DNA of 47,769 nt from Candidatus Thermoplasmatota archaeon (GTDB lineage: Archaea > Thermoplasmatota > Thermoplasmata > UBA10834), in the NCBI GenBank assembly GCA_018814355.1, contig JAHIZT010000081.1, positions 1 through 47,769 of the forward strand. The letters run 5' to 3'. Shown here one piece after another: positions 1-47,769 of this stretch; position 1 is the stretch's first letter; every line of letters starts with the position of its first letter. The notes under the pieces were generated by a model. It made no database searches and was not told the DNA's origin. It saw only the letters and a program-made list of their open reading frames with translations. A program made the translations under genes and the position numbers.

Positions 1-6954: not shown

Positions 6955-7617
6955 TCAGAGTCTCTTGAAGTCCCCTCGAAGCCATTCTATCAGAGTCTCG
7001 ATGGAATAGCGGGCGCCTTCCGATCGCGAACGGCTGCGTCCTCCGATCTGGGTCCGTCCTCTGCGAATACACTCGAGGACATCCTCCTCAGTCGATGCGG
7101 ACTCGACAATGGTGAATGATTTCCCAACGCTCTCGATTTCGTGCGCGTCGCTGCCCGCTGTCACGGGCGATCTTTTCTTGTCGGCCATCCTTCGTGCAAG
7201 CGCGTTGTCTCGCCGGGACGATCCGCCGTTCAGGACCTCGATAGCATCGAACTTCGCCGCCTTCGCGGCTTTCAGGCCCATTCCGGATGGGAACCGCTTG
7301 GGGTGGGCGGCGACTGCGATCCCCCCAACGGAATGGATCTTCTCTATCGTGTCCGCTATCGGCAGTCCTTTGGGGATAGTATCAGCCACCCCATAGGCCA
7401 GAACGTGCCCTTCCATCGCAGAGATCTCGACCCCTCTGACGATGATGAATCCGGCCCTGGGTGCGAGGGCGAACGCCCTTAGAGAACCGCCGATGGCGTT
7501 GTGATCGGTTATCGCGATCCCGTCCAAGCCGTTTTTCACAGCGAATGCGATGATGTCCTCAGGTGTTGCCGTCCCGTCCCTGGAGAATGTCGAATGGATG
7601 TGAAGGTCGAGCTTCAT
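6955..7617 (-). CDS. PHP-domain phosphoesterase
   Basis: A 220-residue metal-dependent PHP enzyme. The ligand motifs appear in order: DLHIHST at the N-terminus, TDHN near residue 38, GVEIS near 62, the AHPKR loop near 105 and the C-terminal GSDAH. This set matches the TrpH/YciV-like PHP group, which hydrolyses nucleotides or degrades RNA 5' ends; the substrate here cannot be read from sequence. Its start overlaps the metG stop by four bases (ATGA-type junction), so the two are probably translated together from one mRNA. Confidence 0.85.
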   Translation of the reverse strand: MKLDLHIHSTFSRDGTATPEDIIAFAVKNGLDGIAITDHNAIGGSLRAFALAPRAGFIIVRGVEISAMEGHVLAYGVADTIPKGLPIADTIEKIHSVGGIAVAAHPKRFPSGMGLKAAKAAKFDAIEVLNGGSSRRDNALARRMADKKRSPVTAGSDAHEIESVGKSFTIVESASTEEDVLECIRRGRTQIGGRSRSRSEGARYSIETLIEWLRGDFKRL

Positions 7618-9821
7618 CGTATCTTCGCACCGACCGGTATGTCCGAATCTAAGATGATCTTGACCTCGTCCGGCCCATGGAGGACGAGGGCCTTGTCACC
7701 CGATACGAAAGCGGCGTACTTCACGACAGGGTCGGGCTTGTCTACAGTGCACTTCAGCTTCCTCGAACCAAGATCCAGCATCGGGGGATCTCCAGCCGAT
7801 ACAATCCCAGCGCGGATATCGAGCTTCTGGAACTCCTTGAAGCTCACCTGCTTCTGCCCTGGCTCCATGCCACTCGATATCGGAGTGCCTGCCGCAAGGT
7901 CCTTCTCCGGGGTCAGGAGAGCGAGCTGCTTGCCCTCCTCGGCCGCCAGCAGCATCCCCTCCGATTTGACGCCTCTTATCGTCGCAGGTTCCAGGTTCGC
8001 CACGATGATCACGGTCTTCGTCTTCAGCTGGTCCGCGGTGTAGAACTCCTTGAGCCCGCTGACCATGGTGATTGGCTTGCCGATGTCGACCGTCATCAAG
8101 TAGAGCTTGTCTGCGTTTGGGTGAGGCTGGACGTCCAACACCTTTCCCACCTTGAGGTCCAGAGCCGCGAACTGCTGGAACCCGCCCGAGCTTGTCGCCT
8201 CGACCTTGGCGAACTGAGGCGATGGCTTCTCCATCTTCTCTCCCGCTTTGAGAGGAAGCTCGATGCCCTTCCATCCGACCTCCTCGATCGTAGCGTCCAT
8301 CCTGAGCTGCTTCCATACGCTCTCGGAGGAGAACGGCATGAACGGGTGGGACATGACGGCCAAAGCCTTGCCGATGAGGAGGCTGACATGGAGCACCGTC
8401 CCGCACTTGACCTTGTTCGTGCCAACAAGGGACCACGGCGCAACGGAATCGAAGTACTGGTTTCCGAACTGCGCGAGATCCATGACGGCCTTGAGGGCCC
8501 TTCTGAACTCGCATCCGGACAACGCAGTCCTGACCTCCATGTCCGTTTCCGAAATCCTCGCAAGAGCGGCCTTGTCCCTTTCATCTAGGTCGGCCTTTGC
8601 GGGGATCTCGCCGTAGTTCTTGAAGGAGAAAGAGAGGGCTCTGTGAAGGAAGTTGCCGTAGGTCGCTACGAGTTCGTTGTTCACCCTGGTCGCGAGGTCG
8701 TCCCAGGAGAATTCGCTGTCCTTGGTCTCTGGCATATTCGCTGAAAGATAGTACCTTATCACATCGGGTTTGAACTTGGTCAGCATGTCCGGGATGTCAA
8801 TGCTGACGCCCATGCTCTTGGAGAACTTCTGACCCTCAAGGGTCATAAACTGGTTCGCAGGCACATCGTACGGAAGGTTGAGACCGCCGTAGCCCAGGAG
8901 CATCGCGGGCCAGATGATGGTGTGAAAAACGATGTTGTCCTTACCGAGGAAATAATAGCTCTTGCACGAGCTGTCGGTCCAGTACTTCTTCCAATCGTCC
9001 GGCCTGTCCTCCAGCTTCGCCCACTCTCTGGTAGCCGACAGGTAGCCTATCACGGCGTCGAACCAGACATATATCCGCTTGCTCTCGAACCCCTTGACTG
9101 GCACGGGCACACCCCAGGAGATGTCCCGGGTGATTGGTCGATCAACAAGGCCCCCTTTTAGGACTTTCATGGTGAACATCCGCACATGCGGGCGCCAGTG
9201 GGCGCTCGCCTCAACGTATCTTACGAGCTCCTCGGAGAAGTCCGACAGCTTCAGGAAGAAATGCTCTGTCTCCTTGAGCTCGGGCGTGGAGCCACATATC
9301 TGGCATCTGGCATCTAGGAGCTCCTCCGCGTTCAGGTCCTTGCCGCAAGAGTCACACTGGTCTCCCCTCGCCCGCTCGTAGCTGCAGTGTGGGCACTTTC
9401 CCTCGACATACCTGTCCGGCAGGAATCGCCTGCAGTTGTCGCAGTAGAACTGCGGTGTCGACTTGCGCTCCAGATGGCCCTTCTCGAGGAGGCGGTTGAA
9501 CATGTCCTGGGTGACGATCTCGTGGTTCCTTGTGTGGGTGCTCGTATAGAGGTCGAAACTGACCCCGAGGTCGGCGATCGCCTTCGCGTTGATTGCATGG
9601 TACCTGTTGGCGATGGTCTCGGGAGACACCTTCTCCTTGTCAGCGCTGACGGTGATAGGTGCCCCGTGCATGTCGGAGCCGGAGACCATGATGGTCTCGT
9701 TGCCGATCATGCGGTTGAACCGGACGAAGATGTCTGCTGGCATTAACGAACCGGCAACGTGACCGACGTGTATAGGCCCGTTGGCATAGGGCCAAGCGCA
9801 GCACACCAGTATCCTTGCCAT
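7614..9821 (-). CDS. metG: Methionyl-tRNA synthetase with C-terminal tRNA-binding domain
   Basis: A 735-residue class I synthetase. Its signature motifs are IHVGH (HIGH) near residue 17 and GQKFSKSMG (KMSKS). Between them lies a zinc-knuckle region with four CxxC pairs (CDNC, CPHC, CDSC, CQIC). An EMAP-II/Trbp111-type OB domain follows the anticodon domain near residue 530 (FAALDLKVGKVLDVQPHPNADKL). A second stretch near residue 640 begins FKEFQKLDIRAG, which looks like a degenerate repeat of the same domain. I chose ATG 9821 because MARILVCCAWPYANGP begins the catalytic domain directly. It is divergent from the M3-like peptidase gene. Confidence 0.95.
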   Translation of the reverse strand: MARILVCCAWPYANGPIHVGHVAGSLMPADIFVRFNRMIGNETIMVSGSDMHGAPITVSADKEKVSPETIANRYHAINAKAIADLGVSFDLYTSTHTRNHEIVTQDMFNRLLEKGHLERKSTPQFYCDNCRRFLPDRYVEGKCPHCSYERARGDQCDSCGKDLNAEELLDARCQICGSTPELKETEHFFLKLSDFSEELVRYVEASAHWRPHVRMFTMKVLKGGLVDRPITRDISWGVPVPVKGFESKRIYVWFDAVIGYLSATREWAKLEDRPDDWKKYWTDSSCKSYYFLGKDNIVFHTIIWPAMLLGYGGLNLPYDVPANQFMTLEGQKFSKSMGVSIDIPDMLTKFKPDVIRYYLSANMPETKDSEFSWDDLATRVNNELVATYGNFLHRALSFSFKNYGEIPAKADLDERDKAALARISETDMEVRTALSGCEFRRALKAVMDLAQFGNQYFDSVAPWSLVGTNKVKCGTVLHVSLLIGKALAVMSHPFMPFSSESVWKQLRMDATIEEVGWKGIELPLKAGEKMEKPSPQFAKVEATSSGGFQQFAALDLKVGKVLDVQPHPNADKLYLMTVDIGKPITMVSGLKEFYTADQLKTKTVIIVANLEPATIRGVKSEGMLLAAEEGKQLALLTPEKDLAAGTPISSGMEPGQKQVSFKEFQKLDIRAGIVSAGDPPMLDLGSRKLKCTVDKPDPVVKYAAFVSGDKALVLHGPDEVKIILDSDIPVGAKIR

Positions 9822-9851
9822 TGTGACCAGCCGCCCATCATGGAATGTGGC

Positions 9852-9864
9852 ACACTTAAATGTA
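9852..9864. promoter_or_regulatory. Shared bidirectional TATA region, metG and M3-like peptidase
   Basis: ACACTTAAATGTA is nearly self-complementary (ACTTAAATGT against ACATTTAAGT), so one element can serve both directions. Rightward it lies about 26 nt before ATG 9882. Leftward it lies about 37 nt before the metG ATG. Confidence 0.45.
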
Positions 9865-9881
9865 GCGTGCTCCGTTGTTGT

Positions 9882-11441
9882 ATGAAAGACAGCCAGACGA
9901 GGGAAATGAATATCAACGATGAGCGACATTATTCGTGCATGGCCCAGCTGGACATCGGCCGGCTAAGGGAGGATGTCGAGCCTTTCCAGAGCGAGCTCAT
10001 GGAGGAGTTCTACCAGAACTACGCAGGCCTCAAGGACGACATGAGCACCGCGGCGATATACGACAAGTTCGCGCACTTGTTCTCAGAGGATGCACTGGGG
10101 GTCATTCAGGGCGCGATGGAGAGAATCGAAGGCTCGGATGACTCCCGATGGCTTCGTTATCTCAGGACCTTCTCCACGATGGGATACATGGACAGCGCCG
10201 TCAAGGCGCTCACCGACAAGGCCAACACCTTCGAGGCTAAGTCGGTCGTGGATGTCGGAGGAGAGAAGATACCGTACCGGTTCGTTCCGGTCAAGCTCAG
10301 GAACGAACCAAATCCCGAGAGGAGGCGCGAGCTCTTCGAAGCGAAACTCGTTCAGACTGACGAGCTGAACCTGGTACTGCACGAGCGCATGGCCACCGCC
10401 CATGACCTATCGGTCGTCCTTGGCTTCAAGAGCTATCGCGACCTGTGTCAAACCCTCAAAGGAGTAGACTACATGGCCCTCGAGGAGCAGATGGGGGAGA
10501 TGCTCAGGAGGACCGAGAATCTGTACGTCGAAGTGATGGGAGAGCTTGTGGAAAGGCGCATTGGCGCACCGATCTCGGAGGCCTGGAGCTACGACATACC
10601 CTACGCGTTCAGGGGAGAGGAGTATGACAGGTTCTTCGACAAGGACAAGCTGGTGGCAGCGTTCAACGCTACCTTGAAGGGCCTGGGGCTTGACCCGGAG
10701 GAGACCCAGAACATACATCTGGACATCGAGGACAGGCCCAAGAAGACCCCGAGGGCGTTCTGCGCACCTGTGAGGGTGCCTGACGACGTCCGGCTTGTGA
10801 TCCGACCTACTGGCGGATACAAGGACTATGACGCCTTCTTCCACGAAGGAGGGCACGCGTGGCACTTCGGATGCACCAAGAGGACCCATCCAGCAGAGTA
10901 CAGGTACCTGGGAGACAACTCGGTCACTGAGGCTTTCGCGTTCGTGTTCAACTACCTGCCATCCGACAAGCTCTGGCTGAAGAAGACCCTTGGAATGGAC
11001 GACACTGATGAGTATGTGAGGTTCACACTCGTCAACAAGCTCATGTTCCTTAGGAGATATGCGGCGAAGCTGATCTACGAGCTGAAGCTGCACGGCGCGA
11101 AGGTGTCCCCTGAGTTCCAGGATGTGTACAGGATTTGCCTTCAGAAATCGCTCAAGTTCAGGCACACGGGGAAGCACTATCTCGAGGACGTGGACGACGG
11201 GTTCTACTGCGCCGAGTACCTGAGAGCCTGGATACTAGACGGGCAGATCAGGGCGGCCCTGACCGACCAGTTCGGCGAGGACTGGTTTCAGAACGAGAAG
11301 GCAGGTGCGTTCCTGAGGGAGCTGTGGTCGTATGGACAGAAGTACACGGCTGACGAGCTCGTGAAGACCATCGGGTATGTCGACCTGGACATCGAGCCCT
11401 TGCTGCAGGAGATCGAGCGGGGCCTGAGGCAGTCCGGCTGA
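9882..11441 (+). CDS. M3-like zinc metallopeptidase
   Basis: A 519-residue protein, largely helical. It contains the zinc motif DAFFHEGGHAWHFG (HExxH form HEGGH) and, downstream, DNSVTEAFAF, which provides the third, glutamate ligand in the M3/gluzincin arrangement. The C-terminal half (KFRHTGKHYLEDVDDGFYCAEYLRAW) also resembles oligoendopeptidase-type proteins. No signal peptide is seen, so it probably trims imported peptides in the cytoplasm. ATG 9882 lies 26 nt after the TATA-like box, consistent with a leaderless mRNA. Assignment to M3 proper rather than a related gluzincin family is likely but not certain. Confidence 0.8.
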   Translation: MKDSQTREMNINDERHYSCMAQLDIGRLREDVEPFQSELMEEFYQNYAGLKDDMSTAAIYDKFAHLFSEDALGVIQGAMERIEGSDDSRWLRYLRTFSTMGYMDSAVKALTDKANTFEAKSVVDVGGEKIPYRFVPVKLRNEPNPERRRELFEAKLVQTDELNLVLHERMATAHDLSVVLGFKSYRDLCQTLKGVDYMALEEQMGEMLRRTENLYVEVMGELVERRIGAPISEAWSYDIPYAFRGEEYDRFFDKDKLVAAFNATLKGLGLDPEETQNIHLDIEDRPKKTPRAFCAPVRVPDDVRLVIRPTGGYKDYDAFFHEGGHAWHFGCTKRTHPAEYRYLGDNSVTEAFAFVFNYLPSDKLWLKKTLGMDDTDEYVRFTLVNKLMFLRRYAAKLIYELKLHGAKVSPEFQDVYRICLQKSLKFRHTGKHYLEDVDDGFYCAEYLRAWILDGQIRAALTDQFGEDWFQNEKAGAFLRELWSYGQKYTADELVKTIGYVDLDIEPLLQEIERGLRQSG

Positions 11442-11455
11442 TAGTTTTTTAAACG
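11442..11455 (+). promoter_or_regulatory. TATA box of abcE1
   Basis: TAGTTTTTTAAACG starts right after the stop codon of the peptidase gene. Its AT core is centred about 26 nt before ATG 11477, the spacing for a leaderless mRNA. Confidence 0.45.
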
Positions 11456-11476
11456 GTCCCTTCATTCTCCCGCACG

Positions 11477-13243
11477 ATGAGGATAGCAGTCCTCCTGAAG
11501 GACCGTTGCCAGCCGAAGAAGTGCAGTCACGAGTGCATCCACTACTGTCCGCCAGTGAGGACGGGAGTGGATGCGATAGCAATGGGCGCCAAGGGCAAGC
11601 CCGTGATAGCTGAGGACCTGTGCGTAGGCTGCGGGATATGCGTTCACAAATGTCCTTTCGAGTCGATCAAGATCATAGGGCTTCCAAAGGAATTGGCCGG
11701 GGAGCTCGTCCATCAGTACGGCAAGAACTCCTTCCGCTTTTACAGGCTGCCCGTTCCCAGGAAAGGCCAGGTCATAGGGCTGCTGGGTCCGAACGGTATC
11801 GGGAAGACGACCGCGATGTCCATCCTCTCAGGCCAGATAGTTCCGAACCTGGGCGACTATGAGAAGCCAGGCGATTGGGTCAAGGTGCTCGAGAGATACT
11901 CCGGGACCGAGATACACGACTATTTCGAAGCTCTCTCGAAAGGGAAGCTAAAGACCGCCATGAAGCCGCAGTATGTGGACAAGCTCCCGGCGGTCCACAA
12001 GGGGCTCGTGAAGGATCTGCTCGGCAAGGTGGACGACCTCGGCAGGATGGCGGAGGTGGCCCAGAGGCTCGGGATCTCCGGCGTGCTTGCCCGAGATGTG
12101 AGCAAGCTGTCAGGCGGAGAACTGCAGAGGGTCGCACTGGCGGCCACCCTGTTGAAGGACGCCGACGTATACTTCTTCGACGAGCCGTCCTCCTACCTCG
12201 ACATATACCAGAGGCTCGAGGTGGCTAAGGTCATCCAGGAGCTCAGCGAGCACAAGCAGGTGGTCGTGATAGAGCACGACCTGGCCGTGATGGACTTCCT
12301 GGCGGACCTCGTGCATATCATGTACGGTGACGAGGGAGCTTATGGTGTCATGGCCCAGCCGAGGGCCGTAAGAACCGCGATCAACGTATATCTCGACGGC
12401 TACCTACGCGAAGAGAACATCAGGTTCAGGGACACGCATATCGTATTCGAGAAACGGCCCCCGAGGAAAGACTGGCAGTCAGAGGTATTGATAAAGTTCC
12501 CAGCCCTTACGAAGAGGTTCAAGACGTTCACGCTGAAGGTCGGAGAGGGCGCGATCAAGAAGGGCGAGGTGGTGGGAGCCGTTGGCCCGAACGCAACCGG
12601 CAAGACCACATTCGTGAAGATGCTCGCGGGAGAGATCGAACCGACCACTGGCAAGGTCATGGGCGAGGTGTCCGTAAGCTACAAACCCCAGTACATCAAG
12701 CCCGAGTTCGAGGGTTCCGTGAGGGAGATGCTCGGATCCAGCATTGGCGGGGATTTCGAATCAGGCTTCTTCCAATCTGAGATCGCACACCCGCTCAATC
12801 TCAAGCATCTCATGGAGAAGGATGTGCAGACGCTCTCGGGAGGGGAGCTGCAGAGGGTTTCGATAGCTGAATGCCTCGGCAAGACAGCGGATATCTATCT
12901 GATAGACGAGCCGTCCGCGTACCTCGACTCGAACCAGAGGATGATCGCCTCGAAGACCATCAGACGGGCGATCGAGAAGATAGGCAAATCAGCACTGGTG
13001 GTCGACCACGATGTCTATATGATCGACCTCGTTTCAGATTCGCTCATGGTGTTCACTGGGGATCCTTCGGCCAAGGGTTTGGCGGAAGGGCCGATGGGCA
13101 TGCGCAAGGGGATGAACCGATTCCTGAAGGACGTCCAGATAACTTTCAGGAGGGACCAGGACTCCAGCAGGCCGAGGATAAACAAGAAGGATTCGAGGCT
13201 TGACAGGGAACAGAAGTCGAAGGGCGAGTACTACTACGGCTGA
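11477..13243 (+). CDS. abcE1: Ribosome-recycling ATPase ABCE1 (Rli1)
   Basis: A 588-residue soluble twin-ATPase. The N-terminus holds two Fe-S cluster motifs (CQPKKCSHECIHYCPP and CVGCGICVHKCPF). The first nucleotide-binding domain has Walker A GPNGIGKTT, signature LSGGELQRVALA and DEPSSYLD. The second has GPNATGKTT, LSGGELQRVSIA and DEPSAYLD. It splits ribosomes after termination or pelota-mediated rescue. Length and domain order are normal. The 3' end overlaps the convergent dedA stop by 10 nt. It is one of the most securely identified genes here. Confidence 0.96.
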   Translation: MRIAVLLKDRCQPKKCSHECIHYCPPVRTGVDAIAMGAKGKPVIAEDLCVGCGICVHKCPFESIKIIGLPKELAGELVHQYGKNSFRFYRLPVPRKGQVIGLLGPNGIGKTTAMSILSGQIVPNLGDYEKPGDWVKVLERYSGTEIHDYFEALSKGKLKTAMKPQYVDKLPAVHKGLVKDLLGKVDDLGRMAEVAQRLGISGVLARDVSKLSGGELQRVALAATLLKDADVYFFDEPSSYLDIYQRLEVAKVIQELSEHKQVVVIEHDLAVMDFLADLVHIMYGDEGAYGVMAQPRAVRTAINVYLDGYLREENIRFRDTHIVFEKRPPRKDWQSEVLIKFPALTKRFKTFTLKVGEGAIKKGEVVGAVGPNATGKTTFVKMLAGEIEPTTGKVMGEVSVSYKPQYIKPEFEGSVREMLGSSIGGDFESGFFQSEIAHPLNLKHLMEKDVQTLSGGELQRVSIAECLGKTADIYLIDEPSAYLDSNQRMIASKTIRRAIEKIGKSALVVDHDVYMIDLVSDSLMVFTGDPSAKGLAEGPMGMRKGMNRFLKDVQITFRRDQDSSRPRINKKDSRLDREQKSKGEYYYG

Positions 13244-13860
13244 GCGTTCCTACCATCGTTCCTGACCCTTCTCCAATAAAAGTAGCCGATCACGCCTGCA
13301 ATGGTGATGAGTACAGCGTAGAGGTCGACGTTCCCAACGGTCTCCGCAAACCTGACCCACTCACCGAGTAGCAGGTAGCCCGCAACTGCCAGAACCGTGG
13401 TCCATATCAGAGCGCCCACGGTCGAGAATACGACGAAGTTCCTGACCCTCATCCTGCCTATGCCGGCGGGGAATGAGATGAACGACCTCACGCCAGGTAT
13501 GGAGTGGCCGAGGAGAATGCCGACGTCGCCGTACTTCGCGAACCAACGCTCCGCAAGCCTGACGTCCTTCTCGCCGAGCATGATGTATCTTCCGTACTTA
13601 GTGATTAGGGGCCTTCCCACGCGGTATCCGATGTAGTACGCAACGGCATTCCCGAGCGCGGCACCGGCTGTCCCGACGAGGATCACCGGGAGGAGGCTCA
13701 GCTCGCCCTCTGCGGCAAGATATCCAGCGAAAGGTATGATGATCTCGCTCGGGATCGGCGTCAGAATCCCCTCAACGATCATCAGCATGAACACGCCCGG
13801 GTACCCGAGCTCACTGATAATCTCCAAGATCGTATCAGTGGCCCACCCGAGGAGGCTCAT
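13234..13860 (-). CDS. DedA-family membrane protein
   Basis: A 208-residue integral membrane protein. It has the DedA/SNARE-associated signatures: VEGILTPIPSEIIIPFAGYLA, the G-rich GAALGNAVAYYIGYRVGRPL and GHSIPGVRSFISFPAG with the conserved arginine. A final membrane span ends in WRRVRNDGR. DedA proteins are thought to be proton-dependent lipid or small-molecule translocators; the substrate here is unknown. A partial, apparently decayed paralogue lies just upstream on the same strand, suggesting tandem duplication. The start is ATG 13860. Confidence 0.9.
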   Translation of the reverse strand: MSLLGWATDTILEIISELGYPGVFMLMIVEGILTPIPSEIIIPFAGYLAAEGELSLLPVILVGTAGAALGNAVAYYIGYRVGRPLITKYGRYIMLGEKDVRLAERWFAKYGDVGILLGHSIPGVRSFISFPAGIGRMRVRNFVVFSTVGALIWTTVLAVAGYLLLGEWVRFAETVGNVDLYAVLITIAGVIGYFYWRRVRNDGRNAQP

Positions 13861-14018
13861 TGCGGACTGGCAACGCTATGGGTCTTCAAGAATCCTTCGG
13901 TGAACCCCATCGCTGGGGATCCTCGTTCTCACGGGATCGCCATTCTCTTCTGGACTCCTCACCGGGGATCGCACTGCCGAGACATCATGCACAACATCCG
14001 AATGAGCATCATGGACCG

Positions 14019-14531
14019 CTACGGAGGGTGACCCAGGTTTATGCAACAAGCCAAGTTCATCTTTGCAGTACCGGCTGGGAGGGACATGACCGTTCGGATC
14101 ACAGGAAGCAGCCTGGCTTTGAAGGTAGCCTTGTCTCCCCAATTCTCGAACCACTCCTTCGCAGCGACGAGGTGCTTCTCCCGGATGAGGATGTACTTCC
14201 CGTACCGGAGTATCAAAGGTCTTCCAGCATGGAATCCGAAGAAGCAGGCAGCTATCGAACCAATCCTGCAACCCAAGGATCCAGCGATGGTGACGCCGAG
14301 AAGACTCGTGCCACTATCCCCCTGGGCGACAAGGAATCCCGCGAAGGGCATGACGATCTCACTCGGGACGGGCATGCAGGCGCTCTCGAGCGCCATGAGG
14401 AACATGATGCCCAGGTACTGGTAGATGGAGATCCAATCTGGGATCAGGTTGGTTCCCCACTCGATGATACTCTTCGGGCAACAGTAGGAATGGGCATCGT
14501 GAAGAGCCTTGGGTTCAATCTGATCAGGCAT
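14019..14531 (-). pseudogene. DedA paralogue with lost C-terminus
   Basis: The 170-residue reading frame from ATG 14531 keeps the DedA core: LESACMPVPSEIVMPFAGFLVAQ, FGFHAGRPLILRYGKY and ARLLPVIRTVMSLPAGTAKMN. It then leaves the family pattern at ACCINLGHPP and stops. The last membrane spans expected of the family are absent, and 13861-14018 shows no clean continuation in any frame, so it looks frameshifted and eroded. A TATA-like CTACAAATAGA about 22 nt before the start remains. An assembly indel could also explain the break, but the remainder does not recover a DedA tail. Confidence 0.6.
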
Positions 14532-14577
14532 CTGGCCCCAGAAGTCTATTTGTAGTGTCACCCTGATTCTCGCGGTG

Positions 14578-15468
14578 ATGAGGCCAGCCAATATCCTGGA
14601 AAGCTACGCTGTCATGATGACTCTGGGGCTGGCGCTTGGCCTTCTCACAGGTGGGTTCCCATCGAACACCAAGGAGATCTCGATGGCGTCACTCGCAGTC
14701 CTCATGACGCTATCCCTGTCCACCGTCAAGCTGGGGGATGCTAGGGGCAGGGAGCACCTGGAACACGCCTCGAAGTCGCTGTTCCTGAACTACGTGCTGC
14801 TCACAGGAGTGATACTCACAATCGGCTTGTTCTTCTCCAGAGACTACTGGTGGGGTTGGGTGTTGATGGCAGCGTCTCCCTCTGCGATCTCAGTAGTCCC
14901 TTTCACAAGAGTCCTCGGGGGAAAGACCACCAAAGCCCTCTTCTCAACTTCGGCGAACTACGTCGCCGCCCTGATCCTGATGCCCGGTTTGACGCTCCTG
15001 ATGATCGGTTCATCGGTCTCCACAATCAGCCTCGTCTACTCACTTCTGATCCTGATCTTGCTGCCGATGGTGGCCTCCAGGTTTGTCATGAAGCTCCGGA
15101 TAGGCAAGCCTGCAAACACATCAATGATAAACATCTCCTTCGCAGTTCTGATATTCGCAGTCACGGGCGCCAACAGAGAGGCGTTCATAGGGGACCCGTG
15201 GATAGTGCTCGCAATCTCCGCTGGGTGCATCATCAGGACCTTCGGGACCGGAATGGGCACCGAGCTCCTGCTCAGGAAGATGAGGATCCCCAAGGAGGAA
15301 AGGGTCGGCTACGTCCTCTTCGCGAGCTACAAGAACCTTGGACTCACCGCCACCTTGGCCATCGCACTCTTCGAACCTATCGTGGCGGTCCCCGCAACGA
15401 TATGCATCGTTTTCGAGGTACTGTGGGTGATATTCCTCATCCGGTACTACCCAGGAGTTAGGAGATAG
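14578..15468 (+). CDS. BASS-family (bile acid:sodium symporter-like) transporter
   Basis: A 296-residue protein of roughly nine or ten hydrophobic spans separated by short loops. Its pattern suits the BASS/SLC10-ACR3 superfamily: paired half-domains and the small-residue segments PSAISVVPFTRVLGGKT and ASYKNLGLTATLAI, which resemble the crossover region of these sodium-coupled carriers. The substrate cannot be read from sequence. A GTG at 14575 directly precedes the ATG. The divergent dedA paralogue shares the AT-rich promoter stretch. The 3' end overlaps the convergent neighbour by 11 nt. Confidence 0.72.
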   Translation: MRPANILESYAVMMTLGLALGLLTGGFPSNTKEISMASLAVLMTLSLSTVKLGDARGREHLEHASKSLFLNYVLLTGVILTIGLFFSRDYWWGWVLMAASPSAISVVPFTRVLGGKTTKALFSTSANYVAALILMPGLTLLMIGSSVSTISLVYSLLILILLPMVASRFVMKLRIGKPANTSMINISFAVLIFAVTGANREAFIGDPWIVLAISAGCIIRTFGTGMGTELLLRKMRIPKEERVGYVLFASYKNLGLTATLAIALFEPIVAVPATICIVFEVLWVIFLIRYYPGVRR

Positions 15469-15967
15469 ACTTCCTGAAACCCGATAGGATTGATCTCACC
15501 CGGCTGTGGAGATATGCTACGTACTTTCTGAAATCGGAATCCGGTCTCAACTCTCTCCAAGTTCTGTACTGAACGAATATGATACCAGTACAAGCACCAG
15601 CGAACACGACAGTTTCCAAGGGTGTGGAGTACTTGACCACCTCAATCTGCAAGTAGTCCATGCCGAGATGGACGCTCCAGAACAGCAAAGGGACCATGAA
15701 CCTCCAGCCGATGGCCAGTGGGGCGACGAAGAAGAATCCGACCGGATAGTGAAGCAATGATTTCCAAGTATGGCCGGAACCGTCGTCCCACGTCGGGCTC
15801 AGTATGGCCGCGTAACCGTTGTCCGAGATGTACCTCGGAGCTGCGAACAAGTGATCACCGTCTATGAAGACCCCGAAAAGCAGCGCAACGAACCATTCGT
15901 CCCTGTTCAGGTTCAGGACGAGACCTATCAGGAGGAAGACCGCGATGTGCGTGGTCGTTAGCGTCAG
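15458..15967 (-). CDS. YdjM-like membrane protein, probable CTG start
   Basis: The first ATG/GTG/TTG start in frame is TTG 15850, but the same frame continues upstream with a plausible membrane segment (THIAVFLLIGLVLNL) and the family-like acidic-histidine motif FIDGDHLF. The coding sequence therefore very likely begins earlier. CTG 15967, directly after AAAGGTGAT, is the best candidate and gives 169 residues. A histidine in GSGHTW and the later SVHLGMDYLQ add further metal-ligand-like residues, as in YdjM-type membrane metal-dependent hydrolases. Function is unknown. It overlaps the BASS gene by 11 nt at the 3' end and is divergent from cbiM across the palindromic element at 16071-16112. Confidence 0.6.
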   Translation of the reverse strand: MTLTTTHIAVFLLIGLVLNLNRDEWFVALLFGVFIDGDHLFAAPRYISDNGYAAILSPTWDDGSGHTWKSLLHYPVGFFFVAPLAIGWRFMVPLLFWSVHLGMDYLQIEVVKYSTPLETVVFAGACTGIIFVQYRTWRELRPDSDFRKYVAYLHSRVRSILSGFRKSIS

Positions 15968-16070
15968 ATCACCTTTGGGCGGCAGACTGGTCCCTGCGGC
16001 ACTGCCAATACGTCCGTGCGTCTATCTCTCTGTTTCTGCCGTGATATGATGCACCGGCTCCTCTTCGAGC

Positions 16071-16112
16071 CGTTAATAACGGTCCAGATACTAGGCTTCC
16101 CCGTTATTAACG
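16071..16112. promoter_or_regulatory. Paired palindromic operator candidate upstream of cbiMQO
   Basis: CGTTAATAACGG (16071-16082) and its exact reverse complement CCGTTATTAACG (16101-16112) are separated by 18 bp. Each arm is itself an odd palindrome, CGTTA-A/T-TAACG. Centres are 30 bp apart, close to three helical turns. Widely spaced inverted arms like these recall NikR-type nickel operators, but the regulator is unknown. A partial third copy (TTATTAAC) overlaps the cbiM TATA box. Confidence 0.5.
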
Positions 16113-16121
16113 ATGGCGAAG

Positions 16122-16133
16122 ATTTTATTAACA
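16122..16133 (+). promoter_or_regulatory. TATA box of cbiMQO
   Basis: ATTTTATTAACA is centred about 32 nt before ATG 16161, predicting a very short leader. It overlaps a copy of the operator arm. Confidence 0.45.
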
Positions 16134-16160
16134 ATGCATTAGCTGAATGTGCGGGTTCAG

Positions 16161-16862
16161 ATGGCACATATCCACCTGGAGGACGGTGCATTCACACTGT
16201 TCTGGGTAGCGGTCTGGTCGCTCATTGCAGCGGGAATCATATCCGCAGCGCTATTCCGGCAGGGCGGCAACAAGATACCGACCCGAAAGCTGGCAATAGC
16301 CGCGATGTGCGTCGCGGTCGGGTTCGCGATCTTTCAGGTCGAGATCCCGGTCTTCGGCGGGGTCCACATAAACCTCACCCCACTGATGGGCATCCTGCTA
16401 GGACCATCCCTAGGGACTCTATCCGTGCTAGTGATTAACATATTCAGCGCCGCCATCGGCCACGGCGGCTGGGGGATGATCGGGGCCAACACCATAGTGA
16501 ATGTGGTGGAGGTCGTCCTTGGATACTATGCGTACAAGCTGCTCAGGTCAGGTTTGAGACTAGGGCGATTCCCGTCAGGCTTCGGATCAGCAGCAATCGC
16601 TTTGACCGTAAGCGCATTCGTCGTCGTAGGAATTGTCAGCGTGTCCGAGCTGCAGGATTCCGCGCAGACCAGAGACCAGACATTCAATAACATGCTCGTG
16701 CTCGCGGCGGCGAACATCGTGACCGGCTTGGTGGAGGGGGTGGTGACAGGATACATGGTATCATTCATCGGCAGGGTCAGGCCAGACCTTCTGGAGGGGT
16801 CTGAGGGCGGCGGGCGGCAAGAAGGACCCACACAAGCTCCCGGGGAGGCAGCGCATGTCTAG
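16161..16862 (+). CDS. cbiM: CbiM-family substrate-binding membrane component, Co/Ni ECF transporter
   Basis: A 233-residue membrane protein with the CbiM/NikM signatures: an N-terminal histidine motif (MAHIHLEDGAF), VEIPVFGGVHINLTPLMGILLGP, and NIFSAAIGHGGWGMIGANT. In the family the free N-terminus and a histidine at position 2 bind Co(II) or Ni(II). Here the sequence begins Met-Ala-His, so removal of Met would put histidine at position 2. No cbiN gene follows; cbiQ overlaps the 3' end by eight bases. Cobalt versus nickel cannot be decided from sequence. Confidence 0.85.
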   Translation: MAHIHLEDGAFTLFWVAVWSLIAAGIISAALFRQGGNKIPTRKLAIAAMCVAVGFAIFQVEIPVFGGVHINLTPLMGILLGPSLGTLSVLVINIFSAAIGHGGWGMIGANTIVNVVEVVLGYYAYKLLRSGLRLGRFPSGFGSAAIALTVSAFVVVGIVSVSELQDSAQTRDQTFNNMLVLAAANIVTGLVEGVVTGYMVSFIGRVRPDLLEGSEGGGRQEGPTQAPGEAAHV

Positions 16863-17679
16863 GAGGTCTTACACAAGACACATTCCCGACTTCAGGCTCG
16901 TCACGTTCCTGGCGGAGAACGGCCGCAGCGCCGTCCACATGATGAGCCCGTGGACTAAGGGGGTCTTGCTGGTCATGATCATACTGCTCGTCATCGTCTT
17001 GACCGATCTCTACCTCCTCCTGATCATGTTCGGTGTCGTCCTCACCTTCTACATCATAGGGAGGCTCCCGATCCGCCTCCTCATAGGCTGGTACTCGATT
17101 CCAGTGCTGTTCGTGGTCACTCTCTCTGTCATGTTCATGTTCACTGAGCCGGGGACCATCATCGTCGGGACAAGATTCTTAGGGATCCACATCGCGCTGA
17201 CTGACAATGGGGTGTTGCTGTTTGTGAAACTGCTGGTGAGAGCACTGGTTGTTGTCACGTTCTCCCTCGCGGTATTCATGACCACCAGGTACTCGTACAT
17301 AGCCCACATCGCCTCGAGGACGCTCCCAAGAACCCTGGCAAACATCTTCCTCCTCTCTTACAGGTTCACTTTCGAGACCTCTGATGAGATGTCCGATGTT
17401 CTGGACGCACTGCATGCGAGGAGCGGAAACCTAGCGAAGGGAGCTTCGAAACAGACGAGGATGTTCGCGGGGATATTCGGACTCGCATTCGTGCATGCCT
17501 TCGAAAGGGCCGAGAGGATAGCCAAGGCGATGGAAGCGAGGGGATTCTCAGGCGAGTTCCCGAGATACGAGAAGCTCCCTCAGCCCGGCCCCGGAGGATA
17601 CGCCCTGATAGCGCTGGCGGTCCTCGCATTTGGAATCGTCTCATACTCGAGATACGTGAACAATCTATTCGGATGGTGA
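16855..17679 (+). CDS. cbiQ: CbiQ, transmembrane T-component of the Co/Ni ECF transporter
   Basis: A 274-residue membrane protein with an N-terminal cytoplasmic stretch, hydrophobic spans between about residues 35 and 150, and the conserved cytoplasmic coupling region of EcfT/CbiQ: SRTLPRTLANIFLLSYRF and, later, AERIAKAMEARGFSG (the Ala-Arg-Gly motif that docks on the ATPase). A last span lies near the C-terminus. It links CbiM to the CbiO ATPase. The start overlaps cbiM, and cbiO follows after five bases, so the three genes form one operon. Confidence 0.88.
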   Translation: MSRRSYTRHIPDFRLVTFLAENGRSAVHMMSPWTKGVLLVMIILLVIVLTDLYLLLIMFGVVLTFYIIGRLPIRLLIGWYSIPVLFVVTLSVMFMFTEPGTIIVGTRFLGIHIALTDNGVLLFVKLLVRALVVVTFSLAVFMTTRYSYIAHIASRTLPRTLANIFLLSYRFTFETSDEMSDVLDALHARSGNLAKGASKQTRMFAGIFGLAFVHAFERAERIAKAMEARGFSGEFPRYEKLPQPGPGGYALIALAVLAFGIVSYSRYVNNLFGW

Positions 17680-17684
17680 TATGA

Positions 17685-18542
17685 ATGGTGTCAGATGCTG
17701 CCTGCGTGAAGTGTCCTCCCGGAGAGGCAAATGAGATTGTACATGTCGACTGCGTGACGCACAGGTATCCCGACGGGACGGAAGGGATACACAACATGTG
17801 TTTCAGAGTCTACGAGAGAGAAATCGTCGCCGTCTGCGGCCCCAACGGCGCTGGGAAATCTACTCTGATAGAACACATAAACGGCCTGATGATGCCCGAT
17901 GTCGGCCGCGTGAGAGTGTTCGGGGTCGACATCGACAAGAAGAATGTCGGCGAGATCCGGAAGAAGGTAGGGCTGGTGTTCCAGGATGCGGACTCACAGC
18001 TCTTCTCTCCGACCGTCCTCGAGGATGTCATGTTCGGCCCGCTCAACCTCGGCATGTCGGTAGAGGACGCGAGGAAGCGTGCGGAATGGGCACTCGGAGT
18101 GGTCGGGATCAAGGAGCTGAACAAGATCCCACACTACCTGAGCGGGGGACAGCAGAGGCTCGTGGCAATCGCTGGAGTCCTCGCGATGGACCCGAAGATA
18201 CTCGTGGTGGACGAACCAACGGGCGACCTCGACCCATCGAACGCGCTCAGGATAGAGGCGCTCCTCAGGTCGCTAAGAAACGAGCATGGGATCAGCGTTG
18301 TCGTCGCGCTGCATGACATGGACATGGCAGCCCGTCTCGCGGACAGGATCTGCATTGTGAAGGACGGCGCTGTCATCGCCGAGGGCAAGCCGGAGGATAT
18401 ACTCTACGACGAGAAGCTCCTGCACTCCGCGGGCCTCGAGCTCCCTGATGTGGCCAGATTGTACCGCGACCTCGGGCTCAAGGCGAAGGGCGCGAAGAAG
18501 CCTCTCAGCCTCGACGAGCTCGTCAGCACACTGAAGAAGTGA
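17685..18542 (+). CDS. cbiO: CbiO, ATPase of the Co/Ni ECF transporter
   Basis: A 285-residue ABC ATPase with Walker A GPNGAGKST, Q-loop VFQDADSQLFSPTVLEDV, signature LSGGQQRLVAIAG and Walker B ILVVDEPTGDLD, all typical of EcfA/CbiO. The first 20 residues or so are an extra N-terminal stretch containing CVKCPP. ATG 17685 lies five bases after a GGTGAT that overlaps the cbiQ stop. It ends the operon; a small hairpin at 18557-18570 follows. Confidence 0.92.
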   Translation: MVSDAACVKCPPGEANEIVHVDCVTHRYPDGTEGIHNMCFRVYEREIVAVCGPNGAGKSTLIEHINGLMMPDVGRVRVFGVDIDKKNVGEIRKKVGLVFQDADSQLFSPTVLEDVMFGPLNLGMSVEDARKRAEWALGVVGIKELNKIPHYLSGGQQRLVAIAGVLAMDPKILVVDEPTGDLDPSNALRIEALLRSLRNEHGISVVVALHDMDMAARLADRICIVKDGAVIAEGKPEDILYDEKLLHSAGLELPDVARLYRDLGLKAKGAKKPLSLDELVSTLKK

Positions 18543-18556
18543 AAACTAGAGGTTTG

Positions 18557-18585
18557 GGAAAGGGTTTTCCTTAGGCGGTTCGCCT
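18557..18585. terminator. Two small hairpins between convergent cbiO and surface-protein genes
   Basis: GGAAA-GGGT-TTTCC (18557-18570) and AGGCG-GTT-CGCCT (18573-18585) lie in the 41-nt gap between the two stop codons, the second touching the surface-protein stop. They may act as terminators for either strand. Stems are only five pairs each. Confidence 0.35.
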
Positions 18586-21500
18586 ATCTCTTCCTTCTGG
18601 ATGCGACGATCACAACGGCCGCGATGAGCATCACCGGGATAAGCAGAGTCGGGAACTCGGGTATCCAGCCGCTCACGTTGACGGTCATCGTGTCGCTATC
18701 GGAATTCCCATCACCGTCAGTCACGGTCAGCGTGACCAAGACGGTCTCCGGGTCGAGGCCGAAGATGAACGATACATTTTCGCCCCAGAGCGTGTGGTCC
18801 ACGCCGTCTGACGTGAATGTCCAAGTCCAGTTGACAATCCCGACATTATCCGAAGATGCCGAAGCGTCGAAGTACACGAGTTCACCGGACATGACGAACT
18901 GGTCAAGCCCCGCCTCAGCTATTGGGGGCACGGTGTCCGAGGCCGTCACCGTCAGTGTATCGGAGTCCTCGTTGCCGGCTGCGTCCCACACGGTCAGCGT
19001 GACGTCATACGAGCCGCTCGCGTGGAAGGTAGTCGACACGGTCTCACCAAACAGCACGACTGTATCGCCGAGGTCGTCGACGTACTCCCACCTGTAGATG
19101 GCCACGCCGACGTTGTCACTGGAAGCGGTCCCATCTAGCAATGTGGGGATGTTCGTGTCGGCCGATTGATCAGGGCCAGCGTCAGCCACTGGTGGATCAG
19201 TGTCGACCGCTATCAGCCGACTGTCACCCATTCCGTGGTTGCCCCAGTCACTGACTCCGAACACCATCAGGTACTCTCCACTGGCGACTGTCGTGTCGAA
19301 GGTGAACTGCAGACCCGATACGCTCCATTGGCCTATCTGCTGGCTTCCAATCCACATCCACCACGAGCTGCCGGGATCCTTCTGCACTACCTGACCTTCA
19401 GGAGCGAACACGCCCGTCGGATCCGAGAGATCTGCTTGGCCTCCGCCCATGTCGAACTGGTAGGTATAAGGAGTACCAGTGTCTCTATCGAAGTACATCG
19501 TACCGCTCTGCCAGAAGGGTGCGGATGCGTTCATGTACGATCCCCTCAACGCGTCGTACGTGTCAGGACCCCAAGTGATGGTCCAACATGGCAGATACTG
19601 GCTGTCCGTGCTGTTCCAGAGCAACCCGCCTGTGGTCTGAGCTGACCATTCGTAGTGGATTGTGTAATGGTCTCCGACGACCGAATACGGTACACTGTCG
19701 CTCGGCCAAGCAAGAGGATCGAGATTGGTGTACAGGAACTGTACGTTGATGAAATAGTCCCACATGCCGTCGTTGTACCAGAAGCCGAAGTGCCACAGTT
19801 GAATCGAGGAAACATCCTCCTCGTCGAACTCGATGTCCGTGACGGAAGGCCTGACAGTTGAAACGTTCTCTAGCGGAGCCTGGTCCCAAAGCGTTACGTT
19901 CGGCATCCAGGTGTCTGGCACTAGCGAAGTGCTGACCTCGACCTCCGTGAGACCTGTTGCATTGAGAACCCCGCTCGCGTGTTCGTGGTCCGTCGCATTC
20001 GCAACCCATATGAGGGGTATCGCTGGGATCCACATCTCGTAGTAGCCAGAGCCATCGGTCATCATCGAATTCGTCTCGCTATGATCCTCTGGACCGATCC
20101 CGATTTCCATCTCCGCACCGCTCAAGGGACTGCCCGTATCACTGTCATTGATCCAGCCGTAGAGCTTGCATGTATCAGGGACATCCCAGGGAGTAAGTTC
20201 CACTACCCAGTAGTTTGCACCGGGGACAACAGTCACAGGCTCGTTGTAATCACGGTAATTCATCGCCCAAACCTGAAGCGTATAGTCACCTGAGACGAGT
20301 GATGTGAAGTTGTACTCGCCCATTCCGTCCGCATTTACCCAGTCTTCATAGACCATGGAGCGCACCTGAAGGTTGGCATTGGGAACCGGCAAACGGCTGT
20401 ACTTGTCTATGACCGTCCCGTTCATCCACGCATCGACCGGCCAGAGGACGAAGTCCATCCAAAGGGTCTCTCCAGGAGCGATATCTATCATCGACCAGGT
20501 CCTGGAGTAGCCATCCGACTCAGCCCCAATCGCGATGTCAGTACCGTCGAACGTGTCCAGAGTATACTCTCCCAAAGAGTCTGTGATCGTCATTGACACA
20601 TTGCCGAGGAAGTCATTCGTATAGACCCTGGCCATTCCGATACCTAGTCCTGTGCTCCCGTCCGTCACATTGCCCATGATTGTGGCGGAATGTGGAACTA
20701 ACCATGCATCGAGGACGATGTCATCGCTCGGGTTGACGTCGATCTCCTCATACATATTCATGCTGTAGCCAGACCTGGAAAACCACACGTCCGCAGTCCC
20801 GTTCGTGACATTCATCTCGTAGTACCCAAAGGAATCCGTAAAGGTGAAGTTCGAGTACCCACCGCGTTCCATCCACTCATTGTAGGAATCATACTGAACT
20901 ACCGCGTTTGCGAGAGGAAACCCAGTATCGGCGTCATATACATGACCGCTGATCCTCGCGTCGTCCGTGTTGACAGGTGCGGCGAGGGTCAGATTCATCC
21001 AGTAGGTCATGCCCGAGACGAGTGGGTCATCTGTCTGGTTCTCGCTGCTGTCGTATCCTACGAAGTCGAACGCCCCGACACCGCCACCAACCGTGCCTGG
21101 AATGACATTCACTGAAAACAGACCGGTCACATCAGGTTGCGTCATGTTACAATAGAGAGGCATGCCATCGCCCATACTCGCGGGGTCGTTGATGTACCCG
21201 ATGATGTTGCCTCCGGTCACCGGGTTCCCGTCGGTGTCCTTGACAAAACCAGTTATCACAACATCTGCGACCAACGGGGCTATCGGAGTCAGCGTGATGT
21301 CCGCCCGGACCTCCTCATCTGCGACCGAAATCGCGATCGTGCTGTTAAGGTAATATGAACCGTTGGCGGCCAGAACAATGAATTCGAACCCACCATACAC
21401 CGTGATGTTGAAGTTCCCGCTCGGGTCGGTCCAGAAACCTCCAGATGGGCCCCCGCCGGACATCATCATCATAGCGAGTATGTAGGCCTCAACCGGATTC

Positions 21501-21649
21501 GATGATTCGTCCGTGACGGTACCTACAATCCATCCCTCCAGGCCCTGTGCTTCGGAGTTCTCCGGAGCGAGCACAAGGAATCCTGTCAGCATCGAAGCAC
21601 ACAGCAGCAAAGCCGCAAAGATGTTCATACGGCGTCCTAGCTCGGCCAT
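18584..21649 (-). CDS. Large modular surface protein: carboxypeptidase-regulatory-like repeats, PKD domains, PEF-CTERM-like tail
   Basis: A 1021-residue secreted protein. An N-terminal signal peptide (residues 8-35, MNIFAALLLCASMLTGFL) is followed by at least six carboxypeptidase-regulatory-like beta repeats, each opening like GTVTDESSNPVEAYIL, GFVKDTDGNPVTGG, GHVYDADTGFPLANA or GWINDSDTGSPLSGA. A Trp/Tyr-rich region without a recognised domain comes next, then two PKD-like domains (ADAGPDQSADTNIPTLLDGT and EAGLDQFVMSGELVYFDAS). The end, IPEFPTLLIPVMLIAAVV plus RRKR, is a PEF-CTERM-like sorting tail. Many N-glycosylation sequons occur. ATG 21649 follows a strong AAGGAGGA site. It is probably an S-layer-associated or adhesive protein. 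Confidence 0.88.
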   Translation of the reverse strand: MAELGRRMNIFAALLLCASMLTGFLVLAPENSEAQGLEGWIVGTVTDESSNPVEAYILAMMMMSGGGPSGGFWTDPSGNFNITVYGGFEFIVLAANGSYYLNSTIAISVADEEVRADITLTPIAPLVADVVITGFVKDTDGNPVTGGNIIGYINDPASMGDGMPLYCNMTQPDVTGLFSVNVIPGTVGGGVGAFDFVGYDSSENQTDDPLVSGMTYWMNLTLAAPVNTDDARISGHVYDADTGFPLANAVVQYDSYNEWMERGGYSNFTFTDSFGYYEMNVTNGTADVWFSRSGYSMNMYEEIDVNPSDDIVLDAWLVPHSATIMGNVTDGSTGLGIGMARVYTNDFLGNVSMTITDSLGEYTLDTFDGTDIAIGAESDGYSRTWSMIDIAPGETLWMDFVLWPVDAWMNGTVIDKYSRLPVPNANLQVRSMVYEDWVNADGMGEYNFTSLVSGDYTLQVWAMNYRDYNEPVTVVPGANYWVVELTPWDVPDTCKLYGWINDSDTGSPLSGAEMEIGIGPEDHSETNSMMTDGSGYYEMWIPAIPLIWVANATDHEHASGVLNATGLTEVEVSTSLVPDTWMPNVTLWDQAPLENVSTVRPSVTDIEFDEEDVSSIQLWHFGFWYNDGMWDYFINVQFLYTNLDPLAWPSDSVPYSVVGDHYTIHYEWSAQTTGGLLWNSTDSQYLPCWTITWGPDTYDALRGSYMNASAPFWQSGTMYFDRDTGTPYTYQFDMGGGQADLSDPTGVFAPEGQVVQKDPGSSWWMWIGSQQIGQWSVSGLQFTFDTTVASGEYLMVFGVSDWGNHGMGDSRLIAVDTDPPVADAGPDQSADTNIPTLLDGTASSDNVGVAIYRWEYVDDLGDTVVLFGETVSTTFHASGSYDVTLTVWDAAGNEDSDTLTVTASDTVPPIAEAGLDQFVMSGELVYFDASASSDNVGIVNWTWTFTSDGVDHTLWGENVSFIFGLDPETVLVTLTVTDGDGNSDSDTMTVNVSGWIPEFPTLLIPVMLIAAVVIVASRRKR

Positions 21650-21682
21650 TTTCAGAATCCTCCTTACAATGATCAAACCAGC

Positions 21683-21742
21683 GGCACCCAAGGGGGGCAA
21701 GGGTGCCCAGGTCCGCAATAGTACAGCTTTGTTCAATATTTA
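21683..21742 (-). promoter_or_regulatory. Promoter and 5' hairpin of the surface-protein gene
   Basis: On the minus strand, GGCTAAATATT near 21732-21742 is a TATA candidate predicting a start near 21710. The leader then begins with a seven-pair stem (21683-21689 with 21701-21707) before the AAGGAGGA site at 21655-21662. A hairpin at the 5' end could stabilise the mRNA. Confidence 0.4.
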
Positions 21743-21974
21743 GCCCTGTCGTTCCTGACACGCTCATAAGCAAGTCTCCAAGAGGATGGTTTGTAGAGGG
21801 TTCCAGCAAGCGTTCCCCTAAGCCATCTCAGTTCGGGAGCAGCTATATTGGTGAAGGAACGGACTCTCGCCTCACAGCAAGGAGGGGAAGACCTCGCCTG
21901 AAACCGATACGATCCGATGGAGGGAATGGTCTAAGGAGGCGTTCGACGAGGCCTCGAGGACGGACAAGCTAATC

Positions 21975-23615
21975 ATGCTCGACCTCAGCGCTGTCTGGTG
22001 CCATTGGTGCCACGTCATGGACGAGACGACCTACTCCGACACTCGCGTCATCAAAACCGTCAACGAGCGTTTCGTTCCTGTGCGGGTCGACATAGACCGC
22101 AGACCGGACATATCTGAGAGATACAATCGAGGCGGGTTTCCAACCACCACGTTCCTATCCAACAAGGGTGAGTTCGTCTGGGGAGCGACATATGTGCCGC
22201 CTCAGGACATGATCAAAGTACTTCAGGCGATCCTGGACGCAAAGGCTTCCGGGGAGGTCGACAAGGCGCTGGAGAGAGGACGAATGACCTATCTGGACAT
22301 CTCGAAGGTGTGGGAGAAACGAGCAATACCTGATTCCGAGTTCGTCGACGCGATCTTCGAGGACATATTCTCCGCGTACGATGTTGAGTTCGGCGGGTTC
22401 GGACTTCAACAGAAGTTCCCGCAGCCGAATGCAATCGACCTAATGCTCAGAAGATACTCCAAGGACTGGGACCAGGAACTCGTTGGAGCAGTCGAGAACA
22501 CGCTGGACCGGATGGCCGGGGGGTTGTACGACAGGGAAGAGGGGGGAGTGTTCAGATACTCGGTCACGCGAGACTGGCGAGAGCCGCACTACGAGAAGAT
22601 GCTCGAGACGAACATCGGCTTCCTCAAGAACGCAGTACACGCGTTCAAAATACTCAAGAGGGAGCGCTACGCCGACCTTGCGCGGGGAACGGCTAGCTTC
22701 ATAGTCAAGGTGCTATGGGACACGGATCCAGGCGGCTTCTTTGGGAGTCAAGACGCCGATGAGGAGTACTACAAGCTGTCTATCAAGGAACGATCCATGA
22801 GAAAGGCGCCGGCTATTGACAGGCGTATCTACGCGGGGTGGAATGCGGAGGGAGTGAAAACGATGATCGAGGCCGGGGCGCTCTTGGGAGAAGAGAATTG
22901 GGTCTCAGCTGGCAGATCCGCATGGGAGTACTCCAAGGAGCATCTGTGGAACCCTGATGCGGGACTGGTCAGACACTTGGAAGGCAATGAGGTCTACCTT
23001 TTCGAGGACCAGGTGTCCTTCCTCAAGTCGCTAATCGCGATCCTGGAAATCACAAACGACCCCCATTTACTGGCAACGGCTGATTCCCTTGTCAAGAGTG
23101 TGGAGAGAGACTTCTCAAGTCCTGAGGGAGGCTACGTGGACGTCCTGAAGTCAGACGAAGCCGTGGGCGAACTCGGTTCGCCCAGGAGGTCGCTCATGGC
23201 TAACGCCGAATGGGCCGAGGCGATCGCGCTTCTAGGGGGCGTGAGTCGCAACCTCGATCTCACGAAGAAGGCATGGGATACTCTGCAATCATTCTCGAGA
23301 AAGGACGTCGAGGCACACGGAGTCTTCGCGGCTCCCTATGTCTCAGCTTGGTGGACCCTGGCCCAAGGACCGATGGTTGTCGAGATCCACGGCGCTGCCA
23401 AGATGGATCCACTCTCACTTCCTCTTTGGATCGCCGCAAAGGAGGCTCTGAACCCAGCCGCAATTGCTGTTGTGGCCAGAGATAAAATGGACTTCGCGGC
23501 GCGCCATGATGATCCGTTTGCGGTAGTATGCACGAGCGTGGGTTGCTCGAAAGAAATCACGAACGCGGACGAGCTCAAGCAGAAGCTCAGGCCAGTCATG
23601 GCCAGTCAAATCTAA
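21975..23615 (+). CDS. DUF255/YyaL (SPATA20)-like thioredoxin-domain protein, start unresolved
   Basis: At least 546 residues. A thioredoxin-like N-terminus with WCHWCHVMDETTYSD and the GGFPTTTFLSNKGEFVWGATYVPP region is followed by an (alpha/alpha)6-barrel-like remainder (GGFGLQQKFPQPN, DRMAGGLYDREEGGVFRYSV, HYEKMLETN, GWNAEG), as in the SPATA20/YyaL family. Family members carry about 30 more residues before the CxxC. The same frame upstream supplies IRWREWSKEAFDEASRTDK (from about 21912), but between a stop at 21852 and ATG 21975 there is no ATG, GTG, TTG or CTG. An indel (for example in the G run near 21882-21887) or a rare start codon is possible. Function is poorly known. Confidence 0.82.
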   Translation: MLDLSAVWCHWCHVMDETTYSDTRVIKTVNERFVPVRVDIDRRPDISERYNRGGFPTTTFLSNKGEFVWGATYVPPQDMIKVLQAILDAKASGEVDKALERGRMTYLDISKVWEKRAIPDSEFVDAIFEDIFSAYDVEFGGFGLQQKFPQPNAIDLMLRRYSKDWDQELVGAVENTLDRMAGGLYDREEGGVFRYSVTRDWREPHYEKMLETNIGFLKNAVHAFKILKRERYADLARGTASFIVKVLWDTDPGGFFGSQDADEEYYKLSIKERSMRKAPAIDRRIYAGWNAEGVKTMIEAGALLGEENWVSAGRSAWEYSKEHLWNPDAGLVRHLEGNEVYLFEDQVSFLKSLIAILEITNDPHLLATADSLVKSVERDFSSPEGGYVDVLKSDEAVGELGSPRRSLMANAEWAEAIALLGGVSRNLDLTKKAWDTLQSFSRKDVEAHGVFAAPYVSAWWTLAQGPMVVEIHGAAKMDPLSLPLWIAAKEALNPAAIAVVARDKMDFAARHDDPFAVVCTSVGCSKEITNADELKQKLRPVMASQI

Positions 23616-23652
23616 ATATCCGTGAACTGCATAACAGCGTCCTGGGCTTGCC

Positions 23653-24216
23653 ATGGCGAGGAAAGCGAAGCTGATTCCGAAGAAGATGTTGTCAAGTGAT
23701 GAGAGAGTCATGTTCGAAATGCGCCCGAGCGCTTGGCTCTACATGAAAGCGGCCTCGATGGCGCTGCTGATCGCGATGGTCTCCCTGATCATCTTCCTTT
23801 GGAAGTGGATCCCCAACGCCCCGTCGATTCCCTACTTGAGCGACTATCTGGACGGGAGCGACGGCGACCTTGTTCAATGGGCCTTCGGGGGGCTGTTCTT
23901 CGTAATGTTCATCTTTTTCTCGTACAGGTACCTGAAATGGGGGAGCACCGTCTATGCTGCAACGGATGAGCGCATCATTACTCAGCATGGGATCCTGAAC
24001 AGGACTTACGAGGACATCCCTGTCACCATGATCACCAACGTAGACCTCGCACAGTCCATAGGGAAGAGGGCGCTCGGGTACGGCACCATAGTCTTCTCGA
24101 CCCAGGGATTGTCGGGCGCCAAGAAGGCAGGCATGGTGTGGGAAGCGGTCCCCAACCCCTTCGCTGTCAGAAGAAAGATCCAAGAGGTCATGGACGTCAG
24201 AGTCAAGCCGAAGTGA
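23653..24216 (+). CDS. Membrane protein with bacterial-type PH domain (YdbS-like)
   Basis: A 187-residue protein with two hydrophobic spans (about residues 31-50 and 74-94) and a C-terminal bPH2-type PH domain beginning GSTVYAATDERIITQHGILNRTYEDIPVTMITNVDLAQS. That YAAT-R-I-GI pattern is characteristic of YdbS/YdbT-like PH proteins. It sits in the membrane with the PH domain probably facing the cytoplasm. A CTAAATATC TATA candidate lies at the end of the preceding gene. Role unknown. Confidence 0.8.
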   Translation: MARKAKLIPKKMLSSDERVMFEMRPSAWLYMKAASMALLIAMVSLIIFLWKWIPNAPSIPYLSDYLDGSDGDLVQWAFGGLFFVMFIFFSYRYLKWGSTVYAATDERIITQHGILNRTYEDIPVTMITNVDLAQSIGKRALGYGTIVFSTQGLSGAKKAGMVWEAVPNPFAVRRKIQEVMDVRVKPK

Positions 24217-24249
24217 GATCGCTAGATTCTTTCGAAAACCTCATCTGTT

Positions 24250-24292
24250 CGGGGGAAGGACAATCCCCCGGAATGCAATCGCAAATGCAATC
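24250..24292 (+). promoter_or_regulatory. Structured region upstream of iorA: 7-bp GC hairpin and direct repeat
   Basis: CGGGGGA (24250-24256) and TCCCCCG (24264-24270) form a perfect seven-pair stem with a seven-base loop. AATGCAATC then occurs twice, at 24272-24280 and 24284-24292, 12 bp apart. The region may combine a terminator of the PH-protein gene with a regulatory site for iorAB. It lies within the 125-nt gap before iorA. Confidence 0.4.
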
Positions 24293-24341
24293 AGCCCCAG
24301 GGACGTTACCGTGTCCTGAAAGGGGATCGGAGGAAGACCGT

Positions 24342-26225
24342 ATGAGTTCTATGGAAGTCGCTATGGACGGGCCGGGGAAGGCGTTCATGATCTGCAACGA
24401 GGCGATCGTCAGAGGCGCCCTCGAAGCTGATGTCAAGGTGGTTTCGGAATATCCGGGGTCGCCCACGACTGAGATTCTCGACACCTTCTCGGAGATATCG
24501 CCGAAGTTCGACTTCAGAATGGAGATATCAGTGAACGAGAAGGTTGCGCTCGAGACCTGTGCTGGGGCCTCCATGGTCGGACTCAGATCGATGACCGCGA
24601 TGAAGAGCGTGGGCATGAACGTCGCGTCGGACTCATTCTTCTCGCTCTCATACACAGGGGTCAAGGGCGGCATGGTGGTTGTCGTCGCAGACGACCCGCA
24701 CGCGCACTCCTCCCAGACAGAACAGGACGGACGGCCTTTCGGGCCAAACGCGTATGTACCGATGCTGGAACCCTCCGACCCGGCAGAGGCAAAGAGAATG
24801 GTGAAGTCTGCCTTCGAGCTGTCTGAGAAGTACAGCGTGCCCGTCCTGATCCGTACGACTACAAGAGTCAACCATCAAAGCGGCATTGTCGAGCTCGAGA
24901 AGCTTGACCGGAAGCCTTTCGCCAAGATACCGTGGACTCATCCACCCGGACGGTACGTGACCGTCGCCGAAGCGGCGAGACAGTTCAAGCACAAGCTCCT
25001 GGATCGGACAAGGTTGATAGAGCAAGAGTTCGAAGCATCTGACCTGAATATGGTGAAGGACACTGGCTCTGACCTGGGAATCGTGACTGTCGGCGCGGGT
25101 TACAACTACGCCGTGGACGCTGTTAGGACCCTCGGGATCAACCCGTCAATCCTGAAACTGGGCACTACATACCCGCTCCCCAAGAAGCTGATAGGCGACT
25201 TCTTGAAGAAACTGAAGACGGTGGTGGTGGTCGAGGAGCTCCAGCCGTACCTCGAGTTGCACGTGACCGCGATTGCGAAGGACGCCAACCCATCGATCAA
25301 AATCTACGGCAAATGGACGGGCCATTTCAGCGAATCACTGGAGTACAACCCGAACATAGTCGTCGACGCCCTTGCCAAGGTTGTGGGCAGGAATCCCCCA
25401 GTCGACTACTCCGCCATCATGGCCAAGGCGAAGGAGATGAAGGCAGGCCTACCTGATAGGTGGCCAACGTTCTGTCCTGGATGCCCACACCGAGCGACGC
25501 TACATGCACTCAAGCAGGCGGCGAAGGGAATGAAACACATCCTATCGACCGACATCGGCTGCTACTCGATGAGCTTCCTCGACCCGATCAACTACGGCGA
25601 TTCCCTGCTCAGCATGGGCGCATGCCTTGGAGTTGCGGCGGGAATGCAGTACGCGGCCCAGGAGAAGGTGGTCGCGATGATAGGTGACTCCACCTTCTGG
25701 CATGCGGGCCTCCCAGGGCTGGTCAATGCAATCCATCACGGTGACGATTTCACGCTCGTGATCCTCGACAATGAGGTCACTGCAATGACTGGGCAACAGC
25801 CGGACCCTGGTAGGGACTACAACGCTGGAGGCCAGCCCGCGAAACCCCTGATCCTAGAGGATGTCATCAAGGCCATGGGCATCTCGGACATCACGATAGT
25901 GGACCCATACCAGGTCAAGGCCGCTGTCGAACCAATGAAACAGGCGCTCTCCCGGAAGGGGCCTAACGTGATCATCTCGAGGAGAGCGTGCGCCCTCTAC
26001 GCCGATAGGAACAAGAGAGGGCGGGGCGAGGTCATCCAGACGAGCAAGGTGGACAAGAACGTATGCAAGAAACCTTACACATGCATCAGGGAGTTCTATT
26101 GTCCTGCGATCTCAATCGACGACGAAGATAGAAAGGCGTTCATAACGAAGGAGTTGTGCGACCGGTGCGGTGTGTGCGCGAAGCTCTGTCCGTTCGGATC
26201 GATCAAGTTGAGGGAGGGTGACTGA
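24342..26225 (+). CDS. iorA: Indolepyruvate:ferredoxin oxidoreductase, alpha subunit
   Basis: A 627-residue TPP enzyme. The N-terminal pyrimidine-binding domain contains VVSEYPGSPTTEILDTF. The C-terminal TPP-pyrophosphate domain has GDSTFWHAGLPGLVNAIHHG and the LDNEVTAMTGQQP motif. The end carries cysteine clusters, an atypical VCKKPYTCIREFYCP followed by the classic CDRCGVCAKLCP, for [4Fe-4S] centres. With IorB it oxidatively decarboxylates aryl pyruvates from aromatic amino acids to aryl-acetyl-CoA, reducing ferredoxin. ATG 24342 follows GGAGGAAG. The spacing to iorB is two bases. Confidence 0.95.
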   Translation: MSSMEVAMDGPGKAFMICNEAIVRGALEADVKVVSEYPGSPTTEILDTFSEISPKFDFRMEISVNEKVALETCAGASMVGLRSMTAMKSVGMNVASDSFFSLSYTGVKGGMVVVVADDPHAHSSQTEQDGRPFGPNAYVPMLEPSDPAEAKRMVKSAFELSEKYSVPVLIRTTTRVNHQSGIVELEKLDRKPFAKIPWTHPPGRYVTVAEAARQFKHKLLDRTRLIEQEFEASDLNMVKDTGSDLGIVTVGAGYNYAVDAVRTLGINPSILKLGTTYPLPKKLIGDFLKKLKTVVVVEELQPYLELHVTAIAKDANPSIKIYGKWTGHFSESLEYNPNIVVDALAKVVGRNPPVDYSAIMAKAKEMKAGLPDRWPTFCPGCPHRATLHALKQAAKGMKHILSTDIGCYSMSFLDPINYGDSLLSMGACLGVAAGMQYAAQEKVVAMIGDSTFWHAGLPGLVNAIHHGDDFTLVILDNEVTAMTGQQPDPGRDYNAGGQPAKPLILEDVIKAMGISDITIVDPYQVKAAVEPMKQALSRKGPNVIISRRACALYADRNKRGRGEVIQTSKVDKNVCKKPYTCIREFYCPAISIDDEDRKAFITKELCDRCGVCAKLCPFGSIKLREGD

Positions 26226-26227
26226 GC

Positions 26228-26872
26228 ATGGAACACAAGGAGTTCAGCGTGTACCTGTCAGGTGTCGGAGGACAAGGCCTCGTCCTCTTGTCGAATGTGA
26301 TTGGATCTGCGTGCGCAGCAGCAGGGATCCGCGCTTTGACAGGTGAACAGCACGGGTTGTCGCAGAGGAGCGGGTCCATCAACGTACATATGAGGATAGG
26401 CGAGGAGATACGCTCGCCGCTTATCCCCATCGGAGGCGCGGACGCACTCCTGGCGCTGGATTCGCTTGAGGCCCTCAGGTGCGTAGAGTACCTGAGACCC
26501 GGAGGCGTCGTGCTGATGAATTCGCGCGTGCAACACCCCATCATCGAGACGGAGGCGCACATGAAGGACAAGGTGGCGAAGTACATGTCAGCCGAGGATG
26601 TGCGCTCGCGCCTGGCTCAGGTCACGGACAAGATCGCCGTGCTGGATGCGCTCGGAATAGCGAAGAAGGCTGGCAACCCTCTGACCGAGAACATGGTGAT
26701 GCTCGGGGCAATGAGCGCGTTGGAGGCGTTCCCGGTCCCGATTGATGCGCTGAAGCAGTCGATCGCGGAGAACGTCCCGAAGAAGGCAGTCGATGTCAAC
26801 TTGAAAGCGTTCGATTTGGGAAAGCAGGCAGCCTTCGAGTTCCTCTGCAACATAGTTAAGTGCAGAGAGTAG
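26228..26872 (+). CDS. iorB: Indolepyruvate:ferredoxin oxidoreductase, beta subunit
   Basis: A 214-residue gamma-type oxidoreductase subunit with the N-terminal nucleotide-fold motif GVGGQGLVLLSNVIG and the conserved LTGEQHGLSQRSGSINVHMR stretch. It is the usual partner of IorA, translated immediately after it (two-base gap). Its length is typical. The downstream PhzF-like gene starts 17 nt later on the same strand and may be cotranscribed. Confidence 0.95.
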   Translation: MEHKEFSVYLSGVGGQGLVLLSNVIGSACAAAGIRALTGEQHGLSQRSGSINVHMRIGEEIRSPLIPIGGADALLALDSLEALRCVEYLRPGGVVLMNSRVQHPIIETEAHMKDKVAKYMSAEDVRSRLAQVTDKIAVLDALGIAKKAGNPLTENMVMLGAMSALEAFPVPIDALKQSIAENVPKKAVDVNLKAFDLGKQAAFEFLCNIVKCRE

Positions 26873-26889
26873 ATTCCTCACCCGAACCC

Positions 26890-27816
26890 ATGAAGAAGGC
26901 CAGGTACGTGCGCGTCGACGTGTTCGCAAAGAAGCCGTTCGGGGGGAACCCACTTGCGGTGTTCCCGGAAGCGGAGAACCTCACGTCGCGGGAGATGCAG
27001 CTCCTGGCAAAGGAGATGAACCTCTCGGAGACAACTTTCGTCCTACCGCCGACCAAGGGCTCCGGGGCCGACTTCAGAGTCCGGATATTCGTCCCCGACA
27101 TGGAGGTCAGGTACGCAGGCCATCCGACTCTGGGGACTTTCTATGTGCTCGCGCGAGAAGGCCGGATCAAGCTGAAGGAACCGGTGACCACTGTGGAGAT
27201 GGAGGTCAAGGCGGGCGTGATGCCAGTCGAGATTCATTCGTCAAATGGAAGGGTCACGGAGGTCGTGACGGTCCAGAACAGGCCGGAGTTCATGCGCACT
27301 TTCGAGGACTCGGACATATTCGCGGAAGCGCTTTCGCTCAACAAGTCGGACTTCGACACCAAGAGGATGCCGATACAGCTCGTGTCCACCGGCCTGCCGT
27401 GGGTGATTGTGCCTGTGAAATCAAGAAGGGCAGTGGAGAACGCTTCAGGGAACATTCCAGCTTTCACGGAGGCAATCAGGCCTCTCCCGAAAGGCGTTGT
27501 GGACCTTTACGTGACATGTTTGGACCCGGTCGAACGCTCATCTACCACGCACTCGAGAGGCTTCTCCCTTGTCTCAAAGAACGTCGTCGAGGACCCGGCG
27601 ACCGGAAGCGCCAGCGGTTGTCTGGGAGCCTATCTCGTGCACCACAGACTCGTCCCAGTGAAGAGAGTGACAAAGATGATCAACGAGCAGGGGTATGAGA
27701 TTGAAAGGGCGAGCAAGATCTCAATCGAGGTCAGAACATCGAGCACAGGCGATATCGAATCTGTGCGCGTTGGCGGGACGATCGTCCACATGATGGACGG
27801 GACTGCCTTCCTCTAG
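26890..27816 (+). CDS. PhzF-family isomerase/epimerase-like protein
   Basis: A 308-residue protein of the diaminopimelate-epimerase-like fold. Family motifs are VDVFAKKPFGGNPLAVF at the N-terminus, the catalytic glutamate in NLSETTFV, the VRYAGHPTLGT loop, and DPATGSASGCLGAYL near residue 240. PhzF enzymes isomerise 2,3-dihydro-3-hydroxyanthranilate in phenazine makers, but most relatives have unknown substrates. Here it sits directly behind iorAB, which hints at aromatic amino-acid metabolism, though this is only context. ATG 26890 is chosen because it immediately precedes the family's first strand; an upstream in-frame start would overlap iorB. Confidence 0.85.
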   Translation: MKKARYVRVDVFAKKPFGGNPLAVFPEAENLTSREMQLLAKEMNLSETTFVLPPTKGSGADFRVRIFVPDMEVRYAGHPTLGTFYVLAREGRIKLKEPVTTVEMEVKAGVMPVEIHSSNGRVTEVVTVQNRPEFMRTFEDSDIFAEALSLNKSDFDTKRMPIQLVSTGLPWVIVPVKSRRAVENASGNIPAFTEAIRPLPKGVVDLYVTCLDPVERSSTTHSRGFSLVSKNVVEDPATGSASGCLGAYLVHHRLVPVKRVTKMINEQGYEIERASKISIEVRTSSTGDIESVRVGGTIVHMMDGTAFL

Positions 27817-27825
27817 ACGCTATGA

Positions 27826-30450
27826 TCACACGACAGCTGGGAGCTTCACCTTGAATACAACGCCCTGGGCGAAGTCCCCTTGGACACGGTCCTCCACCCA
27901 GACGTTCCCATTGTACCTCTTGGCAAGGGTCTTCACGATGTGTAGGCCCATGCCCGAGCCTTTCTTCTCGGGGGCTTTGGAGAACCTGTCGAATATGACG
28001 TCCTTGACATCGTCAGTGATGCCCCTTCCATGATCCGCGACGGACACCACCCAGTACCTTTTATCTCTCTCGAACATGCTCTCGATGGCTATCTCGATCA
28101 GGAGCGGCTCGTGCGAATCGTACTTCACGGCGTTCGTGAGTATGTTGATGAACATCTCCCTGACGAGTTCATCAGCCTCGGTGAAGTACTGGTTCCTAGT
28201 GAAGTCTGTCTTGCAGGTGATCTGACGTGCGGGATAGTACTGGGACACGCTCCTAGCGCACTCATGAAGGACCGCGCCCAGGTCGGTTTTGGTGAGCTCA
28301 ACATCCCCGAAGGTCACCCTGGACATCGTCCTCACATTGCTCGCGAGCCAGCTGGTGTTCATGACCTGCTCCGCGATCCTGTCAATCATGGCGATTTTCT
28401 CAGGTTTGTCCACTTTCATCCGGAGCAGGTCGAGGTAGCCTAAGATCGCCTGGTTGAAGTTCTTGATGTCGTGTGAGAGAACATCGGAGTACAGCTCCGC
28501 GTCCCTGCGGCTGTCAATGTGCTCCTGAAACATGCGCGCGTTCTCGATGGCGATGCCGGCCAAGCTCGCGAATATCTCTATGACCTCGATTGTATCTGGG
28601 TCTGGTATGCGATCGTCCCGTGGCTTCAGTATCTCGATGTACGCGATGGGCAAGCCGTTCTTGTCCAAGATGAGCGTGTCTATCCAATCCAACTCGTGCC
28701 ACTTGCCCTTGCCACCTCTAGGAAGACGTATCTGCTCAGGGTCGGGGTAGTAGGGCAGCTCCTCGGGCGAGATGCTCCTCTGACCCTCGGCCGGCATATA
28801 GTAAGAGACGCGGCCGATCTTGTTCCTCCAGTTGACGGCCGACCCGCGTGGAGGCATTGGACCTGTGTCGATGATCGAGTCGACATAGTCGACCGGGTAC
28901 GTCATCTGCTTGATCGCCGCTGTGGCCTTCGGGGTGTAGCCGTACACCGCCTCCACTCTGTAGGCCCCCTCGTCCGCGTGCTTGATGCCCATCACCATGC
29001 GCTTTATCCCGAGCAGGCGCGCAAGAGTCTTGAGCAGGCTGTCGAGCATCTGGTCTAGGTCGCGGACATACATGATGCCAGTGGACAGGTCGAGGATCCT
29101 GGATAGCTGCTCGGTCCTCTGGCTGCTGACTCTGAGCGCTTGCTCCTTCTCCTGGGCCAGTCGGGCGTTCTCGAGGGCCACCTCAGCCAGTGAGGTGAAT
29201 ATCTCGACTGTCTCGATCGCATCCTTGTCCGGGACCTTGCCGTCCTTAGGTTCAGATGGGTAGATGACACCCACGATCCTGCCAGCGGAGTCGTGCAGGG
29301 CGAATGCCAGGAAATCGTTCGGCCTCATCTCTCCCTTCGTCCTCGGGACCTTGGACTTGTAGGAATCGATCTCAGAGGGGGAGATGTGATAGGCATAGTA
29401 TCTCGGACTGACATCCTCAGCGAACGTGAGGTAAACGGACCTGCCGATCCGTTTGCTCTCTCTGAGGTCTTCGAGTATGACTTCGGTCGGGATCGACCTG
29501 GATTTGATTGACTGGTCTGCCTCCGTGCCGTATCCGAACACGGCCATCCATTTGAAGGACCCTTCAACTTCGTCGTATACGACGAGAGTAACCCTGCCAA
29601 AACCAAATAGGGAAGAGACCGACGCAAGAATCATCTGTGACAGCTTCTTGAGGTCCCTCTCAGATACGATCGAGGACGCGATCTTGAGAACGTCCTCGAG
29701 CAGATCGGTCTTCTGGGTCGTCGCCTGGACCTCTGGCATCGGTCTTGCGTTCTTCCTGTCCCTCAGAAGGGCGAGCCCTATGATCTCAGTGAACATCTCG
29801 ATCGCGGACACAGTCTGCTTGTCAAGGAGCTTCTCGTCGAGCGCGTAGCCTATGTCCACCGAAGCCATCAGATCACCCGAGCCATCCCTCACCGCGAACC
29901 AATAGTAGTCCGCCGCATGCCACTGGTCCGGGCTCTTGCGCGGCAGACTTACGCCCTCGGGGTGCCTGTAGTAGGCCGGGTGATCGCAGAGAGGATCTGC
30001 TTCAGCGAGCTTCTGCCAGTCCTCCGCGTTGATGTAGTAACCGTTCCTCGAGACCCTGAACTTCTCATCCATCAGCTTGTGGATGAGGTCCTTCGGGTGG
30101 TAATCGGAAGTGATGCGCTGGATTATCGCATCTGCCCTTTCACGGCTGTAGCCATATGTGACGAAACGCATCGTTTCCCTGAGCTCCTTGTCCTGGACCT
30201 CCACGACGATGTCCGTCAGCCGGAAGAATTCAGCAATGCTCATCACGACTTCCTCGATCACCTTGCCAACTGGCGTTCCATCAGCTATCGTCCTGACGAG
30301 CTCGCCCAGCCTGGAGTTCACCTCTTCCTCCGCGATCTTGCGAGGGTGCTTGCCCAGCTTCTCTGGAGGGAGTTCTGGAAGAATCACTAGTTCAGCATAC
30401 GATCCGTCCGCCATGCGACGATTCACCGCTCGATTCTCATATCTGGCCAC
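27826..30450 (-). CDS. Soluble sensor histidine kinase with three GAF-like modules
   Basis: An 874-residue protein without membrane spans. Three GAF-like modules end in similar helices (IEMFTEIIGLALLRDRKNA, VEIFTSLAEVALENARLAQ, IEIFASLAGIAIENARMFQ), showing internal repetition. The kinase core has the phospho-histidine at residue 660 (LSHDIKNFNQA), N box NILTNAVKYDS, G1 VADHGRGI, F box FDRFSK and G2 KGSGMGLHIVK. The ligand is unknown. GTG 30450 lies about 27 nt after a TATA-like CCTAAATAGG; ATG 30414 is the alternative. No response regulator is adjacent; the nearest is at 4870. The gene ends nine bases from the convergent PhzF-like gene. Confidence 0.9.
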   Translation of the reverse strand: MARYENRAVNRRMADGSYAELVILPELPPEKLGKHPRKIAEEEVNSRLGELVRTIADGTPVGKVIEEVVMSIAEFFRLTDIVVEVQDKELRETMRFVTYGYSRERADAIIQRITSDYHPKDLIHKLMDEKFRVSRNGYYINAEDWQKLAEADPLCDHPAYYRHPEGVSLPRKSPDQWHAADYYWFAVRDGSGDLMASVDIGYALDEKLLDKQTVSAIEMFTEIIGLALLRDRKNARPMPEVQATTQKTDLLEDVLKIASSIVSERDLKKLSQMILASVSSLFGFGRVTLVVYDEVEGSFKWMAVFGYGTEADQSIKSRSIPTEVILEDLRESKRIGRSVYLTFAEDVSPRYYAYHISPSEIDSYKSKVPRTKGEMRPNDFLAFALHDSAGRIVGVIYPSEPKDGKVPDKDAIETVEIFTSLAEVALENARLAQEKEQALRVSSQRTEQLSRILDLSTGIMYVRDLDQMLDSLLKTLARLLGIKRMVMGIKHADEGAYRVEAVYGYTPKATAAIKQMTYPVDYVDSIIDTGPMPPRGSAVNWRNKIGRVSYYMPAEGQRSISPEELPYYPDPEQIRLPRGGKGKWHELDWIDTLILDKNGLPIAYIEILKPRDDRIPDPDTIEVIEIFASLAGIAIENARMFQEHIDSRRDAELYSDVLSHDIKNFNQAILGYLDLLRMKVDKPEKIAMIDRIAEQVMNTSWLASNVRTMSRVTFGDVELTKTDLGAVLHECARSVSQYYPARQITCKTDFTRNQYFTEADELVREMFINILTNAVKYDSHEPLLIEIAIESMFERDKRYWVVSVADHGRGITDDVKDVIFDRFSKAPEKKGSGMGLHIVKTLAKRYNGNVWVEDRVQGDFAQGVVFKVKLPAVV

Positions 30451-30471
30451 TGATGAGATGGATTTGCCGCC

Positions 30472-30483
30472 TATTTAGGCTCG
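30472..30483 (-). promoter_or_regulatory. TATA region of the histidine-kinase gene
   Basis: GCCTAAATAGGC is a perfect 12-bp palindrome, read the same on both strands, centred about 27 nt before GTG 30450. It could be both TATA box and a binding site. Confidence 0.4.
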
Positions 30484-30634
30484 CCCGTCCGGTCTTAAGT
30501 ATTGACTAGTAAGGAAGGATAACAAAACTGCCCCAGAAATCGTACATCGGAGGCGCCCGAGTTCAAGAGGATTTTCTGCGCAACAATTAATACATAGCAG
30601 GCGTTCGATTGGCACAAGCAGTCGGTGATTAGAC

Positions 30635-31120
30635 ATGGCGAATGTGAAGGATATCCTCGCGACGGCCATCGAGTTCGAGAAGTTCGGCGTCGAGTACTAC
30701 ATGCGCTTCAAGGATATGGTTGCGGACGAAAAGGCAAAGCCGCTCATGAAGGGCTTGGCAGATGACGAAAGGGAGCACGCCAACATACTGGAGAAAGAGC
30801 TCAAAGCGCTCGGAGGAAAGGCAGAAGCGCCCTCCAAGGCAGATGTGGAGAAGGGGCTCAAGGAGATATTCCCCGAGGCATCCCGAAAGGGTTCAATCGC
30901 GACAAGGGATGCAATCTCAGCTCTGAAGCTGGGCATCAGGACCGAGGAGCGCTCGATCGACTTCTACACCAAGAACGCCAATGTCGCAGGGCCCGACCTC
31001 AAAACGATCTTCGACAGGCTGGCGAAGATGGAGAGAGGCCACAAAGAGATGCTCGTGGAGAACCTGCGGTTCCTCGAGGACGACGGTTCCTGGTACGGCT
31101 ATGTGCCGTTCCTAGACTGA
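30635..31120 (+). CDS. Rubrerythrin-like ferritin-fold diiron protein
   Basis: A 161-residue four-helix protein. The iron-ligand pattern is EFEKFGVEYY in helix 1, DDEREHANIL (ExxH) in helix 2, RTEERSIDFY in helix 3 and KMERGHKEML (ExxH) in helix 4, as in the diiron domain of rubrerythrin. The C-terminal rubredoxin domain is absent. Such proteins usually reduce hydrogen peroxide or store iron in anaerobes. The start at ATG 30635 follows GGTGATT, and a TATA-like AATTAATAC lies near 30585. It has its own promoter and no operon partners. Confidence 0.88.
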   Translation: MANVKDILATAIEFEKFGVEYYMRFKDMVADEKAKPLMKGLADDEREHANILEKELKALGGKAEAPSKADVEKGLKEIFPEASRKGSIATRDAISALKLGIRTEERSIDFYTKNANVAGPDLKTIFDRLAKMERGHKEMLVENLRFLEDDGSWYGYVPFLD

Positions 31121-31204
31121 ATCCCCATAGGGCGTCTGGGCTAGAAAGATGCCAAGCTTTTTTAGATGCCCGTGGCATCATGCCGTTCTGGGAAGTAGAG
31201 TCAG

Positions 31205-32470
31205 TTGGCTACAGTCGTCCCGTTCAAGGCCTTCAGATATGACACCGATAGGTACGGCAAGGATGTCACGAGGTTCGTTGCTCCTCCATACGACATCATA
31301 GACCGTGTCATGGAGAAGAAGCTGAAGGATGACAGGCTAAACATCGCACATGTCACCTTGGGGGACGAGGGCGATTCCTACACGGTCGCCTCGCGACGCC
31401 TCCAGAGATGGATCAACGACGGCGTCCTGGTGCACGATCGCGAGGAGTGTTACTACCTATACGAGCAGACTTTCAGCAGCCCTGACGGGGGGCCGAGGGT
31501 CAGGTCCGGCATCATAGGGCTCGTGAAGCTGGAGGATTTCTCAAAAGGAGTGGTCTTGCCGCACGAGAAGACCATCCCGAAACACAAGGCCGACCGAATG
31601 CAGCTCATGTCGGCCGTTGCAGGAGACACCGAACAGATATTCATGCTCTATGACGACCCCTCGGAAGAGATGGAAGGCATCCTTCTGCGGGCGAGGAAGA
31701 AGGAAGAGGAGCTCCGGTTCCTGGACAATGACGGCGTGCATCACAGGATCGTCAGAATCTCGGACCCGGAGATGACCGGCAGGATAACCATGTTATTGGC
31801 GCCTGCCAAGCTGCTGATTGCGGACGGACATCACAGGTATGAGACATCGCTGGAGTACCGCAATAGCAAACGAGCCGAGGACGGCTCCGATGAGGGAACC
31901 ATGCCTTATGACTTCATCATGGCCACACTAGTGAGCTTCAGGAACCCTGGCCTTGTCGTATACCCGACCCACAGGCTGGTCCAACATGTGGATGAGTCGC
32001 TCCTGTCGCACCTCCCGAAGGCTCTGGAAGAAGAGTTCGAGCTCAAAGCGCTGTCCGGGCCCGACGAGCTCGCGGCGGCGGTCGAGGGGTCTCCAGTGAA
32101 GGCCTTCGGCGTGTGGATACCTTCCTCTGGGACTTTCTTGTATGCGACGCCGAAGAAGAAGAGGGCTTCTGACAACCCTATGGAGGACCTGCCGGTGTAC
32201 ATCGTCCAGGAGAAGGTGCTGAAGAAGCTACTTGGCTACACTGCTGAAATGCTGGATACAAAGGTGAGCATCGATTATGTGAAGGGCACTGATCCGACGA
32301 GGGCCGCGATGGAAACGGGAGAGTACCAGGCGTGTTTCTTCGTCAAGCCTCCGACGGTCGGTCAGGTCATGCAGGTGGCGGAGACTGGGCAGAAGATGCC
32401 TCACAAGTCCACGTATTTCTTCCCCAAGATCTGGTCCGGAACGCTCTTTTACCTATTCGGCCGCGCCTGA
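31205..32470 (+). CDS. DUF1015-family protein
   Basis: A 421-residue cytoplasmic protein matching the DUF1015 pattern: ATVVPFKAFRYD at the start, FVAPPYDII, YYLYEQTF, LPHEKTIPKHKADRMQL and LLIADGHHRYETSLEYR, all conserved in the family. It begins with TTG 31205; there is no closer ATG and the N-terminus fits relatives. A TATA-like CTTTTTTAG is near 31157, and GATGCC-CGT-GGCATC (31165-31179) forms a small hairpin after it. The biochemical role is unsettled, so I give none. Confidence 0.85.
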   Translation: MATVVPFKAFRYDTDRYGKDVTRFVAPPYDIIDRVMEKKLKDDRLNIAHVTLGDEGDSYTVASRRLQRWINDGVLVHDREECYYLYEQTFSSPDGGPRVRSGIIGLVKLEDFSKGVVLPHEKTIPKHKADRMQLMSAVAGDTEQIFMLYDDPSEEMEGILLRARKKEEELRFLDNDGVHHRIVRISDPEMTGRITMLLAPAKLLIADGHHRYETSLEYRNSKRAEDGSDEGTMPYDFIMATLVSFRNPGLVVYPTHRLVQHVDESLLSHLPKALEEEFELKALSGPDELAAAVEGSPVKAFGVWIPSSGTFLYATPKKKRASDNPMEDLPVYIVQEKVLKKLLGYTAEMLDTKVSIDYVKGTDPTRAAMETGEYQACFFVKPPTVGQVMQVAETGQKMPHKSTYFFPKIWSGTLFYLFGRA

Positions 32471-32525
32471 CCGCAGTCGGTCAACCGGTAAATAGTCCTA
32501 AGATAATACGCCGGCCGGCGGTCAC

Positions 32526-34172
32526 ATGAGATTCGAGTTGGGCATCACAGGCGGACGCATCGTGGACGGCGCGGGGAATCCTTGGTTCTACGGCGACATA
32601 GGCGTTTCCGGCAAGAGGATCGTCAAGGTAGGAAAGATCGAGAGGACCGAATGCGAGCGGACCATCAACGCGAAGGGGCTCTATGTCTGTCCCGGATTCA
32701 TAGACATCCACACTCACTCAGATGTTACGGCCATCGTCTTCCCGGGCTGCGACAGCACCCTGAGGCAGGGGGTGACGACCCACCTGATAGGCAATTGTGG
32801 ATCTTCCGTCGCGCCGCTGAGAGAGCCCTATGTGGAGGTCATGAAGAACTACTGGGGCGAATGGGCAGGTAAGTTCGAAGGATGGAACTGGCGGAGCTTC
32901 GGGGAGTACCTGAGGGTCCTCGAGAGGAAGGGCGTGGGACACAACATCGCAGCCCTGGTCGGCCACGGCGCGATCAGGACCGCCGCACTTGGCGCCGAGA
33001 GGCGAGCGCCCTCGCCCAAGGAGCTCAAGTTGATGAAGGACCTGACCGCGGAGGCCATGAAGAGCGGAGCCTTCGGCCTCTCCACCGGCCTGGTGTATCC
33101 CCCGGGGAGCTTCGCAAAGACCGATGAGATCATCGAGCTGTGCAAGGTGGTCGCGAAGTACGGCGGCATGTACACGTCTCACATACGCGGCGAGAGGGAG
33201 ACTATCGCGGAGGCGATCAAGGAGGCCATACTCATAGGCGAGAAGAGCGGCGTCAGGGTACAAATCTCTCACAACTGCCCGAAGATAGGGGCGTGGGGCA
33301 GGACCAAGGAGACCCTCGGCTTAGCCGAGAAGGCCAGAGAGCGTGGACTCGATGTCACGGTTGACAACGATGTGCACACAGACCTCGCACCCAACCTCAG
33401 CCACGCCCTGCCGCAGTACATGGCGGAGCTGAATAGGGAGGATCTCCTCGAACACGTCAAGTCCAAGTCCAACAGAGCCAGGATCAAGCGGGAGATCATT
33501 GAGGACAAGCTGCCTGCGTTCGGCCCGTCCGGACTGCTCAAGCACGGCCATTTCGAAAGGATATTCCTGATGCACTGCCCCAAGCAGAAGAGCCTCGAGG
33601 GCAAGACGATCGCCCAGGTCGCGAGGGAGCGTGGCAAGGACGTCTTCGAGACCTACTTCGACCTCATGGTGGAGGAGAACGACGATATAATCGCGATATT
33701 CGACTACATCAGCGAGGACGACATCAAGAAGCTCTTGGTGCACCCGCTGGTCATGGTTTCCTCGGACTGTGCCACTTGGTCTGAAACTGGACCGCTCTCT
33801 GACCCCGCACCCTACATACCGTGCGCGTTCGGTGAGTACCCCGGCATATTCGAGAGATATGTCAGAGACGAGCCGCTATTGACCATCCAGGAGGCCGTCA
33901 GGAAGATGACCAGCTTCCCTGCTCAGAAGATGGGCCTGTACGACAGAGGACTGCTCAGGCCAGGGTTGAAGGCGGACATAACCCTCATCGACCTCGAGAA
34001 CATCAAAGACAGGGCCACGAACATGTGGCCGCACGAATACCCGTTCAAGAACTACCCGCACAGATACCCTGACGGCGTGCCATTCGTCATCGTGAACGGG
34101 ACGGTCGCGGTCGACAACGGGAAGCAGAAGAAGGTCCTCGCCGGAGAGGTCCTGAGGCACAGGCGGCCCTGA
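32526..34172 (+). CDS. N-acyl-D-amino-acid deacylase (D-aminoacylase-like amidohydrolase)
   Basis: A 548-residue amidohydrolase. Metal-binding and family motifs are VCPGFIDIHTHSD, then QGVTTHLIGNCGSSVAPL, SHIRGE, ISHNCP and VSSDCATW. These match the N-acyl-D-amino-acid deacylase group, which removes acyl groups from N-acyl-D-amino acids. No signal peptide is seen, so it acts inside the cell. Substrates in vivo could be D-residues from peptidoglycan or aged protein; this is inference. The TGA stop abuts the stop of the convergent C45 gene in the palindrome TGATCA, with no gap. Confidence 0.85.
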   Translation: MRFELGITGGRIVDGAGNPWFYGDIGVSGKRIVKVGKIERTECERTINAKGLYVCPGFIDIHTHSDVTAIVFPGCDSTLRQGVTTHLIGNCGSSVAPLREPYVEVMKNYWGEWAGKFEGWNWRSFGEYLRVLERKGVGHNIAALVGHGAIRTAALGAERRAPSPKELKLMKDLTAEAMKSGAFGLSTGLVYPPGSFAKTDEIIELCKVVAKYGGMYTSHIRGERETIAEAIKEAILIGEKSGVRVQISHNCPKIGAWGRTKETLGLAEKARERGLDVTVDNDVHTDLAPNLSHALPQYMAELNREDLLEHVKSKSNRARIKREIIEDKLPAFGPSGLLKHGHFERIFLMHCPKQKSLEGKTIAQVARERGKDVFETYFDLMVEENDDIIAIFDYISEDDIKKLLVHPLVMVSSDCATWSETGPLSDPAPYIPCAFGEYPGIFERYVRDEPLLTIQEAVRKMTSFPAQKMGLYDRGLLRPGLKADITLIDLENIKDRATNMWPHEYPFKNYPHRYPDGVPFVIVNGTVAVDNGKQKKVLAGEVLRHRRP

Positions 34173-35240
34173 TCAGAACTCGTACTTCCTGTAAGAGCCC
34201 TGGCACGGATTGCCTTTGCACACCCAAACGACCTTCTCGGTCAGGTTGAATACGATTGAGAAGATCGACATCGTCTGGTCCTCAGGGTCGAGCGCCGGAT
34301 CGGGGTGCCTGCAGATCGATTCGGGGTACCCCACATGGTCCGAGAGCACCCTCTTGAAGACCTCCAGGTCGAGCTTCCCCAGCTCCTTCTTGAATAGCTT
34401 CTTGGCCCTGTTGTATCGCACTATGGACGAGAACCTCGTGTGCATGTTCTCCTCGAACTTCCACATCTTCGGGGAGAGGTAGTGGTTGGTGTGAACGAGC
34501 CAGCCGTCTTCCGCGTACAGGGCATCGAAGGTGGTCGCCGACCCCTCCATGCTGTATATCTCGCCGTTCGAGTCGGAGACGATGTTGTTGTAGCTGTGGC
34601 CCCTCTCCTCAGGCATCGATGCCGTGAGCGCTTGGTAGATGCCATTCTCTTTCAGGATCTTGCGCACCGGCAGAGCCTTGGGTATGCCCACGCGCGTATC
34701 GTTCGGGACCAGGGCGTTCCCGGTCACGCTGACCCCAGCTGCGTTGAGGCCCTCGGTAGGCCAGATGCCGCCGTAGTTCATGCCTATGTATCCCGGCTCG
34801 TCGGTGGGTTTGATCTTGGCGACGCATATTTCATCGATCTGGTGTGGGGACACGTCCTCATTGTGCGCGACATAGACGCAATCGTCCTTGGTCCAGCTGG
34901 CGTTCGCGGCAAGGTCGGTGCATGCCTTTCCCCTGCCTCCGGGGAAGTCGCACGTCATGGCGTAGACCAAATCGAACCTTAGGCCCGATCCCTCCGCGTA
35001 TCCCTCCAGCTCCTCGATGAAGCCAGGATACCACTTCCTGCTCATGGGAAGGCTTCGCTTTGAGTACGCAATGGCCTTCTTCATGTCGAAGCCAGGAGTG
35101 GATACCGCGCTCTCTCTGAACCGCTTCGCCATTCTTGCTGCCTGGTCCCTGCACTGCTTTCCAATCGAGACGCCTATCTGGTAGTGGCTCCCTGAAGCAG
35201 AGACCAACCTGAATTCACTGGAACCGTCCTTTTTCGGCAA
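34173..35240 (-). CDS. C45-type Ntn hydrolase (acyltransferase/amidohydrolase-like)
   Basis: A 355-residue protein resembling the C45 (isopenicillin-N acyltransferase-like) Ntn hydrolases. Family features are a probable nucleophile cysteine in GKACTDLAANA, a following YVAHNED, MNYGGIWPTEGLNAAGVSVTGN, and a conserved core (SYNNIVSDSNGEIYSMEGSA). In the family the chain is cleaved before the cysteine to activate it, giving N-terminal propeptide and catalytic parts. The N-terminal 110 residues or so would be the propeptide. Substrates are acyl-peptides or amides, unknown here. The TTG start at 35240 follows GGGGGAT. The next gene on the right is divergent. Confidence 0.78.
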   Translation of the reverse strand: MPKKDGSSEFRLVSASGSHYQIGVSIGKQCRDQAARMAKRFRESAVSTPGFDMKKAIAYSKRSLPMSRKWYPGFIEELEGYAEGSGLRFDLVYAMTCDFPGGRGKACTDLAANASWTKDDCVYVAHNEDVSPHQIDEICVAKIKPTDEPGYIGMNYGGIWPTEGLNAAGVSVTGNALVPNDTRVGIPKALPVRKILKENGIYQALTASMPEERGHSYNNIVSDSNGEIYSMEGSATTFDALYAEDGWLVHTNHYLSPKMWKFEENMHTRFSSIVRYNRAKKLFKKELGKLDLEVFKRVLSDHVGYPESICRHPDPALDPEDQTMSIFSIVFNLTEKVVWVCKGNPCQGSYRKYEF

Positions 35241-35328
35241 TGATTATCCCCCTGACTTTGACCGAGGGCATCTGGAAGAAGCTAGAACATCAAAAGCCTG
35301 CCGATTGGATTACAGGGATTGGTCAACA

Positions 35329-35340
35329 AGGTTTATCAAT
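35329..35340 (+). promoter_or_regulatory. TATA region of the zinc-ribbon gene
   Basis: AGGTTTATCAAT is centred about 28 nt before ATG 35363, the leaderless spacing. It lies within the divergent interval to the C45 gene. Confidence 0.45.
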
Positions 35341-35362
35341 CGGTTCGCCAGTCCACGGGACC

Positions 35363-35554
35363 ATGCCTAAAGTGGAGCTCGAGTACAAGTGCAAAAAGTG
35401 CAAGAAAGAATACCCAGCGACGGTCAACTACGCCGGCAAGATAGATGATCTTGACCTCGATGAGAACCAGTCTAGGTGCCCATTCTGCGGCGAGTGGAAC
35501 TGCGCGGACCCGATCTCGATCCAACAGGCGATCACGGACGCGAAGAAGAAGTAG
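35363..35554 (+). CDS. Small zinc-ribbon protein
   Basis: A 63-residue protein with two Cys-pairs, YKCKKCKKEY near the N-terminus and RCPFCGEWNC near residue 40, that would fold as one zinc ribbon. A charged linker separates them and the C-terminus is lysine-rich. I do not recognise a named family. ATG 35363 is chosen because a TATA-like box sits 28 nt upstream and the longer in-frame alternative lacks family character. The 300 nt after it to 35855 contain the oppA promoter and no further gene I can support. Confidence 0.7.
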   Translation: MPKVELEYKCKKCKKEYPATVNYAGKIDDLDLDENQSRCPFCGEWNCADPISIQQAITDAKKK

Positions 35555-35751
35555 CGGCAATCACTGATAGTCCGTCGAATCATGGCGCAGTCTGACGATT
35601 CTTCTCCGATGAAAAGGATTCCAACGGAGCGCGTCCATCGAGACGCACAGTCATCAAAGGCCAGATTCGTGGATGGATGCCCAAGTTTTCGCTGCGGAAA
35701 CGACCGTGCTAACGCTTGAGCCAGACATCTCTCGGTTTTCCGATTTGCGGA

Positions 35752-35763
35752 AACCATATATAC
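35752..35763 (+). promoter_or_regulatory. Promoter of the peptide-transport operon
   Basis: ACCATATATACT is a clear TATA box predicting a start near 35788 and a leader of about 70 nt. The leader ends in AAGGAGGA (35840-35847), the strongest ribosome-binding site in this part of the window, nine bases before ATG 35856. Confidence 0.55.
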
Positions 35764-35855
35764 TATTGAAGACTGTCTCTAGTCGAATTGGGTCTGTTGA
35801 GGGGATTTTCTAACGGACCGAGACATGAGACATTAATACAAGGAGGACATGCCTA

Positions 35856-38429
35856 ATGGAAGCTAGTAAAGAAGGCGAGATGCCTAGTGAGCCAGCTCCG
35901 GAGACACTTCCTACCGAGATCAAGGAGGAGGGGCCCAAGAAGACGAAGCTCCTCGCAGTGATCATCGTGGTGATAGTCGTTATCGCCGCAATCGCTGCAG
36001 CTTTTGGCCTTGGTCTCATCGGAGGGAAGAAGGAGGAGACAAACTTGGCTCCGACTGCCGGAGCGAGAGCCTTGACCAGCACCACGATACCAATAGGTGG
36101 TACGGTCAAGTTCGAGTCCCTAGCGACTGACCCTGACGGCACGATTGCCAAGTACTGGTGGTACTTCGGTGACGGCACGAATGTCAGCGGTGACGCCGCA
36201 GCGGCGAAGAACGTGAGCCACACATACGCTTATGGTGGACACTACTGGGTATACCACATTGCGACTGACGACAAAGGGCTCAATGGAAGCAACGAGGCAG
36301 CGATGGTCGGTGTCGACGTCCTGCTCTACATCATACCACCTGACCCCACCAACACGACTGCACCATTCGCGTTCTTGACATCTAATGTAGATGTCATCGA
36401 CCAGAACACAACGGTCAATTTCAACATGACCAGCTCGGCCGGCGTGAACTATACCGTAGCCGATGACCTGTGGGAAGAAGGCTATGACCGCCTGACGGGA
36501 ACGACCCTAGACTATGGTGTCGGAACCGCAGCCGTGTCAGTTGCTCCAGCGGAGTACATGACCGGATCGCACAAGTATACCCAGAGCGGACACTTTGCTG
36601 CGAAGTTCGTCGCAACCGCCTGGAATGAGAACTCAACGACCGTCATGAGGACGATCCACGTGCTGACCCCGAAGGCGACGTTCACCGGCGTGATCAAGAA
36701 CCCGAATGCGTTCATCATGGTCACGATTGGTGAGCCTGACTACCTCGACCCGGCAGTAGACTACGAGACGGCCGGCGGCGAGGTCCTGCAGAACTGCTAC
36801 GAGTCACTTGTGTGGTACAGCGGTACGAGCGCTTCGACTCTGGTGCCGCAACTGGCGACCAAGGTCCCGACAGTGGGTGACGGTATCACAGCTGACGGAT
36901 TGTACTACAACTTCACCCTCAGGACCGGCGTGAAGTTCCACAACAACCAGACCATGACCGCAGACGATGTCGTGTACTCCGTCCAGAGGGTAGTGAGGAT
37001 ACACGACCCCGACGGACCTGCTTGGATGGTCGAGCAAGTGCTGACGGACGGCATGTCGGCATACATCGGTGACACGCGGGTCAACTGGACAGACAGCGTG
37101 ACGACCCACACGATTCCCGCATGGTTGCTTGCGACCGTCGGAGGCACTGACCCGTACTACATCATCACGGAACTTGACAACCAGAACGCTAGCGAGGCGG
37201 CGGTCAAGGCGATCGACCCGACACACGTGAGCTTCCGCCTGACACACGCCTATCCAGCGTTCTTGTACATCTGCGCATACACTGTGATGGACGTTGTCAG
37301 TAAGGTCTTCGTTGAGGCAAACGGCGGAGTTTCCAATGGGAACCACAACGATGTGATGGATGTCAAAGTGTGTGGAACAGGCCCGTACTACATGGAGAAG
37401 TGGGAGAAGGGCGTCAAGATCCACCTGGTTAGGTGGGACAGCTGGTGGAACAGCGCTAACCAGTCAGTCAAGCTGCAGGACGTGTACATCGTCAAGGCCA
37501 ACGACCAGAACACCAGGATACTGATGCTTCAGGCCGGAGATGCGGACTGCGCAGTCATACCGATGGACTTCGAGTCGCTGTTCAGCGACACTTCGAAGTT
37601 CACGGTCAAGAAGGGGCTGCCGACGTTCGACATAACCTTCGCGGGTTTCAACATGAACATCAACACGACCGCGGCGGCATTGTACGGTAGCACCGTGCCT
37701 GCTGACTTCTTCACGGACATCCATGTAAGGAGCGCCTTCGTGCACCTGCTGAACTACACGCAGTTCATCACGAACGTCCTGAAGGGCAACGCGATCCAAC
37801 CCAACGGGCCGATCCCGAAGGGCATGTTCGGCTACGACCCCTCGGTACCGGTGTACGACTACAACCTCACGGCTGCACAAACGGAGCTGACGGCTGCCAT
37901 CAACCCGGCGACTGGACGCAGCTGGTGGATCGACGGCTTCACGATCGCCTTCATGTTCAACTCGGGCAACGCCTACAGAGAGGCGGCCTGCACGTACATG
38001 AAGTCGGCATTGGAGTCCATGGGATCGCAGTTCCACGCGACAATAAACGCGCTGGACTGGCCTACATACCTGGCGAACCTTAGGAAGGCCCCGAGCCCGT
38101 TCCCGCTGTTCTACCTCGGGTGGGCACCAGACTACGCGGACCCCGACAACTACTGCAACCCGTTCCTCCTGACCGGCGGGACGTTCGCGTACAGGACCCA
38201 ATATTCCAACGCGACGATCGATGCGCTGGTGAAGAGTGCGAGCAGCGAGCTGAACTTGACCTTGAGGGCGCAGATGTACTCCGAGATCACGTGGTTGACG
38301 CACAACGACACGCCATACATATGGCTCTACCAGTCGAACAACTTCCACGTGGAGAGATCCTGGATCAAGGGTTACTACTACAACCCGATGTATTCAGGAT
38401 TCTACTACCCGTCGTTCAGCAAGGGTTAG
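35856..38429 (+). CDS. Peptide ABC transporter substrate-binding protein with N-terminal PKD domains
   Basis: An 857-residue membrane-anchored lipoprotein-like receptor. A short cytoplasmic tail precedes a signal anchor (residues 32-56). Residues 63-155 form a PKD domain (FESLATDPDGTIAKYWWYFGDG, then YAYGGHYWVYH), and a second Ig-like unit spans about 165-275. The remainder, from about 285, is a family-5 extracellular solute-binding domain (VTIGEPDYLDPA, then LRTGVKFHNNQTMTADDVVYS), as in OppA/DppA. Numerous N-glycosylation sequons support an extracellular location. It precedes dppBCDF and would deliver peptides to that permease. Fusion of PKD domains to a solute-binding protein is uncommon. 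Confidence 0.9.
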   Translation: MEASKEGEMPSEPAPETLPTEIKEEGPKKTKLLAVIIVVIVVIAAIAAAFGLGLIGGKKEETNLAPTAGARALTSTTIPIGGTVKFESLATDPDGTIAKYWWYFGDGTNVSGDAAAAKNVSHTYAYGGHYWVYHIATDDKGLNGSNEAAMVGVDVLLYIIPPDPTNTTAPFAFLTSNVDVIDQNTTVNFNMTSSAGVNYTVADDLWEEGYDRLTGTTLDYGVGTAAVSVAPAEYMTGSHKYTQSGHFAAKFVATAWNENSTTVMRTIHVLTPKATFTGVIKNPNAFIMVTIGEPDYLDPAVDYETAGGEVLQNCYESLVWYSGTSASTLVPQLATKVPTVGDGITADGLYYNFTLRTGVKFHNNQTMTADDVVYSVQRVVRIHDPDGPAWMVEQVLTDGMSAYIGDTRVNWTDSVTTHTIPAWLLATVGGTDPYYIITELDNQNASEAAVKAIDPTHVSFRLTHAYPAFLYICAYTVMDVVSKVFVEANGGVSNGNHNDVMDVKVCGTGPYYMEKWEKGVKIHLVRWDSWWNSANQSVKLQDVYIVKANDQNTRILMLQAGDADCAVIPMDFESLFSDTSKFTVKKGLPTFDITFAGFNMNINTTAAALYGSTVPADFFTDIHVRSAFVHLLNYTQFITNVLKGNAIQPNGPIPKGMFGYDPSVPVYDYNLTAAQTELTAAINPATGRSWWIDGFTIAFMFNSGNAYREAACTYMKSALESMGSQFHATINALDWPTYLANLRKAPSPFPLFYLGWAPDYADPDNYCNPFLLTGGTFAYRTQYSNATIDALVKSASSELNLTLRAQMYSEITWLTHNDTPYIWLYQSNNFHVERSWIKGYYYNPMYSGFYYPSFSKG

Positions 38430-38623
38430 TGAATCTGTAGAACGCCGCAAACCCTTTCGCGAAACCTCTTACATTTCTCATATTTCACACGGGAGCGGAC
38501 GCTTTTTAGCCATTGGTAGAGTCGACTGACGCACCCTGTGACGGAGTACGCTGTTATGATTCAAGGGAAAACCTAGAAATAGAGTCAATCGGGTATGGTG
38601 GAACTGTCTCAGGGTGATGGTTC

Positions 38624-39640
38624 CTGCAACTGTGGACATACATCTTCAGGCGGCTCCTATTGCTCATACCGGTTCTCCTAGGTGTGTCCATACTCACATT
38701 CGTGATCATGCGTGCGGCGGGCGACCCGGTCACAGCCTACCTGCAGAACCCCGAAAAGGCTACCGAGGCACAGATACGTCTGATCGAACAGAAGTATCAC
38801 CTTAACGAGCCGGAGTACATACAATACTGGTATTGGTTGAATGGGGTCCTGCATGGCGACATGGGCTACAGCCGCATGGCTGGTTTACCCGTGACGCAAG
38901 CGATTGCTTTGAAGTTCCCTGCCACTTTCGAGTTAGCGCTGATCTCTGTGTTCTTCGCTGTGGTTGCGGGCATAGGGTTGGGCACGAGATCCGCGGTGAA
39001 GGCGAATTCGGCATTCGATCAAACGACCAGGGTGACTTCCCTTGTGGCCGTTTCGATCCCGGTCTTCTGGCTAGGGTTGATCCTCCTGATGATATTCTAC
39101 AGAGGATTGGGGTGGCTGCCCGGTCCTACCGGTCGCCTAGGCACGACACAGGAGCTTCACGTGGTGACAGGGTTCTTTCTAATCGATTCCATCCTCAGCG
39201 GCAAGCTTAGTCTGTTCGTCGATGTTGTCGAACACCTGGCATTGCCGTCCATCACGCTCGCCTTTGCGTCTACAGCACTCATCGTGCGCATGATGCGCTC
39301 AAGCATGCTCGAGGTGCTCGGGGCGGAGTATGTCAGGACTGCCAGGGCCAAAGGGCTACCTGAGAAAGTCGTCATCAATAGGCACGCGCGCAGGAACGCG
39401 CTCATACCGACGGTCACAGTTGTCGGCCTCAGCTTCGGTGGGCTCTTAGGCGGGGCCGTCCTCACTGAGACGGTCTTCAACTGGCCTGGACTTGGACAGT
39501 GGTCCGCTCAGGCTGCTCTGAACCTCGACACCGCAGGCATCATGGGATTCACCTTACTCACGGCGTTGATCTACGTCCTGTCGAACCTCGTAGTGGACAT
39601 CATCTACGCTTACCTCGATCCACGCGTAAGGCTTGGCTGA
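38624..39640 (+). CDS. dppB: Peptide ABC transporter permease DppB/OppB, probable CTG start
   Basis: A 338-residue permease with roughly six spans. The EAA loop that docks on the ATPase is EVLGAEYVRTARAKGLPEKVV. The family start, LWTYIFRRLLLLIPVLLGVS in form, is encoded from 38624 on, but the first ATG/GTG/TTG in frame is TTG 38660, which would remove part of the first membrane helix. CTG 38624 lies five bases after GGTGAT (38613-38618), so a CTG start is likely. A one-base indel near ATG 38617 is the alternative. The gap to oppA is 194 nt. Confidence 0.85.
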   Translation: MQLWTYIFRRLLLLIPVLLGVSILTFVIMRAAGDPVTAYLQNPEKATEAQIRLIEQKYHLNEPEYIQYWYWLNGVLHGDMGYSRMAGLPVTQAIALKFPATFELALISVFFAVVAGIGLGTRSAVKANSAFDQTTRVTSLVAVSIPVFWLGLILLMIFYRGLGWLPGPTGRLGTTQELHVVTGFFLIDSILSGKLSLFVDVVEHLALPSITLAFASTALIVRMMRSSMLEVLGAEYVRTARAKGLPEKVVINRHARRNALIPTVTVVGLSFGGLLGGAVLTETVFNWPGLGQWSAQAALNLDTAGIMGFTLLTALIYVLSNLVVDIIYAYLDPRVRLG

Positions 39641-39661
39641 AGAACTCAAAAGGTATGGTCA

Positions 39662-40651
39662 ATGACTTCGAAACAAACGAGCGGGACCACGAAAAAAGGG
39701 GCGACAGCACCAGCCAAGGCGGCCAAAGCCAAGTCCAAGAAGGGAGGGGTCGTAGACGACCTCAAGATGGCGCTCAAGCCGCACATAAGGGAGTGGAAGT
39801 TCGACCTGCACCTGATGTCCAAGAGCCTCACCTCGATAGTTGGCATGGTGCTCCTGGTCATTCTGGTGATGCTGGCAGCTGCACCGTTCCTGTTCATGCC
39901 ACCGCAAGGACAAGGAGACCCGTTCGAGATACCAATCGACCTGACGAAGCGCGACCCGTTGCCACCAGGGACCCCAGGCTATCCACTCGGGAGCATGGTA
40001 GATGGCAGGTCGGTACTCTACGGCATTGTCTGGGGCGCGAGGACATCGATGGCCTTCGCAATACAGGTCGTCCTTGTGGGAGCCGCTATAGGATTGGTCC
40101 TGGGCCTTGTATCAGGATACAAGGGCGGTATCCTCGACGAGCTTGTCATGAGGTTCACGGACATCTTCCTCTCGATACCCGGGCTCATACTCGTGATGGC
40201 AATAGCAGCCGTCCTGGGAAGGAACCTGAACGCCACCAAGCTGGCACTGATGGCGGTCTGGTGGTCAGGGTATACTAGACTGATCAGGGGACAGGTGCTG
40301 TCCGTTAGGGAGAACACCTACATCGACGCTGCCAGGGCCTCGGGCTCGGGCGAGTTGAAAATCATGTTCAGGCACGTGTTGCCGAACTCGTGGGCCCCGA
40401 TGGTAGTTGCGGCCACGATGGACATGGGGACCGTGGTGCTGGTCATGGCTGGCCTGAGCTACCTCGGACTCGGAGCACCTCACGGATACGCCGAGTGGGG
40501 CATGATGATCAACGACGGCCAACAGAGGTTCGTTTACGGCGACTGGTGGATGATCGTGTTCCCCGGACTCGCGATACTGATGTTCGTGCTTGCGTTCAAT
40601 CTAATGGGGGACGGGCTGCGCGATGTGCTCGACCCGAAGATGAGGAGGTGA
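39662..40651 (+). CDS. dppC: Peptide ABC transporter permease DppC/OppC
   Basis: A 329-residue permease of the DppC type with about six spans. The conserved cytoplasmic loop reads SVRENTYIDAARASGSGELKIMFRHVLPN, as in the family. The N-terminus has an unusual Lys/Ala-rich stretch (KKGATAPAKAAKAKSKKGG) before the first span. It forms the translocation pore with DppB. It starts 21 bases after dppB and ends four bases before dppD, in one operon. Confidence 0.93.
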   Translation: MTSKQTSGTTKKGATAPAKAAKAKSKKGGVVDDLKMALKPHIREWKFDLHLMSKSLTSIVGMVLLVILVMLAAAPFLFMPPQGQGDPFEIPIDLTKRDPLPPGTPGYPLGSMVDGRSVLYGIVWGARTSMAFAIQVVLVGAAIGLVLGLVSGYKGGILDELVMRFTDIFLSIPGLILVMAIAAVLGRNLNATKLALMAVWWSGYTRLIRGQVLSVRENTYIDAARASGSGELKIMFRHVLPNSWAPMVVAATMDMGTVVLVMAGLSYLGLGAPHGYAEWGMMINDGQQRFVYGDWWMIVFPGLAILMFVLAFNLMGDGLRDVLDPKMRR

Positions 40652-40655
40652 TCTC

Positions 40656-42482
40656 GTGGCCGACAACGAGGACAACATTCTTGTGGAGATCAGCAACCTC
40701 GTTATCAACTTCTACACTTACCAGGGCATAGTCCGGGCAATAGAGGGAGTGGACCTGGTAATACGCAAGGGTGAAACGCTCGGGCTGGTGGGAGAGACCG
40801 GCTGCGGCAAGAGCGTCACCGCGAGCGCCATCATGAAGCTCATCCTGAGCCCACCAGGAAAGGTCGAGGGAGGACACGTCTACTTCATGGAGCCACCAGA
40901 TGTGCGCGCCCGGAGAATCCAGTTCGAAGCGGACGCGCAGCGGTGGTACGAAAGACTCCCTGAGAGCGAGAGGAAGAAGCTCGTTGCTACTTACGGGTTC
41001 AGATGGACCGGATTCGTGAAGCGTCCAAAACCGGTGACCAAGTCCGCGGTGGAGAAGACCGTCCCGCCGGAAAGGGTACCTCCACGATTGGTGGATCGAT
41101 ACCTCGCGACCAAGCTTCCTTCGATCCCCAAGGATGATAAATCGTCGCAGGACGCCGTCAAACGGAGCTACGACATGCTCACGAAGTCCATCCAGTACAT
41201 GCAGAAGATCAGGGGCAAGTTCATCTCGATGATATTCCAGGAGCCCACCAGTGCCCTTAACCCTGTGTTCACTGCTGGCGATCAGATTGCCGAGGTTATT
41301 CTGCTCCACAGAAAGGGCGATATGGCCGCGCGGGCCGCCAAGAGGATCGCGGATGAGCTGAAACCTTTCAAGAAGCCGACCAAGCAGCGCATGGATGACG
41401 CGCGCCAGTGGTACTCGGGATTGTCGGACCTGGAGCGAAAGAGAATGGTCGCTGCCTACAGATCTTGGTTCTCGCGCTTCAGGAAGAGGGGGAATCCCTT
41501 GACTCTGGCTCAGATCCGGAAGACCGTGGCTCCCGGGGAAGCCCCCGCGAGCCTCATAGCAGCGTTCATGAGGAAGAAGAGGCGGAGGCCAATGATGCTT
41601 ACCTCGCGAATCCAAGTGAGAGTAGAGCCCTCGAAATCCTCATACAAGACGATTAGCAGATGCTCTATGTGCAACGCCAAAGTGGAAGAATCGGACGAGT
41701 GGTGCGACAGCTGTGGCAGCAGATTCTACGGACCGATATCCTGGTTCTTGAGACTTACCGCATTGAAGACGAACCAGAAGATGCTTCAGTTCATCGTCAA
41801 GAAGCCGGAGTCTAAGGAATTCTTCTCAGCGAAAATCCCATTACTGAATCGATATCGCAAGGACCTCTACGAGGAAGCTCTCAAGGAAGCCGTCAGGATG
41901 CTTGAGGTAGTGAGAATCCCGGACCCAAAAGGTATCGCTCGCAGGTATCCCTTCGAGCTCAGCGGGGGGATGCAGCAGAGGGTCATGATAGCCATCGCCC
42001 TTGCGTGCAACCCGAAGCTGCTCATAGCCGATGAGCCCACGACCGCACTCGATGTCACGATCCAGGGGCAGATTCTCAAACTGATGAGAGACCTCAAGCA
42101 AGCCTACGGCGGCTCGATCCTGCTGATAACGCACAACCTAGGCGTGGTTGCGGAGATGTGCGACCGCGTTGGGGTGATGTATGCCGGGTCGATGGCCGAG
42201 ATCGGAGTGTCCAGGGACATATTCAAGAAGCCCCTCCACCCGTACACGCAGGGACTGATGAAGGCCGTCCCCTCGATCCAGATGGAATCGGAGAGGCTGT
42301 ACACCATCAGAGGTTCGGTCCCCAACCTAATCTACCCGCCAAGCGGGTGCAGGTTCCACCCGAGATGCGACTACGCCAGGAAGTACTGCGAAAAGGTTAA
42401 GCCCGATCTGATCGAGATAGAACCGGGACACAAGGTTTCATGTCACATGGTGGCGAAGGCGGAGGGGTATGTTCGAGAATAA
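40656..42482 (+). CDS. dppD: Peptide ABC transporter ATPase DppD with two inserted repeat modules and a zinc ribbon
   Basis: A 608-residue ABC ATPase, against about 330 for normal DppD. Core motifs are Walker A GETGCGKS (46-53), Q-loop IFQEPTSALNPVF (193-205), signature LSGGMQQRV and Walker B LLIADEPTTALD. Residues 93-153 and 248-308 are two ungapped related modules (23 of 61 identical), inserted on either side of the Q-loop. A zinc ribbon (CSMC at 336-339, CDSC at 350-353) follows. The C-terminal oligo-HPY region (GCRFHPRC) is normal. GTG 40656 follows GGTGATCTC. The stop lies within the start of dppF (14-base overlap). Confidence 0.92.
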   Translation: MADNEDNILVEISNLVINFYTYQGIVRAIEGVDLVIRKGETLGLVGETGCGKSVTASAIMKLILSPPGKVEGGHVYFMEPPDVRARRIQFEADAQRWYERLPESERKKLVATYGFRWTGFVKRPKPVTKSAVEKTVPPERVPPRLVDRYLATKLPSIPKDDKSSQDAVKRSYDMLTKSIQYMQKIRGKFISMIFQEPTSALNPVFTAGDQIAEVILLHRKGDMAARAAKRIADELKPFKKPTKQRMDDARQWYSGLSDLERKRMVAAYRSWFSRFRKRGNPLTLAQIRKTVAPGEAPASLIAAFMRKKRRRPMMLTSRIQVRVEPSKSSYKTISRCSMCNAKVEESDEWCDSCGSRFYGPISWFLRLTALKTNQKMLQFIVKKPESKEFFSAKIPLLNRYRKDLYEEALKEAVRMLEVVRIPDPKGIARRYPFELSGGMQQRVMIAIALACNPKLLIADEPTTALDVTIQGQILKLMRDLKQAYGGSILLITHNLGVVAEMCDRVGVMYAGSMAEIGVSRDIFKKPLHPYTQGLMKAVPSIQMESERLYTIRGSVPNLIYPPSGCRFHPRCDYARKYCEKVKPDLIEIEPGHKVSCHMVAKAEGYVRE

Positions 42483-43773
42483 GGTCGAATTCGACAGAAA
42501 CCTCATCGATGTCGTCAACCTGAAGAAGTACTTCCCAATCCGGGGAGGCCTTCTCAAGCGGTCAGTGGGAGTGGTGAAGGCCGTCGACGACGTCACCTTC
42601 TTCATCAAGAGGGGTGAGACCCTCGGCCTAGTTGGAGAGTCCGGCTGCGGCAAGACCACTGTCGGAAGGTCCATCATGATGCTAACGCCGCCCTCGTCTG
42701 GCTATGTGTTCCTCGAGACCCCGAAGGACATCGTCAGGACCTTCACTGAGCTCGTGAATCTCGTGAACGGCACCAACGTCGGCAAGATGACGCCCGAGGT
42801 GGCACTGGCAATCGCGGACAAGATCAACAAGATGTTCGGGTCCCACAACTGTGAGATAACCGAGGGCAAGAAGAAGCACTTCTGCATCGACGCCGGGAAG
42901 ATCACAAAGGCGGTCCAGCCCATCCGGTCCGGGACAAGGTTGGGAAGCGAGGAAAAAACAGTCAGGGACCTCGCGGAGGACGCGATCGAGGAGCTCACCC
43001 GGAGGTATTGCATCAACTTCAAGATCAAGAGCCAGGTCCGGAAACTGAGGGGAAGGATCCAGTTCGTGTTCCAAGATCCGTTCTCATCATTGGATCCGAA
43101 GATGCTGATCAAGAACATCGTTTTGGAACCGATGGTCGCTCAGAACAGGTATCGGGGAAGAGGGGGCGCGAGCGGCAAGAAGCTCTCGAAGGAGGAACTT
43201 AGGATGCGAACGATACAGCTGCTCGAGAGGGTGGGTCTGAACGTCGAGCACATGTACAGGTTCCCGCACGAGTTCAGCGGGGGGCAGAGGCAGAGGATAG
43301 GCATTGCCCGGGCACTCTCCGTCAATCCGGACTTCGTCGTCCTCGACGAGCCCACTTCCGCACTGGATGTGTCAGTCCAGGCGCAGATCCTCAACATGCT
43401 GAACCATCTCCAGAAGGACTTCGGCCTCACCTTCCTCTTCATATCCCACGACCTGAGCACGATCAGGTACATGTGCGACCGGGTCGCGGTGATGTACCTG
43501 GGCAAGATCGTTGAATACTCCGAGAAGCACGAGCTTTTCAACAAGCCGACGCACCCGTACACCGAGGCGCTCTTGTCGGTCATACCTGTCCCAGACCCCG
43601 ACCTGAAGAGGGACAGGATCATCCTCCCAGGAGATGTGCCGAGCCCGGCGAACCCGCCCTCCGGCTGCAGGTTCCACACAAGATGCCCCCTGGTCATAGA
43701 TGTATGCCACACGATCGACCCGCCCCTGACGGACAGGGGGAACGAGCACTTTGTCGCGTGCCATGTCCGCTGA
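42469..43773 (+). CDS. dppF: Peptide ABC transporter ATPase DppF with an insertion before the Q-loop
   Basis: A 434-residue ABC ATPase (about 320 is usual). Walker A GESGCGKTT lies at residues 56-64, Q-loop VFQDPFSSLDPKM at about 200, signature FSGGQRQRIGIA and Walker B FVVLDEPTSALD. Between them, about residues 84-188 form an insertion with HNC, HFC and RRYC cysteine motifs and no similarity I can see to the DppD repeats. The C-terminus has the usual oligo-HPY cysteine region (GCRFHTRCP). It completes the DppD/DppF pair. Its end overlaps the next gene. Confidence 0.92.
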   Translation: MFENKVEFDRNLIDVVNLKKYFPIRGGLLKRSVGVVKAVDDVTFFIKRGETLGLVGESGCGKTTVGRSIMMLTPPSSGYVFLETPKDIVRTFTELVNLVNGTNVGKMTPEVALAIADKINKMFGSHNCEITEGKKKHFCIDAGKITKAVQPIRSGTRLGSEEKTVRDLAEDAIEELTRRYCINFKIKSQVRKLRGRIQFVFQDPFSSLDPKMLIKNIVLEPMVAQNRYRGRGGASGKKLSKEELRMRTIQLLERVGLNVEHMYRFPHEFSGGQRQRIGIARALSVNPDFVVLDEPTSALDVSVQAQILNMLNHLQKDFGLTFLFISHDLSTIRYMCDRVAVMYLGKIVEYSEKHELFNKPTHPYTEALLSVIPVPDPDLKRDRIILPGDVPSPANPPSGCRFHTRCPLVIDVCHTIDPPLTDRGNEHFVACHVR

Positions 43774-44176
43774 CGGCAGTTCGGAAGGCCCAATCGATTC
43801 GGCCTCCAAGAAGCGCGAGGCGGCTTACCGAGCCCTCGAAGAGGACTCCGACCTCCCGGAGGAGCAGGCGGTCAAGCTGGTCCGCAAGCATCTGCCATGG
43901 AAGGACTGGCTGCTCGCTGATTTCCTGAGATACTGGTATGTCCTCGGCTGCCTCGCATTGGACGTCTTTTTACCACTCCGAATCGCCCGTTGGCTCCACG
44001 CGGACTCGGCCTATAGCATCCTAGGACTCGTCGTTCTTCTGTTGGTGCTAGTCTACCTTGAGACGAGGACATACATATGGATCTGGCCCAGTGGCGTCAA
44101 GACTAGAATCGAGACGCAGCGAAGGGCGTTCCGCAGGGCGTTTCGCAAGCTGACAGCAGCGTTCCGCAGGGACTAG
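43763..44176 (+). CDS. Hypothetical protein with two membrane spans
   Basis: A 137-residue protein with a charged N-terminal half (AYRALEEDSDLPEEQAVKLVRKHLP), two hydrophobic spans (near residues 57-75 and 84-101) and a basic C-terminus (RRAFRRAFRKLTAAFRRD). ATG 43763 overlaps the dppF stop by 11 bases, so it is translationally coupled to the peptide operon. No family is recognised. The basic tail probably lies in the cytoplasm. Confidence 0.6.
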   Translation: MSADGSSEGPIDSASKKREAAYRALEEDSDLPEEQAVKLVRKHLPWKDWLLADFLRYWYVLGCLALDVFLPLRIARWLHADSAYSILGLVVLLLVLVYLETRTYIWIWPSGVKTRIETQRRAFRRAFRKLTAAFRRD

Positions 44177-44235
44177 ACCTGTCAGAGCGTTCATATCGCC
44201 GCTCGTCGATTCCAGACAATCGAGGGGGGCAACAA

Positions 44236-45873
44236 CTGAACGGCTACCTCATTGCCATTCTGGCATCGGCCGCGTACGCGGTGATACTCCTCGTCGGCTG
44301 GCGAGTGAAGCTATGGAATCGGCACGGCATCAAGCTCTATGGTCCGATCATGATGCTCAGGACAAGCAGAGGCCGGGCATTCATCGAGAGGCTCGGATCG
44401 CACGCGCGCGGATGGAGCCACTATGGCCTTGCCTCGGTGGTCATATGCGCACTCACGACCACAGTCGTTGCCGCCTTTCTGATATGGGAGGTCTTCACGA
44501 CCTTCAGCGCGCCGTCCCAGATGGACCTGTCGAACGACCTCCCCTTCGGCCAGACCGGCATCAATCCAGCAGTGACCGTGACATATGCCGTCATAGGAAT
44601 AGGGGTCGCAGTCGTCGCCCATGAACTATGCCACGGGGTTCTCTCAAGCGTCGGCAATATCAAGTTGAGGTCCATCGGACTCATGCTTCTGGTGATCCCG
44701 ATAGGCGCGTTCGTCGAGCCAGACGAGGATGCCCTCAAGGCCACGAAGCGGACGAACAGGCTGAAGGTCTACGCCGCAGGGCCTGCCACCAACGTCATTC
44801 TGGCAATCGTCTTCCTGGCAATCCTACTGGGGTTACTGATGCCTTCGGTCAGACCAATCGCAGATGGGGCGGTCGTCACGAGCGTCGCGCCCGACTCCCC
44901 TGCAGAGACCTCCGGCATAAGGGTTTGGAGCGACATCACCGAATTGAATGGGGAAAAGGTGAACACCACCTCGTTCAGGTCAACCTGGTTCAGCAATCCC
45001 GGGGAGCTTGTCAGCATCAACCTGACCTACAAGCAGCAAACGCAGATCATCGCGCTCCCGGGAGGCGTCGTGATTAGTTCGGTGACGGACGGACCCGCGC
45101 TCAATGCTGGCATACGGCCAGGGATGATGGTGACGAGCCTGAACGACACCGTGATCCACAGCGTTGAGCAGTTCGAGTCAGTGGTAGAGGCTTCAACGCA
45201 CGACGCACCGGTGAACATAACCGTGCTGAAGCTGGGACATGATACCACCGGAGGCGTCAGCTGGTTCGTCCAGGATCCGTCAATAAGGAGCGTGAACCTG
45301 ACAACCAAATGGCTGTACTACCGCCTGCATTTCCCCAACCAGAACAAGGAGGAGTACAGGAACATCAGCTTCATGGGTGTTTCGAGCTCTCCCCTAGGCA
45401 TCAGCGTCGAAGACCCCGACACGATCCTGAAGCCGGTGGCGCATCCGTTCAGCGCAACCGGGGATATTGACGCCGCCATGAGGGACTCCCTTAGGTACCT
45501 AGGACTTCCGTTCTTCGGTTACGCCCCGATCATGTCGCCCGAGGCTGACCTCTTCGAACCATCAGGAGTCCTATCACCCCTGCCAACCAACGTGTTCTGG
45601 ACGGTCTCGAACCTATGCTACTGGATCTTCTGGATGAACCTCATGTTCGCCCTGACGAACGCAATACCGGCCGTGCCCATGGACGGCGGGATGGTGATGA
45701 GCGACCTCATCAAGGGGCTGACCAGACGCCTGGGCGAGAGGCTGAGCGGGTTCGACCTCCTGGTCGGGAAGAAGCCCATATCGGACGTGCAGGTTGACCG
45801 TTTCATGATAGCGCTCACTGCGGTGTTCGGAGTATTGGTCGCCTACCTCGTGCTATGGCAACTGCTCTTGTGA
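44236..45873 (+). CDS. M50/site-2-protease-like membrane metallopeptidase with PDZ domains, probable CTG start
   Basis: A 545-residue intramembrane protease-like protein. The zinc motif HELCH is at residues 129-133 in a membrane span, and the third ligand is in the C-terminal AIPAVPMDGGMV. Between them lie two PDZ-like units (AVVTSVAPDSPAETSGI and VVISSVTDGPALNAGIRPGMMV). Relatives start with a membrane helix, here NGYLIAILASAAYAVILLV, preceded by CTG 44236. GAGGGGGG at 44222-44229 is a ribosome-binding site, and the first ATG/GTG/TTG in frame is GTG 44281, which would cut the first helix. It may cleave a membrane-bound regulator or signal peptide remnant. Confidence 0.85.
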   Translation: MNGYLIAILASAAYAVILLVGWRVKLWNRHGIKLYGPIMMLRTSRGRAFIERLGSHARGWSHYGLASVVICALTTTVVAAFLIWEVFTTFSAPSQMDLSNDLPFGQTGINPAVTVTYAVIGIGVAVVAHELCHGVLSSVGNIKLRSIGLMLLVIPIGAFVEPDEDALKATKRTNRLKVYAAGPATNVILAIVFLAILLGLLMPSVRPIADGAVVTSVAPDSPAETSGIRVWSDITELNGEKVNTTSFRSTWFSNPGELVSINLTYKQQTQIIALPGGVVISSVTDGPALNAGIRPGMMVTSLNDTVIHSVEQFESVVEASTHDAPVNITVLKLGHDTTGGVSWFVQDPSIRSVNLTTKWLYYRLHFPNQNKEEYRNISFMGVSSSPLGISVEDPDTILKPVAHPFSATGDIDAAMRDSLRYLGLPFFGYAPIMSPEADLFEPSGVLSPLPTNVFWTVSNLCYWIFWMNLMFALTNAIPAVPMDGGMVMSDLIKGLTRRLGERLSGFDLLVGKKPISDVQVDRFMIALTAVFGVLVAYLVLWQLLL

Positions 45874-45965
45874 CCAAGCAAGCCTCCCTACGTTGTTAGG
45901 CAACAGGTTATTTCGTCCACCGGGCAATCCCAAACACGCCGAAGGGACGACAGTGAAGTGATCAA

Positions 45966-46712
45966 ATGGTCAAGAGAAAAATCATCGAGATAGACGAGGA
46001 CAAGTGCAATGGATGTGGCGCATGCGTCACCAAGTGCGCGGAGGGTGCGCTCCAGATAATTGATGGCAAGGCCAAGGTCGTGAATGAGGTGTTCTGCGAC
46101 GGCCTCGGTGCATGCATAGGTGAGTGCCCTGAAGGGGCGCTAGAAATCGTCGATAGGGATGCCCCTGAGTTCGACGAGGAAGAGGTCAAGAAGCACATCG
46201 GCCACGGAAAGGCACACGAGAAGGAGCCGATCGGGCTGGAGCCGTGCGGGTGCCCATCCCATAACCCGATGGTCCTAACTGCGGGAGGAGCGAAGGGAGG
46301 GCATGGGAAACACCACGGTCCAGAGCGCGAGGAGCTGCCCCCCGAGCTGACCAACTGGCCGGTTCAGTGGAGGCTCGTGAGCCCGTCGATGCCTTTCTTC
46401 AAGGGCGCTGATGTCCTCTTGGCGGCGGACTGCGTACCGTTCGCTTTCCGAGACTTTCATGGCAAGTTCTTGGAGGGCAGGCCGGTCATAATCGGATGCC
46501 CGAAGCTCGACGATCAGAAGGCCTACCTGGACAAGCTCACAGACATCTTCAGGGACGCCACCCCGAAAACCGTCAACATCGTCCACATGGAGGTCCCGTG
46601 CTGCCACGGGCTCCAGAAGATCGTGGACGAGGCCGTCAGGCGGTCGGGGAGGAACATTCCTGTTCGAACAACAGTGGTCGGTATCAAGGGAGATATCCTG
46701 AAAGCCGGCTGA
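45966..46712 (+). CDS. Ferredoxin-like iron-sulfur protein with a degenerate second cluster
   Basis: A 248-residue protein. The first cluster motif, CNGCGACVTKCAEGA near residue 14, is canonical. The second, FCDGLGACIGECPEGA, has an insertion between its first and second cysteines and may bind no cluster or an altered one. A histidine-rich linker (KHIGHGKAHEKE, then GGHGKHHGPE) follows, then a C-terminal domain containing GCPKLDD and HMEVPCCHGLQ, typical of archaeal 4Fe-4S proteins of unknown role. ATG 45966 follows GTGATCAA. The redox partner is unknown. Confidence 0.82.
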   Translation: MVKRKIIEIDEDKCNGCGACVTKCAEGALQIIDGKAKVVNEVFCDGLGACIGECPEGALEIVDRDAPEFDEEEVKKHIGHGKAHEKEPIGLEPCGCPSHNPMVLTAGGAKGGHGKHHGPEREELPPELTNWPVQWRLVSPSMPFFKGADVLLAADCVPFAFRDFHGKFLEGRPVIIGCPKLDDQKAYLDKLTDIFRDATPKTVNIVHMEVPCCHGLQKIVDEAVRRSGRNIPVRTTVVGIKGDILKAG

Positions 46713-46761
46713 ACCTTTCACGCGGATAGACTATTGAACCGGGAAGCCATACGCCGCATCG

Positions 46762-47292
46762 ATGCCGCTGGACATAACTTGGACCAGGCGCGCGATGCGG
46801 CTTCCTCCCGAGGTCCGGGAGGAGCTTGCAAGAATGCTGGACAAGGTCCACCCGCACTTCGCGGAGATCAGGCGGCCCATGAAGGTCGGCATAACGCGGT
46901 TCTATGACGGCCTCGTGTTCCAGTCCAACGCCGGCAAAGTCAAGCTCATGGTGGACGTCCACAGATCCAGAAAAGGCGGTTGGAAGTTCCCCACCTACTG
47001 GACTCTGGTGCACGAGTTCATGCATCTGGTCCAGTTCAACGACGACGGAATCCCAGGAGGAGAACGCGCGATCGACATCCAGGCACTGACCAGGGTGCCC
47101 CCGGGGTTGATCGACGACTCCCCGTGCTATCTGGTCGTCCCGGAGGAGATCAGAGACTCCTGGAACGATAAGTACGCAGAGCTCGCCCACGTGCTCGCCA
47201 AGGAAGCTTTGAAAAAGAGGCGTGATGGACTCAGACGCTACGCCGTCTGGTGGGAGGATGAGTTCGAGAAGAGGGCGCAACCGGGCAAATAG
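46762..47292 (+). CDS. Small HExxH metalloprotein (putative zincin peptidase)
   Basis: A 176-residue cytoplasmic protein with the zinc motif WTLVHEFMHLVQF near residue 95 and a downstream ERAIDIQAL that may supply a third ligand. It has no signal peptide. A TATA-like ACTATTGAA centred about 28 nt before ATG 46762 suggests a leaderless mRNA. The family is not recognised beyond the zincin motif, so proteolytic activity is an inference. Confidence 0.72.
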   Translation: MPLDITWTRRAMRLPPEVREELARMLDKVHPHFAEIRRPMKVGITRFYDGLVFQSNAGKVKLMVDVHRSRKGGWKFPTYWTLVHEFMHLVQFNDDGIPGGERAIDIQALTRVPPGLIDDSPCYLVVPEEIRDSWNDKYAELAHVLAKEALKKRRDGLRRYAVWWEDEFEKRAQPGK

Positions 47293-47391
47293 GCACTCAC
47301 TAAGTCACCCTCGGCTCTGAGATCGACGATCGACCGAATGTGGTCCCTGAGCTCAGAGCGACTTTAGGAAATTCTTCATGGAAATGTCGAA

Positions 47392-47739
47392 TCAATCCGT
47401 CTCTATCTCCAGCTTCGTTCTCCTGCCGAATCGGCAAGCAGTAAGAGTCGCATACCCGTCGGCAATGTTCAGGCAGATCGTGTTCTTGCCCTTCGATGTG
47501 ACAGCCAGGCCCAAAGAGCGCTCAGCGAAATGCCTAGAGGCAAGGTCGACTACCTCGTCCGGAGACAGGTCCGTAGTCGTTGAGTATTTCAATATCACTC
47601 CCTCTTGGTCACGGAATGGGAAGGCAGGACCATATCTGTTCCGACGTCGGGGAGATGCATCTATCAGAGCTTCTTTTGCGAAGATGCCTCCAGGCCAGAT
47701 CTCACGTTCAACAGTATCTCCTGACTCCTCCGGAGGTAG
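47392..47739 (-). pseudogene. Degenerate or truncated small gene at right edge
   Basis: From GTG 47598 the minus strand encodes 68 residues (VILKYSTTTDLSPDEVVDLA, then DGYATLTACRFGRRTKLEIETD) ending at TGA 47392-47394. The frame stays open and protein-like further upstream to 47739 (EIWPGGIFAKEALID) with no ATG, GTG or TTG before a stop. After the TGA, the same frame continues FDISMKNFLKSL before a second TGA at 47353-47355. A missing start and an internal stop suggest a decaying gene; sequence error or readthrough is possible. Confidence 0.4.
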
Positions 47740-47769
47740 TTAGCTCCTATGATTCCAAGGGATGTGAAC

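Follow-up and report, generated by a model that had tools for sequence, protein, structure and literature searches.

The importer operon and its DppD ATPase

The window analyzed here is the whole of a 47,769-nucleotide stretch of DNA from a Candidatus Thermoplasmatota archaeon (contig JAHIZT010000081.1 of assembly GCA_018814355.1). It carries the operon setting of a peptide importer, with genes for a substrate-binding protein, two permeases and DppF around the gene for a DppD ATPase, and with a gene for a small membrane protein that starts just within the 3' end of dppF (Table 1). An M50 family membrane protease with PDZ domains is encoded on the same strand after the operon (44281-45873).

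Table 1. Genes of the importer operon and features of DppD, in window positions
Feature	Position	Strand	Evidence or remark
DppA-like substrate-binding protein with PKD domain	35856..38429	+	SBP_bac_5 214 bits, PKD_4 45 bits
DppB-like permease	38660..39640	+	BPD_transp_1 141 bits
DppC-like permease	39662..40651	+	BPD_transp_1 117.5 bits
DppD/OppD-type ATPase, 608 aa, two large internal inserts	40656..42482	+	Pfam ABC_tran, oligo_HPY
DppD insert 1, residues ~77-176, Walker A to Q-loop	40884..41183	+	net charge +8
Module copy 1, residues 93-153	40932..41114	+	23/61 identical to copy 2
Q-loop glutamine Q195	41238..41240	+	invariant in alignment A4
E213, equivalent of E. coli DppD E114	41292..41294	+	phmmer alignment numbering
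DppD insert 2, residues ~220-404, post-Q-loop helix to signature motif	41313..41867	+	net charge ~+25 (counted over residues 221-404)
Module copy 2, residues 248-308	41397..41579	+	23/61 identical to copy 1
Zinc-ribbon pattern CxxC-x10-CxxC (CSMC/CDSC), residues 336-353	41661..41714	+	weak Pfam matches
Four-Cys C-terminal site (C565, C571, C578, C596), expected [4Fe-4S]	42348..42443	+	Cys invariant in A4
DppF, 434 aa, own first-loop insert	42469..43773	+	Walker A to Q-loop 140
DppF first-loop insert	roughly 42712-43008	+	Walker A to Q-loop 140
Small membrane protein, probably two-helix, candidate sixth subunit	43763..44176	+	no family above cutoff

By the sequence and fold features tested, DppD is an ATPase of the Dpp/Opp peptide-importer type; transport itself is predicted. 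The protein exceeds the cutoffs of Pfam ABC_tran (78.9 bits, cutoff 25), Pfam oligo_HPY (76.2 bits, cutoff 27.1) and TIGR01727 (101.9, cutoff 37.6), and matches full-length OppD/DppD models below their cutoffs (e.g., NF007010, 328 against 575), as it does the Mycoplasma OppD equivalog NF043079 (299.5 bits against 740). The Walker A, Q-loop, LSGGM signature, Walker B and H-loop motifs are all present and occupy invariant columns of alignment A4 (7 sequences). The four C-terminal cysteines form a candidate [4Fe-4S] site, as expected from E. coli DppD, whose cluster is bound via four C-terminal cysteines according to PMC12136057. E. coli OppD and DppD (8z21_C and 8z1v_C; 46% and 42% identity) share with the window DppD the ATPase fold over nearly the whole chain, the four-Cys site and the operon type, whereas they have only 336 and 327 residues and carry neither insert.

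An AlphaFold model of DppD (mean pLDDT 84) was built from a 16-sequence alignment in which 3 sequences carry either insert and 2 carry copy 2 of the module. It superimposes on OppD 8z21_C over 325 of 327 residues (Z score 34.5, 1.8 Å, 46% identity). The ATPase fold in the model is complete, and therefore about 283 of the 608 residues are extra and the modules lie outside the normal fold. The preliminary description had noted that DppD is nearly twice the normal length, and none of the outcomes that it named as counting against the module reading was observed. The chain consists of one complete ATPase unit plus inserts, in contrast to the two units per chain of UvrA and ABC-F proteins. It also differs from Rad50/SMC proteins with their long coiled coil and zinc hook, in that insert 2 comprises about 185 residues and the helices of the model extend to at most about 25 residues.

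Two basic inserts that share a duplicated module

Walker A and the Q-loop are separated by 143 residues in the window DppD, and the Q-loop and the signature motif by 240 residues; the corresponding distances in most ordinary relatives are 45-51 and 55-63. The Q-loop relays ATP hydrolysis to the movement of the permease in ABC transporters. Both inserts are basic, whereas the net charges of the core segments are -3, +3 and +4. Insert 2 begins about 7 residues past E213, the counterpart of E114 in E. coli DppD, which forms a salt bridge with K243 of DppB (PMC12136057).

The module constitutes the core of each insert and not the whole of it. The coordinates, the gapless alignment and the 23 of 61 identical residues given in the preliminary description were reproduced exactly when the alignment was recomputed (BLOSUM62 score 118). 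None of 5000 shuffled insert pairs reached this score (best shuffle, 66); in an ungapped self-comparison of the whole protein the module pair is the best off-diagonal match, and the highest score in self-comparisons of 60 shuffled DppD proteins was 53. The proposed internal repeat is thus significant against shuffled sequence, and with the core motifs located and the inserts placed outside the standard fold, its copies indeed lie on both sides of Q195, inside the ATPase. An assembly artefact is unlikely, because the homologous DppD of a related genome (G004) has the same repeat (score 122) at the same offset of 155 residues. The two copies agree at 31, 41 and 22 of 61 first, second and third codon positions, respectively, which is the pattern of a protein-coding duplicate. 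Among 61 DppD proteins chosen for their long spacing, a cross-site repeat clearly above shuffles (highest, 48) was found in only two, those of the window and of G004. The DppD of locus L259 has a weaker first-loop repeat (score 56).

The modules are predicted to be helical, mostly with pLDDT of at least 80 and with weaker stretches. The helices of the first module (residues 81-100, 103-115, 129-134 and 143-156) and of the second (242-255, 258-268, 271-275, 284-289 and 298-310) form nearly equal patterns shifted by 155 residues. Insert 2 folded alone gave helices much as in the full model, with a mean pLDDT of 57 that is too low for a fold search. Foldseek and VIA searches with the full model returned ABC ATPases only among the matches listed and are uninformative on the fold of the inserts.

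Insert 1 matches no Pfam family (E up to 10) and no NCBIfam family (E up to 1), in searches whose HMMER filters drop most weak matches; this is the outcome of looking for the module outside transporters, as had been proposed. Within the DppD inserts, family models matched insert 2 alone and only weakly, led by zinc-ribbon models (Zn_ribbon_15, Zn_ribbon_3 and DZR; best 17.3 bits against a cutoff of 28.9, E 0.0085). Two CxxC pairs with conserved spacing occur in 14 of 50 long-insert DppDs (Q-loop to signature distance above 100), the window's among them, and these 14 proteins belong to families f1, f2, f20 and f31. The zinc ribbon noted earlier behind module 2 is therefore in its place as a cysteine pattern, but ribbon and module are not one unit, because the zinc pattern is more widespread and because another genome of the genus (G007) combines it with a single module copy.

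Comparison of the window's genome (G000) with G004 gave w values of about 0.10 for module 1, 0.33 for module 2, 0.44 for insert 2 overall and 0.03-0.08 for the core, all of them rough, as synonymous differences between the two genomes are near saturation. The zinc region is likewise weakly constrained (w 0.44 against G004). Against G007, module 1 has a w of 0.34 and the core segments 0.08-0.25. Both modules therefore seem to encode protein and to be constrained to some degree, copy 1 more strongly than copy 2 and both less than the core.

Distribution and origin of the inserts

A profile of the module searched in 100 relatives found four genomes at E≤0.001: G000 and G004 with two copies each, G007 with one, and G002 with two fragments at contig ends. 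The next match, a partial DppD in G019, has an E of 0.002, and other matches up to E 1 were taken as chance. DppDs that carry the module, which the preliminary description had asked for, thus exist in 4 of the 8 genomes of the window's genus searched, the window's own among them, and clear copies are confined to this genus among the genomes searched. Among the matches listed from a search of 389 phylum genomes, those at E≤1e-4 were in G000 and G007 only; G002 and G004 did not appear in that listing. A scan of genome contigs for relatives found two only, L081 and L082.

The DppD of G007 retains copy 1 and the zinc pattern and has no recognizable copy 2. For this reason copy 2 is read as a later gain, which apparently joined an older insert that had the zinc-ribbon pattern; loss of copy 2 in G007 instead is possible. 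The module-type insert of G002 belongs to a paralogue other than the window's DppD. The core of its C204 copy falls within a clade of nine (support 100/99), the eight other members of which have ordinary spacing, and its insert is 39% identical to the window insert over 97 residues (E 1.9e-19). The other fragment, C54, matches the profile of the window-type insert with E 1.9e-27, and the two fragments are 86% identical over 86 residues. Transfer or differential loss may explain this placement. Window-like inserts were observed at L126 (DppF of G004) and at L090/L034 (DppD of G002), in paralogues whose close orthologues are without them, where exchange between paralogues or repeated loss is possible.

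Inserts at both loops are common in related DppDs, as are inserts at the first loop in DppFs, and their lengths vary widely. The insert of the window DppF, searched as positions 42724-43040, matches no Pfam or NCBIfam family. No homology between it and the module was found: a DppF-insert profile scored at most 1.1 bits on a DppD insert (best non-members listed), against 8.6 for the best shuffle. A profile of the window-type DppD insert scored 11.1 bits on other DppD insert groups, against 11.5 for the best shuffle, and reverse insert profiles scored 17.0 and 18.8 bits on the insert of G007, against 11.2 and 12.2 for shuffles; a distant link between the window-type insert and other groups is possible on this sequence comparison. 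A single origin of all insert-2 types was rejected, the three modelled groups (zinc, f10-like and f18-like) having no mutual match above shuffles. The zinc-type insert 2 links to three relatives without CxxC pairs (L241, L242 and L251), which suggests that these have a zinc-type-like insert that has lost the metal site. The DppDs of L274 and L279 contain a tandem repeat of about 70 residues within insert 2, with a spacing unlike that of the window repeat. The DppD of L158 (genome G016) is without the first-loop insert of about 90 residues of its closest relatives L148 and L154, and the flanks are similar.

Large insertions at these sites have precedents. In the Mycoplasma models, a long first-loop insert is seen as a jump in profile positions from 66 to 296 in OppD (NF043079) and from 68 to 394 in OppF (NF043078), whereas ordinary models jump by about 10-16; subtraction of the NCBIfam alignment positions gives about 220 and 320 extra positions, respectively. 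Mycoplasma OppD has no second-loop gap (337 to 342), unlike the window DppD, and the likeness is one of insert site. Among other ABC proteins, the inserted domain of UvrA/Ecm16 and the zinc-binding insert of Rad50, the zinc hook, lie between the Q-loop and the signature. Rad50 differs from the window DppD in its very long coiled coil and single CxxC per chain, and ABC-F proteins carry one arm only and are not known to have a permease or a zinc ribbon. Published accounts describe zinc-binding Cys pairs that flank the domain inserted in the first ATPase unit of UvrA/Ecm16, as well as a small domain (residues 94-136), the arm, inserted in an ATPase unit of the ABC-F protein EttA. UvrA and Ecm16 serve DNA repair or resistance and are not transporters, and both they and EttA differ from DppD in having two ATPase units per chain.

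The duplicated-module arrangement is real and appears to be undescribed: among the genomes searched, the same module at both loops was found only in G000 and G004, the libraries searched contain no match to it, and no open-licence paper listed dealt with such inserts in its title or the start of its abstract. The earlier claim of novelty holds to this extent; the insert sites themselves are not new, given the inserts of related DppDs and DppFs and of Mycoplasma OppD and OppF.

The small membrane protein and the possible role of the inserts

The small membrane protein has no family above cutoff in Pfam or NCBIfam. Hydrophobic stretches above threshold number one in 5 of 12 family members (the window's included), two or more in 6 and none in 1; the protein is probably two-helix, the alignment of the family being the source for the second helix. 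Three Trp, one Arg and one Tyr do not vary among 7 aligned members, and in most members the hydrophobic stretches include an acidic residue. The family occurs in 60 of 389 genomes of the phylum (E≤0.001), and was observed directly downstream of dppF throughout the window's class, as well as in some genomes beyond this class (loci L220-L279).

At the best 20 loci of the family, a dppF-type gene is directly upstream in 19, and the remaining one starts near a contig start. Forty of the 61 listed matches were fetched, 14 of them being genes already in the best 20. At 35 of these 40 loci the 200 bases upstream lead to an ABC gene (frames taken stop to stop), with a DppF-type signature in 33 cases and untyped in two; of the other five loci, L271 is at a contig end, dppF was not placed by the script at L259, L260 and L266, and L272 is unclear. 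The spacing between Q-loop and signature in the accompanying DppD was not measurable at 4 of the 40 loci; it is at least 115 in all 29 measured in the window's class and 58-89 in all 7 measured outside it.

Among loci found with DppD, the membrane gene is present in 10 of 17 with a spacing above 150, against 0 of 52 others. Under a stricter rule (dppF seen, 400 bases available) the counts are 5 of 8 against 0 of 39; the loci counted had themselves supplied hits for the search profile, and the Fisher value of 3.7e-5 for membrane gene against DppD spacing overstates independence, the loci being related by descent. Five long-spacing loci have no membrane gene in the fetched stretch (L088, with only a match of E 0.028, L116, L119, L120 and L172), and two more, L086 and L122, end at a contig edge. 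Genome G019, outside the 69 DppD loci, has the membrane gene together with a DppD spacing of 100. The membrane protein cannot exist only to hold the inserts, because it also occurs beside DppDs of near-normal spacing, and it seems to predate the large inserts. It is a candidate importer subunit; in open-licence papers (titles and starts of abstracts) no mention was found of archaeal peptide importers with a small membrane subunit.

Our tentative reading, with a probability of about 0.36, is that the duplicated module and the basic inserts act as a peripheral cap, which steadies the coupling of ATPase and permease or tunes it, with the zinc ribbon as a brace. The module would have arisen in the window's genus within insert 1, and a copy would then have been added to the older zinc-ribbon insert 2. 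The strongly basic inserts would form the cap where the ATPase faces the membrane, close to the Q-loop and the permease joint, and may there make contact with the small membrane protein, the permease or the acidic head groups of lipids; such contacts would steady the complex or tune its coupling, and the zinc ribbon would be a structural brace separate from the catalytic and Fe-S sites. The membrane-facing placement is predicted from the equivalence of E213 with E114 and from what is generally known about ABC importers. The cap reading draws support from the start of insert 2 next to E213, the charge contrast between inserts and core, the complete predicted ATPase fold with nearly equal helices in the two modules, the constraint on both modules against G004, the single module copy of G007, the position of the membrane gene directly behind an ABC gene, and its association with long DppD spacing. 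Against it stand the membrane protein's occurrence beside DppDs of near-normal spacing, where inserts are not needed for it, and the five long-spacing loci without the gene. The weak constraint on copy 2 and the zinc region also counts against a cap, as does the looser constraint on copy 1 than on the core in comparison with G007, and the several insert-2 types without detectable shared sequence are as expected of a tolerant loop.

Tolerated loop growth, in which inserts accumulate, duplicate and get lost in permissive surface loops with little function, is nearly as probable as the cap reading, though short of even odds. It agrees with the widely varying insert lengths, with the tandem repeats of L274 and L279, with the DppD of G016 that is without an insert carried by its close relatives in G013 and G017, and with the weak constraint on copy 2 against G004 and on copy 1 against G007. 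However, copy 1 is near core constraint in the comparison with G004, the zinc cysteine pattern occurs in 14 DppDs of four families, and the modules are predicted as helical units.

The roles suggested in the preliminary description, namely regulation, binding of a partner or sensing, are speculative. A regulatory role in which the ATPase would be switched by a soluble partner, by nucleic acid or by metal bound to the inserts is unlikely. Inserted domains have such a role in other ABC proteins: published accounts report that the inserted domain of Ecm16, a UvrA relative, is required for DNA binding and that the arm of EttA contacts the ribosomal stalk. The basic charge and the zinc-ribbon pattern would suit such a role, but none of the genes seen was a partner linked to the module, a membrane protein being the neighbour that is conserved, and the inserts' family matches are weak and confined to insert 2. 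Removal or non-translation of the inserts (an intron, an intein or a frameshift artefact) is very improbable: it would fit an in-frame interruption of a conserved gene at sites where paralogues may be without inserts, but the reading frame through the inserts is open, their base composition resembles that of the core and their w is below 1, and homologous inserts occupy the same places in other genomes.

A bolder version of the cap reading, which we consider rather doubtful, is a six-subunit importer, DppABCDF with the small membrane protein as a dedicated subunit, in which the lineage-specific cytoplasmic inserts of the ATPases (zinc ribbon and duplicated basic helical module) cradle the joint of ATPase and permease and gate coupling. 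Because one insert occurs in paralogues that are not sisters, those of G002 and of the window's group, paralogous importers may also exchange inserts as portable parts for control. The ATPase motor of ABC importers is usually regarded as invariant, whereas the lineage of the window has grafted large and partly conserved domains on the loops that flank the Q-loop, once with the same module at both. Together with the unrecognized membrane protein behind dppF, the inserts offer a testable natural case of a motor gaining accessory parts for control or assembly.

A separate observation concerns the DppF of G020 (L146, 2607-4026, plus strand), the first-loop insert of which has two hydrophobic stretches of helix length, like a membrane hairpin. 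Such stretches are expected if the first loop can reach the membrane, and in this they favour the cap reading.
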